DNA of 64,000 nt from Bacillus solitudinis (lineage in GTDB: Bacteria > Bacillota > Bacilli > Bacillales > Bacillaceae_D): NCBI RefSeq assembly GCF_002797395.1, contig NZ_KZ454943.1:1409768-1473767 (forward strand), given 5' to 3'. Made by a program: the position numbers and the translations under genes. Of this stretch, positions 1-64,000 are shown piece after piece. Under the pieces are notes generated by a model. It had not been told where the DNA came from. It ran no database searches and worked only from the letters and a program-made list of their open reading frames with translations. The number at the start of each line of letters is the position of its first letter. Position 1 is the first letter of the stretch.

Positions 1-408
1 AAATGTTCCGTACATCACACCTTCTCCTTCAAGCAAATGGCGAAACAAATACACATCCCCCTCTGCCATTGGTAAGGAGAGAATGTCTTTTATTTCAACC
101 CACTTTAATATTCCTTCAGGAGACTCCTTGCATTGTTTCCCGTCAAATCCTGTGGCTTTAAACGTAAACATCATCCATTCAGATAGAACTTCTTCCTTAT
201 CTTTAACAACCATCGTTATGACGGACTTTAAGATCGTGTTTTTCAAATGAAGGCCTGTTTCTTCTCGAAACTCTCGATCGACCGATTCCTTTATTGATTC
301 GCCTATCTCCATTTTCCCGCCGGGAGCTACCCACCAGCCTTTGCTTGGCTTTTGGAGCAATAATGCTTGACTTCCATTCACTAACAAACAGTTCGCGACT
401 CTTTGCAA
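1..408 (-). CDS. yvcI: NUDIX hydrolase, YvcI-like (3' end cut by window edge)
   Basis: Probable nucleoside-diphosphate-linked hydrolase of the NUDIX family. Reading the minus strand from a TTG at 408 gives 136 codons without a stop up to the window edge. The full NUDIX box is present near residues 38-60: GGKMEIGE, seven residues, then REFREETG, which supplies the metal-binding glutamates. A GAGGTG ribosome site lies 6 bases before the TTG, and no ATG fits as well. In B. subtilis yvcI directly follows trxB, as here, although a terminator and a separate promoter lie between the two. The substrate cannot be told from sequence. Confidence 0.85.
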   Translation of the reverse strand, partial: MQRVANCLLVNGSQALLLQKPSKGWWVAPGGKMEIGESIKESVDREFREETGLHLKNTILKSVITMVVKDKEEVLSEWMMFTFKATGFDGKQCKESPEGILKWVEIKDILSLPMAEGDVYLFRHLLEGEGVMYGTF

Positions 409-436
409 TGACTTCACCTCACGTTCCTACACTTAT

Positions 437-465
437 ATTATACGATCATTTTCATGTCGTCACAA
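437..465 (-). promoter_or_regulatory. sigma-A promoter of the NUDIX gene
   Basis: On the minus strand TTGTGA (460-465) is followed after 17 bases by a perfect TATAAT (437-442), about 30 bases before the TTG start. Good spacing and a consensus -10 make this a credible vegetative promoter. Confidence 0.6.
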
Positions 466-563
466 TTACAAGGATTAGGAAGCTTCATGAACATCATGTG
501 ACTTATTTATTTTATTAAAAAGTTAAAGGTCATTGGGGTTAATACACGTTGTAGGTTTGATGA

Positions 564-595
564 TAAAAAAAGGGCACGGACTATGTCGTCCGTGC
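564..595 (-). terminator. Rho-independent terminator after trxB
   Basis: An 8-bp perfect stem (GCACGGAC/GTCCGTGC, 574-595) is followed on the minus strand by CCTTTTTTT. It lies downstream of trxB. The rest of the 409-712 gap holds only the promoter of the NUDIX gene and a short 5-bp hairpin near 655-667. Confidence 0.8.
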
Positions 596-712
596 TAAAT
601 ATATAAAAAAGGGGGTCAATTACTTAACCTTATAATAACCCATTTTTATTTCATGACTGTTACAGTCTGATTAAGAGCGAATTACGTTTTTCCAATTTTT
701 ATTAAGTTTGAT

Positions 713-1651
<939 letters not shown>

Positions 1652-1741
1652 TCACTCCTTGCTACGTTTCTTAAGGCATTCGTTCAGCTCTAATTCCATT
1701 CATATCGTATCCAATTTTATATTCGCTGTCCATACATCTGC

Positions 1742-2803
1742 TTACATATCATTCCGTTCCCAAATATGATATTTGAGACTATTTTTATCTAAACATCCTT
1801 GTCGACTTTGTTTAACATATTTCTTTGCTAGAATATGTCCGTGTCCGCCTGCACGTTTCCAATATTGCTCTGCCTTCTCTACTTGATTTTTATGAAATAA
1901 CGCCATCCCAAGACAGAATAAGAGCTCAGGTCGGTTATCGAGTATGTACCCTTCGACAACCTTTAATCGTTCAAAGGTTTGCTGATAATCACCAACGGCA
2001 CATAAGACTTGAGCAACTTTAACATGATGGTCTACATCTAATGGGTACACATAACGAAGCGCGGCGATAAACCTCGCTGCTTGTTCAGTATCCCCACCCA
2101 TAGAGTAAAATAATGCTAAATTGCAAATGGCAAATAAATTTCCTGGGTCGTTTTTTAAGACCTCTTCACAAACATCAAATGCTTTCTCATTTCCGTCTCG
2201 ATAATACGCCTCGGCTAAATGATTATGAGCTGCCCAACACGTAGGATACGTTTCAATTATCGATTGTAAGACAGGGATCGCCGCCTTAATTTCACCTTTA
2301 CTTAAAAGCGTTCGCGCCTTCTCATGATCGATAATTAATTCCTCAGACTCTTCTTCAAATTCATCCCAATCTTCTTGATCGCCGCGCTCAAATTGAAGAA
2401 GTTCTAAGAGATCGCGTGCATCATCGGTAAATTCATCATCAGGACAAAGCTTTAAATACCGTTCGACTGCCGTTTCTGCTCTTTCAAAAAGTCCTAGGTA
2501 TGCATAATTGTTAGCCATAAAAAAATAGCACTCTGCTTGCCCATCACCCTGTTCCTTTAAAATTGTTGTCAAAATATCGTTAGACCGATCGTATTCACCT
2601 AGCTCAGAAAGGACTGCCGCCAATTGAACATGAAAGACAGGCTCTTTTTCGGTGAGCTTTACAGCACGTTCAAAAAGCTTCACCGCACGTTGTAAGTGAT
2701 TCTTACGATAAGCAACAATTCCGCGGTGAAAAAAGTAATCCCCGCTTCTAAAAAAAGGAACAATCTTGCGGTTTTCTTGTTCGTTTTGATGGGTCACATC
2801 CAT
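1742..2803 (-). CDS. Tetratricopeptide-repeat protein
   Basis: A soluble helical scaffold of several TPR units with no catalytic domain. Helix pairs typical of TPRs run through the whole protein, for example around FFHRGIVAYRK, LFERAVKLT and CYFFMANNYAYLGLF. An acidic stretch (EDWDEFEEESEE) separates the first and second repeat blocks. The frame opens at 2833, but GGAGGG lies well placed before the ATG at 2803, so that start is preferred and gives 353 residues. It is the likely counterpart of the TPR gene found near trxB in B. subtilis (yvcD). There is no signal peptide. Partners are unknown. Confidence 0.85.
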   Translation of the reverse strand: MDVTHQNEQENRKIVPFFRSGDYFFHRGIVAYRKNHLQRAVKLFERAVKLTEKEPVFHVQLAAVLSELGEYDRSNDILTTILKEQGDGQAECYFFMANNYAYLGLFERAETAVERYLKLCPDDEFTDDARDLLELLQFERGDQEDWDEFEEESEELIIDHEKARTLLSKGEIKAAIPVLQSIIETYPTCWAAHNHLAEAYYRDGNEKAFDVCEEVLKNDPGNLFAICNLALFYSMGGDTEQAARFIAALRYVYPLDVDHHVKVAQVLCAVGDYQQTFERLKVVEGYILDNRPELLFCLGMALFHKNQVEKAEQYWKRAGGHGHILAKKYVKQSRQGCLDKNSLKYHIWERNDM

Positions 2804-2922
2804 GAAGTTAATTCCCTCCAGCTTTTCATTCATAAGTCCTAGTATACATCATTTATATGAATGATAGCAGTCCATAAATCTCAATAATTTTAGGATGCTA
2901 TTAAATCACTCAGTATGAGGTA

Positions 2923-3374
2923 CTTTAGAGGGACTGAAAAAGGTACGACTTTCAACTTTTTTAGTCCCTCTAAAGCAATGAGCGACGATAGGAGCCATTG
3001 CCAGGTGCGATTTTCACCTTTTTTCAATGGCCCTTTAAGCAATGCTCTTGGTTGCTAGAAGAACCTTCTCTACTAGAAGCGCTCCAGAACTTATAGTCTT
3101 AAAAAATTGGTTATATCCTACCTAACCCTTTGACAATTTGTGAGACGTATCTTTTAAAAGCCTTACGATGAGGAGGGCACTGAAAAAGGGTGCTTTTCCT
3201 TTTTCAGTGCCCTCTTAGTAATGCGCGGAGCCGTTGCCCGGTTTTGAAAAGCCTTGCTATGAGTGGTTTTTTCATAGCAAGGCGCGCAACGAGTGAAACC
3301 ATTACTGCTTCCTCGAAATGCTTTCAAAGGGTTTTTCAGTGGCCTCACGATGAGTGGGTTTCTCATCGCAAGGC
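2923..3374. repeat. Cluster of five hairpin elements in a gene-free interval
   Basis: No gene was found between the TPR gene and hisI (2804-3401). Five long inverted repeats lie here: 2923-2975, 2994-3031, 3173-3214 (17-bp perfect stem), 3251-3283 (12-bp perfect stem) and 3342-3374 (13-bp stem with two G-U pairs on the minus strand). The last two share arms of the type GCCTTGC(G/T)ATGA, and a half arm, GCCTTACGATGAG, lies at about 3160-3172. Most are flanked on the plus-strand right side by a similar tail (GGAGCCATT, GGAGCCGTT, GAAACCATT). They look like members of a dispersed hairpin repeat family. Confidence 0.6.
3246..3283 (-). terminator. Possible his-operon terminator inside the hairpin cluster
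   Basis: On the minus strand the perfect 12-bp stem GCCTTGCTATGA/TCATAGCAAGGC is followed by TTTTC. Of the hairpins downstream of hisI it has the best uridine run, though the run is short. Confidence 0.4.
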
Positions 3375-3401
3375 GGGTAGTGAACGGAGCCATTCCGTCT
3401 C

Positions 3402-4040
3402 TTATTCTGCCTTTTTCGGCTTATGGCGTTCCTCTAAAACAGCTAATACATCATCAAGCGGCAGCTTTTGCTCTCGTAATAGAACCAATGTGTGATAAAG
3501 CAAATCGGCTACCTCCCACTTTAATTCCTCTGGGTCACGGTTCTTTGCGGCAATAATGACTTCGCCTGCTTCTTCGCCAACCTTCTTCAAGATTTTGTCG
3601 ACACCTTTTTCAAATAAATACGTTGTGTACGCACCTTCTGGCATTTCCACCTCTCGCTTGGCGATTGTTTGTTCAAGTTCATCCAAAATTGCAAACCTCG
3701 TTGGATTCACATTAACTGTCTCTCCTAAAAGCGAATCGGAGAAGCATGTATAATCTCCTTTATGACAAGCAGGACCTGCTGGCACAACAAGAACGATTAG
3801 CGCGTCCGCATCACAATCAAAGCGGATATCTAAAATTTTCTGTGTATTACCTGAAGTTGCACCCTTATGCCAAAGCTCTTGGCGTGAACGACTATAAAAC
3901 CATGTTTCTCTCGTTTCAATTGATTTCTCCAACGACTCCTTGTTCATATAAGCAAGTGTGAGTACCTCTTTACTTGTTGCATCTTGAACAATCGCAGGAA
4001 CTAACCCTTTTTCATCAAATGTAATAGATTCAATACTCAT
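3402..4040 (-). CDS. hisI: HisIE: phosphoribosyl-AMP cyclohydrolase / phosphoribosyl-ATP pyrophosphatase
   Basis: Bifunctional enzyme for the second and third steps of histidine synthesis: pyrophosphate removal from PR-ATP, then ring opening of PR-AMP. The HisI domain covers about residues 1-110, with the metal-binding segment FDCDADA and [12 protein letters not shown]. The HisE domain follows from about 118 to 205 ([28 protein letters not shown]). The 212 residues are normal for the fused form. The start overlaps the hisF stop by 4 bases (ATGA), which indicates translational coupling. It is the last gene of the his operon. Confidence 0.97.
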
Positions 4041-4795
4041 CTAATTTCCACACCTTCCGTTTTTAAATACGTTTTTACTTCAGCAACGGATGTTTCTTTG
4101 TAATGGAAAATCGACGCTGCTAATGCCGCATCCGCATTTGCTTCTTTAAAGACCTCAGAAAAACATTCCTTGCTTCCTGCACCACCTGAAGCGATAACGG
4201 GAACACTCACAACATCATTAACTGCCTTTGTTAGTTTAATATCAAAGCCTGTTTTTGCTCCGTCCTGATCCATGCTCGTTAACAGGATTTCACCAGCACC
4301 GCGCTTAACAATTTCTTTCGCCCAATCGGTTACTTCCCACTCTGTTGGGGTTCGTCCGCCATGAGTGTAGATTCGCCATGATCCAAGTTCAACATCATAC
4401 TTGGCGTCAATCGCGACAACAATGCACTGGGAACCAAAGAAATCGGCTCCTTCAGTTATCAATTCGGGACGATTAACAGCTGCCGTGTTCAAAGATACTT
4501 TATCCGCTCCTGCACGAAGCACACGCTTCATGTCCTCAAGTGTATTAATACCTCCTCCTACTGTAAATGGAATCGCAAGCTTTCCGGCCACCTGCTCCAC
4601 CACTTCAACCATCGTTTCTCGTCCTTCATGAGACGCAGAAATATCAAGAAAGACAAGCTCGTCAGCTCCCTGCTCATCATAAAACGCAGCAAGTTCAACA
4701 GGGTCACCTGCATCGCGAAGGTCAACAAACTGAATGCCTTTTACCACTCGTCCATCTTTCACATCCAAACATGGAATAATACGTTTTGTTAACAT
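4037..4795 (-). CDS. hisF: HisF, cyclase subunit of imidazole glycerol phosphate synthase
   Basis: Uses ammonia delivered by the glutaminase HisH to convert PRFAR to imidazole glycerol phosphate and AICAR. It is a 252-residue TIM barrel, the family's usual length. The N-terminal catalytic aspartate is in [12 protein letters not shown], the second in [15 protein letters not shown], and phosphate loops are seen at VGGGI and ASGGAG. It starts 4 bases after the hisA stop and overlaps hisI by 4 bases. Confidence 0.98.
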
Positions 4796-4799
4796 CGGA

Positions 4800-5534
4800 T
4801 TAGTTTCCCCCTTGTAATGCCTCTTTCAATGTAAATTTATTTGTATAAAGAGCTTTACCTACAATCGCACCACCAACACCTTTTGATGTATTTGCACGAA
4901 GTTCCATTAAGTCTGCTAGTGAACTAACTCCACCCGAGGCAATGACTTCTTTGCCCGTTGCTACCGCTAGGCTTGTGATCGCCTCAGTATTTGGACCTGA
5001 GAGCATCCCATCACGAGAAATATCAGTAAATATAAACACCTCTGCCCCGAAACGAGCAAGCTCCTTTGCAAGATCCTCTGTCTTTACAGAAGATGTCTCA
5101 AGCCAGCCTTCTGTTGCTACATACCCATCACGTGCATCTAAGCCAATAACGATTCGGTCTCCACCGTATTTTGCAAGCATTTTCTTGGTGAAATCAGGCT
5201 GGTTAACAGCAACACTGCCAAGAATAACTCGATCCACACCAGCCTCTAAATAAAAGGCAATATCCTCAGCTGTTCGAATTCCTCCACCAACTTGTACCTT
5301 CGCATCAAGCTCTTTCGCTACACGAAGAACATGCTCATGGTTAACGAGTTTTTTAGCCTTCGCCCCGTCCAAATCGACCATATGGATCCACTCTGCACCT
5401 GTGCTAGCAAATGTTTTTGCCATCTCAAAAGGAGAATCCCCATAAACCGTTTCTTGGTCATAGTCACCTTGGACAAGACGAACACAGTTTCCATCACGCA
5501 TATCAATTGCTGGATAAATGATAAAATTACTCAC
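4800..5534 (-). CDS. hisA: HisA, ProFAR isomerase
   Basis: Isomerises ProFAR to PRFAR in histidine synthesis. It is a 244-residue TIM barrel paralogous to HisF, with the catalytic aspartate in [10 protein letters not shown] and a second in [13 protein letters not shown]. Phosphate-binding loops VGGGIR and ASGGVS are in place. The start is a GTG with AGAGGTGG six bases upstream, and it overlaps the end of hisH by 8 bases. Confidence 0.98.
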
Positions 5535-6171
5535 GTTCAGCCACCTCTTTTTCTACCAATTCCCCAAATTTTTTCAAAATGCTCATCCCAACCGTACTGC
5601 TTTTTTCCGGATGGAATTGCGTGCCCATAACATAGCCACGACCAACAACAGCTGGAACGCGTACATCATAATCACTTGTTGCTAACAGGACCGATTCATC
5701 GTCTGTATTGACGACATAAGAATGGACAAAATATACATGACCCTCTTCAACACCTTCCAAAAGAGGGTGCTCATTATTCGTAAATGAAAGCTTATTCCAG
5801 CCCATATGTGGAACCTTATACGTCTCTCCAGATTCCGTCTTCCCAGAAAAACGTTCGATCCGACCAGGAAGCAAGCAAATTCCTTTTGTTTTTCCATGCT
5901 CGTCACTTTCCTCAAATAAAAGCTGCATGCCAAGACAAATACCTAGCAATGGCTTACGAGCAAATGCCCAGTCCTGGATAAACGCAGCAAGCCCAGTCTC
6001 GTTCAAAATGTCCATTGCATCAGGAAATGCCCCCACACCCGGTAAAATTAATCCGTCCATTTCAGCTAATTCTTCAATGCTATCTGTTAACACATAGTCA
6101 AGACCCAGGCGCTCCAATGCCTTACTAACACTGTGTAAATTACCCATTCCATAGTCGACGATCCCTATCAT
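5527..6171 (-). CDS. hisH: HisH, glutaminase subunit of imidazole glycerol phosphate synthase
   Basis: Class I glutamine amidotransferase that hydrolyses glutamine and channels ammonia to HisF. The nucleophile cysteine is in [14 protein letters not shown], and the His-Glu pair of the triad is in GTQFHPEKS. The oxyanion-side motif GVGAFPDAM is present. The 214 residues match the family. The start codon directly abuts the hisB stop, and the end overlaps hisA, as expected for a tightly coupled operon. Confidence 0.97.
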
Positions 6172-6762
6172 TTACAACATTCCTTTCGTTGAAGGTACAC
6201 CTTTCACACGTGCATCAATCGTTGTGGCTTCATCAAGCGCTCTCGCTAATGCTTTAAACACCGCTTCAATCATATGATGCGTGTTATGACCGTAATGAAC
6301 AATCACATGAAGATTCATGCGTGCTTCAAGCGCAAGCTTCCATAGAAATTCATGGACAAGCTCTGTATCAAATGTACCGACTTTCTGACTTGGAAATTCC
6401 GCACGAAATTCGAGATGGGGTCGGTTGCTTAAATCAACCACAACTTGCGCTAGCGTCTCATCCATTGGCACAAATGCGTTGCCGTAACGCTTAATCCCTT
6501 TTTTATTGCCAAGTGCTTCTTTAAGCACATGACCAAGGCAGATACCAATATCTTCGGTCGTGTGGTGATCATCGACTTCTATATCACCACTCGCATCAAT
6601 CGTTAAATCAAAGTGACCATGCTTGGTAAATAAGTCAAGCATATGATCCATAAACGGAACGCCTGTTTTCAGATCAGACTGTCCTTCTCCATCGATATGA
6701 AAATCCAATTTAATTTGCGTTTCTCCAGTGTTGCGCTCAATTGCAGCACGGCGTTGTTCCAT
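6172..6762 (-). CDS. hisB: HisB, imidazoleglycerol-phosphate dehydratase
   Basis: Dehydrates imidazole glycerol phosphate to imidazole acetol phosphate. At 196 residues this is the monofunctional form without the phosphatase domain, as usual in Firmicutes. Manganese-binding histidine motifs are visible: FMDHMLDLFTKHG, DDHHTTEDIGICLG, HLEFRAEFP and HNTHHMIEAVFKALARAL. The ribosome site GAGGAAAAG is formed by the last codons of hisD. Confidence 0.98.
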   Translation of the reverse strand: MEQRRAAIERNTGETQIKLDFHIDGEGQSDLKTGVPFMDHMLDLFTKHGHFDLTIDASGDIEVDDHHTTEDIGICLGHVLKEALGNKKGIKRYGNAFVPMDETLAQVVVDLSNRPHLEFRAEFPSQKVGTFDTELVHEFLWKLALEARMNLHVIVHYGHNTHHMIEAVFKALARALDEATTIDARVKGVPSTKGML

Positions 6763-8034
6763 TTACTTTTCCTCCATTCGAATATCGATTGCACGAGCAT
6801 GGGCCTCTAAGCCTTCAAGACGGGCAAGCGCAGAAATTTGTTTTCCATTTGCAAGTAACGCTTCTTTACTATAAGAGATAATGCTTGATTTCTTTGTGAA
6901 GTCATCGACATTTAGCGGACTTGAAAAACGAGCCGTTCCATTTGTCGGTAGAACGTGATTAGGTCCAGCAAAATAATCGCCGACAGGCTCCGAGCTATAT
7001 TCGCCAAGGAAAATTGCTCCAGCATGGCGAATTTTCCCAACAAGCTTCATCGGATCTTCTGTTAAAATTTCTAAATGCTCAGGAGCTAACTCATTTACAA
7101 CATCAATCGCTTCTACCATATCCTGCGCTACGTAAATGGTGCCGTAATCTTCAATTGATTTTGAAGCAATCTCCCGCTTTGGCAAAGTAGCTAATTGTTC
7201 TGCGACTTCTGCTGCGACAAATTCGGCTAACTCTTTTGACGGGGTCACAAGCACAGCCGAAGCCATTTCATCATGCTCAGCCTGAGAAAGTAAATCAGCA
7301 GCAATATAGCGTGGATTTGCTTTTTCATCAGCTAAGACAACAATCTCACTTGGTCCAGCAATCATATCAATGTCAACTTGACCGAAAACGGCACGCTTTG
7401 CGAGCGCGACATAGATATTTCCTGGTCCTGTAATTTTATCAACATTCGGTACGCTTTCTGTCCCATAAGCAAGCGCAGCAACAGCTTGAGCTCCACCTAA
7501 CTTAAAAATTCGGTCTACGCCCAGTTCATTGGCAGTCACTAACACACCTGAAGGTAAAGTTCCGTCAGCTTGTGGAGGCGAGACCATGATGATTTCTCCG
7601 ACACCCGCAACCTGTGCGGGAATAACATTCATCATAATCGAAGAAGGATACGCCGCTTTTCCACCTGGTACATACACACCAACTGAATCAAGGGGCGTAA
7701 TCTTTTGACCGAGGACGGTTCCATCTTCTTTTGTAGTCATCCACGACTGGCGCGTTTGACGTTCATGAAAATCGCGTATGTTTTCAATCGCTTGACGCAG
7801 AGCTGCTAAAATCGGCTCATCGATATCGTCATATGCTTCCTTGAGCTCCTTCTCGGAAACTTCTAACGTCGTCAAATCAGCTCCATCAAACGTCTTAGTT
7901 AAGGTAAATAGCGCTTGATCACCTTGCTCTCTGACTTGGGCAATAATATTCGTGACGGCATCACGTTGCATTTCCGTTCCGGCATCTAACGCACGCTTAA
8001 TGCTGACATTTTTATCTACCGCTACGATTCTCAT
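6763..8034 (-). CDS. hisD: HisD, histidinol dehydrogenase
   Basis: NAD-dependent four-electron oxidation of histidinol to histidine, the last two steps of the pathway. The 423 residues are full length. The family signature [16 protein letters not shown] continues into SQAEHDE with zinc and catalytic residues. Further on, [17 protein letters not shown] and [10 protein letters not shown] are recognisable. The start overlaps the hisG stop in TAATG. Confidence 0.98.
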
Positions 8035-8669
8035 TACTCATCCCCCTCAATCACTTTTGACAAGCGTTCCACCATTTCATCGATGCGGTCATCCTTCATT
8101 CGGTAACTAACAGGGTTAACAATGAGACGCGAGGTAATTGGCACAATTGTCTCCATTTCAACCAGTCCATTCTCCTTTAACGTCCTACCTGTCGAGACAA
8201 TATCAACGATTCGATCAGCAAGTCCAATTAACGGGGCAAGCTCAATGGATCCATTAAGTTTAATAATTTCCACCTGTTCTCCTTGCTCCTTAAAATACTG
8301 AGTCGCTAAATTCGGGTATTTTGAGGCAACTTTCGGATTAATATCCTTTTTCTCGTAGCCAGGAAGCCCGGCAACAGCGAGATAGCACTCACTAATTTTC
8401 AAATCTAGCACTTCATAGACATCACGCTCTTCTTCAATCATTGTATCTTTACCCGCTACACCAACATCAGCAACACCATGCTCAACATATGTCGGCACAT
8501 CCATTGGTTTCGCCAAAATAAAACGCATATTTTCCTCAGGTACATCAACAATTAGCTTCCGAGAATCATCAAATTCAGCAGGAAGATTGTAGCCACATTT
8601 GCGGAGCAGCTCAACCGCTTCTTCAAAAATTCGTCCCTTTGGCATCGCCACAGTTAATACATCACTCAT
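8034..8669 (-). CDS. hisG: HisG, ATP phosphoribosyltransferase catalytic subunit (short form)
   Basis: Catalyses the committed step of histidine synthesis, joining ATP and PRPP. At 211 residues this is the short form, which lacks the C-terminal regulatory domain and needs HisZ for activity and feedback inhibition. Motifs: [12 protein letters not shown] near the N-terminus, [11 protein letters not shown], and the PRPP loop [14 protein letters not shown]. It overlaps hisZ by 8 bases, so the two partners are translated together. Confidence 0.97.
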
Positions 8670-9852
8670 GTGACTCGCCTCCCTTCTTCGACTTGCCTAT
8701 GCAATAGACTACGTCTGAATATTGCTCTGACATTCGGTCCACATCCGTAATTCCAGCTAAATCCTGAAGTACCACCACATCGCCGTTTCCGCGCTTTTCT
8801 GTCGCAAGGGCGATAGCCTCGCTGCGATGGTCCTTACTAAAGATAATGCAAGTTCTAAGAGGGGCTTCTGCCGTTTTGCCAATTGCTTCAACTAATAAAT
8901 CTAAACGCACACCGAAACCAGTCGCTTGCGCAGGTCGATTGAATTTCTCAAGTAACTCATCATATCGTCCCCCACTGCAAAGCGGCACGCCAAGATGCGC
9001 TCCATACCCCTCGAACACAGTTCCCGTATAATAACTCATATGAAGAACAAGGTTCAAATCAAATTTCACATACTTGTCAATGCCATAGCTTTCTAACACA
9101 TCCCAAAGCTGATGTAACTCTGATAACGCTATGTCTCCTTGTTCTGTCTTAACAAGATCAGCCGCTTGTAATAAAGAGTCCTTACCTCCACGGAGCTTTA
9201 ATAATCCAAGTAAGCGCCCTTTATCAATTGAAGATAACGTTAAGCTCTTTACATGCTCGCGGAAACCAACGTAGTTCTTTTCATATAAAAAGCGGCGAAG
9301 AACATCTGCACGTTCCGCGTTGCCGACAACGTCTAATAACAATGCATTTACATAGCCAACATGGCCAATCGCAATTTTAAAGTTTTCTAATCCAGCTCGT
9401 TTTAATGAAGCAACCATAAGAGCAATAACTTCTCCATCCGCGCTAACGGTTCCATCGCCTATTAATTCAATGCCAACTTGTTCAAACTCGGCTGGCTTGC
9501 CACCTTCATGCTGCTGAGCACGGTACACCTGAGATTGATACGCTAGACGAATCGGGTACTCTGCTCCCTTTAAACTAGAAGCAACTAGTCGGGCAATAGG
9601 TGCTGTCATATCAGGACGAAGCACAAGAGTGTTCCCTTGTTGATCCAATAATTTAAAAAGCTGTTGATCTAAAATCGCAGAAGCGACACCAACCGTGTCG
9701 TAATATTCTAATGTCGGGGTTTCAATCGTTTGATAGCCCCAGCCTTCCATTTCAGCCTCTAGCTGATGACGAATTTGTCTTTTTGTTTCATATACTTCTG
9801 GAAGAGTGTCCCTCATTCCAATTGGCTTTTCAAACATAAATGGTTTAGTCAT
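8662..9852 (-). CDS. hisZ: HisZ, regulatory subunit of ATP phosphoribosyltransferase
   Basis: A histidyl-tRNA synthetase paralogue that has lost tRNA charging and forms a complex with short HisG. The class II synthetase core is visible with motif 2-like residues ([24 protein letters not shown]) and a motif 3-like segment ([11 protein letters not shown]). The 396 residues and the first position in the operon match HisZ rather than HisS, and there is no proper C-terminal anticodon-binding domain. AGAGGTG precedes the ATG. Confidence 0.96.
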
Positions 9853-9954
9853 CTCTACACCTCTATTTTCATTTCAAATAATTATTATTTCATACTTTCT
9901 ATAATTAAATTGCTTTAGTTCGCTAATATACTACCAAGATAAAGTGCTCTTTTT

Positions 9955-9984
9955 AGTTTACACCTTATTCCTATTTTTCGTCAA
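9955..9984 (-). promoter_or_regulatory. Probable promoter of the his operon
   Basis: TTGACG (9979-9984) and TAAACT (9955-9960) are 18 bases apart on the minus strand, leaving a leader of roughly 95 bases before hisZ. I searched this leader for a T-box (the conserved TGG-containing specifier region and its terminator/antiterminator) and saw none. The 9853-10190 gap otherwise holds the divergent chemoreceptor promoter region. Confidence 0.5.
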
Positions 9985-10043
9985 TAAGTTAGATTGGTTT
10001 TTTCTGCATTTGGATCGCTAACCAACTTGAGTCGTTGCACCAT

Positions 10044-10074
10044 TTGACTAAGTGTTTATTCCCCCCTTTATAAT
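10044..10074 (+). promoter_or_regulatory. Possible sigma-A promoter of the chemoreceptor
   Basis: TTGACT (10044-10049) and a perfect TATAAT (10069-10074) are separated by 19 bases, which is longer than ideal. No sigma-D type sequence (TAAA and GCCGATAT) was found upstream of this chemoreceptor. Confidence 0.35.
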
Positions 10075-10157
10075 GGAAGAATTCGACAAAATCTTTGTTT
10101 TTTCAAAAATAACAATTGCTGAATCTTTTGTCATAAGATAAACTTCTTACATAGGCA

Positions 10158-10171
10158 TGAAAGCGCTTAAA
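10158..10171 (+). promoter_or_regulatory. cre-like CcpA operator upstream of the chemoreceptor
   Basis: TGAAAGCGCTTAAA differs at one position from the catabolite-responsive element consensus TGAAAGCGCTTWCA. It lies 20-33 bases before the TTG start and downstream of the proposed promoter, a position typical of roadblock repression. Confidence 0.55.
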
Positions 10172-10190
10172 CAGATAAGGGGGAATCAAC

Positions 10191-11630
10191 TTGAATCACA
10201 CTGTAGATAAGGAAATTGTGCACTCAAAAAATAAATATATGTTTATTTTTTTACTCGTAAATACTCTTATCGGACTATCGACTTATTTCATTGTAGGCGG
10301 GGAATTATTTCTAAGTGTTATCAATCTTGTTTTAACATCAACTATAGGTTATTTACACTTAAAAAAAAAGGCCACGTTTATCATTCCTTATGTCACACTC
10401 ATTAGTTTAATTTTATTCTTCTCTCTAATTGTCCATACAACCGAGGGAATGGACATGTCAGGTTTTTATTTCTTTTTATTAGTTTTATCAGCGTTTTACT
10501 TAAGTAGTAGACTCTTTTATCTTGGTACGATTTTAACGACGCTTTCTTATGGTATTTATGCAGTTAACAATAATCTCGACTTCAACGCTCTCTTTGGCTT
10601 CGGTATTTTATATGTACTCATTTTACTTATTCTATCGCTAACCGTTTCAATTGCCAGAAAAAGTGATCTGAGAATTCAAGACATTCAGCAACAGCTCATG
10701 GCAAAGCTAAACAGCGAACAAGAAGTAAAAGAAGAATTAGCAAAAAATACACAGACACTTGTAAGTCAGCTTGGCATTATCCAACAGCAATCTTCAGAAA
10801 ATACACTTTCATTTGATCAAATGAATAATGCTATAAAAGAGGTTGCTACGGGGACGAACATCCAATCTCAGACTTCAGGTGAAATTCTCGATGTTGTTTC
10901 CCGAACAAATAAACAAGTTCAGGCTATGTTAGTTAAATTAGACGAACTTCGTAAGTATTCACAAGTAACCGATGAAAATTCTAATGTCGGAATTGAGCAA
11001 GTAAATATTCTAGAGAATCAAGTTCTGCAGTTTCAAACGCTTATCCAAGAAATGTCGACTGATATGAAGAGTTTAAGTGAAATGATTAGTCAATCGATGG
11101 TTTCATTAGAATCAATTCAACAAATTACTTCCCAAACAAATTTACTTGCGTTAAACGCTTCAATTGAAGCAGCACGTGCTGGTGAAAGTGGACGAGGCTT
11201 CTCTGTTGTCGCCTCTGAAATACGTAAACTTGCAGAGACGACCGAAGAAACCGCAAAAACGATTTCGGTTAACCTTGCCAATATTGAAAAAAGCAACTTA
11301 CTCACCCAAACTCAAATGACAACGATTGCTACTGAAATGAATACAAATATTGAAACAACACAAAAAACAAAAACAGCCTTCGGTCATATCGACAAAGCCA
11401 TTGAATCATTGATGAGTGAGTTTCAATCGTTTGCCAATATTGCCAAGCAGGTCGGTTCTGATACGAATGAAATTGAAACAGCCGTAACCGAATTTGCAAG
11501 CATCATTGAACAGTCTACCGCTTCTTTGCAGGAGATATCTGGAAGTGTCCAGCAGCAGACAGAAAGCAATACCCAATTAAGTTCAGCTATCAAAAAAACC
11601 TATGAAGCTGTAGAAAACATTTCAAAATAA
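10191..11630 (+). CDS. Methyl-accepting chemotaxis protein with membrane-embedded N-terminus
   Basis: Chemoreceptor or energy/lipid-phase sensor feeding CheA. The first ~155 of 479 residues are strongly hydrophobic, with about six membrane spans and almost no extracellular domain, so the signal is probably sensed within the membrane. A linker helix then leads to the MCP signalling domain (about 200-479), whose hairpin tip is clear: [18 protein letters not shown] followed by [16 protein letters not shown]. The start is TTG with AAGGGGG nine bases upstream. It is a single-gene plus-strand unit between minus-strand operons, with a terminator after it. The ligand is unknown. Confidence 0.9.
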
Positions 11631-11645
11631 CCCAATTCACATGCT

Positions 11646-11680
11646 AAAAGGCCGGTATGAACTGTCATATCGGCCTTTTT
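11646..11680. terminator. Bidirectional terminator between the chemoreceptor and yvoF
   Basis: The arms AAAGGCCGGTATGA and TCATATCGGCCTTT form a stem with runs of T on both strands (TTTTTAT on plus, TTTTAGC on minus). It serves two convergent genes. Confidence 0.8.
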
Positions 11681-11688
11681 ATATCATC

Positions 11689-12183
11689 TTATATAGTAGC
11701 TTGTTCACGAATCACCTGCATCGGATTTCCACCAACAAACGATCCAGCAGCAACATCCCGATTTACAAGTGTTCCTGCTGAGATTATTGCGTTATCTCCT
11801 ATCGTTACTCCAGGTAAAATCGTTGTATTTGCGCCAATCATCACTTCATCGCCAATGATGACATCACCTAAACGATATTCTTTAATTAAATATTCATGTG
11901 CTAAAATCGTTGTATTGTAGCCAATAATCGTATTACGGCCAATCGAAATTCGTTCTGGGAACATCACATCTAGCATGACCATTAGCGCAACGGCCGTTTC
12001 ATCGCCAACCTTCATTCGTAAAAATCTCCGATACAACCAGTTCTTCATCTGCAGAAAGGGCATGTACCTTGAGATTTGAATAACGGCGAAGTTTTTGACA
12101 ACCTTCGCAAACGGAACCGTTCGATAAATATGCCAGAGTGAATTTGCTGACTTTACCGGATAACGCTCCGTTTTTCGACTCAT
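11689..12183 (-). CDS. yvoF: Hexapeptide-repeat O-acetyltransferase, YvoF-like
   Basis: Left-handed beta-helix acyltransferase. Hexapeptide repeats are seen from about residue 75 onward ([47 protein letters not shown]), ending in [10 protein letters not shown], the usual acetyl-CoA-site tail. The 164 residues and its place at the end of hprK-lgt-ppaX match B. subtilis YvoF. The acceptor substrate is unknown. The start overlaps the ppaX stop by 4 bases (ATGA). Confidence 0.85.
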
Positions 12184-12827
12184 TGTGCTGGAGCTCCCAC
12201 GATAGTAAGTAAATCCTTCATTGAATCTAAAATAAAGTCAGGTTCGTATAACTTAACGACCTCGCGACCTTTAATTGACCAACCGACAACCGCCGTAGGT
12301 ACACCGGTATTTTTTCCAGCAAGAATATCATGTGGTGTATCGCCGACCATCATTGCTGTTTCCTTCGTTGAACCGAGGGCCTTTAGTGCCTTTTCGAGCG
12401 GCTCAGGGTCTGGTTTAACCTTTTCAACATCATCAAAACCGACAATAACATCAAAGAATTGAGCAAGATTGGTTAACTCTAGCCCCATCTTTGCTGTCTT
12501 TCTAATTTTCGTTGTAACAATCCCAAGCTTAAATCCTTGCTTATGCAGTTCTTCGATTGTCTCATAGACTCCCTCATACTCTTTAACAAGCAAGTCGTGA
12601 TTTAAATGATTATGGGTGCGATAGGTTTGAATCATTTCCTCAGCACGACTCTTATCCATACTTTCAAATGTCGTCGTCAGTGGCGGACCAATAAAATCAA
12701 TAACCCTCTCACGTGTGTACTTACCAGGATAATACTCCTCAAGTGTATGTAAGAACGAAGCAATAATTAAATCATTCGTATTAATTAACGTCCCGTCCAA
12801 ATCAAATAAAATTGTATCAATACTCAT
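12180..12827 (-). CDS. ppaX: Pyrophosphatase PpaX (HAD family)
   Basis: HAD-superfamily phosphatase. In B. subtilis it hydrolyses the pyrophosphate made when HPr kinase/phosphorylase dephosphorylates P-Ser-HPr, which fits its place near hprK. Motif I is [12 protein letters not shown], motif II is in GIVTTK, the lysine is in KVKPDPEP, and motif III is [12 protein letters not shown]. The frame opens at a GTG at 12851, but AGGGAAAGGAAG precedes the ATG at 12827 and homologues start there, giving 215 residues. Confidence 0.93.
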
Positions 12828-12875
12828 AGGTGGCTTCCTTTCCCTTAACACTTGTTTTTTTATACATCTGCAAAT

Positions 12876-12894
12876 CTGGGTTATTATAACCCAG
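12876..12894. other. Perfect palindromic hairpin in the lgt-ppaX gap
   Basis: The arms CTGGGTTA and TAACCCAG lie around a 3-base centre, in the 142-base space between lgt and ppaX. There is no uridine run on either side, so this may be an mRNA processing or stability element rather than a terminator. Confidence 0.4.
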
Positions 12895-12969
12895 CAACAC
12901 CAGCACCGAATTAGGCAGCCAAGCAGTACTACACTTCATCTGGACATTTCGATGATTAGTAAGTGCTGA

Positions 12970-13845
12970 CTACTTTTTCTTCTTCTTCGTTTTCGTTGTT
13001 TCCTTTGTTGTTACAGGTTCCTTCTTTTTAGGCATTTCATCAAAATACCTCGGCGTCAAAGGGTCTTTTCGTCTATAAACCCAAAGGATAATTGCACCGA
13101 TAACAAGAACAATTGACATAACTTGAGCCGTCTTTAAGACTCCGCCAATTAATAAATAATCTAGTCGCATGCCTTCAATGACGAAGCGACCAACAGAATA
13201 CCAAATAACATAACTCATGAAAATTTCGCCCTGTTTTAAGTTGAGCCTTCTTAAATAAAGGAGCAAGGCTACACCAACAAGATTCCATAACGACTCATAT
13301 AAGAAAGTGGGGTGGTAGTACGTGCCGTTGATGTACATTTGATTAATTATAAATTCTGGTAAGAATAGTCCTTCTAGAAATTCTCTTGTCACAGGACCCC
13401 CGTACACCTCTTGGTTCATAAAGTTTCCCCAACGACCAATCGCCTGACCTAGTAAAATACTTGGTGCCGCGACATCAACTAATTGCCAAAAAGAAATATT
13501 ACGTTTTTTCGCAAAGAAATAAGCCGTCAATACTGAACCAATTAATGCACCATGGATCGCAATGCCGCCTTCCCAAATAAAGAAGACTCGAATCGGATCG
13601 GCTGCAAATTGGTCCCATCGGAAAATAACATAATAAATTCTAGCTGAAATAATCGCTATCGGAATAGCAAACAAAAGCAGGTCAGCAAAAGTTTCTTTTG
13701 GCATCCCTCGTTTAACTGATTCTCTTGATGCTAGCAAATAACCGAGAAACACCCCGAGACCAATGATTACGCCATACCAATAAATTGTAAATGGCCCGAC
13801 TTCAAGAAACACTCGGTTGAATGGTTCAAACGTTTCCTCCACCAC
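12970..13845 (-). CDS. lgt: Prolipoprotein diacylglyceryl transferase Lgt
   Basis: Membrane enzyme that attaches diacylglycerol to the lipobox cysteine of prelipoproteins, the first step of lipoprotein maturation. About seven membrane spans are seen in 291 residues. The family signature [14 protein letters not shown] lies near residues 150-165. The tail is unusually rich in lysine and threonine ([12 protein letters not shown]) and probably lies in the cytosol. The GTG start has AGGTGGAGAT just upstream. This window encodes several clients, namely the iron-binding, cytochrome c and 43.9-kb lipoproteins. Confidence 0.96.
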
Positions 13846-13883
13846 ATCTCCACCTCATTCTTCTATTCTATTCTCTCGAAATT

Positions 13884-14822
13884 TTACTGGAACTCGTCCG
13901 TATCTGAGTTGCTAATAACCCCTGTTAACCGTTCGGAAAACTCCTGTGCTGCATTATAACCAAGTCGTTTCAAACGGAAATTCATCGCAGCAACTTCAAT
14001 AATAACAGCAAGATTTCGACCAGGTCGAACAGGTACCGTTAATTTCGTAATTTCAGCATCTAAGATTTTCATTTTTTCTTCCTCTAATCCTAAACGATCA
14101 TACGCTTTCTTTTGATCCCATAGCTCCAAGTTAATACAGAGCGCAATCCGTTTAAACGGACGGACGGCACCTGCACCAAATAACGTCATCACGTTAATAA
14201 TTCCTAACCCACGAATTTCTAGTAAATGCTGAATCAGATCAGGAGAACGACCAACAAGGGTATCCTCGCTCTCTTGACGAATTTCAACAGAGTCATCAGC
14301 AACCAAGCGGTGGCCACGTCTAACAAGATCCAATGCAGTTTCACTTTTACCGACTCCACTATTTCCTGTAATTAAGACACCAATTCCATATATATCAACG
14401 AGCACTCCATGAACGGCTGTCATTGGCGCTAATTGACTTTCAAGAAAATTCGTTAGTCTACTACTTAAGCGCGTCGTTGTAAAGTTTGAACGCATTAATG
14501 GTACACCATGTGCCTCGGCCGCATCTCTTAATTCCTTTGGGGCATCAAGTCCACGAGACAAGATAATTCCTGGTGTATCATACGTACATAGCTTAAGCAT
14601 CCGTTCTTCTTTTTCATGTTCACTTAATTGTTCATAGAAAGAAAGCTCTGTTCGACCAATGAGTTGGAGACGCTTTGCCGGATAATATGTAAAAAAGCCT
14701 GCCATTTCAATCCCTGGTCTCGAAATATCACTCGTTGTAATCGGACGATAAATCCCTTCTTCACCTGCAATCAGTTCAAATTGAAACTTCTCTAGTAAGT
14801 CGTTAGCTGTTATCTTACCCAT
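13884..14822 (-). CDS. hprK: HPr kinase/phosphorylase HprK
   Basis: Phosphorylates HPr and Crh on serine 46, and reverses the reaction with phosphate. It is the sensor that lets CcpA act in carbon catabolite repression. The N-terminal DRTGG-like domain covers about 1-130. The catalytic domain has the P-loop GNSGVGKS (153-160), DDSVEI (176-181) and the family signature around [20 protein letters not shown] (202-221). The 312 residues match the family. A CcpA-type cre site lies 3.7 kb away in this window. Confidence 0.97.
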
Positions 14823-15182
14823 TCTTTATCCCACCTTCGGAAAACATCTTCTGTCTTATGATATCGTGTACGCTCTCCATTTTATCATGTTTTGACACAG
14901 AACATTTCATACGTGCCTAAAATTCTTTTTATTTAAACAAATCCACAGTTTTTTTATGCTACTTTTGATAAAACTACTTGTACACTAAAGAAGTGTTACT
15001 AGGATAACAGCGCTTGCCCATGTACTAAAATAATCGAAACCGATGTAAGAGACGGACATTTATCAAACGAGCAACGAGGATGCGTAAGCCTTCAAAGAGG
15101 AGAGACTACCCTCCACTAGCGCACGGCAAAGGCCTGTCTCTCCTCTCTCCTCAGGCGAAGGGTATTTTTCCTTTTAAGATAA
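14823..15182 (-). other. Long leader or intergenic region of the hprK operon with a hairpin
   Basis: No gene is seen in this 360-base stretch upstream of hprK. Its most notable part is a perfect 10-bp stem, GAGGAGAGAC (15097-15106) with GTCTCTCCTC (15136-15145), closing a 29-base loop. On the minus strand the flanks are purine rich (GAGGAGAGAGGAGAGAC), so alternative pairings are possible. No U run follows. It matches no riboswitch I know. Confidence 0.4.
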
Positions 15183-15194
15183 AAAAGAAGCGAT

Positions 15195-15235
15195 AAAAGG
15201 TAACCACCCCTTTCACCACTCCCCCTTACCTTTTT
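15195..15235 (-). terminator. Terminator overlapping the yvlD stop
   Basis: On the minus strand the stem GGTAA/TTACC, extended by A-T pairs, encloses a G-rich loop and is followed by TTTTATC. The yvlD stop codon lies in its 5' arm. The other direction also has a T run. Confidence 0.55.
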
Positions 15236-15573
15236 CTAATTGGTTTAATAACAAATGATTGCACAATGGCAATCAAAATTGATGCAAGCAACGCCATCCC
15301 AAAACCATCGATGACAAAAGCATCGCCCATAACAGTTGCTGTAATCGATAAAGTTAGCGCACTAATTACAAATAAAAACAACCCTAACGTTAAAATCGTA
15401 ATCGGAAGCGTCAGTACAACTAAAACCGGTCGTACAATCGTATTTACAAGCGATAACAAAAGACTGGCAATGACAGCCGCTCCAAATCCAGAAAGGTAAA
15501 AGCCCTCGAAGACAGCAGCAATGAGGAGAAGGAAAGCTGCGTTAATCAGCCACCCTATCAACCATCTCATCAA
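15226..15573 (-). CDS. yvlD: Phage-holin-family-4 membrane protein YvlD
   Basis: Small integral membrane protein of 115 residues with four predicted spans, in the family typified by YvlD. In spite of the family name no phage genes are nearby. Its ATG overlaps the yvlC stop by 4 bases. It is the last gene of the yvlB-yvlC-yvlD envelope-stress operon and probably acts at the membrane with PspC-like YvlC. The molecular role is not established. Confidence 0.88.
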   Translation of the reverse strand: MMRWLIGWLINAAFLLLIAAVFEGFYLSGFGAAVIASLLLSLVNTIVRPVLVVLTLPITILTLGLFLFVISALTLSITATVMGDAFVIDGFGMALLASILIAIVQSFVIKPIRKR

Positions 15574-15770
15574 ATCACATCCTCTTTATTCGGAATAACG
15601 AATGCGGCAATAATATACGCGATCAAGACAGGAAATCCGACTGAAAAGATAAACAAGATAACCATCAAAATTCGAACAATTGTCGCATCAATATTAAAGT
15701 ATTCCGCCAACCCTCCACAAATGCCTGCGAGTTTCCGATCGTCTTGGGTTCGATAGAGTCTTTTTTTCAT
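15570..15770 (-). CDS. yvlC: PspC-domain protein YvlC
   Basis: Short PspC protein (66 residues), consisting of the amphipathic CGGLAEYFNIDATIVRI segment followed by one hydrophobic span and a short basic/acidic tail (IPNKEDV). PspC domains take part in phage-shock and envelope-stress responses. It is placed between yvlB and yvlD in an operon with a sigma-W type promoter. Confidence 0.92.
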   Translation of the reverse strand: MKKRLYRTQDDRKLAGICGGLAEYFNIDATIVRILMVILFIFSVGFPVLIAYIIAAFVIPNKEDVI

Positions 15771-15785
15771 TGAGCTTCACCCTCC

Positions 15786-16874
15786 TTATAAATCTTTAAC
15801 TATAATTGACCCAGTATTCGTGACTGCGTTCACTTTTATCGTCGTAGTTTGTTGCTTATTTCCAACAAACGTTAAGCCTTTCACTGCAAATTCCTTTTTC
15901 TCTTCTAGGATTTCATATTCATTTAATCCAACGGTAAACCCACCTACGTTCGTCTTTAACTTTCCTTCCACCCGGAAGTCCTTCGGAAGGTGTAAATGAA
16001 TGCTTCCCGTGGTTGCCTTTAAATCAGCATAGCCTGCTTCCTTCAAAGAATGCAGCTCATACGTAATCGTTCCGTTAACCGTTTCGGCATCAGCATCTTG
16101 CACTTGACCAATGAGAGTAATACCACCATTAATCGTTTTCGCATCGATTAAGTGAGCATCAAGCTGCTTTAAGTCAATCGCACCGTTTACCGTTTCGGCA
16201 ATAATTTTCTTCGCCGTTACGGCCTCAAACGAAAGTCCTCCATTTAGAGTGTTTGCATCCAACGTATCTACATGCATCTGATTCCCCTTTATTTGTCCAT
16301 TAAACGTATACAGCTTGATAAAATCAAAGCTCGTCTTTGGAACATAAAGAGTCGTAATCGTCTTCATCGATTTCACCTTCGTTTGAAAAGTTAACCGCTC
16401 CTCGCTAACTTCAAATGAGGATTCTTGAAGAAAGACTCGCCGAGCTTCATCGCTATCCTTCACACGGTAAACCTTCGCCTGACATTCCACACGCACATCT
16501 TTTTCATCCCAAGGGATAATCATAATCGATCCATTTTCAAGTGATACATTTAATGATTTGGGTGATACATCCTTATGTTGAAAAATATGATTAATTTCAA
16601 TCGATGAACCGAAATTAAAATCTAAATCAAACTCTTTAATTTTCTGAAAAGCACTTTCAAGGAAACTCGTAAACTTACTTGTTGAAGACGCAGACTGACT
16701 ATGTTGCTGTTTATATCTCTCGCCCTCCGACCAGTCTACTTGAGATGACACAGCTGTTGACGGCTCATCAGACGTTTTCTTATGTCCTTCCAAAGCTTCT
16801 AAAAGTTTAAGACCTTCTTCTGCCGAGATTTTTCCATCTTCAATCATCTTTAAAATCATTTTACGTTCTTCCAT
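15786..16874 (-). CDS. yvlB: DUF4097-type envelope-stress protein YvlB
   Basis: The N-terminal ~40 residues form the short helical motif common to YvlB and related stress proteins (MILKMIEDGKISAEEGLKLL). After a polar linker, from about residue 110, comes a regular beta-rich DUF4097 repeat region with many alternating segments such as TLNGGLSFEAV and ETVNGAIDL. There is no signal peptide. The frame opens at 16943, inside the promoter. The correct ATG is at 16874, preceded by AGGGG, which gives 362 residues. Confidence 0.9.
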   Translation of the reverse strand: MEERKMILKMIEDGKISAEEGLKLLEALEGHKKTSDEPSTAVSSQVDWSEGERYKQQHSQSASSTSKFTSFLESAFQKIKEFDLDFNFGSSIEINHIFQHKDVSPKSLNVSLENGSIMIIPWDEKDVRVECQAKVYRVKDSDEARRVFLQESSFEVSEERLTFQTKVKSMKTITTLYVPKTSFDFIKLYTFNGQIKGNQMHVDTLDANTLNGGLSFEAVTAKKIIAETVNGAIDLKQLDAHLIDAKTINGGITLIGQVQDADAETVNGTITYELHSLKEAGYADLKATTGSIHLHLPKDFRVEGKLKTNVGGFTVGLNEYEILEEKKEFAVKGLTFVGNKQQTTTIKVNAVTNTGSIIVKDL

Positions 16875-16913
16875 AATGGCGCCATCCCCTATCAAATTAT
16901 ACTCACTCTCTGT

Positions 16914-16942
16914 GATACGTAGATCGCAGGTAAAATGTTTCA
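16914..16942 (-). promoter_or_regulatory. Sigma-W type promoter of yvlBCD
   Basis: TGAAAC (16937-16942), 17 bases, then CGTATC (16914-16919) on the minus strand is a full match to the ECF sigma-W pattern (TGAAAC, 16-17 bases, CGTA). It lies 40 bases before the chosen yvlB start. The B. subtilis yvl operon is known to belong to the sigma-W regulon. Confidence 0.85.
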
Positions 16943-17041
16943 ACTATTTAACGGCATTTTAAATTTCTTGCAGAAAGAGGTTAACGACCACAGGCACCAT
17001 GAATATAAAAACCGACCAGGTAACCATGATGTGTAACCCCT

Positions 17042-17076
17042 AAAAAAAGAGACTCCCCAAGCAAGGGGTTCGCCTC
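17042..17076 (-). terminator. Terminator after uvrA
   Basis: On the minus strand a GC-rich hairpin (CCCC/GGGG core with outer GAG/CTC pairs) is followed by TTTTTTTA. It lies 32 bases after the uvrA stop. Confidence 0.75.
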
Positions 17077-17107
17077 TCCTCTCACTCCCATCGGATTGGT
17101 TCAAAAT

Positions 17108-19981
17108 CTAATTATTTTGTAATTCTTTCTCCCGAATCTGTACATCCATCCGCTCACGATCGCGCTTAAGAATCGGCTTCAAATAATACCCCGTATGGGA
17201 CGCAGCCACCTCAGCAACCTCCTCAGGAGTACCTTCCGCAATAATTTGACCACCCTTATCGCCACCTTCAGGACCAAGATCAATAATATAATCAACCGTC
17301 TTAATCACATCTAGATTATGCTCAATAACCATCACGGTATCACCATTATCCACCAATCGTTGAAGGACATGAAGAAGACGATCAATATCATCAACATGAA
17401 GACCTGTCGTTGGCTCATCCAGAATATATAACGTTCGTCCTGTCGCCCGCTTATGCAGCTGCGAAGCTAGCTTAACTCGCTGCGCTTCCCCACCTGATAA
17501 TGTGGTCGCCGGCTGACCAAGACGGATATAGCCAAGCCCTACATCAACAAGGGTTTGGACTTTCCGATTAATTTTTGGGATATTCGCAAAAAACTCAACG
17601 CTTTCCTCCACCGTCATCTCAAGCACATCAGAAATCGTTTTTCCTTTGTACGTAATCTCTAACGTTTCACGATTGTAACGTTTTCCGTGACACACCTCAC
17701 AAGGGACATATACATCAGGTAAGAAATGCATCTCAATTTTAATTATCCCATCCCCACGACAAGCCTCACAGCGACCACCTTTAACGTTAAAACTAAAGCG
17801 TCCCTTTTTATAGCCACGTACCTTCGCTTCATTTGTCATCGCAAAAACATCACGAATATCATCAAACACACCTGTATATGTCGCTGGATTTGATCGCGGC
17901 GTTCGGCCAATTGGTGATTGGTCAATATCGATAACTTTATCAATTTCTTCAATTCCAACAATTTCTTTATGCTTTCCTGGCTTTTCTTTGGCACGATGAA
18001 GCTTTTGTGCAAGAGATTTATAGACAATTCCATTAATTAGTGTGCTTTTCCCTGATCCTGACACACCCGTAACCGCCATGAATACACCTAGTGGGAATGT
18101 CACGCTCACATTCTTTAAGTTGTTTTCTGACGCATTCTTCACCGTGAAACTACGCCCGTTCGATTGACGTCGCTCAGTGGGAATGGCAATAAATTTTTTC
18201 CCAACTAAATACTGTCCTGTTAAGGATTGTTCGTCGTTCATAATTTCCTCTGGAGTTCCTTGTGCGGTTATTTGTCCACCATGCACACCGGCACCTGGAC
18301 CAATATCAATAATATAATCCGCTGCAAGCATCGTATCTTCATCATGCTCTACAACAATAAGTGTATTACCAAGATTTCGCATATGCACAAGCGTTTGAAT
18401 TAAGCGGTCATTGTCACGTTGATGTAAGCCAATCGATGGTTCATCCAAAATATAGAGAACACCCATGAGCGACGAACCAATTTGGGTCGCTAAACGAATA
18501 CGCTGCGCTTCCCCACCTGAAAGAGTTCCAGCCGCTCGACTTAATGCCAAATAATCCAAACCAACATTAATGAGAAAACCTAAACGATCATTAATTTCCT
18601 TTAAAATTAAGCGAGCAATCGCTTGCTCCTTCTCGGTTAAATCCAATTCGTTAAAAAACACCAGCGCATCTTTTACAGATAACGATGCGACTTCACCTAG
18701 ATGGCGTCCCCCCACAAAAACTGCCAATGCTTCTCTTTTCAGACGATAGCCTTTACACTTCGGGCAATCCTTCTGAGTCATGTAGGTTTCCATCTGCTCA
18801 CGAATATAATCCGAGCTCGTTTCATGATAACGTCGCGAAATATTTTTCACGACTCCTTCAAAGACAACTAGGTTTTCACGGACTTGTCCAAATTCATTTT
18901 CATAATGAAAGAATATTTGATCCGTTCCACTTCCATATAAAATTTTATTGAATAACTCCTCGGGTATCTGCTCTACTGGAACATCTAAGTCAATGCTATA
19001 ATGCTCACAAACCGCTTCAAGTAATTGCGGATAGTATTGTGAGCTCGTCGGCTCCCATGCTGCGATCGCATGCTCGCGCAATGTTTTTGTTCTATCAGGA
19101 ACAACAAGATCAAGATCTACCTCTAATTTCAAGCCTAGCCCATCACAAGATGGACAAGCACCAAAGGGACTGTTAAAAGAAAACATTCGCGGTTGAAGCT
19201 CTGGAATCGAAAAGCCACATTCCGGACATGCATGATGCTGACTAAATAAGAGCTCATCCTCACCCATAACATCCACAAGCACACGTCCGTCCGCTAAGCC
19301 GAGAGCCGTTTCGAGTGAATCAGCAATTCGTGTTTGCACTCCCTCTTTAATTACAATCCGATCGATGACAACCTCGATGCTGTGTTTCTTATTCTTTTCA
19401 AGCTCAATCTCTTCAGCTACTTCACGCATTTCACCATCAATACGCACACGAACAAAGCCTTGTTTCTTCATATCCTCGAGCACCTTCACATGTGTCCCTT
19501 TTCGTCCTGAAACGAGTGGTGCAAGGATTTGCATCTTTGTCCGTTCTGGGTAATCAAGGAGACGGTCGACCATTTGTTGAATCGTCTGTGATGAAATCTC
19601 GATGCCGTGCTTTGGACAAACAGGACGGCCAACCCGAGCATAAAAAAGACGCAAATAATCAAATATTTCCGTAACTGTCCCAACCGTTGAACGTGGGTTA
19701 CGGCTTGTCGTTTTTTGATCAATTGAAATAGCAGGCGAAAGTCCTTCAATCGCATCAACATCAGGCTTATCCATTTGACCTAGAAATTGGCGAGCATACG
19801 CAGATAATGACTCAACATACCGGCGTTGGCCCTCTGCATATATCGTATCAAATGCAAGCGAAGATTTTCCTGACCCGGATAAGCCTGTTAATACAACAAG
19901 CTTATCTCTTGGAATTGTCACATCGATGTTTTTTAAGTTATGGGAGCGCGCCCCTTTGACGACGATATTTTCTAATGCCAT
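17108..19981 (-). CDS. uvrA: UvrA, excinuclease ABC subunit A
   Basis: DNA damage sensor of nucleotide excision repair, a dimeric ABC-type ATPase that loads UvrB. It has 957 residues, full length. The first P-loop is GLSGSGKS (33-40) and the second lies in GVSGSGKST. Two ABC signatures (LSGGEAQR) are seen. The zinc modules are CPECGF with CPSCDG in the first half and CEACRGDG with CEVCHGKRY in the second. It lies 7 bases after the uvrB stop in one operon. Confidence 0.98.
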
Positions 19982-19988
19982 TCTATGC

Positions 19989-21968
19989 TCACCCTTCCGC
20001 TTTCATTTCTAAAATTAAATCACGAAGCTCTGCGGCCCTCTCGAAATTCAAACTCTTCGCCGCTTCCTTCATTTCCTCTTCCATCCGTACAATCATTGCT
20101 TCCTTATCCTTCTTGCTCAGTTTCGTTTTCGGTACAACTGCCCCGTAATCATCTTCCCCTTCAGCCACCATCGTTGCTTGAATAACTTCGGGAATTCTCT
20201 TTTGAATTGTCTTCGGTGTAATGCCATGCTCTTTATTATGTTCTTCCTGGATAAAACGACGACGACCCGTTTCATCTATTGCAAGCTGCATTGATTTTGT
20301 CACTTTATCAGCATACATAATCACATGACCTTCTTCATTTCTTGCAGCCCGACCGATTGTCTGAATAAGGGCGCGATCAGAGCGAAGAAACCCTTCCTTG
20401 TCAGCATCAAGAATGGTCACAAGAGACACTTCGGGAATATCAAGCCCTTCTCTAAGTAAGTTAATCCCAATCAAAACATCAAAGGTTCCCATTCGGAGCT
20501 GTCGAATAATTTCAATTCGCTCAAGAGTCTTTATTTCTGAATGCAAATAACGAACTTTAATCCCAATCTCTTTTAAATAGTCAGTTAAATCCTCTGACAT
20601 TTTTTTCGTTAACGTTGTAACAAGGACGCGTTGGTTTTTTTCCGCTCTTGCATTAATTTCACCAATCAAATCATCAATTTGCCCCTCAATTGGACGGACA
20701 TCTATCGTTGGATCTAGTAAACCTGTTGGACGAATAATTTGTTCCACCATTTTCGGCGTATGCTCAATTTCATAAGGTCCAGGTGTAGCTGATACATAAA
20801 GAACTTGATTAACCTTTTCTTCAAATTCTTCAAATCTAAGTGGTCGGTTATCAAGCGCCGAAGGAAGTCTAAATCCATGGTTTACGAGTATCTCCTTACG
20901 AGCACGATCCCCGTTAAACATCCCACGAACCTGTGGTAATGACACATGGGACTCATCAATCATAAGTAAGAAATCATCTGGAAAGAAGTCGATTAATGTG
21001 TAAGGAGTCGCCCCTGCTTCTCGTAGAGTTAAGTGACGGGAATAATTTTCAATTCCTGAGCAAAACCCCATTTCAGCCATCATCTCAAGATCGTAACGAG
21101 TCCGCTGCTCGAGCCGCTGTGCTTCAAGAAGCTTACCTTCCTCATGCATTTCCTTCAGACGCACTTCCAACTCTGCTTCTATATTTTTAATGGCCCGCTT
21201 CAATTTCTCCTCACGGGTAACGAAGTGGGATGCCGGGAAAATCGCAACATGATTACGCTCGCCTTTGATTTCTCCAGTCAACGCATTAACCTCCGTCATC
21301 CGCTCAATCTCATCCCCGAAAAACTCAACCCTAATGCATTGTTCATCACGCGAGACCGGAAAAATTTCAACGACATCGCCACGTACCCGAAACGTACCAC
21401 GTGTGAAGTTAACATCATTTCGGTCGTACTGGATATCTACTAAATTACGCAGCAACTCATTCCGCTCGATTTCCATTCCGACACGTAGAGATAAAACAAG
21501 GTCTCGGTATTCTTCCGGTGAACCTAAGCCGTATATACATGACACACTTGCAATGATAATAACATCGTTGCGTTCAAACAATGAGCTTGTTGCCGAGTGA
21601 CGAAGCTTATCAATTTCATCGTTAATACTCGCATCCTTTTCAATGAACGTATCAGAAGACGGTACATACGCCTCCGGTTGATAATAATCGTAGTAACTAA
21701 CGAAATACTCAACCGCATTATTAGGAAAAAACTCTTTAAACTCGCTGTACAGCTGACCTGCAAGTGTTTTATTATGAGCCATAATTAACGTAGGCTTATT
21801 TATTTGTTGGATAACATTCGACATCGTAAAGGTTTTCCCAGTTCCTGTTGCTCCTAGTAATGTCTGATGCTTCGTTCCCTTTTTCATTTCGCTGACAATT
21901 TCACGAATGGCCTCTGGCTGATCACCTTCTGGTTTATATGCCGAGACAAGCTCAAACGAATTTCCCAA
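19989..21968 (-). CDS. uvrB: UvrB, excinuclease ABC subunit B
   Basis: Helicase-like damage verification subunit that receives DNA from UvrA and recruits UvrC. P-loop GATGTGKT (39-46), the damage-probing beta-hairpin around [12 protein letters not shown] (about 93-104), IDESHV, and helicase motifs VI and V are all visible. The C-terminal UVR motif ([13 protein letters not shown]) contacts UvrC. The start is TTG with GAGGGGG upstream. The 659 residues are normal. A LexA-type box lies upstream. Confidence 0.98.
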
Positions 21969-22006
21969 AGAAAAATCCCCCTCAAGAACATAGAATTAGT
22001 AGCATC

Positions 22007-22012
22007 ATTATA
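22007..22012 (-). promoter_or_regulatory. -10 element of the uvrBA promoter
   Basis: A perfect TATAAT on the minus strand lies about 40 bases before uvrB. The -35 is weak (GCTTTC at 17 bases) and adjoins the LexA box. Confidence 0.5.
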
Positions 22013-22043
22013 CCATAGCTAACTACGTTGAAAGCAAATGATA

Positions 22044-22057
22044 CGAATGAACGTTCG
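22044..22057 (-). promoter_or_regulatory. LexA (DinR) SOS box of uvrBA
   Basis: CGAACGTTCATTCG on the minus strand fits the Bacillus SOS box CGAAC-N4-GTTCG with one change. It sits just upstream of the -10 and inside a larger inverted repeat with arms AAAGCAAAT/ATTTGCTTT. Confidence 0.75.
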
Positions 22058-22104
22058 TTTTATTTGCTTTCTATTATTATCTTCCCGTCTCCTATTCAAC
22101 TAAA

Positions 22105-22147
22105 CAAAAAAGAGGATATCTTCAGGTCTTAACCTGAGACATCCTCT
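22105..22147 (-). terminator. Terminator after the sda-like gene
   Basis: A long stem (AGAGGAT with ATCCTCT outside, CAGGT with ACCTG inside) is followed on the minus strand by TTTTTTG. It separates the Sda-like gene from uvrB. Confidence 0.85.
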
Positions 22148-22179
22148 AATTAATGAATCTTGCTCATACTATTGCTTGT

Positions 22180-22365
22180 CTATTGTGGAGTATTTACATT
22201 TTCCTGAATTGTTACGGGTTGTTTTAGACGGTCCATTAAGTTCCGAAACTTCAGTTCATCCGCAATGAGTTCTATAAAACATTCGTCTAACTTAAACTCT
22301 AACGCCTTTTGGTAGGTATCGATTAATAAGTTGTCGGTTAAATACTTAAAAGAAGAGCGCATCAT
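22180..22365 (-). CDS. sda: Sda-like sporulation histidine kinase inhibitor
   Basis: Sixty-one residues with the Sda helical hairpin: LTDNLLIDTYQKALEF, a turn, then CFIELIADELKFRNL. Sda binds the sporulation kinase KinA and blocks the phosphorelay when DNA replication is disturbed. This copy has an extra N-terminal leader (MMRSSFKY) and a polar C-terminal tail compared with the ~46-residue B. subtilis protein. AGGGAGG precedes the first ATG. It sits between csbA and uvrB, not next to yqeF as in B. subtilis, so it may be a paralogue. Function is inferred from similarity alone. Confidence 0.82.
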   Translation of the reverse strand: MMRSSFKYLTDNLLIDTYQKALEFKLDECFIELIADELKFRNLMDRLKQPVTIQENVNTPQ

Positions 22366-22421
22366 CGCGACGACCTCCCTATTCGTTTTATCTGACTTAG
22401 GTCGGTTGCACTACCAGCTCC

Positions 22422-22453
22422 AAACTATCTAAGCGCCCAAATACAGATAGTTT
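22422..22453 (-). promoter_or_regulatory. Leader hairpin of the sda-like gene
   Basis: A perfect 9-bp inverted repeat (AAACTATCT/AGATAGTTT) with a 14-base loop lies 57-88 bases upstream of the start codon. It may be an operator or an mRNA structure. No clear DnaA boxes were seen. Confidence 0.4.
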
Positions 22454-22535
22454 ATCATCACTCCATAAGTGTTATGTATATTATACCATTCTTTTTCTAG
22501 TTTTTTCTTCTTTTTCACTCATTTTTCTTAAATTT

Positions 22536-22757
22536 CTACATCCCTTGCTTTACTCGTAATCGTCTATTGGAAATCATTAACCCAATCGCAAAAGAAAGCA
22601 CTGTTATAACGATGAGGATCCAAGACTTTTCGTGCACCCCCGTAGCAAATATCAATACCATCCACGTGACAATACTCGCGCCAATTAAGCTAAACGTCAC
22701 ACGAGTGATAACGACCATGAGTAAAAAAGGAAGAAATAACGCTAACCAAACCTCCAT
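22536..22757 (-). CDS. csbA: CsbA, general stress membrane protein
   Basis: Seventy-three residues, with two to three hydrophobic spans and a short basic C-terminus (SNRRLRVKQG). Length, composition and position upstream of uvrB match B. subtilis CsbA, a sigma-B-controlled protein of unknown function. AAAGGGG lies upstream of the ATG. I did not see a convincing sigma-B promoter in the 27-base gap to minJ, so it may be read from further upstream. Confidence 0.88.
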   Translation of the reverse strand: MEVWLALFLPFLLMVVITRVTFSLIGASIVTWMVLIFATGVHEKSWILIVITVLSFAIGLMISNRRLRVKQGM

Positions 22758-22784
22758 TAGGTCTACCCCTTTACTATTAAAACA

Positions 22785-23981
22785 TTAAATAATTGAATCT
22801 TGCAATTTCGTCTCCTTTTTTACGACTAGTATACCTAGGTGGTGATGCCCCCCATCGTAAAGAGCCCCTTGAGCAAAGCGTACTTCTCCGGCCTCATCTA
22901 ACACATCAAGCTTACAAAAGGCGGAATTTTTTTGTAGTGCCTTATAAAAGCTTATCTCATCATTAACCGCTTCTCCGTTCACCTTCACAATGACTTCTCC
23001 TACTTGAATCTTCATCTTTTCCGCGGGACTTCCAGGAATGACCCCAAGCACAATACACCCAGATGGTTTAACAGCAAACAAAGATGGCCTCGCTTCGTCA
23101 CGATGCTTTGCTAATACCCATAATAGCTCTCTCCCAAGTATGGCAACCGTACCAAGAATAAGTGCAACAACAGGCTGATAATAACTTAACACTGCGAGGA
23201 TGGCAAACAACACACCTAATCCGAGCACACGTTGCCCCATCAAACGAATCGCCAGCCGTGGCAATGTCGAACGAACACTTTGCTGAAATCCAATTAGAAA
23301 TGGAATAATAAGTGGCTGTAGGCTTGTCTCACCTAAAGAAAAAACCGGCCAAAACTCAAAGCTAGGAATAACTCCCTCAGGTACAAACAAACAAACAGGA
23401 ACAATCCATAACCGGCGCACATCATGGAAACCAATCCATTTTCCTCGCTTACTTCGTTTAAGCCGAGGAGACGTATAGGAAGCCCCCTTACCCTCGATTA
23501 ACCAACCTTCTGCAATAACAAGTGCTGCCAGTAAAATCGCAATATGAACAATCGGTACTTCTGCTGCTTCTAAATAAAGATCTGTTATTCCTCCAAACCC
23601 ACTCATATATCCCGCAAATGGTTCAATAGCAAATAGGATTAGGACAAAACCTAAGACAAATGCCGGGGACATCCAACGAACTTGAGCAGTGAGGATAGCT
23701 AATAAATAGACAATAGCGATAACAATTAGAAGGGGGAGCGTCACTACAACGCCAAGCCCTAATAGAAAAATAGAAATGAGCGATCCTGTAATAATAGCTG
23801 GCCCAAACGGAATGACAAAGTCTGCCATCAAGCTGTAGACCCGTGTATGGAATGATAATCTTTCCTTTCGAACTCGACGTTTAGACATTAGAAAAATAAC
23901 AAATAATCCAATATATAAAAGGGGATGCACAAAAAAGCTCCCAAACGCTAAACCAATACTTTTCAAGATGTCGACAATCAT
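22785..23981 (-). CDS. minJ: MinJ, PDZ-domain division-site protein
   Basis: Polytopic membrane protein that in B. subtilis links DivIVA to MinD and so keeps division away from the poles. It has 398 residues (B. subtilis about 397), with several membrane spans through residue ~290, then a C-terminal PDZ domain (VIPGSPAEKMKIQVGEVIVKVNGE). Its place between ctpB and csbA is the same as in B. subtilis. The start is an ATG. Confidence 0.92.
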   Translation of the reverse strand: MIVDILKSIGLAFGSFFVHPLLYIGLFVIFLMSKRRVRKERLSFHTRVYSLMADFVIPFGPAIITGSLISIFLLGLGVVVTLPLLIVIAIVYLLAILTAQVRWMSPAFVLGFVLILFAIEPFAGYMSGFGGITDLYLEAAEVPIVHIAILLAALVIAEGWLIEGKGASYTSPRLKRSKRGKWIGFHDVRRLWIVPVCLFVPEGVIPSFEFWPVFSLGETSLQPLIIPFLIGFQQSVRSTLPRLAIRLMGQRVLGLGVLFAILAVLSYYQPVVALILGTVAILGRELLWVLAKHRDEARPSLFAVKPSGCIVLGVIPGSPAEKMKIQVGEVIVKVNGEAVNDEISFYKALQKNSAFCKLDVLDEAGEVRFAQGALYDGGHHHLGILVVKKETKLQDSII

Positions 23982-24112
23982 AATGTTACGCCTCCAACTC
24001 TTCTCGAAACCCGTGAAATTACAGTGATAGTTTAGTTATACCTTACCTACTCATCAAAGGTAAACCTTTTTTAATGATCTACACTCTAAAAAGTCATATT
24101 CATAATAAAACA

Positions 24113-24138
24113 GGAAGGTACACGACTGTGCACCTTCC
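24113..24138 (-). terminator. Terminator after ctpB
   Basis: Stem GGAAGGTGCAC/GTGTACCTTCC on the minus strand is followed by TGTTTTATT. It lies 32 bases after the ctpB stop. Confidence 0.7.
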
Positions 24139-24170
24139 TTATTTCGACAACTTCATTCCGACTTCCTCTA

Positions 24171-25631
24171 TTAACCTTGCGCTTGCTCAAGAATTAATTC
24201 AATCGCTCTTTGCAATTGACGATCATTCTCTGGGTCTCGCACACTTTCAACGATTTTCTGTTGCAAAGAGTTAGCAGTTTCTTCATCAATGTCACCAGAA
24301 ACAGTTAGGTTATTTGCCTCCTGAAAGGCACGTACAGCCTCTTGCGTCGGCTTATCATAATACCCATCATCACGGCCAGGGTCAAAGCCAAGGCCTTTTA
24401 GCATAAGTTGAGCACTTTTCACTTGGTCATTCATCATTTCTAGTGTTAGCGTCTCTTCACTTGATAAAGGAATAGTATAGAAATAATCTGGCTGAAGAAT
24501 TTCAACTGTCGGCTTCACACCAACCTTATTAATATCATTTCCATCAGACGTTAACCATTTAAATAAGGAGAGCTTTAACTCACTTCCGTCTCCTAACTTA
24601 ATCGTCTGCTGAACGGTTCCTTTTCCAAATGTGGTTTCACCAACAACATCATAATCGCCACCTTCGATAAGCGCCGCTGCCAAAATCTCTGAAGCAGATG
24701 CACTAGAGCGATCCGTGATACCAACAATTGGGTAAGGCTTGCGTTCCTTTAACGTGGAGATATAACGAACCTTTTCCCCTTCACGATTCTGAATTTGAAC
24801 AATCGGTTTTCCCTCTGGAATAATCAGCTTGCCGATTTCCTCCACACTATCTAAATAACCACCTGGGTTACCTCTTACATCAATTAAAAGTCCATCAATA
24901 CCTTGCGATTCTAATTCTGCCAGTCCTTCTTCAAATCGATCTGCTGTATCCTCGGAAAAGGAAGTAATATTAAGTAAACCAACTTTCTTTCCGTCTCGCT
25001 CAATCACTTCAACATGAACGGTTTCAATCGGAATCGCATCGCGTTCAACTGAAATAACAATCGGTTCCTTTGTACCTGGACGTTCAATTGTCAATTTTAC
25101 CTCTGTTCCCTTTTCACCACGAATTTGTAACACTGCTTCATAAAGGGATAATCCTTCAATCGATTCACCATCAATCTTAATAATCTGGTCATTTGGCTGT
25201 AAGCCAGCTTTTTCTGCAGGGGATTCACGAAATGGCGCAACAATGGTTACTTTTCCGTCTGTCATGCTTACTTCGGCACCAATCCCCTCAAAATGTGATC
25301 CTAATGACTCCATAAATTGCTTCGCTGTATCTTGGTCCATATACACTGAATACGGATCATCGAGCGTCCGTAACATCCCTTCAATAGCACCTTCAAGCAA
25401 TTCTTCACTTTCAACTTCGTTCACGTACTGCTCCTGGATAACAGTAAGAGCTTTCGAAAATTTCTCAAGAACTTCATCATTGTTTATGTTAGCAGCTGGA
25501 CTTTCCTGTTCACCGGTTGTCGGAGCCGTTACAATATCAGCCTCATTCGAAAAAACCGAGTTTAAATATAACCCACCCATACTTAGTGCAATCAACAACA
25601 CGATAACCATTAAAAAACGTTTGCTACTCAT
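24171..25631 (-). CDS. ctpB: CtpB, carboxy-terminal processing protease (S41)
   Basis: Secreted or membrane-anchored PDZ protease. B. subtilis CtpB cleaves SpoIVFA to activate pro-sigma-K processing during sporulation. The order is an N-terminal signal anchor (about 5-27), a PDZ domain (about 120-185), the S41 core and a C-terminal peptidoglycan-binding domain. The catalytic serine is S312 in SSASASEIL, and the general-base lysine is K337 in FGKGTVQ. The frame opens at 25691, but GGGAGTG before the ATG at 25631 and homologues favour that start (486 residues). Confidence 0.94.
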   Translation of the reverse strand: MSSKRFLMVIVLLIALSMGGLYLNSVFSNEADIVTAPTTGEQESPAANINNDEVLEKFSKALTVIQEQYVNEVESEELLEGAIEGMLRTLDDPYSVYMDQDTAKQFMESLGSHFEGIGAEVSMTDGKVTIVAPFRESPAEKAGLQPNDQIIKIDGESIEGLSLYEAVLQIRGEKGTEVKLTIERPGTKEPIVISVERDAIPIETVHVEVIERDGKKVGLLNITSFSEDTADRFEEGLAELESQGIDGLLIDVRGNPGGYLDSVEEIGKLIIPEGKPIVQIQNREGEKVRYISTLKERKPYPIVGITDRSSASASEILAAALIEGGDYDVVGETTFGKGTVQQTIKLGDGSELKLSLFKWLTSDGNDINKVGVKPTVEILQPDYFYTIPLSSEETLTLEMMNDQVKSAQLMLKGLGFDPGRDDGYYDKPTQEAVRAFQEANNLTVSGDIDEETANSLQQKIVESVRDPENDRQLQRAIELILEQAQG

Positions 25632-25861
25632 TCTATCACTCCCACTCTCATCAACCCTGTTTATTAACTGGGCGTCGATACAAAGAATCACTCAGCTATT
25701 CAACTCGTTGTTTCTCTATAATATGAAAAGCTTGTACTCATTATGTTGTCATCTTACTCTCTACTATTCTAGACAATCCCCGTTCGTAAGTCAAAAGACG
25801 TCTTTATGAAAATTTTTCCCTCTCACTCTAAAAAGGAAATGCTCCTTCGATATTAAAAGAA

Positions 25862-25886
25862 AGAGGTTGCCATTTAAACAACCTCT
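25862..25886 (-). terminator. Terminator of the iron ABC operon
   Basis: Stem AGAGGTTG/CAACCTCT is followed on the minus strand by TTCTTTTAA, just after the ATPase gene. The 25632-25861 gap upstream of ctpB holds nothing else I can support. Confidence 0.75.
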
Positions 25887-25892
25887 CCCCTA

Positions 25893-26603
25893 TTATGAAT
25901 TGGCCCACATAACCAAGCTTGCACAGCCTAATATCTCTTCTGGCGGCCCGACTCGTTTGACAATCCCATTTTCAATAAATACAATTCGATCCGCTAAAGC
26001 CTGCGCATCTTCTTGGTCATGAGTAACGAAAATAGATGTGATCCCCGTCTTTTTCAAAATCATTCTAAGCTCATCCCGGATTTTCACTTGAAGGTTCGCA
26101 TCCAAATTACTAAAAGGTTCATCAAAGATTAACAAGGAAGGCGCTGGAGCAAGTGCTCTAGCAAGCGCAACACGTTGCTGTTGTCCACCACTTAATTCAA
26201 ATGGGTAACGGTCCTGATAATCTGCTAAATTGATTAACGCTAACATCTCCTCAAGACGTTGCTGCTTTTGTCGTCGATTCATCTTTCTTAAGCCATATTT
26301 AATATTTTTCGCAACCGTCATATGTGGAAATAACGCATAATCTTGAAAGACCATCCCAACCCCACGCTTCTCAGGCGGCGTAAAATGGTGCTCATCAATA
26401 ATAACTGTATCGTTAATCTTTATAGAACCCGCACTTGCGGTTTCTAACCCGGCAATTAAACGGAGTATCGTACTTTTCCCACTGCCACTCTCACCAAGAA
26501 TACACACCACTTCACCTTGCTTAATATCTAGTGAAAAATCTTTAATTGTGGGTTCACTTGCATTTCGATATTGGTATTTTAAATGATTAATTTGTACAAA
26601 CAT
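25893..26603 (-). CDS. Ferric iron ABC transporter, ATP-binding protein
   Basis: ATPase of an FbpABC/FutABC-type iron importer. Walker A GESGSGKST (about 36-44), Q-loop, ABC signature LSGGQQQR, Walker B LLIFDEPFSNLD and the switch histidine in FVTHDQEDA are intact. At 236 residues it lacks most of the C-terminal regulatory domain found in longer FbpC proteins. It overlaps the permease stop by one base (TAATG). Fur sites upstream of the operon support an iron substrate. Confidence 0.9.
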   Translation of the reverse strand: MFVQINHLKYQYRNASEPTIKDFSLDIKQGEVVCILGESGSGKSTILRLIAGLETASAGSIKINDTVIIDEHHFTPPEKRGVGMVFQDYALFPHMTVAKNIKYGLRKMNRRQKQQRLEEMLALINLADYQDRYPFELSGGQQQRVALARALAPAPSLLIFDEPFSNLDANLQVKIRDELRMILKKTGITSIFVTHDQEDAQALADRIVFIENGIVKRVGPPEEILGCASLVMWANS

Positions 26604-28243
26604 TATCTTTGCTCCTTATCTAAGACTTTATGGAAGACAAAAATACAGAGGGCACTAATCAAAATGATTAACACGGATGCTGAAGCCGCCTCATTAACCA
26701 TTTCATCATTCGCATAGACAAATGCCTTCGTCGCAAGTGTAGTGAAATTAAACGGCTGCAAAAGCATCGTCAAGGGAAGTTCCTTTAAGATATCAACAAA
26801 AACCAAAATAAAGCCCCCCATAATTCCACCCTTAATCATTGGGATATCCACTTTAAAGAAGGTCCCGATCGTTGACGTTCCAAGTGTTCGCGACGCATCA
26901 GTAAACCCAGTACCTACCTTTTCAAAGCCCGCATCAATTGAATTAAAACCAACAGCTAAGAAGCGAATCACGTATGCACTAACAAGGACAATCAAGCTAG
27001 TTCTAAAAAAGAAGCTCGGCTCTAAAGCAAATGATTGATAGATAGAGTAAATGGTATCATCTAAAGCTAAGAACACCGTAATAACCGCGATTGCAATGAC
27101 CGCTCCTGGTATCGAATACCCTAAGATACTTATCTTAGAAATCATTTTACTCATTAAGCCTTGATGAATTCTCGTATAATTTGCAATAATTAACGCACTA
27201 ATGATAATAATTGTTGCAGCAATGCTTGCCACTAAAAAGGAATTCTGAATTAATTTGAAGAATTCATAGCTTAGAATCTTCTCATATGTCATAAATACCC
27301 AATAAAGCAATTGTAAAAATGGAATAAGAAAGGCCACACTAAAAATCCCAAAGCAATAAGCAAAGGCAAGCCATGCCTTTGTACCACTTAATTGCTGAGG
27401 CTCTATTGGCTTCAGCTTAGACGAGGAATAACTATATCGTTTTCGACCTCGAATGACTTTTTCAAACACAAGGATGAAAATGACAACAATCATGAGGGTT
27501 CCAGCAAGCTTAAAAGCAGAGTCCAAGTCTCCCATACCAAACCACGTTTGGAAAATCGCTGTAATAAATGTCTGAACACCAAAGAACTTAACAACCCCAT
27601 AATCATTAATAATTTCAAGCATCACAATCGTCACGCCACCAATAATCGCCGCACGTGATATCGGCAAAATAACGCGGAAGAAGACTTCGAATGCATTTCC
27701 ACCAAGTAATCTAGCATTTTCTACAAGCGAAGAGGATTGATTTTCAAAGAAGCTTCGTGTAATGACATAAATATAGGGAAATAAAAATAATGTAAATATA
27801 AAAATCGTACCTTCAATATTCATAATATTAAAGTACTTTTGCTGAACTTGTATATCAAATGTATTTCGCAGCACCGATTGAATAATCCCCGTATAGCTAA
27901 TCATCCCATGATACGTATATGCCCCAATAAAAGGTGGGATGGCAAGAGGTAGAATTAACCCCCATTTTAAAAAGTTTCGTAGTGGAAATTTATAAACCGT
28001 CATCAGCCAAGCTAAGCTCGTACCAATGATAGTTGTAAAAGCTCCTGTAAAAGCCATAATAATCACCGTATTTTTGATGATATCTAATAATAGAAACTCT
28101 TTAACATGGAGCCAATTGTCATTTGGTTTTGAAAAGAATTCGATGGCAATTAACACATTTGGTAAGAGAATAATAGAGATGAGCAAGAAACTTAAGAACG
28201 CCCAAATATCCAGCTGGCGTTTCACTTGTTGAACTAGCTTCAC
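26603..28243 (-). CDS. Ferric iron ABC transporter, fused permease
   Basis: 546 residues with about twelve membrane spans. Two binding-protein-dependent transport domains are fused in one chain, each with an EAA-type loop (NARLLGGNAFEVFFRVILP near residue 195; DASRTLGTSTIGTFFKVDIP in the second half). This FbpB-like layout is typical of ferric ion importers. The start is GTG with AAGGA upstream. The lipoprotein gene lies 112 bases upstream. Confidence 0.9.
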   Translation of the reverse strand: MKLVQQVKRQLDIWAFLSFLLISIILLPNVLIAIEFFSKPNDNWLHVKEFLLLDIIKNTVIIMAFTGAFTTIIGTSLAWLMTVYKFPLRNFLKWGLILPLAIPPFIGAYTYHGMISYTGIIQSVLRNTFDIQVQQKYFNIMNIEGTIFIFTLFLFPYIYVITRSFFENQSSSLVENARLLGGNAFEVFFRVILPISRAAIIGGVTIVMLEIINDYGVVKFFGVQTFITAIFQTWFGMGDLDSAFKLAGTLMIVVIFILVFEKVIRGRKRYSYSSSKLKPIEPQQLSGTKAWLAFAYCFGIFSVAFLIPFLQLLYWVFMTYEKILSYEFFKLIQNSFLVASIAATIIIISALIIANYTRIHQGLMSKMISKISILGYSIPGAVIAIAVITVFLALDDTIYSIYQSFALEPSFFFRTSLIVLVSAYVIRFLAVGFNSIDAGFEKVGTGFTDASRTLGTSTIGTFFKVDIPMIKGGIMGGFILVFVDILKELPLTMLLQPFNFTTLATKAFVYANDEMVNEAASASVLIILISALCIFVFHKVLDKEQR

Positions 28244-28304
28244 TGTTTGACACGTCCTTTTAAAAAAAGCCTCAAATTTAGGTTTCTTCGTGAAAACACA
28301 AGAA

Positions 28305-28328
28305 TGTACCGTATCTTAATGATACGGC
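28305..28328 (-). other. Hairpin between the binding-protein and permease genes
   Basis: A 7-bp stem, CCGTATC/GATACGG, with few U residues after it. Such intercistronic hairpins often stabilise the upstream part of a transporter mRNA and raise the binding protein above the membrane parts. Here this is inference. Confidence 0.5.
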
Positions 28329-28355
28329 ACAAACTCTATTTTAGCATAGAAAAAC

Positions 28356-29465
28356 TTATTTCCAACCAACTTCATTAAAAATTTGCAATGCTCTTGCGTT
28401 GTTTTCTCCAAGAATTGTTAAATCAATATCTTGTTCCTTAAAATCTCCCCAAGACTTTAATAATTCAGTCGGTTCAACTTCAGGGTTTACAGGATACTCA
28501 TTGTTACCTTCTGCAAATTTAAATTGTGCATCAGCACTCGATAAGTACTCAATAAACTTAATTGCATTTGCTGCATTTTTCGCATGCTTTGTAACAGCCG
28601 CACCACTAATATTAATGTGAGTCCCGTTAGTATCTTGGTTCGGGAAGAATACTCCTACAGCTTCTCCTACAGCAGCTTCCTCTGGGTTTTCAGAGTTGAT
28701 TAGGCGTCCAACATAATACGTATTTGAAATAGCCACATCACCTTCTTCTGCAACAACTGCAGTTATCTGGTCAGTGTCACCGCCTTGTGGTTCTCTAGCC
28801 ATATTATCGACAATCCCCGCAGCCCACTCTTTTGCCGCTTCTTCACCATTTAATTCAATGAATGATGCTAAAAGTGATTGGTTATAGATATTTTCAGATG
28901 AACGAATTAACACTCTATCAGCCCACTCTTCTTCCGTTAATGCTTCATATGTTGAAAGCTCAGAAGGGTCCACACGGTCTTTTGCATACACAATCACACG
29001 TGCACGTTTCGTTAAGCCAAACCATTCATTATCAATGTCACGAAGTTTTTCTGGAATATTTGTAGTTAACGTTTCACTTTCGACAGCTTGCGTTAATTCT
29101 TTTTCCTTTAAACGTGCCAAGTTTCCTGCATCAGCTGTAATGAATACATCTGCCTCTGTTGCTTCGCCTTCACGGTCAAGACGCTCCATTAACTCATCGC
29201 CTTTTCCTTCGACGACATTTACAACAATCCCTGTTTGCTCAGTGAACAAGTCGTATAACTCACGATCGGTATCATAATGTCTGCTCGTATACAAGTTAAC
29301 AACACCAGCTTCTTCTGTCGCTTCTTCCTCAACAACTTCTTCTGTCTCAGCCTTTGGCTCTTCTACTTCACCTGTTTGTTCTTCAGGTTCTTCATTGCCC
29401 CCGCATGCAGCAAGAACAAAAATTAACATAAATCCAATTAAAAATCCTTTTAATGCTTTACTCAC
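28356..29465 (-). CDS. Ferric iron-binding lipoprotein of the ABC transporter
   Basis: Extracellular, membrane-anchored substrate receptor. The signal peptide ends in the lipobox LAAC with C21. A very acidic linker of about 35 residues follows (EEPEEQTGEVEEPKAE), then a FutA/FbpA-like periplasmic-binding fold starting at NLYTSRHYDTDREL. The adjacent tyrosines in SNTYYVGRL are the usual ferric ligands. The 369 residues match the family. The promoter overlaps a near-perfect Fur box. Confidence 0.92.
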   Translation of the reverse strand: MSKALKGFLIGFMLIFVLAACGGNEEPEEQTGEVEEPKAETEEVVEEEATEEAGVVNLYTSRHYDTDRELYDLFTEQTGIVVNVVEGKGDELMERLDREGEATEADVFITADAGNLARLKEKELTQAVESETLTTNIPEKLRDIDNEWFGLTKRARVIVYAKDRVDPSELSTYEALTEEEWADRVLIRSSENIYNQSLLASFIELNGEEAAKEWAAGIVDNMAREPQGGDTDQITAVVAEEGDVAISNTYYVGRLINSENPEEAAVGEAVGVFFPNQDTNGTHINISGAAVTKHAKNAANAIKFIEYLSSADAQFKFAEGNNEYPVNPEVEPTELLKSWGDFKEQDIDLTILGENNARALQIFNEVGWK

Positions 29466-29506
29466 GTAATGACCTCCACTTATCTATGTATTTACTAGGC
29501 TAACAA

Positions 29507-29521
29507 TAAGAATCATTATCA
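29507..29521 (-). promoter_or_regulatory. Fur box 1 (transcribed side)
   Basis: TAAGAATCATTATCA keeps one perfect half (ATTATCA) of the 7-1-7 Fur box and a weaker second half. It lies between the promoter and the start codon. Confidence 0.6.
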
Positions 29522-29539
29522 GCCTCAGCTCCATTAATG

Positions 29540-29568
29540 AGTATATTGCAGTTGATAATCATTGTCAA
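29540..29568 (-). promoter_or_regulatory. Sigma-A promoter of the iron ABC operon
   Basis: TTGACA (29563-29568), 17 bases, TATACT (29540-29545) on the minus strand. The -35 is perfect and the spacing ideal. Fur box 2 covers the -35 and part of the spacer. Confidence 0.85.
29553..29567 (-). promoter_or_regulatory. Fur box 2 (over the -35)
   Basis: TGATAATCATTGTCA matches the 7-1-7 Fur consensus TGATAATNATTATCA at all but one defined position. Its place over the -35 region predicts repression by Fe-Fur. Confidence 0.85.
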
Positions 29569-29576
29569 CTATAATT

Positions 29577-29623
29577 CAAAAAAAGGTTGTCCAAAAGATT
29601 AATTTCACTTTTGGACAACCTTT
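29577..29623 (-). terminator. Terminator after the EnvC-like gene
   Basis: A perfect 16-bp stem (AAAGGTTGTCCAAAAG and its complement) is followed by TTTTTTTGAA on the minus strand. It ends the ftsE-ftsX-hydrolase operon just before the iron promoter. Confidence 0.92.
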
Positions 29624-29676
29624 GAGAGAGCCATATTTTTTTAAAAATTATACAAAAAATTTGTTTTAAAAGCTTA

Positions 29677-30999
29677 TTATCGTGGAATATAGTTTAAAGG
29701 GTTAACTGAATTGGATTTTGAAGCATTCCAGCCACCTTCATGAATTTCAAAATGAAGATGAGCACCGAAAGAACGTCCTGTATTCCCCATCATTCCAAGT
29801 CTTTGACCCTTTGAAACACTTTGACCAGCCGATACTTCTCGATTTTCAAGATGCGCATAAAGTGATGTAATTAACTGCCCATCAACATAATGCGCAATTA
29901 ACACCGTATTTCCATAACTACTAGAATAGTAGGAACTAACGACGGTTCCATCTTGAACAGCAACGATAGGGACATCGCCACTACGACCATTTTTTCCAAT
30001 ATCAATCCCGTGATGCATCCGACCACCAAAGCTTGCACGCTTTCCAAATGTTGATGTAATTGAACCCGTAGCTGGGCGCATAAAGCCAGATTCAGTTACT
30101 GATGGCGTACTATGGGTGTGACTGCTTGATCTTGATGGTTCCTGCTGGCGACTACTCGCTTGCTCTTGACGTCTGCGTTCTTCTTCCGCCTGACGTTTAC
30201 GTTCTTCAGCTTCACGACGCATCCGCTCTTCGTATGCAGCTAGCTCCTTTTTAAGAGCAGATTCTTGTTGAGAGAGGATATCAGCAGCATTTTCAAGGTC
30301 ACCTAACTCACCATGTAACTCATCTTCCTTTTGTTCTAATTGACCCATAATCCGGTCTTTTTCCTTACGTTGTTTCGCAAGATCAGCCATTAAATTCTCT
30401 AAGTCAGCTAGATGGTTCTCTAATGACTGAAGCTCAGTTTCTACAGCATTTTTAGCTTCTTCTAAGAGACGTTGATCCTCAATATGAGCCTCTAGAATAT
30501 TTCGGTCCTGCTGGGCGATAACTGAAAGAGCACTCACACGATCAAGTAAATCACCAAAGCTCTTTGCACCTAGAATGACTTCAATATAGTCAACCGTTCC
30601 ACCAGACTGGTACATTGACTTTGCACGTTCTTTTAACAATTCATCACGTTCAGCAATTCGTTCTTCAAGTACAACAATTTCTGCCTTTAATTGCTCAATA
30701 TGCTCACGAGCCTTTTCAATTTCTACTTGTTTTTCACGAATTTTTTGATTGGTAACAGCAACACTTTCATCAATTTCGCGAATCTCTGTATTAATTTGTT
30801 CCATTTCGAGCTCTATTTGCGCAATTTCCGCTTCTGTTTTCTGTGCTTGTTGCTTCTTCTCTTCTCGCTCACGTTGGACATCCGATATTTGACCTTTAAT
30901 TTCACTATTTGCTAAAGCCAATTGATTCCATGGAGTCCATCCAAAAGAACCCATTGTAACTAGTAATGCGATACAAACCATCCCGACTCTTCGTCTCAT
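29677..30999 (-). CDS. Coiled-coil M23 peptidoglycan hydrolase (EnvC-like), probable FtsEX partner
   Basis: Secreted protein of 440 residues: a signal peptide (about 1-30), two long charged coiled-coil stretches (about 32-110 and 165-280), an SSSHTHS linker, then a LytM/M23 domain (about 325-435). Zinc ligands are present in HHGIDIG and in AHLHFEIHEG, so the domain looks catalytically competent, unlike degenerate EnvC. It is the last gene of ftsE-ftsX and lies 55 bases after ftsX. In B. subtilis FtsEX activates the NlpC/P60 hydrolase CwlO. A LytM enzyme probably fills that role here. Confidence 0.9.
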   Translation of the reverse strand: MRRRVGMVCIALLVTMGSFGWTPWNQLALANSEIKGQISDVQREREEKKQQAQKTEAEIAQIELEMEQINTEIREIDESVAVTNQKIREKQVEIEKAREHIEQLKAEIVVLEERIAERDELLKERAKSMYQSGGTVDYIEVILGAKSFGDLLDRVSALSVIAQQDRNILEAHIEDQRLLEEAKNAVETELQSLENHLADLENLMADLAKQRKEKDRIMGQLEQKEDELHGELGDLENAADILSQQESALKKELAAYEERMRREAEERKRQAEEERRRQEQASSRQQEPSRSSSHTHSTPSVTESGFMRPATGSITSTFGKRASFGGRMHHGIDIGKNGRSGDVPIVAVQDGTVVSSYYSSSYGNTVLIAHYVDGQLITSLYAHLENREVSAGQSVSKGQRLGMMGNTGRSFGAHLHFEIHEGGWNASKSNSVNPLNYIPR

Positions 31000-31054
31000 T
31001 CATCGTACCTCCTATATATATGTAAAAGAGGGACTCACCCTCCTACTTGCTTCT

Positions 31055-31948
31055 TTATACCTTTAAAAACTTTCTGACAGACATCATGCTTCCCCACACA
31101 CCAATAAACACTCCAATGGAAAGTAATAGCCCCGCAATCTCCCACATATGAGGGAATACAGGTAAAAGTGAGAAGAAAACTAATTCTAAGCGTTCACCAA
31201 AATTTTCAAAGATATAAGAGTACCCAAAACCAATAACTACAATCGGTACAAGCGCTCCAACTAGTCCAAGGAGTATCCCTTCCACGAAGAAAGGCCACCG
31301 GATAAAGCCATTAGTCGCACCTACAAGTTTCATAATCTGAATTTCTCGCTTTCTCGAAACGATTGTTAGTTTAATTGTATTAGCAATTAAAAACATCGCT
31401 GTAAACATCATCCCAAGAACGAGAATCACTCCAATCGTCCGAACAAGGTTCGTGACAGCAAACAACCGATCAACCCAGTCTTTTCCATAGTTAATTCGTT
31501 CAACATACGGCATTTGTTCGATTTTCAAAGCAATCTCTTCAGTTAGTTGTGGGTCAACTGCACGAACGACAAATTTATCATTCAATGGATTTTCAGAACG
31601 GATCGATTCAAAGACTTGTCCTTGTTCATCCAAACTATCAATTAATTGATTTAAGCCCTCTTCTTTATTTAAATAATCCACACTTTCAATATGAGGGGTG
31701 GTTTCGATTTGTGCTCGCAATTCGTCCTGCTGCTCCGGTGAAGCTGTTAACTCAATATAAACATGAACCTCAACATCATCCTCAACCATTGATGCAATGT
31801 GATTCATATTTAAAATAAGCAATAAAAAAACACCAACCACAAACAACATGACGGCAACGGCACTAATTGAAGCGAACGTCATCCAGCCACTTCGTCCTAG
31901 ATTCTTCGTCCCCTCTTTGACATGTCGCCCAAGGGTTCTAAGTTTCAT
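31055..31948 (-). CDS. ftsX: FtsX, membrane subunit of the FtsEX complex
   Basis: Four membrane spans (about 21-47, 170-195, 220-250, 265-290) with a large extracellular loop after the first, which in this family contacts the peptidoglycan hydrolase partner. The C-terminal half is the FtsX/MacB permease domain (SRKREIQIMKLVGATNGFIRWPF). The 297 residues match. It overlaps ftsE by 11 bases. Confidence 0.96.
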   Translation of the reverse strand: MKLRTLGRHVKEGTKNLGRSGWMTFASISAVAVMLFVVGVFLLLILNMNHIASMVEDDVEVHVYIELTASPEQQDELRAQIETTPHIESVDYLNKEEGLNQLIDSLDEQGQVFESIRSENPLNDKFVVRAVDPQLTEEIALKIEQMPYVERINYGKDWVDRLFAVTNLVRTIGVILVLGMMFTAMFLIANTIKLTIVSRKREIQIMKLVGATNGFIRWPFFVEGILLGLVGALVPIVVIGFGYSYIFENFGERLELVFFSLLPVFPHMWEIAGLLLSIGVFIGVWGSMMSVRKFLKV

Positions 31949-32624
31949 AGCCGTAAGCCCCCCTTACCTCATCACGCACAACACGCCCACCTTCTATTGC
32001 AATAACACGCTTTTTAATCGTATTTACAATATCCTTGTTGTGGGTAGCCATAATTATCGTTGTTCCTCGATGATTAATCTCATCCAAAATGTCCATAATT
32101 CCCCATGCCGTATCTGGATCAAGGTTCCCAGTAGGTTCATCGGCAATCAGTACTTCAGGATTATTAACGACCGCTCGAGCAATAGCCACACGCTGTTGCT
32201 CTCCGCCAGATAGTTCACTAGGAAGAAAACGTGCTTTATTTTTCAAGCGAACAATCTCAAGAACATCCATCACTTTTCTTTTTATAATGGCAGGGCTTTC
32301 TTCTATTACTTCAAGAGCAAAAGCAATATTCTCAAACACCGTAAAAGTTGGTAGGAGCTTAAAATCTTGAAAGACAACACCAATTCTTCGGCGTACATGT
32401 GGAATTTTACTTTCTTTAATTGCGGCTAAGTTCGTACTATCTATGAAGATTTCACCTTTTGTCGGCTTTTCTTCTCTATACATCATTTTAATAAACGTTG
32501 ACTTCCCAGCACCACTAGGTCCAACGACATAGACAAACTCACCTTTTTGAATCACAATATTTATTCCATTAATGGCTTTTACATTATTAGAATAAACTTT
32601 CCAGACATCTCTCATCTCAATCAA
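31938..32624 (-). CDS. ftsE: FtsE, ATPase of the FtsEX complex
   Basis: ABC ATPase that drives FtsX and so controls wall hydrolysis. Walker A GPSGAGKST, signature LSGGEQQR, Walker B VLIADEPTGNLDP and ATHNKDIV are intact. The frame opens at 32666, but a TTG at 32624 with AAGGAAG upstream gives 228 residues starting M-I-E-M, as in B. subtilis FtsE. The TTG start is therefore chosen. Confidence 0.95.
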   Translation of the reverse strand: MIEMRDVWKVYSNNVKAINGINIVIQKGEFVYVVGPSGAGKSTFIKMMYREEKPTKGEIFIDSTNLAAIKESKIPHVRRRIGVVFQDFKLLPTFTVFENIAFALEVIEESPAIIKRKVMDVLEIVRLKNKARFLPSELSGGEQQRVAIARAVVNNPEVLIADEPTGNLDPDTAWGIMDILDEINHRGTTIIMATHNKDIVNTIKKRVIAIEGGRVVRDEVRGAYGYET

Positions 32625-32923
32625 GAATATCACTTCCTTTATTACATGAGAAAACTTTCGAGTCATGCAGAGCTTGTCTCAAAACAAATAATATGTTGAA
32701 CCTTTAACCTTTTTAAAGGTTTTTGTCGTTTTCCTCATTCATTATAACACTAAATGAATCGTATGAATGGACAATTTTATTACAATTTCATTTCAAAGAT
32801 TGTTACGTTTAAGAGAAAAATGCCAAATTAGAAGGAAATAGGAGAGGTTAAAAAGTCAGACTATTCACTCATGGATAAAGCGTGACTTCTTTATCGTAGT
32901 GCGCAGGGTTATTTCATCTTCTA
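32625..32923 (-). promoter_or_regulatory. Upstream region of ftsEX with extended -10 promoter
   Basis: On the minus strand TGTTATAAT (TATAAT at 32741-32746) forms an extended -10 about 120 bases before ftsE. It is followed by a short AACCTTT/AAAGGTT hairpin in the leader. No gene is seen in this gap between cccB and ftsE. Confidence 0.45.
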
Positions 32924-32971
32924 TAAAAAAGGAGTATAACAAAAGGTAAAGGCACCCTTTGCTATACTCCT
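32924..32971 (-). terminator. Terminator after cccB
   Basis: Outer stem AGGAGTATA/TATACTCCT with extra internal pairs (GCAAAGG/CCTTTTG) is followed by TTTTTTATAG on the minus strand. Confidence 0.9.
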
Positions 32972-32976
32972 ACACT

Positions 32977-33321
32977 TTATTGAACTTCGATCCACTTAGC
33001 TAAGTTTTCCGCATCCTCAACAGATAGATGCGCTTGGGGAGCCATCGCCCCTTTACCATTTTGAATGACTTCCAAAATTTCATCAGAAGTCAAATCTCCT
33101 TCTGCAAGAGGAGGTCCTGACACGCCTTCTAGATTGCCACCATGGCATCCGATACAAGTTGACTCATAGGTTTCACGTGCTGAAGCAGCGTCAAAGTCTC
33201 CTGTCGCCTCTTCGCTAGCCGCATCCTCTGCTGGAACTTCCTCTGGTGCAGGTTCAGTATCGCCGCCACCACAGGCTGTAAGAGCAAAAACAGCTCCAAT
33301 TGCTATTAAAAATTTCTTCAT
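32977..33321 (-). CDS. cccB: Cytochrome c-551 lipoprotein CccB
   Basis: Small membrane-anchored c-type cytochrome, an electron carrier on the outer face of the membrane. Lipobox LTAC with C17, an acidic Ala/Glu linker, then a class I cytochrome domain. Heme attachment is at C56-I-G-C59-H60, with the distal axial ligand M93 in GAMAP. The 114 residues and its position next to ftsE match B. subtilis cccB. Confidence 0.95.
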   Translation of the reverse strand: MKKFLIAIGAVFALTACGGGDTEPAPEEVPAEDAASEEATGDFDAASARETYESTCIGCHGGNLEGVSGPPLAEGDLTSDEILEVIQNGKGAMAPQAHLSVEDAENLAKWIEVQ

Positions 33322-33385
33322 AGCCTATCATCTCCTTCATTTGTGAATGGATATATCCGTTACCATTATAGCTGACTCAATCTCT

Positions 33386-34261
33386 TTAGGCTCGTTTAAA
33401 TCCTTCCCCTAAGACCTCATTTGCGTCTGTAACAATGACAAACGCTTGCGGGTCAACAAGTCTAACCACTTGTTTCAATTTTGTGACCTCACGCTGACTA
33501 ACTACACACATAAGAACCGGCCGCTCTTCATCCGTATAGCCCCCCTGCCCCATCAGTTTCGTGACCCCACGATCGACATCCGCAAGCAAACTTTTTCGAA
33601 CGTCCTCAGGATAATTTGAGATAATGAGTGCTACCTTTGCATATCCTACCCCAATTTGCACTAAATCAATCGTCTTTCCTGTAACAAAAAGTGAAATAAG
33701 AGCATAAAGCGCCAACTCAAGGCCAAAGACAACCGCTGAAGTAAAGACAACCAATCCATCAATAATAAAAATACAGACACCAACAGATAATCCAGAGTAC
33801 TTATTAATAATCTGAGCAGCCAAATCTGTACCGCCCGTACTCGCATTTGCACGAAACACGGTCCCTAAACCGACCCCTACACCAATTCCCCCAAAAAGAG
33901 CACCAAGTAACGGATCTTCAAACCCAACGGACCAGTCTCTTGTCATAAAGACAACTAGTGGTAAAAAGGCTGTACCCACTAACGTTTTCACACCATATTT
34001 AAAGCCGCCAAGCAAAAGTATACCAAGAATAAATAACGGTATATTAAAAGCCCATTGTGTATAAGCAGGCTCAATCCCACCTACATAATTAACAATGGTA
34101 CTAATCCCACTAACGCCCCCAGAAGCGATTTTATTTGGTAGCAAAAAGAGGTTAAAGGTAATCGCTACAATCGCTGAACCAACGAGAATATATGTATAGT
34201 CAATCGCGTGCTGCGTCAACGGGCTTCTCGGATGTTGATTTCTTCGTCTTTTCTTATTCAT
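33386..34261 (-). CDS. yvjA: YitT-family membrane protein YvjA
   Basis: 291 residues: a basic N-terminus (KKRRRNQH), five or six membrane spans (about 20-200), then the cytosolic DUF2179 domain (about 220-280) with LMGQGGYTDEERPVLMCVV. This is the YitT/YvjA family layout. It lies next to cccB as in B. subtilis. Its transport or other role is unknown. Confidence 0.9.
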   Translation of the reverse strand: MNKKRRRNQHPRSPLTQHAIDYTYILVGSAIVAITFNLFLLPNKIASGGVSGISTIVNYVGGIEPAYTQWAFNIPLFILGILLLGGFKYGVKTLVGTAFLPLVVFMTRDWSVGFEDPLLGALFGGIGVGVGLGTVFRANASTGGTDLAAQIINKYSGLSVGVCIFIIDGLVVFTSAVVFGLELALYALISLFVTGKTIDLVQIGVGYAKVALIISNYPEDVRKSLLADVDRGVTKLMGQGGYTDEERPVLMCVVSQREVTKLKQVVRLVDPQAFVIVTDANEVLGEGFKRA

Positions 34262-34591
34262 TCATATACACCACACTTTTAAAATTTTAAGAATTTAAAG
34301 ATTAGTCTTTGCAAATCCTCAAGTAGTATAGCATCAACATGAAAAACCTGTAAATGTGATTTTTTTCTAGCATCGCCTATTGAAGGAAAACATTAAGCTT
34401 CGAATGGAATAAGAGGAGAGACCGACATAGTCGTTGATAGGACCTTAAGCGGTTTCAACCACTTAGGGGAAATTGTTTTTTTTTTGAGGGTAGGGGGTTA
34501 GCAACTTGGCTTGTGGGATCATCCTTGTTGCATTTGCGCGGCACATTGTTTCTTAGCCGCTAAACAATATTAGTAACCTTCTCATGATGGG
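34262..34591. other. Gene-free stretch upstream of yvjA
   Basis: No gene is seen. On the plus strand an imperfect stem (CCTTAAGCGG with CCACTTAGG, about 34432-34457) is followed after six bases by a run of more than ten T. This resembles a terminator or the end of a small RNA, but no plus-strand gene precedes it. Confidence 0.3.
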
Positions 34592-34869
34592 AGTTGCTGA
34601 TAAATGGGGCGAAGTTGCTGATAAAAGGCGCAAAGTTGATGATAAAGTCCATAGTTGCTGATAAACAACGCATAGTTAACGATAAAGCCTCACAGTTACT
34701 AATATTCAGCGCGTTGTTGACGATAAAAGCCTCATTGTTGCTGATAAACAACGCATAGTTGACGGAAAAGCCCAATTGTCGCTGATACCTAGACCAAAGT
34801 TGCCAATAAACCCTCAAAGTTGCTGATATCCAGCCCATAGTTGCCGAAAAATCCGCATTGTTACTGATC
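34592..34869. repeat. Degenerate 20-21-bp tandem array with core AGTTGCTGATAAA
   Basis: About 13 consecutive units of 19-21 bases. Each begins with a variant of AGTTGCTGATAAA (AGTTGATGATAAA, AGTTAACGATAAA, TGTTGACGATAAA, AGTTGCCAATAAA), followed by 7-9 variable bases that often end CCAT or GCAT. Unit lengths differ and are not multiples of three, so the open frame seen here does not keep one repeat frame. The array lies between the prfB terminator and the yvjA upstream region. It shares its core with the array at 63.3-64 kb. Confidence 0.8.
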
Positions 34870-34904
34870 CCCCCCACCCGATGTTGCCTCTCTCCACACA
34901 AAAA

Positions 34905-34945
34905 GAGGGTGTCTCAAATGGTTGATTCCCATTTAAGACACCCTC
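34905..34945 (-). terminator. Terminator after prfB
   Basis: A long stem (GAGGGTGTCT/AGACACCCTC outside, AAATGG/CCATTT inside) is followed by TTTTTG on the minus strand. Confidence 0.9.
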
Positions 34946-34965
34946 AAAAGGCGTATGCCAAATTA

Positions 34966-36088
34966 TTATCCTTCTTGATTCAGCAGATAGGCTAAAGATG
35001 TACGAAGATACGCATCGATAAACCCATCGAGATCACCGTCCATCACTCCACTTGTGTTTCCAATTTCAAAGTTGGTGCGATGATCCTTGACCATGCTATA
35101 GGGATGAAAAACGTAAGAACGGATTTGACTTCCCCAGCCAATCTCTTTTTGCTCACCGCGTATCTCTAAAAGTTGCTGCTGTTGTTCTTCAATTTTTAAT
35201 TGATAAAGTTTTGAACGCATCATCTTCATTGCATGCTCACGGTTCTTAATTTGTGAACGCTCGGTTTGACATGTGACGACTGTGTTTGTTGGTAAATGAG
35301 TAATTCGCACAGCTGAATCTGTCGTATTAATATGCTGACCACCCGCTCCACTTGCACGGTACGTATCAACCTTCAAATCCTCCGTTTGAATATCAATTTC
35401 GACGCTATCATCAAGCTCTGGCATAATCTCACACGAGACAAACGAGGTATGACGACGTCCCGACGAGTCAAATGGCGAAATACGGACGAGGCGATGAACC
35501 CCTTTTTCCGCCTTCAAATACCCATAGGCATTATGACCTTTAATCGAAAGCGTGACACTCTTTACGCCAGCTTCGTCACCAGGTAAGTAGTCTAGCGTCT
35601 CGACCTTATAGCCTTTGCGCTCCGCCCAACGTGTGTACATCCGCAAAAGCATCGATGCCCAGTCTTGAGACTCGGTTCCCCCGGCCCCAGGATGAAGCTC
35701 AAGGATCGCATTATTTTTATCATAGGGCTCACTAAGAAGAAGCTGAAGCTCATAATCATTGAGTTCCTGAATGAGCTTCTTGATACCAGAAACAAGCTCT
35801 GCCTGAAGCTCTGCATCGTCTTCTTCTTTAACAAGCTCATACGAAACCTCTAAATCTTCAAATGTCGTCTCAAGCTCTAGAAAGGTATTCACCTGCTCTT
35901 TTAATCCGTTTGCTTCATTAATAACGGTTTGAGCAGCTTCTTGATTATTCCAGAATTCGGGGTCTGACATTTTTTCGTCTAACTCTGCAATTCGTTCTTG
36001 CTTTTGGTCGAGGTCAAAGAGACCCCCTAAAGTCTTTTAATCGTTTCAACATAATGGCAAGCTCTTGTTTAACTTCTACTAATTCCAT
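34966..36088 (-). CDS. prfB: Peptide chain release factor 2, with programmed +1 frameshift
   Basis: RF2 terminates translation at UGA and UAA. The stop-codon tripeptide SPF is in [10 protein letters not shown], and GGQ is in GAGGQHIN. The main frame (34966-36015) has no start of its own at the right place. An upstream frame starts with ATG at 36088 (AGAGGTG upstream), runs 24 codons ending R-G-S-L, and meets TGA at 36014-36016. Skipping one base there joins the frames and gives 373 residues. Translation is thus self-regulated by RF2 level. Confidence 0.95.
36013..36026 (-). promoter_or_regulatory. RF2 +1 frameshift site
   Basis: The minus strand reads AGGGGGTCTCTTTGAC: an internal Shine-Dalgarno (AGGGGG), then the slippery CTT followed by the TGA stop and C. 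This is the conserved bacterial prfB recoding signal. Confidence 0.95.
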
Positions 36089-36139
36089 TCTGACACCTCT
36101 ATAGTCGTCATTCCATTAGAATGACATTTCTTCAATTTT

Positions 36140-38659
36140 TTAAGAATTAATCCCACAGCAGTTTTTGAACTTCTTGCCACTTCCGCACACACATGGATCG
36201 TTGCGTCCAGTCGTTTCACCTTTACGAATCGGCTTACGCTTTGGTTTTTCTTTTCCATCCTCAGCTTGTTGAACAGCCTTTCCCTTCGCTACTTCTTGAC
36301 GCTGTAGGTTTTGCTGAACCTGCGCTTTCATGATGTACATCGATACTTCTTCTTCAATCGATGCAATCATTTGCTCAAACATTTCAAAGCCTTCAAAGCG
36401 ATATTCACGTAGCGGGTCGTTTTGGCCATAGGCTCTTAAGTGAATTCCCTGGCGAAGCTGATCCATTTGATCAATATGATTCATCCACTTACGGTCAACC
36501 GTCCGAAGCATAATTACCTTCTCAAACTCTCGCATATGCTCAGGTGTAAATTGCTCTTCCTTCGCATTGTAGTTGACCATCACCTTTTCCGTAACCACTT
36601 CGATCATTTCCTCAGGATCTTTGCCTGCTAAGTCTTTTTCAGTAAGGTCATCCTCATTTAGAAGATGTGCCTTAAAGTAGTTAACTATAGCTGTAATATC
36701 CCAATCCTCTGGAACCTCATTATCTGGCGTATGAAGTGAAATCGTCTTCTCGATGACGGACTTAATCATATTTTGGACAATACCGCGAAGATTCTCAGAC
36801 TCTAAGACTTCCATACGTTGCTTATAGATAATTTCACGTTGCTCACGCATTACATCATCATATTGGAGAACTTGCTTACGCGCGTCAAAGTTATTTCCTT
36901 CCACTCGCTTCTGAGCAGTCTCGACTGCACGTGATACAAGCTTACTCTCAATCGGCTGATCTTCCTCCATGCCTAGTCTTTCCATCATTGCACGCATATT
37001 ATCAGAACCGAAGCGACGCATTAGTTCATCTTCCATCGACAAATAGAATTGCGATGAACCCTCGTCCCCTTGACGACCAGCACGACCACGTAACTGATTA
37101 TCAATTCGACGACTCTCGTGACGCTCTGTACCAAGTACATGAAGACCACCAAGTGCTTTCACACCTTCTCCAAGCTTAATATCAGTACCACGACCAGCCA
37201 TGTTTGTCGCGATCGTCACGGCACCCTTTTGACCAGCATTTTCAATAATCTCTGCTTCACTCTCATGGTTTTTTGCATTTAACACATGATGCGTGACCTT
37301 ACGCTTTTTAAGATAATTTGAAACAAGCTCCGAGGTTTCCACACTTACCGTACCAACGAGCACAGGTTGTCCCTTCTTGTGAAGCTCTTCAATTTCATTA
37401 ACAACGGCTTTGAATTTCGCTTCCATCGTCTTATAAATTAAATCAGGACGGTCATCACGAGCAATCGGTCTGTTCGTCGGTATGACCATTACGTCCATTC
37501 CGTAAATATTACGGAATTCCTCTTCCTCAGTTTTCGCCGTACCCGTCATCCCCGCAAGCTTTTGGTACTTACGGAAATAGTTTTGGAAAGTAATCGAAGC
37601 AAGTGTCATGCTCTCACGTTGAATGAAGAGACCTTCCTTCGCTTCAATCGCTTGATGAAGTCCATCGCTATAACGACGTCCTTTCATTAAACGACCAGTA
37701 AATTGGTCAACAATAACAATTTCGCCATCTTCAATCACATAATCAGTATCACGAAGCATCACGACGTGTGCTTTTAGAGATTGATTTAAGTGATGATTTA
37801 ACTGAACATGCTCTTGATCATATAAATTCTCAATTCCAAAAGCACGCTCTGCTTTATTTACGCCTTCTTCCGTTAACTGTACAGACTTAGTCTTCTCATC
37901 AAGCGTGTAATCCTCTTCCTTTTTCAAGAGACGAATAAATGAATTCGCCTGCTGGTAAAGCTGAGTTGAGCGTTCAACGGAACCTGAAATAATTAACGGT
38001 GTCCGTGCTTCATCGACGAGAATTGAATCAACTTCATCAATTAAAGCAAAATGAAGCGGACGTTGTGTCATTTGCTCTTTGTAGAGCACCATATTGTCCC
38101 GTAAATAATCGAAACCAAGCTCGTTATTTGTTGCATACGTTACATCGGCGAGATATGCTTCCTGTTTTTCTTCCTTTGTAAGCCCTGCTACGTTTAAACC
38201 AACTGTTAAGCCGAGAAAACGGAAAAGCTCTCCCATCATTTCACAGTCACGACGAGCCAAATATTCATTGACCGTCACAATATGAACACCTTTTCCTGTT
38301 AATGCATTTAAATAGACAGGAAGTGTCCCGACGAGCGTTTTCCCTTCACCGGTTTTCATCTCAGCAATATTTCCTTGGTGAAGTCCGATTGCCCCAAGTA
38401 ACTGAACGCGATACGGTGTCATTTTCAGAACTCGTGTTGATGCCTCGCGAATTACTGCAAAGGCTTCTGGCAATAAATCATCCAACGATTCCCCTTGCTG
38501 ATAGCGTTTCTTAAATTCTTCTGTTTTCTGATGGATCCCATCATCGGATAGCTTCTTTATTTCGTCGGCTAATGCATCAATTTTGTCCACGACTTTTTCA
38601 TTTTTCTTTAACTGACGCTGACTCGGATCACCGATTACCTTTTTTAATAGTCCTATCAT
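36140..38659 (-). CDS. secA: SecA, preprotein translocase ATPase
   Basis: Motor of the general secretion pathway, pushing unfolded preproteins through SecYEG. It has 839 residues. Walker A MKTGEGKT (about 102-109), [11 protein letters not shown], the preprotein cross-linking and helical scaffold domains, helicase motif [14 protein letters not shown], and the C-terminal zinc finger [13 protein letters not shown] (SecB/ribosome-binding type) are present. prfB follows directly, as in B. subtilis. Confidence 0.98.
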
Positions 38660-38879
38660 CGAACTCGTCCTCTCTTCTTTCAGTTCCCTCTTATATACCT
38701 TATCAATTTTAGCAGTTTAAAAGTAGCCTTACAAGGCAAATAACACTTGACAAAAGTCAACAAAAAATTAGTTCGGTATTGTTTATAACAAAAGGAACAG
38801 TTTTTTTGCTCTTTTTCCTGTTTGCCACGCTCCAAATCAATCATCTTTGCATAGAGTAGGCTCGAGGGGAGGATTTATC

Positions 38880-39530
38880 ATGAAAATAATAAACTGGGGC
38901 GTCGATTCCGCTGCGGCCGTTACCGAGACTTTATACAAACGTGTCATTGATAACTATGGACAGCCTGACTTCTGGGGACGCTATTTGAACGATATCCCAA
39001 ACGTTAGTGATGGCTTAACAACAGACGAAGTCAGGTTCATCCGAAATAAAGGAATGAAGATACTTCCAATTTACAATAACTTCAGTGCCGCACTTGGCGC
39101 AAGATCCGGTACAGTGGCTGCACGTAATGCAATTTTTCAAGCAAGACGACTTACAATTGGGGAAGGAAGCTTTATTTTTGCAAATGTTGAAAACTTTTTT
39201 GAAGTGGATGCGGATTGGATTGTTGCCTGGGTCGAGGCATTTTACAACAGTCCTTTCCGTCCTGGATTTTACGGCGACCCAGTTGAAGGAACATTTAATG
39301 CCGCCTACTGCCAAGCCGTCACACAAAGCCCCCTTGTTTCCGAGCAAAGTGTCATTTGCAGTGCTGAACCAGAGCGAGGCGTTTCACCGAAACGCCGCAT
39401 TCCTCGCTATAACCCGAGTCGACCGGATTGCACTTCCAATGTCTGGGCGTGGCAGTACGGCCGCGATTCAGATGTCTGCCCAATCGACTCTGTCTTAATG
39501 GAGAAAAAGTTGTATGAAACACTCAGCTAA
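38880..39530 (+). CDS. DUF1906 (glycoside hydrolase-like) protein
   Basis: 216 residues of the Rv2525c-like DUF1906 family, a TIM-barrel related to glycoside hydrolases. It starts with the typical INWGVDSAAAV, then FWGRYL, and ends in VWAWQYGRD. An acidic candidate is in FANVENFFEVDADW and the aromatic FYGD follows. The ATG at 38880 has GGGGAGG upstream. There is no signal peptide, so it is cytosolic or exported another way, possibly with the spore coat. It is divergent from secA, and its substrate is unknown. Confidence 0.85.
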   Translation: MKIINWGVDSAAAVTETLYKRVIDNYGQPDFWGRYLNDIPNVSDGLTTDEVRFIRNKGMKILPIYNNFSAALGARSGTVAARNAIFQARRLTIGEGSFIFANVENFFEVDADWIVAWVEAFYNSPFRPGFYGDPVEGTFNAAYCQAVTQSPLVSEQSVICSAEPERGVSPKRRIPRYNPSRPDCTSNVWAWQYGRDSDVCPIDSVLMEKKLYETLS

Positions 39531-39548
39531 AGGAGCTGAGACGAAAAT

Positions 39549-39574
39549 GGAGTGTAACCAATTGGTTACACTCC
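39549..39574. terminator. Hairpin between DUF1906 gene and hpf
   Basis: A perfect 11-bp inverted repeat (GGAGTGTAACC/GGTTACACTCC) with a 4-base loop. The minus strand continues ATTTTCG. It probably ends both convergent genes. Confidence 0.7.
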
Positions 39575-39586
39575 CTAACTTTCGGT

Positions 39587-40138
39587 TTAAGCTTCCGGCT
39601 CAATTAAGCCATAACGCCCATCTTTACGACGGTACACAACATTCGTGTCGCCACCCACTGCATTTGAGAACACGAAGAAACTATGTCCTAACATGTCCAT
39701 TTGCAAAATCGCTTCCTCAGCATCCATCGGCTTAAGGTTAAAACGTTTTGTACGAACCACTTCTAATTCATCTGAGCTAACCCCTTCTTCTTCAATCGGT
39801 TCTAACTCATTTTTAAACATATATTTCAAACTGCCTTCTTGACGGAACTTACGATTCACTTTTGTTTTGTGTTTACGAATTTGTCGTTCAAGCTTCTCAA
39901 CAACATTATCAACGGCAGCATACATATCGCCATGGACTTCTTCACCACGTAATAAGAGTTGAGACATTGGGATCGTAATCTCAATGATATGTTGGCTATT
40001 TAACACTTGCATTCTCACATTGACATCGGCAACCGGAGTTGTGTCAAAGTAACGTTCAAGCTTTCCAACTTTTTTCTCAATATACTCTCGTAAAGCTGGA
40101 GTTACTTCAATGTTTTCACCACGGATATTATAATTCAT
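39587..40138 (-). CDS. hpf: Long-form ribosome hibernation promoting factor HPF
   Basis: Binds the small ribosomal subunit in stationary phase or stress and makes 100S dimers. The N-terminal S30AE domain covers about 1-100 (MNYNIRGENIEVTPALREYIEKK region, DMYAAVDNVVEKLERQIRKHK). The C-terminal dimerisation domain covers about 125-183 (DEAEEAI-like MDAEEAILQMDMLGHSFFVF, RRKDGRYGLIEP). The 183 residues match the long form (B. subtilis YvyD). AAAAGGAGGAG precedes the ATG. Overlapping stress promoters lie upstream. Confidence 0.97.
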   Translation of the reverse strand: MNYNIRGENIEVTPALREYIEKKVGKLERYFDTTPVADVNVRMQVLNSQHIIEITIPMSQLLLRGEEVHGDMYAAVDNVVEKLERQIRKHKTKVNRKFRQEGSLKYMFKNELEPIEEEGVSSDELEVVRTKRFNLKPMDAEEAILQMDMLGHSFFVFSNAVGGDTNVVYRRKDGRYGLIEPEA

Positions 40139-40167
40139 AGAGAACTCCTCCTTTTCTATGTAATACT

Positions 40168-40201
40168 ATTCTCTATACCCGATTGTAAATCCTTCTTAAA
40201 C
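40168..40201 (-). promoter_or_regulatory. Overlapping sigma-B and sigma-H promoters of hpf
   Basis: Sigma-B: GTTTAA (40196-40201), 15 bases, GGGTAT (40175-40180). Sigma-H: AGGATTT (40187-40193), 12 bases, then AGAGAAT ending at 40168. The two sets interleave. B. subtilis yvyD is known to respond to both sigma factors. Confidence 0.8.
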
Positions 40202-40258
40202 ATTTAGTAAATTCAAATTTTTTTTGTCGAGAGAAGCCATTCCTTGTCATATCAGGCT

Positions 40259-41248
40259 TTAATCAGACAAATTTTTTATTTTAATATGGCCAAATGTCGA
40301 GTCGATTGACAATCTCATCCACCTCAACCAATTATAATGCCCGGAAGCCATCTTTTGGGCTGTTTCAATATCAATCTCCTTAAACCTGACCTCTTGCCCT
40401 GGTTTTAACTGGCCTAGCTTCTGAAGATCCACATCAATAACATGAGCAATTCTTGGATATCCTCCTGTGGTTTGCCGATCAGCTAGGAGAATAATTGGTT
40501 GACCATTTTTCGGTACCTGAATCGTTCCGAATGTTACCGCATCTGATAAAATATCAGCCTTATCCGCATGCTCAATTTCAGCACCAGTTAATCTGCAGCC
40601 CATCCGGTCACTCGCATTGGTTAGCTTATAATATGTTGATAAAAAATGGTTTATCCCTTCTTTTGTAAACATTTCCTTGTCTGGACCAAGCAGCACCCGA
40701 AGTGACACAACTTTTTCTTTGTAACTCGGTACGAATGACGCAGCCAATCTGTGCCCTAACCACGCCCCACTTATTTTTCCTGCACAAAGAGAATCTCCCT
40801 TTTGTAGGGCACGCCCGTTAAACCCACCAAGTTTTCCTTTAAGATAAGTCGATCGACTACCAAGAATCTTCGGAACATCAATCCCGCCACGAACCGCAAT
40901 ATAAGCACGAACTCCGTCAACTGGCTTACCAAATGAAAGCTGCTCCCCTTTGCGCATCCGAAATGATGCCCAAAGCGGAACACGCCTCCCCTGTATCGTA
41001 GCAGACAAATCAGCACCACAAATACTTATAAATTGGTCTCTCTCTGCAAGTAAAGTCGGACCAACCATCGTCGCCTCTAAAACAGCCGCATCGTCTGAAT
41101 TGCCAACGAGCAAATTACTGATCCGGTACGCGAAAGGATCCATCACTCCCGAGGCCACAACTCCTGCATGCAGATAGCCTCTTCTTCCAGCGTCCTGAAC
41201 CGTTGTAAGTAGTCCAGCCTTAACGACCTTAAAGCAGGCCTCACTCAT
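40259..41248 (-). CDS. pxpC: 5-oxoprolinase subunit PxpC (KipA-like)
   Basis: Biotin-carboxyltransferase-like (allophanate hydrolase subunit 2) component that, with PxpA and PxpB, hydrolyses 5-oxoproline to glutamate using ATP. N-terminal VVKAGLLTTVQDAGRRGYLH, then VASGVMDPFAYRISN, ending with PKNGQPIILLADRQTTGGYPRI. The frame opens at 41260 with TTG. The ATG at 41248, inside the end of pxpA (ATGAGTGA) with GGTGAT upstream, is more likely (329 residues). Third gene of pxpB-pxpA-pxpC. Confidence 0.92.
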   Translation of the reverse strand: MSEACFKVVKAGLLTTVQDAGRRGYLHAGVVASGVMDPFAYRISNLLVGNSDDAAVLEATMVGPTLLAERDQFISICGADLSATIQGRRVPLWASFRMRKGEQLSFGKPVDGVRAYIAVRGGIDVPKILGSRSTYLKGKLGGFNGRALQKGDSLCAGKISGAWLGHRLAASFVPSYKEKVVSLRVLLGPDKEMFTKEGINHFLSTYYKLTNASDRMGCRLTGAEIEHADKADILSDAVTFGTIQVPKNGQPIILLADRQTTGGYPRIAHVIDVDLQKLGQLKPGQEVRFKEIDIETAQKMASGHYNWLRWMRLSIDSTFGHIKIKNLSD

Positions 41249-42011
41249 GGCCATCACCAATCGCCTTCAATTGAACTTTTTCAGATAACAATCGTTCACG
41301 CAAAACTTTTACAAAAGTCAGCGCGCGCTCCTCATCACCATGAACACAAATGGTATCTGCCTTTAATGAAAGAATCGTTCCATCGACAGCGCGAACTTTC
41401 CCTTCCTTTACCATCAGTAATACCTGTTGCATCGCTTCCTCCGGGTCAGAAATTAGTGCATTCGGACACGTCCTTGACGTAAGCGTGCCATCAGCTTGAT
41501 ACGTCCGATCAGCAAACACCTCATTGGCGACCCTCAAGCCAAACCGTTCTCCTGCTGAAACAAGCTCACTACCAGCCAATCCATACAAAATAAGATTTTG
41601 ATCAATGTCTGAAACAGCCTTCGCAATTGCATCCCCTATCCCTCGGTCTTTAGCGGCGGCATTATACAACGCCCCGTGCGGCTTAACATGGTTGATTTTC
41701 GTTCCGTGCGCAACACAAATGCCGTGCAACGCGCCAATTTGATAAAGGACTGAATGATAAATATCATCTAGACTCGTTTGCATATACCTTCGCCCAAACC
41801 CCTGCAGGTCAGCAAACCCTGGATGTGCCCCAATTGCAACACCATTTTCTAAAGCGATCTTGACTGTTTTTGCCATCACATTATGATCGCCAGCATGATA
41901 GCCACATGCGATATTAGCAGAGGTAATATTGCCAAAAACAAGTTCATCCTCGCCGATTTTATAGGCACCAAAGCTTTCCCCAACATCACAATTTAAATCA
42001 ATCCGCATCAT
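41241..42011 (-). CDS. pxpA: 5-oxoprolinase subunit PxpA (LamB/YcsF family)
   Basis: 256-residue subunit with the family start RIDLNCDVGESFG, then ITSANIACGYHAGDHNVM and IGAHPGFADLQGFGRR. It removes damaged glutamate/glutamine products (5-oxoproline) with PxpB and PxpC. It starts in a 4-base overlap with pxpB. Two adjacent ATG codons are possible starts. Confidence 0.95.
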   Translation of the reverse strand: MMRIDLNCDVGESFGAYKIGEDELVFGNITSANIACGYHAGDHNVMAKTVKIALENGVAIGAHPGFADLQGFGRRYMQTSLDDIYHSVLYQIGALHGICVAHGTKINHVKPHGALYNAAAKDRGIGDAIAKAVSDIDQNLILYGLAGSELVSAGERFGLRVANEVFADRTYQADGTLTSRTCPNALISDPEEAMQQVLLMVKEGKVRAVDGTILSLKADTICVHGDEERALTFVKVLRERLLSEKVQLKAIGDGHE

Positions 42012-42712
42012 GCGTACCCTCCTCCCGCTTTATACCCTTTTACTTTGATTTCCTCATAAACTCGTTTTGAAATCGGAACAAACTTAACGATATCGCCCAT
42101 TTGAAACAGTGTCGGATCTTTTCGATACGGGTCATAAAGAGAAAGAGGCGTTCTCCCAATGATTTGCCAGCCACCAGGCGTTTCAATTGAATAAATTCCC
42201 GTTTGCTCTCCAGCAATCCCAACCGAACCGGCTGGTGTTACTGCACGAGGCGAAGCAAGTCTTGGAGTGGCAAGCCTTGGATGCAGTCCCCCTAAATAAG
42301 GAAAGCCAGGAGAAAACCCTAGCATATACACGATGTATTCCCCTTCACTATGAAGGGCAATGACTTCGTCTGGTTTCAGCCCATTATGATGGGCAACCGT
42401 TTCAAGGTCAGGACCTAAGTCGTCTCCATAACAGGTTGGAACCTCGACGATCCTTGGCGGTGGAAGCTCTTCTCCTTCCACTTTTTTCATGATTTTTTGC
42501 AATTTTTCTTTCATTTCTTCGTATGTACATAATGATAGATCATAATAAATAGTCACGGCCGTATAACTCGGCACCCATTCAATGATTGCGGGTACTTGTC
42601 TTCGTTCAAGCGTTAAACAAAACTGCCGAATGTCTTGATGCGTCCGAAACTCGACGTCCTGACCGAATTGCACACGAATCGCCTGATCGCCTAGTGGTTG
42701 AAATCGCATCAA
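42008..42712 (-). CDS. pxpB: 5-oxoprolinase subunit PxpB (KipI-like)
   Basis: Carboxyltransferase domain protein (allophanate hydrolase subunit 1), 234 residues. Typical YMLGFSPGFPYLGGL, PAGSVGIAGEQTGIY and PGGWQIIGRTP are present. In B. subtilis the same pair KipI/KipA was first described as an inhibitor and anti-inhibitor of the sporulation kinase KinA. The 5-oxoprolinase role is the better supported one. First gene of the operon. Confidence 0.94.
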   Translation of the reverse strand: MMRFQPLGDQAIRVQFGQDVEFRTHQDIRQFCLTLERRQVPAIIEWVPSYTAVTIYYDLSLCTYEEMKEKLQKIMKKVEGEELPPPRIVEVPTCYGDDLGPDLETVAHHNGLKPDEVIALHSEGEYIVYMLGFSPGFPYLGGLHPRLATPRLASPRAVTPAGSVGIAGEQTGIYSIETPGGWQIIGRTPLSLYDPYRKDPTLFQMGDIVKFVPISKRVYEEIKVKGYKAGGGYA

Positions 42713-42770
42713 ATCCCCCCGTCCTTACTCTACTCATAGAATTTTGTATTCAAAGTTGTTCTATTCTTAA

Positions 42771-42799
42771 ATTATATAGGAAACAAATAAAGCGCTCAA
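42771..42799 (-). promoter_or_regulatory. Sigma-A promoter of pxpBAC
   Basis: TTGAGC (42794-42799), 17 bases, perfect TATAAT (42771-42776) on the minus strand, about 60 bases before pxpB. Confidence 0.65.
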
Positions 42800-42817
42800 T
42801 TAAGTCTATACACATTA

Positions 42818-42847
42818 AAAAACCCACCTCTATAGCGAGATGGGTTT
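42818..42847 (-). terminator. Terminator after the cold-shock gene
   Basis: Stem AAACCCATCTC/GAGGTGGGTTT on the minus strand is followed by TTTAAT, placed 44 bases after the csp stop. Confidence 0.8.
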
Positions 42848-42890
42848 GGATGGTTTTAGCTATCATTCATTTCCTACCCAGGAATGTGAA

Positions 42891-43088
42891 TTAAAGCTTA
42901 ACTACGTTCGCAGCTTGTGGACCACGAGCACCTTCAACGATTTCAAATTCAACTTCTTGACCTTCGTCTAGAGACTTGAATCCATCAGAATTGATAGCTG
43001 AGAAATGAACGAATACGTCATCCCCATCTTCGCGCTCAATAAATCCAAAACCTTTTTCTGCGTTAAACCATTTTACTTTTCCTTGCAT
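42891..43088 (-). CDS. Cold-shock protein of the CspB family
   Basis: 65-residue five-strand beta barrel that binds single-stranded RNA and DNA as an RNA chaperone. RNP1 KGFGFIER (about 13-20) and RNP2 VFVHFSAI (about 26-33) are perfect. GAAGGGAA lies upstream. Which B. subtilis paralogue (CspB, CspC, CspD) it equals cannot be decided from sequence alone. Confidence 0.96.
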
Positions 43089-43126
43089 GCTTTCACATTC
43101 CCTTCGTAACTTAATTCATAAATCTA

Positions 43127-43180
43127 TGTGGATGATTATTTCCACACTTTAACTATATCAGCGCTTTTTAGCAATGTCAA
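43127..43180 (-). promoter_or_regulatory. Promoter and leader hairpin of the cold-shock gene
   Basis: TTGACA (43175-43180), 17 bases, TATAGT (43152-43157). The leader of about 55 bases contains the hairpin TGTGGA/TCCACA (43127-43146). A strong promoter with a structured leader is usual for csp genes. Confidence 0.8.
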
Positions 43181-43596
43181 ACGCTTTCTACCGCGTGATT
43201 CTGTCATTAAATGTAGCTTTTTAGCGAATTAGCATAACTCATTGGTAACGCTTACTTTAGCACTAAATTATTCATGACTTTTCACTCGATATGATATTCA
43301 TTATTCATTCTTCTCCACCCATTCCCTCTTTATACAAAAAGTAAATTGGTAATAAAAACCTACGCGGATTTTATTAAAACACCGACGTTTTGACTGAAAA
43401 TTTGTAGATTTCAAACAGGCTGGGAGAAAATGCAAACGACTCAAGTTAAATAAATTGGTTAAAATTGTAAAAATAATCTTTAGCTTTATATTTCTAGTTG
43501 TTTTTCTACCCAAGTGCCCATTACAATGGTATTAACTTCCAGGAGTTAATTTCACTCAAGATGATATACATAGATACATCCACTATCTCCTCATTT
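43181..43596. other. Gene-free stretch upstream of the cold-shock gene
   Basis: No gene is supported. A weak plus-strand promoter candidate (TTGTAA, 16 bases, TATATT near 43466-43493) could feed the hairpin region that follows. Confidence 0.25.
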
Positions 43597-43868
43597 GCAA
43601 CAGAACCGACAAAAGTCCTTCCCCGTCGGCTTTGTTGCTTCCTCGTGATGGCTACCTCTCCTCTTAGAGGATGGTTTATCTTCGCTATCACATATAAAAC
43701 GCATCCCGACCTTTTACCTAGTAATAGTAAAGGTTGGTATGCGTTTATTCTAACATGGAAGTCTTTTTCCTCTTTGATCTCTTCCTTAGCTTTGGTAAAA
43801 TAGGAACATCGTAACGAGCAGAACCGTCATAAGTGACAGCCGGGCAAACATGTGCACGGCTCATTATG
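43597..43868 (+). other. Hairpin-rich region, possible structured leader of the lipoprotein gene
   Basis: Four consecutive inverted repeats: 43597-43610 with 43625-43638 (14-bp arms), 43654-43675 (TCCTC/GAGGA core), 43697-43714 with 43729-43746 (18-bp arms) and 43828-43842 with 43857-43868. In the first and third, mismatches become G-U pairs only if the plus strand is transcribed. The last ends 29 bases before the lipoprotein ATG. The region matches no riboswitch I recognise and has no coding potential I can support. Confidence 0.45.
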
Positions 43869-43897
43869 ATGGCCAGCTCCATTTGAGGGGGAACATC

Positions 43898-44866
43898 ATG
43901 CGTAAAAAGTGGTTACTAGCCCCAGCGGCTACACTTCTTCTACTTTATGCCTGCAATAACACTGAAACACCAGCTATAGTTGAACCGATTGAACCAATTG
44001 TAAATGAGGCACCTGAGGAAGAACCAAAAGAAATTGAAGAGGAACCCATCCTTTCTACACACGACATTATAAACAAATCAATCGAAGCATTAGAAGGCAT
44101 TCAAAGCTTTGCAACGGACATTCATATACAACAAACCACAGATCGCCCTGAAGTCGAGGAGCCATTTATCCAAGAAATTAAGAAATCAATGAATACAAGG
44201 AAAGAACCGTTTAGCTTTTACCAAAAAACAAACATGAGCCTACCCGAAATGGGCGACATCGAGGCAGAGATTTACCATACCCCTGATGGCACCTACATCA
44301 AAGACAGCATGGAAAACATTTGGGTCAAATACCCCGATGACTTTTCTAACGACATACTGGCCCTTCAAGCCATGGAAATCCAACCCGGGGATCACGTCTC
44401 TCCTCTATTAAAAGAAACAGAGAACTTAGAGCATACAGAAACGGAAGAACACTATCTCATTAAAGTCAAAAAGACTAGTGACGAAGCCGAGCCGTTTGCC
44501 GACCAACTGTACAACGTCATTGGTAAGCAGCTAACAACCGACATGGGTGAAGTCCTCTCAATAATGGAAGTAAAATCCGTCGATTACCACATCTATATCA
44601 ACAAAGAAACCTTTTTATATGAAAAGATGGAGGTCACGCTCCATTACGAAATGGGAATGGATGCCGGAGATGCAAAAACAGTCACCCAGCAATCCTCTTT
44701 TATATTTAGTGAATTTGACGAATTTGAAACCATCGACGTACCAGCACATATCCTTGATACCGCGGAAGAATTCAATCTAAACTTCGACGACTTTGAGCCT
44801 ATGGAGTTTGAGGAGTTCCCTGAGGAGGAGTTTGAGGTTGAGGGGAAAGAAGAAGTGGTGGAGTAA
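43898..44866 (+). CDS. Lipoprotein of the DUF6612 / LolA-like type
   Basis: Signal peptide with lipobox L-Y-A-C (C19), then an acidic Pro/Glu linker and a beta-rich LppX/LolA-like domain (ALEGIQSFATDIHI, KMEVTLHYEMGM). The C-terminus is very acidic and phenylalanine rich (FDDFEPMEFEEFPEEEFE). The ATG at 43898 has GAGGGGG upstream and gives 322 residues. Such lipoproteins are thought to bind hydrophobic molecules, but the ligand is unknown. It is a single-gene unit with its own terminator. Confidence 0.85.
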   Translation: MRKKWLLAPAATLLLLYACNNTETPAIVEPIEPIVNEAPEEEPKEIEEEPILSTHDIINKSIEALEGIQSFATDIHIQQTTDRPEVEEPFIQEIKKSMNTRKEPFSFYQKTNMSLPEMGDIEAEIYHTPDGTYIKDSMENIWVKYPDDFSNDILALQAMEIQPGDHVSPLLKETENLEHTETEEHYLIKVKKTSDEAEPFADQLYNVIGKQLTTDMGEVLSIMEVKSVDYHIYINKETFLYEKMEVTLHYEMGMDAGDAKTVTQQSSFIFSEFDEFETIDVPAHILDTAEEFNLNFDDFEPMEFEEFPEEEFEVEGKEEVVE

Positions 44867-44888
44867 GTAACTTTGGAAAGATGAATTG

Positions 44889-44927
44889 AAAAGCGTACGA
44901 TGGGTTGATTTCCATCCTGCGCTTTTT
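44889..44927 (+). terminator. Terminator after the lipoprotein gene
   Basis: Stem AAAGCG-GATGG/CCATC-CGCTTT with a small internal loop is followed by TTTCG on the plus strand. Confidence 0.75.
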
Positions 44928-44940
44928 CGCCTTCTTCTAT

Positions 44941-44979
44941 TAAAAAGAAAAAGCCAATCTTTGGATTGGCTTTCCTTAT
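44941..44979. terminator. Bidirectional terminator at the end of the flagellar operon
   Basis: A perfect 10-bp stem AAAGCCAATC/GATTGGCTTT (44950-44973) with a 4-base loop. The minus strand continues TTCTTTTTAA, ending fliD-fliS-fliT, and the plus strand gives a second stop for the lipoprotein gene. Confidence 0.85.
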
Positions 44980-45342
44980 TTAGACACCACGTTTGTCGAA
45001 GAAGACGCCATCTGTGGTTGGACCCTCGTAGGGGTTTTCGTATTTGCGTCCGGTATTCTTCTTTTCTTTAAGTTGCGTAAGGTTCGCACGTATTTCTTGG
45101 TGAATTTGCTCCAACCGTTTGTTCAACACTTGATTAAGCTTCACAATTTCTTGTCCAAGTTTTTTCTCCCCATCATTTAAATCATCGACGTTAACTTGTT
45201 CAATTAAGCCTTCGCGCTTTTCAATATCGGCATTAAGCTTTTCGATAAAGGCATCTCGTTCATCATCTTCCTTTGGAAACGGCTGACCCGCAAACTCATT
45301 CAACGCCTTTGTCTCAAAGTAAAGCTCTTTGACGACTGACAT
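44980..45342 (-). CDS. Flagellar protein, FliT-like chaperone
   Basis: 120 residues, mostly helical and charged, directly after fliS (TAATG overlap). Position and length fit FliT, the export chaperone of the filament cap FliD. Sequence similarity is weak in this family, so the call leans on context. The C-terminal ~25 residues (NPYEGPTTDGVFFDKRG) are non-helical. Confidence 0.7.
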   Translation of the reverse strand: MSVVKELYFETKALNEFAGQPFPKEDDERDAFIEKLNADIEKREGLIEQVNVDDLNDGEKKLGQEIVKLNQVLNKRLEQIHQEIRANLTQLKEKKNTGRKYENPYEGPTTDGVFFDKRGV

Positions 45343-45743
45343 TAGGCTTTACCGCCAGCCCCATGACGTTGCTGACGGTCAATTTGGATGATTTCCTTCC
45401 ACGTATCGCGGAATTCTATAACAAGTTCCTCCGCCTCTTCAAGCATTTTACGCTCATTTTGAACATTCGCATCAATTAAGCGACTAAGAATAAAATCATA
45501 CATACGCAACATATTCATTCCAAGCTCAGTGTCAGCCTTTAAGGTAACCATCAGTTCGCGAATAATATTTTGCGCTTTGGTAATGTTTACATTACGTTTT
45601 TCAATATCATTCTCATCGATTGCTAGTTTTGCTTGTTTGATAAATTTCAGACAGCCATTGTAGAGCATTAACGTTAACTCTCCTGGTGATGCCGTGTTCA
45701 TTGCATTTTGCTTATATGCTGTTTGCATATGTGTTACAGCCAT
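45342..45743 (-). CDS. fliS: FliS, flagellin export chaperone
   Basis: Cytosolic chaperone that binds the flagellin C-terminus and prevents early polymerisation. In B. subtilis it also supports FliW release. 133 residues, with the typical MQTAYKQNAMNTASPGELTLMLYNGCLKFI start and a four-helix bundle. It lies between fliD and the fliT-like gene. Confidence 0.96.
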   Translation of the reverse strand: MAVTHMQTAYKQNAMNTASPGELTLMLYNGCLKFIKQAKLAIDENDIEKRNVNITKAQNIIRELMVTLKADTELGMNMLRMYDFILSRLIDANVQNERKMLEEAEELVIEFRDTWKEIIQIDRQQRHGAGGKA

Positions 45744-45779
45744 TTATGTCATCCTTCCTTTTCCAGCAATTTTATAAGA

Positions 45780-47798
45780 TTATTGTTGTTGTCCACCATT
45801 TAACATATTAAATAACGAGTCAGCTTGCGTATTGGCGTTTTGCATCGCTTTCTCCATCGCCGTAAATTGCTTCCAGTAGCGGTCTTCAACCTGCTGTAAG
45901 CGACGCTCAAAGTTTGAAATCCGGTCCTCAATTGAGTTAAGATTTCGTCCTAGAGTAAATTGCTGATTTTGAACTTTCCCCTTTAATCCACCCGCACGTT
46001 CAGCGACAGAGGTAATAGCCGTATCAAGCGTCTCACGCATGCGACGAGCAATTCCTTTATCATTAAAATTGGCCCCGTCTGCTACAAACAATTGATGAAC
46101 ACCCTCAGGATCTTTTTCAATCGCTGCTCGAAGCTTATCTTCATCTAGCTCCAACTTCCCACGCTCCATAAAATCTCTAGAAGTCGTAATTCCAATTGAT
46201 GAAAGTTGCTTGAACACTGTATCAAGCTGTCCATTCACAGGGCTATAAACATCAAGACGCATTTGGTCAAATGGGCTTCGAAGAGTTGCATCATTTCGAA
46301 GCAAACCACTGCGCGCCTTTTCTTCCCACTTTTCAACTTCCTTATCAGAAAGAGCTTCTCGCTCATCATCTGTTAACGGTTTATAAGTTCGGTAACGCTC
46401 TTCTTTCAATTTACCATTTACAAAACCAAGCAATTCATTGTACTCATCAACGAATTTTTTAATTGTATCAAAGGTTTTATCGGTGTCTGTTGAGGCGCTT
46501 AAGGTGACCTCACCAGTGAAATTTGCTTCCTTCAAGGAAATCGTCATGCCTGATATGGTAAATGTGTTTGAGGTCCGTTCGGTTTCTAATCCATTTAGCG
46601 TAAACTTGGCATTTTCACCACCTGTTTCATTCGCATCAGAGATTTTTAGCACGTTGCTAAAAAAACCACCCTCAAACTTCATTTCATAACCACCATCCAC
46701 AGTAACATCCGCATTATGATTTCCCGTTTCTGTTCTTGTGACGCTAATTTTATCTTTAAATTCATCGTAAAAGCCACTAACTCCAACCGTAGAACGGCTT
46801 AATTCGGTGAATACATCATTTAATGTTTGATTAGCTGTAAAAACGAAGCTATCTTTTTGTGCACTATTTTCATTGTAGGTTGTTACGACTTCTTTAATAT
46901 AACGATGCTTTGAATCAAAATTCACTTTAACTTGATTTTGATCGTTCAAAAATTCAATATCTCCCGTAGCTACGTCTACATAGACGTTATCTGGTGTCAA
47001 TTTAGTACGATCCGTGACAATATCTTCTTGCAGATAGGTTTTCGAGTCACCTGTAATAGCAACTTTGGAAATATCTATAGTTCCTGTTGTCTGAAAGGTC
47101 TTTGAAGGACCTGTAAAACTTTCAACTTCTGCTTCTGTCATAAAGACGGTGGAAATGGTTGTCCCATTTGCAGGCGGAGTTTTAAATGTTAAAGTTCCAT
47201 CAGTTTGATTCAGATAAACATTATCGTCTGTTAATTCTGTATTTTCAGCTGTCACGATGTCATACATTTTGCCGTTCATTTTTACAATCATATCGTGCGG
47301 AGCAATTATATTCGTTTCTCCAAGACTAATTGGTTCTGTTGAAGAGACACTAATATTCTTTTTGCTAACAATGCCATCCTGCCATTGAATTTGTTCACCA
47401 AATGATTGAGATCCTAACGCTTCTGCTGGTTTTATTTTTGCTTCGAGTGAAGTTGAAATGGGAGCTGTACTACTATTTGCAGCGGCACTAGCTAATTGAG
47501 TTACATTTTTAATTCGCATCGAGAGATTTCCTGTCGTCGAAAGCGCGGTTGCTGTAACCTTACTATCATCCGTACTCGTCACTTTTTTCGAAAGCATATT
47601 CGAAGCACGCATGACCGAATCAAAGATATTATTTCGAAACGTGTTTAATTTATTATTAATTTCACGATAACCTTCCATTTTCCATTGTATTGTTTGCCGT
47701 TCCTGTTTCATTTTATCAACCGGAATGCGACGAGCTTTCATCATATCTCCAACAATTTGTTCAATATCCATTCCTGAAGCAAGTCCTGATATTCTCAT
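45780..47798 (-). CDS. fliD: FliD, flagellar filament cap protein
   Basis: Caps the growing filament and folds flagellin. The N-terminal domain (about 1-100) starts MRISGLASGMDIEQIV. The C-terminal domain ends with a coiled coil (SIEDRISNFERRLQQVEDRYWKQF). At 672 residues it is longer than the ~500 of B. subtilis. The extra length lies in the central exposed region, which is rich in Thr/Asp/Val as in the long flagellin of this strain. GGGAGG lies 12 bases upstream. Confidence 0.95.
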   Translation of the reverse strand: MRISGLASGMDIEQIVGDMMKARRIPVDKMKQERQTIQWKMEGYREINNKLNTFRNNIFDSVMRASNMLSKKVTSTDDSKVTATALSTTGNLSMRIKNVTQLASAAANSSTAPISTSLEAKIKPAEALGSQSFGEQIQWQDGIVSKKNISVSSTEPISLGETNIIAPHDMIVKMNGKMYDIVTAENTELTDDNVYLNQTDGTLTFKTPPANGTTISTVFMTEAEVESFTGPSKTFQTTGTIDISKVAITGDSKTYLQEDIVTDRTKLTPDNVYVDVATGDIEFLNDQNQVKVNFDSKHRYIKEVVTTYNENSAQKDSFVFTANQTLNDVFTELSRSTVGVSGFYDEFKDKISVTRTETGNHNADVTVDGGYEMKFEGGFFSNVLKISDANETGGENAKFTLNGLETERTSNTFTISGMTISLKEANFTGEVTLSASTDTDKTFDTIKKFVDEYNELLGFVNGKLKEERYRTYKPLTDDEREALSDKEVEKWEEKARSGLLRNDATLRSPFDQMRLDVYSPVNGQLDTVFKQLSSIGITTSRDFMERGKLELDEDKLRAAIEKDPEGVHQLFVADGANFNDKGIARRMRETLDTAITSVAERAGGLKGKVQNQQFTLGRNLNSIEDRISNFERRLQQVEDRYWKQFTAMEKAMQNANTQADSLFNMLNGGQQQ

Positions 47799-47836
47799 AT
47801 TCCAAAAAACCTCCCGTACTAGATATACTATTACTT

Positions 47837-47863
47837 ATATCGACTAAAACTGAGAAATGTTGA
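47837..47863 (-). promoter_or_regulatory. Sigma-D-like promoter of fliD
   Basis: TCAA (47860-47863), 15 bases, GTCGATAT (47837-47844) on the minus strand, one mismatch in each element from TAAA and GCCGATAT. It would allow fliD-fliS-fliT to be read apart from flaG. Confidence 0.65.
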
Positions 47864-47883
47864 GAATCCTTTCAACAAAAATG

Positions 47884-47914
47884 AAAGAGATGTTGAAATT
47901 CTCAACATCTCTTT
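47884..47914 (-). terminator. Terminator-like hairpin between flaG and fliD
   Basis: A perfect 13-bp stem (AAAGAGATGTTGA/TCAACATCTCTTT) directly after the flaG stop is followed by CATTTTTG on the minus strand. It may reduce read-through into fliD, which has its own promoter. Confidence 0.65.
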
Positions 47915-48292
47915 TTAGATTCTTTTATCAACAATCAGCCCTGCATGCTTAAGCATGGATGCGACCATATCAAGAAACTCTTCTGAAGGTATCTCCTTCA
48001 CAACCTCTTCTGTTTCAGGATTGACTAGCTGAACGAAATATCTGTGCAAATCTTCATGTAAATTAAATTTTAATGAAGTAAAACTAGATTCTAATAAGTT
48101 GTTCATGTTGTCGATTTGTTCACCTAGCAATTTACTAGATTGAGGACTTTTACGTTGCTCTATTAATTCTTTAACACTTTCTTCAATAAGTTCACTCGAT
48201 GTTGTTGTTTGCACTTTCGCGTCTTCATCTTGGATTCTTGACTTAGAATGGTTAGATATCAAAGATGGTGTTGACGAAACTTTAATCTCCAT
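47915..48292 (-). CDS. flaG: FlaG, filament-length protein
   Basis: 125 residues of the FlaG/YvyC family: a disordered N-terminus and a conserved C-terminal half with LKFNLHEDLHRYFVQLVN, EEVVKEIPSEEFLDMVA. It influences flagellar filament length or assembly. The frame opens at a GTG (48307) that is part of the ribosome site GTGGAGGTG. The ATG at 48292 is the true start. It is upstream of fliD, as in B. subtilis. Confidence 0.93.
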   Translation of the reverse strand: MEIKVSSTPSLISNHSKSRIQDEDAKVQTTTSSELIEESVKELIEQRKSPQSSKLLGEQIDNMNNLLESSFTSLKFNLHEDLHRYFVQLVNPETEEVVKEIPSEEFLDMVASMLKHAGLIVDKRI

Positions 48293-48348
48293 AAAACGCA
48301 CCTCCACTTTTTGGCGAAACTGGTCGTATCATCAAAACTGCCTTTATC

Positions 48349-48726
48349 CTAAGAAATCAAATATTGATTAAATGCTTGTTCAAGCTGTTTTCTAACTTTT
48401 TGAACCATTGGTAGCACTGTAAATTGAATGATTTCTTTTACTTTCCCATACTGTTTTTGTTCAAAAGATACAACAATCTGTTCAAAATTTTCTTTTAAGG
48501 TTTGCATACTCGATGAAATACTCTCCGTCTCTACACTAGTAACTAAAGGAGAAAGAGATTTTTCAACAGATACATAAGCTACTAATACATCTTCAAACAA
48601 AAGGATTGATTGTTCATACTTCCCCTCATTAAGTTGAAAGCGGATATGATCAATTCCCTCTTCGATTGTTGCCATTAACTCCGTTGACTGCTTCATTACT
48701 TCTACATAACGTTCCACATTGCTCAC
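48349..48726 (-). CDS. Small helical protein of the flagellar operon, unknown function
   Basis: 125 residues, almost fully alpha-helical and charged, without signal peptide, membrane span or cysteine. It opens at a GTG without a clear Shine-Dalgarno, so the true start is uncertain (an internal ATG lies 10 codons on). A good sigma-D-like promoter lies 24-51 bases upstream and flaG follows after 56 bases, which makes it a late flagellar gene. The helix-rich build resembles export chaperones, but I recognise no named family. Confidence 0.7.
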   Translation of the reverse strand: MSNVERYVEVMKQSTELMATIEEGIDHIRFQLNEGKYEQSILLFEDVLVAYVSVEKSLSPLVTSVETESISSSMQTLKENFEQIVVSFEQKQYGKVKEIIQFTVLPMVQKVRKQLEQAFNQYLIS

Positions 48727-48749
48727 TCATTTCATAAGACTTTTTTCTT

Positions 48750-48777
48750 ATATCGTCATTTTTTAACATTTTGTTTA
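48750..48777 (-). promoter_or_regulatory. Sigma-D promoter of the flaG-fliD-fliS operon
   Basis: TAAA (48774-48777), 16 bases, GACGATAT (48750-48757) on the minus strand. One mismatch in the -10 compared with GCCGATAT. Confidence 0.75.
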
Positions 48778-48848
48778 GAGCGATAAGAAAATACTTACTA
48801 AGTAAAAGAAGCAACTGAAAATTGTTTTTGATTATTATTATTTTCACC

Positions 48849-48876
48849 TAAAAAAAGAGCAACCTTCAAGGCTACT
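48849..48876 (-). terminator. Terminator after the YjfB-like gene
   Basis: Stem GAGTAGCCTT/AAGGTTGCTC (two G-U pairs on the minus strand) is followed by TTTTTTTAGG. Confidence 0.8.
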
Positions 48877-48889
48877 CCCTAATACTTCT

Positions 48890-49090
48890 CTACAATTTCA
48901 AATCGATGCTACCACCTAAATGTGGATGTTGTGCTTGTTGGATAGCAGCTGCGTCCGCAGTACCCATTAACGTCTGTAGCGCCTCGCCTTGTTGTTCTGC
49001 ATTTCCCATTGCTTTCCTCATTACTGACATCGAAGCTTGCTGCTGGACTTGACCGTGGCTAAGTGCCATTGAAAGTAGTGCTATATCCAT
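48890..49090 (-). CDS. YjfB-family putative motility protein
   Basis: 66 residues of the YjfB family: MDIALLSMALSHGQVQQQA at the N-terminus, a helical middle and a C-terminal HLGGSIDLKL. B. subtilis YjfB is in the sigma-D regulon and is thought to act in motility, with no known mechanism. AAAGGAGG lies upstream. Here it sits between flagellin and the fliD operon, which supports the motility link. Confidence 0.88.
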   Translation of the reverse strand: MDIALLSMALSHGQVQQQASMSVMRKAMGNAEQQGEALQTLMGTADAAAIQQAQHPHLGGSIDLKL

Positions 49091-49107
49091 ATAAACACCT
49101 CCTTTTA

Positions 49108-49347
49108 TTAATGAATCATAGACTGCAACTGTCTTTCGAGCGATTGGACTTCATCTTTTAATTCTTTTAATTGACTGTTCAACTTATTAGTTTCTAAAAC
49201 TGAAGGCTCATGTTCAAGCGCATATTCAGCTATTCTTTTCATTTCATGCAGTTTCTCATCTATCTCTTCTAATATACGATCTTGTTCCCTAGTCCATTGA
49301 AGCTGTTCTTCAAGGAATCTTTTCTGTTCTTGTTGGTCTTTATCCAT
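49108..49347 (-). CDS. Small coiled-coil protein next to flagellin, unknown function
   Basis: 79 residues, rich in Glu, Lys, Gln and Leu, with heptad-like segments (RILEEIDEKLHEMKRIAEYAL; LNSQLKELKDEVQSLERQLQ). No membrane span and no cysteine. It lies 17 bases before the yjfB-like gene and probably forms an operon with it. I recognise no family. Coiled-coil dimerisation is the only safe statement. Confidence 0.7.
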   Translation of the reverse strand: MDKDQQEQKRFLEEQLQWTREQDRILEEIDEKLHEMKRIAEYALEHEPSVLETNKLNSQLKELKDEVQSLERQLQSMIH

Positions 49348-49475
49348 TTTATAACCACCTAGTTAACTGCTTCATTATAATTAATCTTAACAGAGCAAAC
49401 TCTATAAAACTAGTATGGTATTTAAATCTCCTTCTCTTTTACATAATCTAACAATCTTCAGGTGTTGAAAGTTGA

Positions 49476-49501
49476 TATCCAAGTAATTGAAGTACTGATT
49501 G
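49476..49501 (-). pseudogene. Relic of a flagellin 3' end
   Basis: On the minus strand this segment encodes QSVLQLLG, the exact C-terminus of the flagellin gene at 50 kb. At base level it matches the hag 3' end (50075-50100) with one difference over 26 bases. No other flagellin sequence is readable around it, so it is a fragment left by a lost or rearranged flagellin copy. Confidence 0.65.
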
Positions 49502-49700
49502 ACACCTACCCCACTTCTTTTTTTAGCTACAATCCAATTATAGAATAAAATGTGAGTGGTTGTTGTTTTTTGATAAAAAAAATCTTCGGAAAAAGTGACA
49601 AAAACGAATCATAAATTGACCTGTTCATTAGCTAAAGTAGTTTCAGTAATGTCAAATTATTGCTATTTCTCTACTAACCCTTCTTAGAAGATCAAAGAAA

Positions 49701-49734
49701 TTCAAAAAAACAAGAACCTACATGGATTCTTGTT
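49701..49734 (-). terminator. Terminator of the decayed zinc-ribbon gene
   Basis: Stem AACAAGAA/TTCTTGTT is followed by TTTTTGAA on the minus strand. Confidence 0.7.
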
Positions 49735-49807
49735 CATCTGGCTAATTTGGGAAAACTTTAGTATTTTCAATTTGGGCTTTCGGGGCACAGGCACAATCCA
49801 TTAATTT

Positions 49808-49996
49808 TTAAAATACATTTAGTTTAGATCCATTAGGACAAATTGAATTGTTACTTACATTACTTCCCCGCTTATTTGCATCATAGTTTATTTCAGCACC
49901 ACATTCACACTGTCAATGATAACTAGCACCATCTGCTCTAATATCAACTTCAATGTAAATTGTTTTACTATAACAACAAGGGCATGGTCTTTTCAT
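49808..49996 (-). pseudogene. Small zinc-ribbon protein gene interrupted by an in-frame TGA
   Basis: Minus-strand ATG at 49996 with AGAAGGTGAT upstream. It encodes MKRPCPCCYSKTIYIEV and onward to residue 27. Codon 28 is TGA (49913-49915). After it the same frame runs on as QCECGAEINYDANKRG to a TAA at 49808, 62 codons in all. The two cysteine knuckles (C5/C7/C8 and C30/C32) fit a zinc ribbon of the kind seen in small Lar-like proteins. A single TGG to TGA change would explain the break. Promoter region and terminator still look intact. Confidence 0.7.
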
Positions 49997-50019
49997 TGAT
50001 ATCACCTTCTCTATTTATG

Positions 50020-50054
50020 TCTAAAAAGGAGACCCTAGCATAGCTAGAGTCTCC
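50020..50054 (-). terminator. Terminator after hag
   Basis: A 12-bp stem (GGAGACTCTAGC/GCTAGGGTCTCC) with a 3-base loop is followed by TTTTTAG on the minus strand, 20 bases after the flagellin stop. Confidence 0.92.
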
Positions 50055-50073
50055 CTTAAACCAAATATAAATC

Positions 50074-51957
50074 TTATCCAAGTAATTGTAGTACTGATTG
50101 TGGCTTTTGGTTAGCCTGTGCAAGCATTGCTTGAGAAGCTTGGGAAAGGATGTTTGTACGAGTCATTTCCATTACTTCTTTCGCCATATCTACGTCACGG
50201 ATACGAGATTCAGCTGCTTGTAAGTTTTCAGATGATGTTCCTAAGTTAGAGATTGTGTGCTCTAAACGGTTTTGGTTTGCACCAAGCTTAGAACGTTCTG
50301 AAGAAACTGATTCAATTGCGTTATTAATAACGGTAATTGCTTTCGCCGCATTTTCATGAGTCGACACATCTAATGCACGTTCAACACCAGCAGAGTTTGT
50401 ACCATCAGTTACATCTTCAGAATCAGTTAAATTAACTGTTTCCTCAATACCATCACGATTAATGAATGTTAGCGTATTAGAGTCTTTACTACTAATTCCT
50501 AGAGCCTCAGAACGCATATCAGAAATACTTAAATTTAATGCTTGATTCTGGTTTGCACCAATTTGGAAATTAAGAGAGTTATCTTCACCGCTTTCCTCAA
50601 CTGTTTGCTCAACATTAAATGTATGAGATCCAGATGCTAAGATAGCACTACTATCTAATTGGATACCATCAAATCCAGTGAATTCTGATACAGAATCGGT
50701 TGATATGCCATCGTAACTACTTGTAAGTGTTTGAGCAGCTCCACCATTAAGGCTTCCTTGAACTGTATAAGTGTCTTCTGCAATATCCATTGTAATAACA
50801 TTATCATTACTAGTTGCTGCACCTGTTATCTCAAATTTCACACCATGGTTATCATAAGTTCCTGTAGCTGCACCTAGAGTATCATCTACAACTAAATTAT
50901 TATCTTTATCATAGATTTTAACAGAAACATCTGTTGATGTAGTTCCTATCTCAACTCGTCCACCAGCATATTGCGAAATTTCGTTTTGGTTGTCATCAGT
51001 TAAAGTTACAGCACCATTAAACACTGCGTCCTGTGCTGTACCAGCTGTATATCCAGCAGATTCAGTCCCTATTACATCAGCACCTATAGTTGTATCAAAA
51101 GTTAGAGTTTGTCCATCTGTTAAGCTTCCAACATCTTCAATTTTAAAGGAAACTCCATGTGCATTAAATTCTTCTCCAACGTTATAAACATCGCTTGTAG
51201 TTCCTCCTGCGTTGGCAACTGTAAAGCTATTTGATGCAGCGTCAAATGTCATAGTCCATGTTTCTGCAGCTGTTGTATTGTCTGCAGTGATTTGGTTATT
51301 TGCAAATACTACACCTGCATTTGCTCCTGTACCACCCAAGTCATTGGCAGTTGGAGTTAATGATTGTACATCTCTAGTATTTCTGTCTACAGTAATATCA
51401 AGAGTATGCTCACCTTCTGCTAACGCATTAGCACCATCTAAAAGTTTTACATCTATACCTGTTCCAGCAACACTAGCTTCTGTATCAGATCCGCCAACAA
51501 AATTCATACCAACTACTTCTGATGTAAACGTATTTGCTTTTTCACCATTAATTAATTTTTGAGTATTGAACTCAGTGGTATTACCAATACGATTGATTTC
51601 AGAAGTTAGTTGATTCATTTCCTTTTGGATTTCTTTACGATCTACATCTACGTTTGTATCGTTCGCTGATTGTGTTGCGAGCTCACGCATACGTTGTAGA
51701 ATATTTTGTGTTTCTTGAAGCGCACCCTCAGCAGTTTGAATCATAGATATACCATCTTGAGAGTTACGGCTCGCTTGGTCTAAACCACGAACTTGCGCAC
51801 GCATCTTTTCAGAGATTGCTAGACCTGCTGCATCGTCCCCTGCTTTGTTAATACGAAGTCCTGAAGAAAGCTTCTCCATTGCGTTTGCATTGTTCTTTTG
51901 GTTAGCGCCCATCTGACGATACGTGTTTAAAGCTGGAATATTGTTATTGATAATCAT
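50074..51957 (-). CDS. hag: Flagellin Hag, long form
   Basis: Filament subunit. The conserved N-terminal D0/D1 region covers about 1-150 (MIINNNIPALNTYRQ, LSSGLRINKAGDDAAGLAIS) and the C-terminal D1/D0 about 530-627 (ERSKLGANQNRLEHTI, ending SVLQLLG). The central ~380 residues are a variable surface insert, rich in Thr, Asp, Gly and Asn and poor in basic residues. With 627 residues it is about twice the B. subtilis Hag. The ATG at 51957 follows AAGGAGG. The upstream 22 codons of the open frame are leader RNA. Confidence 0.97.
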   Translation of the reverse strand: MIINNNIPALNTYRQMGANQKNNANAMEKLSSGLRINKAGDDAAGLAISEKMRAQVRGLDQASRNSQDGISMIQTAEGALQETQNILQRMRELATQSANDTNVDVDRKEIQKEMNQLTSEINRIGNTTEFNTQKLINGEKANTFTSEVVGMNFVGGSDTEASVAGTGIDVKLLDGANALAEGEHTLDITVDRNTRDVQSLTPTANDLGGTGANAGVVFANNQITADNTTAAETWTMTFDAASNSFTVANAGGTTSDVYNVGEEFNAHGVSFKIEDVGSLTDGQTLTFDTTIGADVIGTESAGYTAGTAQDAVFNGAVTLTDDNQNEISQYAGGRVEIGTTSTDVSVKIYDKDNNLVVDDTLGAATGTYDNHGVKFEITGAATSNDNVITMDIAEDTYTVQGSLNGGAAQTLTSSYDGISTDSVSEFTGFDGIQLDSSAILASGSHTFNVEQTVEESGEDNSLNFQIGANQNQALNLSISDMRSEALGISSKDSNTLTFINRDGIEETVNLTDSEDVTDGTNSAGVERALDVSTHENAAKAITVINNAIESVSSERSKLGANQNRLEHTISNLGTSSENLQAAESRIRDVDMAKEVMEMTRTNILSQASQAMLAQANQKPQSVLQLLG

Positions 51958-51987
51958 AATAAATTTCCTCCTTGAATTAGATCCCGT

Positions 51988-52001
51988 CCACATCCTTGTG
52001 G
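51988..52001 (-). promoter_or_regulatory. CsrA-binding hairpin in the hag leader
   Basis: The minus strand reads CCACA-AGGA-TGTGG: a 5-bp stem presenting GGA in a 4-base loop, the classic CsrA site, 31 bases before the ATG. A second GGA (AAGGAGG) is the Shine-Dalgarno itself. This is the B. subtilis two-site arrangement for repression of hag translation. Confidence 0.8.
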
Positions 52002-52030
52002 TTAGGTCGATATACTCAGTCAATTACTCC

Positions 52031-52050
52031 TTTATGTCGGCCGCCATAAA
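52031..52050 (-). other. Palindromic hairpin at the 5' end of the hag mRNA
   Basis: The 20-base near-palindrome TTTATG-CGGCCG-CATAAA begins about 25 bases downstream of the sigma-D -10, close to the expected 5' end. It may protect the message. Confidence 0.5.
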
Positions 52051-52074
52051 AGAGCGCTTTGACTTACATTCATT

Positions 52075-52100
52075 ATATCGTCTTATTTTTCGGAAGTTTA
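52075..52100 (-). promoter_or_regulatory. Sigma-D promoter of hag
   Basis: TAAA (52097-52100), 14 bases, GACGATAT (52075-52082) on the minus strand. The 51958-52301 gap holds this promoter, the leader and a weak hairpin after csrA (about 52200-52233). Confidence 0.85.
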
Positions 52101-52301
52101 ATAGTTTTGATTAATTTTTTATAATAAATTTTAATATACTTTTTCATACAATTCTTGATAGGAAATAATACACATGCAAAAAAGACTGAAATTGAATAAT
52201 CCCCTCACATAAACAACTCTTTTAAGTGAGGAGATTTACTTTATAACTACTTAAGTTCGGGATTTTCAGAGTGCTGGATTATGTTTTTTGAATAAGAAGC
52301 T

Positions 52302-52541
52302 TCATGATTTTTCTTTCCCCGTCGCTTTGAAAAATCCTTTCAATGACTCAAAAGAAATCGTCTTAGCTGCTTCATTATTCTCTTCTTGAATCGCTAAATA
52401 AATTTCCTTGCGATGAATCTCAACATGTCGTGGTGCATTAATGCCTAGTTTAACTTGGTCACCTTCAATAGAGAGGACTGTGATTTCAATGTCATCACCG
52501 ATTTGTATCGCTTCTTTTACTTTACGAGAGAGGACTAACAT
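52302..52541 (-). CDS. csrA: CsrA, RNA-binding translational regulator
   Basis: 79 residues. The N-terminal [15 protein letters not shown] and [22 protein letters not shown] form the dimeric beta core that binds GGA hairpins. It represses flagellin translation and is held in check by FliW. The C-terminal ~20 residues are an extension compared with gamma-proteobacterial CsrA, as in B. subtilis. It starts directly at the end of fliW. Confidence 0.97.
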
Positions 52542-52994
52542 CTATTTCTCCTCCTTAGCAGCTGCAGGTTGCTTATCAAAAATCCAATGCTTCGTCTTAT
52601 AGCTACTATCGCTCATCAAAAGTTGCTTTCCTTTTTGCTTCAGGGCATTAATAATAACTGGAGCTTGGAGATTTGCTGTTGTTTCGTTGAAAGGGTCTCG
52701 AACGGTTAGCATCACAAAGGTCGCAACTTCTTCTTCTTTCTCTATTGCTAACTGTTCAATTGTTGAATCCGGGAGTTTCACTTGATATTCTGGAACAAAC
52801 TGAAATGGATTGACGACGATAAATGCAACTTCGACTGTTTTAATCGATTGCAGTACAAAAAAAGGCGTTTCCGCGTCGAACGGAAGTAAGACATAGTGAG
52901 TTTCCTCCTCAAATGCGGGTATTCCTTTTTCAAACTTAATCACTTGTTCTTCGCTAATCTTTAGCATTCCTGTATATTTCGTTTCTATCTTCAT
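52542..52994 (-). CDS. fliW: FliW, flagellar assembly factor and CsrA antagonist
   Basis: Binds either flagellin or CsrA. When flagellin is exported, free FliW sequesters CsrA and lets hag be translated. 150 residues with the family start KIETKYTGMLKI, FEKGIPAFEE and FVLQSI. The frame opens at a GTG (53006), but the ATG at 52994 with AAGGTGA upstream fits better. It is directly followed by csrA. Confidence 0.95.
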   Translation of the reverse strand: MKIETKYTGMLKISEEQVIKFEKGIPAFEEETHYVLLPFDAETPFFVLQSIKTVEVAFIVVNPFQFVPEYQVKLPDSTIEQLAIEKEEEVATFVMLTVRDPFNETTANLQAPVIINALKQKGKQLLMSDSSYKTKHWIFDKQPAAAKEEK

Positions 52995-53072
52995 ATACGA
53001 TTTCACCTTTCTGACATGTCCGTCCTATTTTCTATTATTGTAGCATAAGCTTCATTTAATTCTACATATACA

Positions 53073-53100
53073 AAAAACCGCAAATCTGCGGTTTTATTTT
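53073..53100. terminator. Terminator between yviE and fliW
   Basis: Stem AAAACCGCA/TGCGGTTTT is followed by TTTTGTAT on the minus strand. It separates the flgM-to-yviE operon from fliW-csrA, which in B. subtilis are usually read together. Nothing else is seen in 53101-53251. Confidence 0.75.
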
Positions 53101-53251
53101 AAAGAAGTTTGGTCACATAGCATATTAAAAAAATAGCAATAGCTTAGTTCCCTACATGTCTTACGTTGAGAAACTCACTGTTTCATAAGACTATCAAAAG
53201 ATGTAGCAACTATCATTGCGCCCTGAACCGTTCAAAACGGAAAAGTCACTC

Positions 53252-53830
53252 TTATAACCCTTGATTCACAGCCATCCCCACAGCCTGAAACGAAATACTA
53301 TTCTTCTGTCGTACATACGTCTCCGTCTGCCATTTCGGTATTTGAATATCTGGATCACGTCTATTCACTGTAATCTCAGGTTGTTTGGTAGGAGCATGAA
53401 CCTTCACTTCAGCTGGCTGATAATCAAACTTCACATGAAACGCAGACTTTGGCATCGAACCGAGAACTACTTGTTTCATCGGCTTTTCGCTATTCGCTTT
53501 TGCAATTTGAGCAAATGCGCCAAAGCCATTTTCAATTTTCTTCATCATCTCGCCTTGCTGCGAGCGCTTTGCAATATGCTGCGCAACATGGCTTTCCGAC
53601 TTTGCCCAGAATTCATTTGCCATTCGTAATGGTGATTTTAAATTCGCATCAGCAAAGGCTTCGGTTTGGTCAATATAGAGCTTTGATGCCGTTGTGCTAA
53701 TCTCAATGCTTGAATGCTGTTGACGAATTTGCAAATCAGCTTGATGCTGCCGAATTTGCGGACCCGGCCGCTGTGAACGCAGACCTATATACGCATCATT
53801 TGATTGAATATCAAGATGTGGCACTTGCAC
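53252..53830 (-). CDS. yviE: YviE-like DUF6470 protein
   Basis: 192 residues between flgL and fliW, as B. subtilis yviE. The N-terminal MQVPHLDIQSNDAYIGLRSQ and repeated Q-rich strands (IRQHQADLQIRQQ), then PEITVNRRDPDIQIPKWQT, indicate a beta-rich soluble protein. No catalytic motif is seen. Its role in flagellar assembly is unknown. Confidence 0.88.
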   Translation of the reverse strand: MQVPHLDIQSNDAYIGLRSQRPGPQIRQHQADLQIRQQHSSIEISTTASKLYIDQTEAFADANLKSPLRMANEFWAKSESHVAQHIAKRSQQGEMMKKIENGFGAFAQIAKANSEKPMKQVVLGSMPKSAFHVKFDYQPAEVKVHAPTKQPEITVNRRDPDIQIPKWQTETYVRQKNSISFQAVGMAVNQGL

Positions 53831-53892
53831 AGCGAACCCTCCCTCAAAAAGATGTCCTAACTTCAGTTTTTATCTACTGTGGTTCAGAAAAA

Positions 53893-55068
53893 TTATCTCA
53901 GAAAATCCATCAACGTCGGTTGCATAATTCGAGCTCCCGATGCCAATGCGGCACGGTGAACACTTTCTTGTATCGTCAAGTCGATTATGACCTTTTCCAT
54001 ATCCACATCTTCGTTGTCAGACATGATTCGTTTCGCGTTAACATCCTGTTGCATTAACCGGTTTTCAATCATTTCAACACGGTTGACCCTTGCTCCAAGC
54101 TCGGCGCGTTCCGCTACAAATTGGTCGATATGACCATAGAAATCATCGATATAAGACGTTAGTTCTTTACCCGTGATTTCCGGGTTTTCAAGTGCACGTT
54201 CAAGTCGAATGATATCTCCGAATAATGCGTTACTAAATACACTAGCCGGATTGACGTTTACTGGGATTGAGACCCCTTTTAACAGTTCAATTTCGACGGT
54301 TTGCGTATTTGCTGACACCGCATCACGGTCTGAAACAATCACATCATCTGTACGAACCGATTTTGTTACTGGCGCTGATTCGTTTGGATTCTTATTTTTC
54401 TCAGAGAACGTCACAGAGTCATTTGTTATTTTAAGCTGAACTGCTTCTTCATCAAAATTGGCGTCACCAAACGCCGGAACGGTTTGACGAACATCCTGAA
54501 ATGTTAATGTACCAGCCCCGTCATCGTTCACTACACGGAAGGTTTTCCCTGCATAGGTCACATCCATGCTATCAAGGTTCGCTCCCGCTTCAAACAGAGC
54601 AGTGATTCCTTTGTCCATCTTTTCCATATCGATAATTGGCGGGTTTGTGGTATCTGTTCCGTTGAAGATGAATTTGGTACTGTTTTTCGTATTTGCTAAT
54701 GACTGTAAATGCTCACGAAGCTGCTTTACTTCTTTGGCAACATTGGCACGCTGTGTTCCTTCGTACGTATCATTGGATGCTTGTGTTGCAAGTTCTCGGA
54801 TTCGAGCGAGAGAATCCGTTGCTTCCCCTAGTGTACTATCCGCTGTATCCATCCAGTTATATACTTCGCGAAGGTTTCGTTGAAATTGCTCGACCTCGGT
54901 TACTTGAGAACGATAGCGCATCCCTTTCATCGCCACGACCGGATCTTGAGAGGCTCGAACAATTTTCTTTCCTGTTGATAACTGATCTTGAACTACGCTA
55001 AGACGGTTGTAGCCCTGACTAATATGACGAAGTGTACTTGTTGAGAGCATCATTTGTGTTACACGCAT
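53893..55068 (-). CDS. flgL: FlgL, hook-filament junction protein 3
   Basis: 391 residues. Flagellin-like N-terminus (MRVTQMMLSTSTLRHISQGY, QLSTGKKIVRASQDPV) and C-terminus (ELGARVNRVEMIENRL, DMEKVIIDLTIQESVHRAAL). It is exported by the flagellar secretion system and joins the hook-associated FlgK to the filament. It lies 17 bases after flgK. Confidence 0.96.
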   Translation of the reverse strand: MRVTQMMLSTSTLRHISQGYNRLSVVQDQLSTGKKIVRASQDPVVAMKGMRYRSQVTEVEQFQRNLREVYNWMDTADSTLGEATDSLARIRELATQASNDTYEGTQRANVAKEVKQLREHLQSLANTKNSTKFIFNGTDTTNPPIIDMEKMDKGITALFEAGANLDSMDVTYAGKTFRVVNDDGAGTLTFQDVRQTVPAFGDANFDEEAVQLKITNDSVTFSEKNKNPNESAPVTKSVRTDDVIVSDRDAVSANTQTVEIELLKGVSIPVNVNPASVFSNALFGDIIRLERALENPEITGKELTSYIDDFYGHIDQFVAERAELGARVNRVEMIENRLMQQDVNAKRIMSDNEDVDMEKVIIDLTIQESVHRAALASGARIMQPTLMDFLR

Positions 55069-55085
55069 TATCCTTCACCTATCCT

Positions 55086-56780
55086 TTACCGGCCGACGAG
55101 ACCCATACCGTTAATAATCTTATCGAGCATTTCATCTACCATCGTTATATTTCTTGCTGCTGCATTATACGCATGCTGGAATTGAATCATCATCGTCATT
55201 TCTTCATCTAAGGAAACATTACTCACTGACTGACGACGTGTATCGACACTATAACGAAGGGCATCAGAGCTATCCATCATTCTTGCAGCTTCCTGTGTAT
55301 CAACCGCCATTTGACCGATTACCCCTTGATAGAAGCTCGTAACCGTTGAAGAGGCACCGCCGAAGTTGAGCAACGTATCCTTTACATCAGCTAAACGCTT
55401 TGCATTCGATCCGTCCCCAGAAAATGCTTTGGCTTTACCATTAAAACTTGCTGGGTCTGCTAGAAGCGAGCGGATATTATCATAATCAGCTTGTGTTTTG
55501 TTCGAGTTTGCCATTAACGTTTCGTAGTCACTTCTTGCCTGTGCCGTTAATGCATCCTTATTCACACCAGCTGCTGTAATATTATCCAAGTTTGCTAGAA
55601 TCGCATCATCAAGTTTGAGATTTTTTGCAGCATTAGTCATATCAAAGTTATCTTTGAAGAAGTCACTGCCAAGATTCGTCACACCTGTTAAATTAGGCAG
55701 GGTAAATCCAATTTTATGAATATTATTAATTTCTGTTGCAAATTGGAAGGCCATCTCATTTATAGAAGCAAGCATGTCAGGGTAGGTTCCCTTTACAGCC
55801 GACGTCGCATCTGCAGGGTCCACATGATATCCGAAAGCTTCAACCATCCCTTTTAATTCTCCGCGTGAAAAAGAGGAGAACCCCATCTCAGCTGGCGGAT
55901 CTAAGTCCGCTCCATCCTTATCTTTCACATGAAGCTGTTGAACTGCATCCCCACTAGCGTTATACTCAACTTCTATTTTCCGTACCGCTTCCGCATCGGT
56001 TCCATTTACTAAGGTAATCATCGAGCCATCAGGGGCACGCATTGAAAGCGTTACGGCTCCCTCGGCTGCAGCATTTGGCATGCCTGGGCTTTTTTCTCGT
56101 TGCACTTGGATATCAATAATCGATGAGATTTGGTCAAGAAGTTTATCCTGCTGATCATATAAATCATTCGTCACATAGCCATGTGGCTCCGTTTCACGAA
56201 TTTGTTTATTCACATTGTTTAACTGGTCAATCATCGAATTTAATCCAGTAACGGTCACATCTATTTCATTTTTGTAATCTGTGCGAATTGTCGAAAGCGA
56301 GTCATGTAGATAGTTAAATGTCTCTGCTACTGCAAGTCCACGTTGTCTTACAACGGATCTTGCCCCAGCATCCTCAGGATCGACAGATAAATCCTGCAAT
56401 GACGTCCAGAAGCGGTCAATTTGTGAGGAAAGCCCACTTGTTGATGGCTCATCAAGGATATCCTCCATCTTTTCAAGGGCAACCGTTCTTGATTCCCAAT
56501 ACCCCGTTTTATTATTTTCATTGCGGTATTGAACGTCAAGAAACTGCTCACGGACACGTTGAACGGACCCAGCCTTTACCCCTGTTCCTATTTGACCAGG
56601 CATACTCGGTGCATTTCGCGCTGCAGCGGGATAAGCCTCTGTTGGCTGAAAATTGACACGCTGTCTAGTGTATCCCGGTGTATTTGCATTTGAGATATTA
56701 TTACCTGTTGTATGTAGCGCATACTGCTGGGTCGTCATCCCCCGTCGTGCCGTTTCAAGTCCATGAAATGTTGAAGTCAT
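55086..56780 (-). CDS. flgK: FlgK, hook-filament junction protein 1
   Basis: 564 residues. The rod/hook-type N-terminus FHGLETARRGMTTQQYALHT with NNISNANTPGYTRQRV and the C-terminal NVSLDEEMTMMIQFQHAYNAAARNI identify the protein. It is slightly longer than B. subtilis FlgK (about 507), with the difference in the central region (DYETLMANSNKTQADYDNIR). Confidence 0.96.
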   Translation of the reverse strand: MTSTFHGLETARRGMTTQQYALHTTGNNISNANTPGYTRQRVNFQPTEAYPAAARNAPSMPGQIGTGVKAGSVQRVREQFLDVQYRNENNKTGYWESRTVALEKMEDILDEPSTSGLSSQIDRFWTSLQDLSVDPEDAGARSVVRQRGLAVAETFNYLHDSLSTIRTDYKNEIDVTVTGLNSMIDQLNNVNKQIRETEPHGYVTNDLYDQQDKLLDQISSIIDIQVQREKSPGMPNAAAEGAVTLSMRAPDGSMITLVNGTDAEAVRKIEVEYNASGDAVQQLHVKDKDGADLDPPAEMGFSSFSRGELKGMVEAFGYHVDPADATSAVKGTYPDMLASINEMAFQFATEINNIHKIGFTLPNLTGVTNLGSDFFKDNFDMTNAAKNLKLDDAILANLDNITAAGVNKDALTAQARSDYETLMANSNKTQADYDNIRSLLADPASFNGKAKAFSGDGSNAKRLADVKDTLLNFGGASSTVTSFYQGVIGQMAVDTQEAARMMDSSDALRYSVDTRRQSVSNVSLDEEMTMMIQFQHAYNAAARNITMVDEMLDKIINGMGLVGR

Positions 56781-56802
56781 CTAAAATCCTCCGTTTCTCT
56801 TC

Positions 56803-57300
56803 TTACGCCCTTGAATCAAAGGTTGAATGTTTATAATCCGTTGCTTGATCTTCGCGCTCATGTGGTCGTGTATAGCTAATATCCTCTGCACTTGGCATTA
56901 ACAAATCGAGGGAAAGGTTCACAAACCGTAATGATTCTTCTACTAATGATTGATTTCGTTCATTTTGACGTTTGAGAATCGTCACTTCCTGAACTAAAGC
57001 CTTTTGGAGCTTTGCTAAGGTGGATTGCTCATCCTCATTTAATAGTGGCAACATCGCACCAATCGTTACGTCCTCTGTTACCTTTCCCTGTTCGTTGAAA
57101 AACGTTAGAACCTGCTTTTCACGGATAAGCTCAGTTATTCGCAGTTTACTGACTAGCTTTGACTCTTCGCGAACAAGTGTCTCGAGGGCAGACATATCTC
57201 CTTTTTTAATAAAATCCATTTTCTTTATAGCCGCTTCGTTTAATTGTTGATGTACGCGTATTAGTTCAGCTAAAGATTGAATAATTTGCTTAGCAGACAT
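56803..57300 (-). CDS. flgN: FlgN-family chaperone of FlgK and FlgL
   Basis: 165 residues, helical (LAELIRVHQQLNEAAIKK, EESKLVSKLRITELIREKQV). Cytosolic export chaperone for the hook-filament junction proteins encoded downstream. Equals B. subtilis YvyG in position between flgM and flgK. The last ~20 residues (THEREDQATDYKHSTFDSRA type) are polar. Confidence 0.93.
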   Translation of the reverse strand: MSAKQIIQSLAELIRVHQQLNEAAIKKMDFIKKGDMSALETLVREESKLVSKLRITELIREKQVLTFFNEQGKVTEDVTIGAMLPLLNEDEQSTLAKLQKALVQEVTILKRQNERNQSLVEESLRFVNLSLDLLMPSAEDISYTRPHEREDQATDYKHSTFDSRA

Positions 57301-57326
57301 GACTACCCCCTCCTCTCACTTGTTTT

Positions 57327-57587
57327 CTACTTATTCCAATAATCATAGAACTTACTGGCAATCGCTTGAGGAGTGACCTTATAGTCCCCCGACTCAATTT
57401 GCTTTTTTAAGTCTTCTACTTTTTCAAGGCGTGTTTTTTCGATTCGATTTCCCTGCTGCATTTCAAGGGCCTTACTTGAGATTTCAAGCTTATCCCGTTT
57501 TGTGTTGGTTTCCGCTAGTTTTTCTGACTTTTCAACCTGCTTCCGGTATTGATTTTGCTGGACGGATTGATATGGATTAATCTTCAT
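57327..57587 (-). CDS. flgM: FlgM, anti-sigma-D factor
   Basis: 86 residues that hold sigma-D inactive until the hook is complete. N-terminal half disordered (INPYQSVQQNQYRKQVEKSE); C-terminal half with LEKVEDLKKQIESGDYKVTPQAIASKFYDYW, the family's conserved sigma-binding region. It has its own sigma-D-like promoter inside a terminator stem, so it is negatively autoregulated. Confidence 0.96.
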   Translation of the reverse strand: MKINPYQSVQQNQYRKQVEKSEKLAETNTKRDKLEISSKALEMQQGNRIEKTRLEKVEDLKKQIESGDYKVTPQAIASKFYDYWNK

Positions 57588-57643
57588 CTTCTCACCCTTT
57601 CATATACTGTCGTATTTAGTTTATAGCTAATCTTCTACATTTA

Positions 57644-57684
57644 CAAAAAAACGCACCGATATATACTCCTTATATCGGCACGTT
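57644..57684 (-). terminator. Terminator after yvyF
   Basis: On the minus strand AACGTGCCGATATA pairs with TATATCGGTGCGTT (two G-U pairs) around a 7-base loop and is followed by TTTTTTTG. The G-U pairs exist only on the minus strand. The 5' arm contains a sigma-D -10 element. Confidence 0.85.
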
Positions 57685-57698
57685 TTCGGATGATGTTA
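57672..57698 (-). promoter_or_regulatory. Sigma-D promoter of flgM overlapping the terminator
   Basis: TAAC (57695-57698), 15 bases, perfect GCCGATAT (57672-57679). Transcription would begin in the terminator loop, so flgM mRNA would lack the 5' arm and escape termination. Confidence 0.75.
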
Positions 57699-57699
57699 A

Positions 57700-58140
57700 C
57701 TATTTTTTAAAACGATCATTAAGAGAATGGTACGCCGTGAATTTTTCTTTCGCTTCGGCTTTACGTTTTTCTTCTTTTTGTGATTCAAATTGACTTTCGC
57801 GGTCAAGCTTTTCCAGTCCACCTGTAATATTCCCCTTACACGTGGCACAAATTCTGCCTTCTTGAATCAGTTCTCCACATGACTCACATGGATAGCCAAG
57901 CCCAGGAAAGCTCTTCGCAAGTAGGCGACCTTCTCGGACAAATTGATGAATCTGCTCTAGTGGCACTTCCGTTTTTTCATGAAGTTCTCGAATGGAGGCC
58001 ATTCGATTTTGTTTTTTACGCATGAATGTGGAGACCTTTTCGTAATTTTTTTCTTGTTCTGTAAAACAGCTATTACATATGGGCCGAAGTGCCTTAACAA
58101 ATAGCGTTCCACACTTAGGGCAATTTGCTACATCCTTCAT
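57700..58140 (-). CDS. yvyF: YvyF, zinc-finger protein of the flagellar operon
   Basis: 146 residues of the TIGR03826-type flagellar operon family. An N-terminal zinc ribbon (CPKCGTLF, CNSCF), a MarR-like or helical middle (RELHEKTEVPLEQIHQFVREGRL) and a second ribbon (CESCGELIQEGRICATC). GGGGAG before the ATG at 58140 beats the upstream start at 58170. Function unknown. It lies between comFC and flgM, as in B. subtilis. Confidence 0.93.
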   Translation of the reverse strand: MKDVANCPKCGTLFVKALRPICNSCFTEQEKNYEKVSTFMRKKQNRMASIRELHEKTEVPLEQIHQFVREGRLLAKSFPGLGYPCESCGELIQEGRICATCKGNITGGLEKLDRESQFESQKEEKRKAEAKEKFTAYHSLNDRFKK

Positions 58141-58202
58141 TGCTATCTCCCCTCTCTCTTTTATTATCATTATATCGATTTTTGTCGAATATACTAGTGT
58201 AA

Positions 58203-58913
58203 TTATGCTCTTGCTACAGTTATTGAAGCAACTTTACTAATCCCAAACTTCTTTAACGTAACTGCCGCTTGTCTTAGCGTCGTTCCTGTCGTATAAATAT
58301 CATCAATCAGAACAATATTCGATTTTGGTAGAATTACTTCTCTGTTAAGAGAAAAAACTGGGGCAAGAACTTGTTGCACGCGTTCCTGTCTTGTCTTTTT
58401 GCTTTGTTTTGAGTCGAGCTGTCTCACGAGTAAGGGATAAGGTTCTGCCCACCCTTTCATGAAGAGCTCTGCTTGGTTAAAGCCGCGTTCCATTAAGCGC
58501 TCCTCATGTAAGGGAATTGGAACAGGGAGATATTCACTAAACTTTTCGTGATAAACTTTTTTTAGCTTACTAGCAAAGTATGTTGCAATGACCGCATCAC
58601 CACGAAATTTATACATCGTCAGCCATTCCTTCAAAAAAGAATTATACTCAAACAGAGATACATTCCTCTCAAGTAATCCCTTTGTTCGTTCATCTTTTTC
58701 CCAACGAAGGCAATCATAACAAATGCCATCTTGATATTGCTCGGGAGAAAGCTTATCTAGTGAGCGGCTACAAATTTGACAGGCTACTTCCGAGACTGGA
58801 CATAGCTGTTGCTCGCAGCGGTTACACAATCTCGCTTGAGGCTCATGAAGAAACAAAGCTCTCCATGTGGGCTTTTCAGCAAAGCGCTCGTTGCAACATA
58901 AGCAAATTATCAC
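58203..58913 (-). CDS. comFC: ComFC, competence-related phosphoribosyltransferase-like protein
   Basis: Needed for DNA uptake and integration in competence, thought to act with ComFA. 236 residues: cysteine pairs near the N-terminus (CLCC, CNRC, CQIC, CYDC) for zinc, then a PRTase-type domain with the PRPP loop VLIDDIYTTGTTLRQA. The frame opens at 58994, but a GTG at 58913 with AAGGAGGGG upstream overlaps the comFA stop (GTGA) and gives the usual length. Confidence 0.94.
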   Translation of the reverse strand: MIICLCCNERFAEKPTWRALFLHEPQARLCNRCEQQLCPVSEVACQICSRSLDKLSPEQYQDGICYDCLRWEKDERTKGLLERNVSLFEYNSFLKEWLTMYKFRGDAVIATYFASKLKKVYHEKFSEYLPVPIPLHEERLMERGFNQAELFMKGWAEPYPLLVRQLDSKQSKKTRQERVQQVLAPVFSLNREVILPKSNIVLIDDIYTTGTTLRQAAVTLKKFGISKVASITVARA

Positions 58914-60256
58914 AGAAACCCCTCCTTGTTCATTTGCTTGATATGATTTAGAGCTGCACGCATCGCTGTTGTTTTTCCATAATGAAAAAAGCAAATATCT
59001 CCTTGCGGGTAATCCTTGCTTCGACCGACGCGACCGGCTATTTGCACTAATGCCGCTTCTGTGAATACATCCTCTTCTGCACCAAGTACTGCTACATCTA
59101 AATTAGCAATCGTAACACCACGCTCTAAAATGGTTGTCGTTACGAGCAGTTTCAGCTCTCCTTTTCGAAAAGCTTCAAGAGACTGATGGCGCCCTGGGTT
59201 CTTAGCGTGCACAGCTTTATGAGGTAATCCTTCTTTTTCAAGGGCAGTTGAGATTTGTTCTAGAACGTTAATTGAGGGGACAAATAAAAAGACAGGCTTT
59301 TCTTTGCGAGTGGTAAGCCAGTTTAGGACATTGCGGGGGAGCTTTTGCTTTTGTAGTGCTTTCTTCCAATGACCACACCATGAAAAGGTTGGTTCAGGTA
59401 AGGGAAAGCCGTGGTACCGTTTCGGAATTTTAATCACATTGAGATTAGAGGTAACACTTGGGGTGGCACTTAAGTATATTGTTGCTGAGGTAGGCTTTTT
59501 TGCTTGGGCTACAGCATATTGAAGGCTTTTGTCAAAGGAGTACGGAAAGGCATCGACCTCATCGATGATAACAACATCAAATGCGCGATAATAGCGCATC
59601 ACTTGATGAGTTGTAGCAATAATAAACGGAGCTGCAGGGTCTTGGTTCTCACTTCCACCATAAAGAGCAGCGATCGAAACGGAGGGGAACGCTTGCTTTA
59701 AACGTGGTGCTAACTCTTTCACCACATCGGTTCTTGGCGTCGCAAGCAAAACGCGGTCCCCTTTTGAGAATGCATGTTCGAGCCCCTGAAATAACACCTC
59801 TGTTTTTCCAGCACCACAAACAGCCCAGACTAGCAGTGTTTCCTTGGTTTGAATGGCCTCGCTAACCGCTTCGGACGCTTTCATTTGTCCTGAAGATAAC
59901 TCTCCGTCCCAGATAAGGCTTGATTGAATATTACAAGGATCGGGGGTAACTGTTTCAGTCCAGCTGTAGAGATAATCGCAGCTCATTACTTTCCCGAGCG
60001 AAAGACAGTGGCGACAATACGTACAGTCTCGGTTACATCTTGCACAAGGATGCGAGAAAAAGAGCTGCGCATTCTTATTTCCGCAGCGATCACAAAGGCA
60101 CTCGCCATTTGTTGTAAGAAGCGCGGGTTCTTTGTTAAGTTGGCCTTTACTTTCGTAGGTTTCTAAGACATTTTCTGAAAAAGGAAGTTCCTTGCGAAGA
60201 AGTCGCCTACCGTGGAGAAACTGTTCTAGAGAACGAGAAGAAGCTTGCGTGGACAC
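58910..60256 (-). CDS. comFA: ComFA, DNA uptake ATPase
   Basis: DEAD-box-like helicase that drives internalisation of transforming DNA. 448 residues: a zinc module (C53, C55, C58, C71, C74, C78, C81, C84 region), Walker A CGAGKTE (147-153), DEAD-type IIDEVDAF, SAT motif YLSATPS and helicase motif VI in IAGRVGRS. A FlgM/DegU-linked comF operon follows degSU here. In B. subtilis its transcription depends on ComK. Confidence 0.96.
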   Translation of the reverse strand: MSTQASSRSLEQFLHGRRLLRKELPFSENVLETYESKGQLNKEPALLTTNGECLCDRCGNKNAQLFFSHPCARCNRDCTYCRHCLSLGKVMSCDYLYSWTETVTPDPCNIQSSLIWDGELSSGQMKASEAVSEAIQTKETLLVWAVCGAGKTEVLFQGLEHAFSKGDRVLLATPRTDVVKELAPRLKQAFPSVSIAALYGGSENQDPAAPFIIATTHQVMRYYRAFDVVIIDEVDAFPYSFDKSLQYAVAQAKKPTSATIYLSATPSVTSNLNVIKIPKRYHGFPLPEPTFSWCGHWKKALQKQKLPRNVLNWLTTRKEKPVFLFVPSINVLEQISTALEKEGLPHKAVHAKNPGRHQSLEAFRKGELKLLVTTTILERGVTIANLDVAVLGAEEDVFTEAALVQIAGRVGRSKDYPQGDICFFHYGKTTAMRAALNHIKQMNKEGFL

Positions 60257-60302
60257 ATTATCACCTCATCGAAAAAGTTGCAAAGCGGTCTTTTATTCAA
60301 AA

Positions 60303-60341
60303 AAATAAGAGATAACGGATTTAATCCGCTATCTCTTATTT
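60303..60341 (-). terminator. Terminator after degU
   Basis: An 18-bp stem (AAATAAGAGATA-CGGAT and complement, one G-T) with a 3-base loop is followed by TTTTTG. It closes degSU before comFA. Confidence 0.92.
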
Positions 60342-60358
60342 TATCATCTTACACTCAT

Positions 60359-61066
60359 CTAGCGAACGATAACATAGCCTTTTTTAATGGCTTCCACAAC
60401 AGCTTGCGTTCGGTCATTAACGCTCATTTTTTGGAGAATATTACTTACATGGTTTTTAACCGTTTTTTCACTAATAAATAAGGATTCACCAATTGTACGG
60501 TTGCTCTGCCCGTCTGTCATAAGCTGAAGAACTTCACACTCACGACGCGTTAAAATATGCAGTGGCTTGCGATATTCAACTTCACGGAAACCAATAGAAT
60601 CCTCATGTTGATCATCTTCTGTTGCCAGACGACGATATTCTTTAATAAGATTATGTGTAACCTTTGGATGAATATAAGCTCCACCTGATGCAACAACTCT
60701 AACCGCTTCAATTAACGCACCTGCATCCATTTCCTTCAGTAAGTATCCAGACGCACCGGTTTTTAACACATGCGCTACATACGTCTCATCATCATGTATC
60801 GATAAAATTAACACTTTTATGTTAGGGTATGAAGCAATTAACTCACGTGTTGCTTCTACACCATTTACTTTTGGCATATTAATATCCATAAGGATGACGT
60901 CCGGACGGTAATTAGCGACTAAGTCCATCGCTTGCGAACCATCTTCTCCATCAGCGACGACGTCGAAGCCTTCCTCCATTGCTAATATTCGCTTTACACC
61001 TTCGCGAAATAATTCATGGTCATCGATAATCACAATTCGGATTGTTTCTTTTAATGTTTCGTTCAT
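60359..61066 (-). CDS. degU: DegU, response regulator
   Basis: Two-component regulator of exoenzymes, motility, competence and multicellular behaviour. Receiver domain (about 9-125) with the phosphorylated D61 in [11 protein letters not shown], then a LuxR/NarL helix-turn-helix (about 165-230, [15 protein letters not shown]). The frame opens at 61123, but AGGTGG before the ATG at 61066 gives 235 residues, close to the 229 of B. subtilis. Confidence 0.97.
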
Positions 61067-61115
61067 CCAGATCCACCTCTCCGTAATTTTGACTCTACTA
61101 AATACACTGTTCTGA

Positions 61116-62249
61116 CTAGCCAATCGAAGAAAAAGGTATGTCTATTAACACGACGGTTCCTACATTTACTTTTGATTGAATTGTTAGTTCCCCTTTTAAC
61201 ATCGTTACTCGTTCTTTCATGCCGATTAAACCAAAGGATCCTTCTTTTTTCGAAGACGTGTCAAAACCAACACCATCATCTTTAATTATCATTATAACCT
61301 TTGTTGGCTTGATTTCAATTTTCACTTGGATTTCTGTTGGTTTTGCATGCTTATGGGCATTTTGAACTGCTTCTTGAACGAGTCGGAACAGAGCAATCTC
61401 AAACTTTTGATCTAAGCGACGTTCTTTTCCAAAGTGTCGAAAGGCTATTGGGACTTGAATATGTTCCTCAAATGTTTTTAAGTATTTTTCCAAAGTTGGA
61501 ATGAGACCGAGATCGTCTAAAGCCATTGGTCGTAAGTCGTAAATAATTCTCCTCACTTCAGCAAGGGAGTTTTTTACCATCTTTCGTAGGTCACGAATCT
61601 CATTTAAGGCTTCTTCAATTCCTCTATCATGATAAATTCGTTCAATTAGCTCAGATCGAAGTAAGACATTTGCCATCATTTGAGCAGGACCATCATGAAT
61701 TTCTCGAGAAAGGCGTTTCCGCTCCTCCTCTTGTGCTTCAATAATCTTAAGACCAAATGCTTGCTTTTCTCGTGCATCTTCAAGCACTTCATTTACTTGC
61801 TGCAAATCACTTGAGAGAAAATTAAAAACAACAGACATTTGACTTGCAAGCTGTTCAGCCCGTTCAATCGTGTCTTTTAACGTATGAAGACGACGCTCCG
61901 TACGATCACGGCGTTCACGAAGCTGAACTTCTTCTTGCTGGAGGACAGCTAACTGAATTTGAAAGTTGTTCGCCTGCTCATAGGCACTCTTGACTTCCTC
62001 ACTCGAATACCGGTCAAAAGACTTACTTACCTCTGCTAACCGGGTCCTCGCAAATCGGGCGTGTAGCTGCGTCCTATCTGATTTTTCAATAATGCTAGCA
62101 ACCTTTAAACGGACATCCATTAGTTCTTTTTCAAGAGTATTGTACTCCTGTCTTGACTTCTCCCCTATTTCAAAGATTTGCTCGCGACTCTCTCCCACTG
62201 TATCTAACGTTTTATTTATTATTTTATCTAACGTAGTTTTGTCAAACAA
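61116..62249 (-). CDS. degS: DegS, cytosolic sensor histidine kinase
   Basis: Soluble kinase for DegU with no membrane span. An N-terminal coiled-coil sensor domain (about 1-175), HisKA_3 domain with the phosphorylated H185 in [14 protein letters not shown], then the ATPase domain ([26 protein letters not shown]-type [20 protein letters not shown]). The frame opens at 62291, but a TTG at 62249 with AAGGGTGAT upstream aligns with B. subtilis DegS (377 residues). The end lies 49 bases before degU. Confidence 0.96.
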
Positions 62250-62265
62250 GCCTATCACCCTTTTG

Positions 62266-62283
62266 TCGTGACGTAGGTCACGA
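62266..62283 (-). promoter_or_regulatory. Hairpin just upstream of the degS ribosome site
   Basis: A perfect 7-bp inverted repeat TCGTGAC/GTCACGA with a 4-base loop ends only a few bases before AAGGGTGAT. It could affect access to the TTG start. Confidence 0.4.
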
Positions 62284-62507
62284 ATGGTCAAGGAAACATT
62301 TCTTTATTTATTGCTTCATCTAAAAGTTTCCGCTATCCTTATCTTACAACATTTTGTCAAGTAATACTCTTCTTTTCAGTATTATTGACTGCTTTTCTAC
62401 GTTTTTCGAGCACGATAAACAGTGTGGGGTAGAAACCTCGCAACTATCGGTCTAGTCTTTAGAGTAAGCAATTAGGGTTAAGGCTATATAACGAGAACAG
62501 GTATTTG

Positions 62508-62537
62508 TTGACATGTCTATCGTAACAAACCTATATT
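62508..62537 (+). promoter_or_regulatory. Sigma-A promoter of yvyE
   Basis: TTGACA (62508-62513), 18 bases, TATATT (62532-62537), about 50 bases before the ATG. The degS-yvyE gap (62250-62589) holds only this and the degS upstream region. Confidence 0.65.
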
Positions 62538-62589
62538 ACATAATGATTTCTGACATTTGTAAAACTGTCAAAATTTCAAGGAGGCCGCT

Positions 62590-63222
62590 ATGCTAGCAAG
62601 CTACCAAACCGTAAAAGGCAATGGAACACACGAAATTGTTATCCAAAAGTCACGGTTCATTGCTCACTTTATGCGGGCAACGACGGAAGAAGAGGCTCAA
62701 AACTTTATAGAAGGCCTAAAAAAAGAGCACTGGAATGCCAATCACAATTGCTCCGCATACTTAATTGGTGAGCGAGATCACATCCAAAAAGCAAATGACG
62801 ACGGGGAACCCAGCGGAACAGCAGGCGTCCCGATGCTTGAAGTGTTAAAGAAACGTCAGCTAAAGGATACCGTCGTCGTCGTCACCCGCTACTTTGGTGG
62901 GATTAAACTTGGAGCAGGAGGATTGATTCGCGCCTATGGTAGCTCAGTGAGTGAAGGCTTAAACGCTGTCGGGGTCGTGAACTGCCAGCTTATGCAAATC
63001 ATTCATACGAACATCGACTACCACTGGCTCGGCAAGGTAGAAAATGAACTTCGCCAATCCCCCTATCAGCTTAAAGAAATCAGCTACCTCGATCAGGTCG
63101 ATGTCCAAGCCTACGTCGAGGTCGCAAGCGTCGATACGTTTACCGAATGGATGACAAATCTAACGAACGGCCAAGCCACAATTGAAAAGGGCGAGGTTGA
63201 GTATCTAGAAACCGATGTGTGA
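62590..63222 (+). CDS. yvyE: YvyE, YigZ/IMPACT family protein
   Basis: 210 residues of the UPF0029 family. The N-terminal Impact domain has NHNCSAYLIG, DDGEPSGTAGVPMLEVL and VVVTRYFGGIKLGAGGLIRAY; a C-terminal DUF1949 domain follows (about 140-205). AAGGAGG lies 7 bases before the ATG. Homologues take part in translation-related control in eukaryotes. The bacterial role is not settled. Divergent from degS, as in B. subtilis. Confidence 0.95.
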   Translation: MLASYQTVKGNGTHEIVIQKSRFIAHFMRATTEEEAQNFIEGLKKEHWNANHNCSAYLIGERDHIQKANDDGEPSGTAGVPMLEVLKKRQLKDTVVVVTRYFGGIKLGAGGLIRAYGSSVSEGLNAVGVVNCQLMQIIHTNIDYHWLGKVENELRQSPYQLKEISYLDQVDVQAYVEVASVDTFTEWMTNLTNGQATIEKGEVEYLETDV

Positions 63223-63240
63223 GACACGCAGCGTATTCAT

Positions 63241-63281
63241 AGCAGAAAGAGCGCCCATGCAAGTGTGGCGCTCTTTCTGCT
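63241..63281 (+). terminator. Terminator after yvyE
   Basis: A perfect 15-bp stem (AGCAGAAAGAGCGCC and complement) with an 11-base loop. U residues after it are few, so it is very stable but not a textbook terminator. Confidence 0.6.
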
Positions 63282-63337
63282 GCGGGGAGTGGGGAGTGCC
63301 TACGCTGCGGCGTGGAGTGGGAGGCTGGGTGGGCGGT

Positions 63338-64000
63338 TTTCGGCAACTTTGACACTCTTTTCAGCCACTCCGACCGATTTATCAGCAACTTCCCACTCCT
63401 TTTCAGCAACTCTGCCTCCTTTTTCAGCAACTTCTCGGTTTTCGGCAACTTTAACACTTTTTTCAGCCACTCCGACCGATTTATCAGCAACTTCCCTCTC
63501 CTTTTCGGCAACTCTGCCTCCTTTTTCAGCAACTGCTCGGTTTTCGGCAACTTTGACACTCGTTTCAGCCACTTCGACCGATTTATCAGCAACTTCCGCC
63601 TCCTTTTCGGCAACTCCGCCTCCTTTTTCAGCAACTTCTCGGTTTTCGGCAACTTTAACACTCTTTTCAGCCACTCCGACCGATTTATCCGCAACTCCCC
63701 TCTCCTTTTCGGCAACTCCGCCTCCTTTTTCAGCAACTTCTCGGTTTTCGGCAACTTTAACACTTTTTTCAGCCACTCCGACCGATTTATCAGCAACTTC
63801 CCTCTCCTTTTCGGCAACTCTGCCTCCTTTTTCAGCAACTCCTCGGTTTTCGGCAACTTTGACACTCTTTTCAGCCACTCCGACCGATTTATCAGCAACT
63901 TCCCTCTCCTTTTCGGCAACTCCGCCTCCTTTTTCAGCAACTCCTCGGTTTTCGGCAACTTTGGCTCTCTTTTCAGCCACTTCGACCAATTTATCAGCAA
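63338..64000 (-). repeat. 102-bp higher-order tandem repeat running off the right edge
   Basis: The word GACCGAT starts at 63372, 63474, 63576, 63678, 63780, 63882 and in changed form at 63984, always 102 bases apart. Each period is made of five related subunits of 21, 21, 18, 21 and 21 bases that start AGTTGCTGATAAA, AGTGGCTGAAAAG, AGTTGCCGAAAAC, AGTTGCTGAAAAA or AGTTGCCGAAAAG on the minus strand. All lengths are multiples of three, so long frames stay open. One would encode a 34-residue repeat of VADKSVG, VAEKSVK, VAENRE, VAEKGG. No start lies in the window, so coding is possible but not shown. Confidence 0.9.

Follow-up and report, generated by a model that had tools for sequence, protein, structure and literature searches.

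The window, the whole 64,000-nucleotide stretch of the Bacillus solitudinis genome that was analysed (G000:C1:1409768-1473767), contains between prfB and a YitT-family gene a tandem array of short direct repeats with a conserved core and divergent spacers. Arrays of this core, with the same spacing of 20-21 bp, lie in intergenic space elsewhere in this genome and in other Bacillales; the arrays we studied show a strand polarity, and in several genomes they adjoin a gene of the NERD family. Judging from the sequence, we tentatively read the array as a row of putative sites, phased at two helical turns, for a sequence-specific DNA-binding factor, for which the NERD-domain protein is the leading candidate; we place this reading slightly short of even probability. 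The array is a member of a published class of 20-21 nt Bacillus tandem repeats (PMC8161180), to which the recurring core, the division into core and spacer, the polarity, the setting at gene ends and the NERD linkage are added here. The features of the window are collected in Table 1.

Table 1. Arrays and flanking features in the window (positions counted from its first nucleotide).
Feature	Positions	Strand	Basis
Gene for a YitT-family membrane protein, across the window array from prfB	33386..34261	-	Pfam YitT_membrane and DUF2179
Promoter-like TTTACA-18-TATACT upstream of the YitT-family gene	34325..34354	-	Weak: one match versus shuffle mean 1.6
Window array: 14 direct repeats, units 19-21 bp, core AGTTGCTGATAAA, spacers 7-9 bp	34592..34879	+	Tandem Repeats Finder, core matches
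prfB intrinsic terminator, 17-bp stem + TTTTT, ~25 bp away from the window array	34905..34945	-	Hairpin in sequence
prfB, peptide chain release factor 2	34966..35970	-	Pfam PCRF and RF-1
yvyE-type (UPF0029/DUF1949) gene	62590..63222	+	Pfam
Strong hairpin following the yvyE-type gene; no clear U-tract	63242..63280	+	Seen in sequence
Second array, same core, 102-bp higher-order repeats	63334..64000	-	Tandem Repeats Finder, score 1173

Read by eye, the window array consists of contiguous units joined exactly, and its core varies by T/C changes at two YG steps. The preliminary description had the unit length right and gave about 13 units, one fewer than we counted. Tandem Repeats Finder reported positions 34613-34868 with a period of 41 (2 x 20.5) and a score of 179, and also a period of 21; apart from the two arrays, all that it listed in the 64 kb were short repeats in roughly two copies. 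The core matched 11 times at three or fewer mismatches in 283 bp, while 500 dinucleotide shuffles gave a mean of 0.28 matches and a maximum of 3, so that the claim of a core repeated beyond chance stands. Pairwise identity within the array was 0.74 for the core and 0.51 for the spacers, compared with 0.39 for shuffled spacers. The irregularity of the array lies in spacer sequence and unit length, and the core is not affected: its mean number of mismatches (1.54) is within the range for arrays of the same genome (1.13-2.60), and the term degenerate, used earlier for this array, does not set its core apart. As had been proposed, the same core builds the second array in the opposite orientation; the two consensus sequences aligned with a score of 41, against a mean of 13.6 and a maximum of 24 in 1000 shuffles. 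The further proposal that one array is old and the other young is not borne out by the core, which is equally intact in both.

Both arrays had been placed between a terminator-like hairpin and a neighbouring gene. For the window array this was borne out, with the prfB terminator on one side and the YitT-family gene on the other. For the second array, which runs past the end of the window to genome position ~1474121, a hairpin does stand on the yvyE side, although it lacks a clear U-tract, and the far side is formed by the terminator of a convergent EamA gene. A plus-strand terminator-like sequence, CCTTAAG...CTTAGGG followed by a T run, also lies at 34430-34490, in the gap that separates the YitT-family gene from the window array; ahead of it, no gene on the plus strand is obvious.

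In the B. solitudinis genome we found about eight arrays of at least four core units, none inside a gene, starting at about 1444360, 1473095, 1673915, 1729804, 1738403, 1817440, 1818581 and 4214163. Together with further arrays in related Bacillales, these confirm a dispersed repeat family. Forty further 20-kb samples of the genome (800 kb) yielded no additional clear array with this core, and a profile search of the genome gave no new array locus among the 150 candidates listed. Among the matches listed, only a handful of copies of the exact 12-mer GTTGCYGAWAAA fall outside arrays, and this rarity makes the core unlike a dispersed single-copy signal. Spacers repeat inside one array, but those of different arrays in this genome are nearly as unlike as shuffled sequence, while the core is common to all arrays; the arrays are therefore not copies of one another, and whole units have not been pasted between sites. 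Because arrays were located by means of the core, its information content is partly circular, whereas the lack of shared spacers is not affected. In every species examined, the units cluster around a length of 20-21 bp, whatever the core, with a mode of 21 in B. solitudinis. Higher-order units of 102 bp and 81 bp clearly show duplication within arrays; self-amplification is no more than a proposal, for which the nuclease-like gene beside arrays would be a possible agent.

Six of the seven merged sites in B. solitudinis lie within 376 kb on the left arm (Monte Carlo p ~1e-4, for a region picked after the fact). The GC skew of this genome changes sign at ~1.99-2.09 Mb, which should be the replication origin. 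The arrays of the sister species (G001) fall mostly in the zone matching this cluster, as do part of those in G024. Such clustering is as compatible with local spread as it is with function. Other tandem repeats occur in the genome as well. A short 21-bp array, TTATTCGCGGTTTTGCTCAGG, at L238:14713-14783 (G000:C1:1714713-1714783) includes TCGCGG, which has been reported as the signal of the 21-nt repeats in B. weihaiensis (PMC8161180). Two arrays are unrelated, one of 61 bp in 12.5 copies at L240:12034-12798 (G000:C1:1872034-1872798) and one of 67 bp at L235:16959-17122, roughly where the sister species carries a 20-bp array.

We measured polarity at 90 merged loci from 12 genomes, 87 of them scorable, computing GC skew with the arrays masked. 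The core strand was the leading strand by GC skew at 69 of the 87 loci, including 23 of the 27 between convergent genes; of the eight loci in B. solitudinis, only the window array disagrees. This polarity is suggestive as a hint of function, as G-rich cores could passively track strand composition; the G024 core GGCTCATAA, which has equal G and C, still matches the leading strand at 18 of 23 loci. In tandem gene layouts, the array was nearer to the 3' end of the upstream gene at 35 of 49 loci (median 85 versus 214 bp) and co-oriented with that gene at 39 of 49. The upstream gene's terminator was recognisable at about half of array loci. Mapping against terminators, which the preliminary description had advised, placed many arrays just behind terminators or gene ends. 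Two arrays of the sister species, at L219:4438-4870 and L221:795-868, set in right at an intrinsic terminator's U-tract.

The core GTYGNYGATAA returns in distant families of Bacillales, whereas close relatives carry private dialects. A relaxed two-unit pattern of the core was present in 9 of 397 genomes of the order, against two for reversed-pattern controls; the strong cases, mostly from different families, are B. solitudinis, Bacillus ectoiniformans (G147), G348, G395, G204, G134 and G069. Within the family of B. solitudinis, the strict core forms arrays in only two other genomes, those of Halalkalibacter alkalisediminis (G015) and Alkalihalobacillus deserti (G016). The sister species has the core YGMTGATAA (20 matches), and G024 has 212 matches of its private core, which has none in 11 other genomes. 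In G024 we also observed a composite dispersed repeat of ~190-330 bp, consisting of five 21-bp units with the private core and a spacer, often of ~130 bp, that contains the conserved words TCTTTGAAAA, TTGGCTGG and ATTGAATNAAAAGCCAGCCAA. It is present in 1-6 tandem copies at more than 20 loci, with variable parts private to each locus (for example, L278:16392-17461 and L275:9208-9793, among loci L272-L282).

Array positions are partly shared. The site 3' of yvyE carries an array in B. solitudinis, H. alkalisediminis and A. deserti, and not in the sister species. Behind prfB, among 30 genomes of the family, the array described here occurs only in B. solitudinis; some of the others have unrelated arrays of 20-21 bp or 52 bp, and most have none. 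The position behind the prfB terminator is thus a recurrent array site, with unrelated arrays at L192 (G007), L196 (G022), L198 (G019), L207 (G004) and L209 (G024). G204 and G395, which are ~90% identical, share orthologous arrays with differing numbers of units, in which 10.8% of core sites have changed compared with 18.2% of spacer sites (Fisher p 0.011, halved counts).

To find genes associated with arrays, we compared 1,076 proteins from array loci without prior choice of family, at loci selected for having arrays. Within these array loci, the NERD family (PF08378; Pfam match E 5e-20) adjoins an array in seven genomes, in 7 of 7 members, while the next families do so in three genomes. The chance product for this adjacency was 1e-6, or 8e-5 with one genome counted per gene context. 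In all seven, an array begins within ~50 bp downstream of the NERD stop codon in the sense orientation, and in four of them (G000, G001, G024 and, in degenerate form, G147) further cores lie 5' of the gene. The genomes span three GTDB families (G000, G001, G015, G016 and G024; G134; G147), and the gene's surroundings vary, with upp or a different gene upstream in G000 and G001, yvyE in G015 and G016, and other genes in G024, G134 and G147. The array loci examined in G348, G395, G204, G069 and G366 contained no NERD gene.

The seven NERD sequences all have the motif D...EVK[NH], as in PD-(D/E)XK nucleases, and the protein also carries a CxxC...CPxC Cys4 motif. A C-terminal pattern, ITNxEAR...KRxL...GxxY, is suggestive of a winged helix; structure prediction from two sequences reached a pLDDT of 36, too poor to back that reading. 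The B. solitudinis gene itself (L187:8066-9048; G000:C1:1817565-1818547) sits between two arrays, and its frame breaks after ~205 residues, the C-terminal part continuing in another frame. The arrays of this genome may therefore be relics, or may be read by another factor. We found the NERD protein in no plasmids and in no viral contigs; phages gave one weak match, and PADLOC and NCBIfam gave only weak matches, to the PglW and MAD6 defence proteins. No paper linking NERD genes to tandem repeats was found in our incomplete coverage of the literature.

The array, its division into core and spacer, the spacing, location, polarity and gene linkage are observed; what follows on binding, on the factor's identity and on any function is inferred from them. 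The 11-13 bp core would be the recognition site of a sequence-specific DNA-binding factor, and cores spaced every 20-21 bp, or two helical turns, would set the bound molecules on one face of the DNA. Local tandem duplication would make arrays grow and shrink, copying the spacers along, while recognition by a single factor would hold the core constant across the arrays of a genome. The NERD-domain protein, with its PD-(D/E)XK-like motif (D...EVK), Cys4 motif and winged-helix-like C-terminal segment, would be the foremost candidate for that factor. Local chromosome organisation, or a repeat economy driven by a nuclease, is the probable role of the arrays, which would be retained at the least harmful places, mostly past gene 3' ends on the leading strand. 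A more specific proposal, which we consider rather unlikely at present, is that arrays and NERD gene constitute a single two-component system of the Bacillales, in which the protein would read the core, cut or bridge DNA at that site, and so drive tandem amplification or organise the origin-proximal zone, core dialect and protein co-evolving.

No binder would be needed if the arrays were neutral or selfish minisatellites, generated by slippage and unequal recombination wherever they are harmless, mostly behind terminators, around a core that was inherited or is mutationally favoured. The position in 3' intergenic space, the clustering in one chromosome zone, the differing copy numbers of orthologous arrays and the fast turnover seen behind prfB would all follow. 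This account leaves unexplained why arrays share cores and not spacers, why the two-turn spacing is constant across dialects, and what lies behind the polarity and the repeated NERD linkage, and we regard it as a serious contender that is nonetheless doubtful. A role at the RNA level, with arrays read through as 3' UTRs or as small RNAs that sponge protein or other RNAs (as Subirana and Messeguer proposed), seems improbable to us. Co-orientation with the upstream gene and the position close behind the NERD stop codon agree with it, as does transcription of the related 52-nt repeats in B. coagulans (PMC8625621). Against it, neither strand of the window array folded better than shuffled sequence (z 0.65 and 2.28), the arrays had no match in Rfam, many lie behind strong terminators, and arrays between convergent genes also track the replication strand.

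It is very unlikely that the arrays encode short repetitive proteins (frame VADK). Some long arrays of B. solitudinis, with units of 18, 21 and 42 bp, are open in several frames; however, 20-bp units and the mixed 19/20/21-bp units of the window array break every reading frame, there is no natural start, and openness of the reverse strand reflects a motif that has no stop codon there. Several other candidates were rejected. A translation-stop trap (TGATAA in the core) fails since many units read GCCGAAAA, without a stop; a Rho-utilisation site, since the sense strand is the C-rich one in some cases and not in others; and a cluster of DnaA boxes (TTATNCACA sites), since the reverse core TTATCRNCRAC has R and N at the C and A of the box. 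A CRISPR array is inconsistent with a core of 11-13 bp and spacers of 7-9 bp, which recur within arrays, and with the lack of long constant repeats. The arrays had no match in plasmids or phages, against an origin there, and plasmid iterons proper were rejected because no replication initiator is found among the flanks (prfB, YitT, yvyE, EamA, PRiA4_ORF3, SDR, GGDEF, HlyD, SLH and NERD).

The class to which the array belongs was described by Subirana and Messeguer in 2021 as Bacillus repeats of 20-21 or 52 nt, constant in size, species-specific in sequence, with short characteristic signals and mostly non-coding, for which they suggested a polymerising nucleoid protein or small RNAs (PMC8161180). 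The unit size and number of the window array agree with that class (20-21 nt, at least four repeats), as do the several intergenic arrays per genome and the partial conservation of array positions. The short signal is species-specific in that the core is in all B. solitudinis arrays and differs in G001 and G024, yet it returns in distant families. The main text of that paper does not mention terminators, convergent genes, the leading strand or a GATAAA core (PMC8161180). Plasmid iterons, too, are repeated in direct orientation at roughly two helical turns and presumably bind protein on one face, but the arrays here are chromosomal and dispersed over many loci, beside identified genes other than replication initiators. 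REP elements with RAYT genes are also intergenic repeats that are dispersed and species-specific, and the dedicated protein gene embedded among them may have a counterpart in the NERD gene, which abuts arrays in seven genomes with cores on both sides in four; in contrast, the arrays here are direct and tandem rather than palindromic, show no sign of folding, and accompany a NERD-type gene instead of a Y1 transposase. By analogy, eukaryotic minisatellites of the Jeffreys type combine a common core with a locus-specific remainder of the unit, although the arrays here are bacterial, with a fixed two-turn period and strand polarity. The centromere-like sites bound by RacA in B. subtilis are similarly enriched near the origin (the arrays here on the left arm only), but they are GC-rich inverted repeats.

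No partner protein, polarity or mechanism had been assigned to the Bacillus tandem repeats of constant size and variable sequence. A NERD family abutting arrays in seven genomes yields a testable pair, with one protein and one core per species. Co-evolution of core dialect and NERD protein would explain how a species-specific sequence goes with a constant unit size, a puzzle since 2020. If this is true, bacteria would possess a repeat system whose recognition code changes, of use to chromosome biology and to the study of how repeats spread without transposition.
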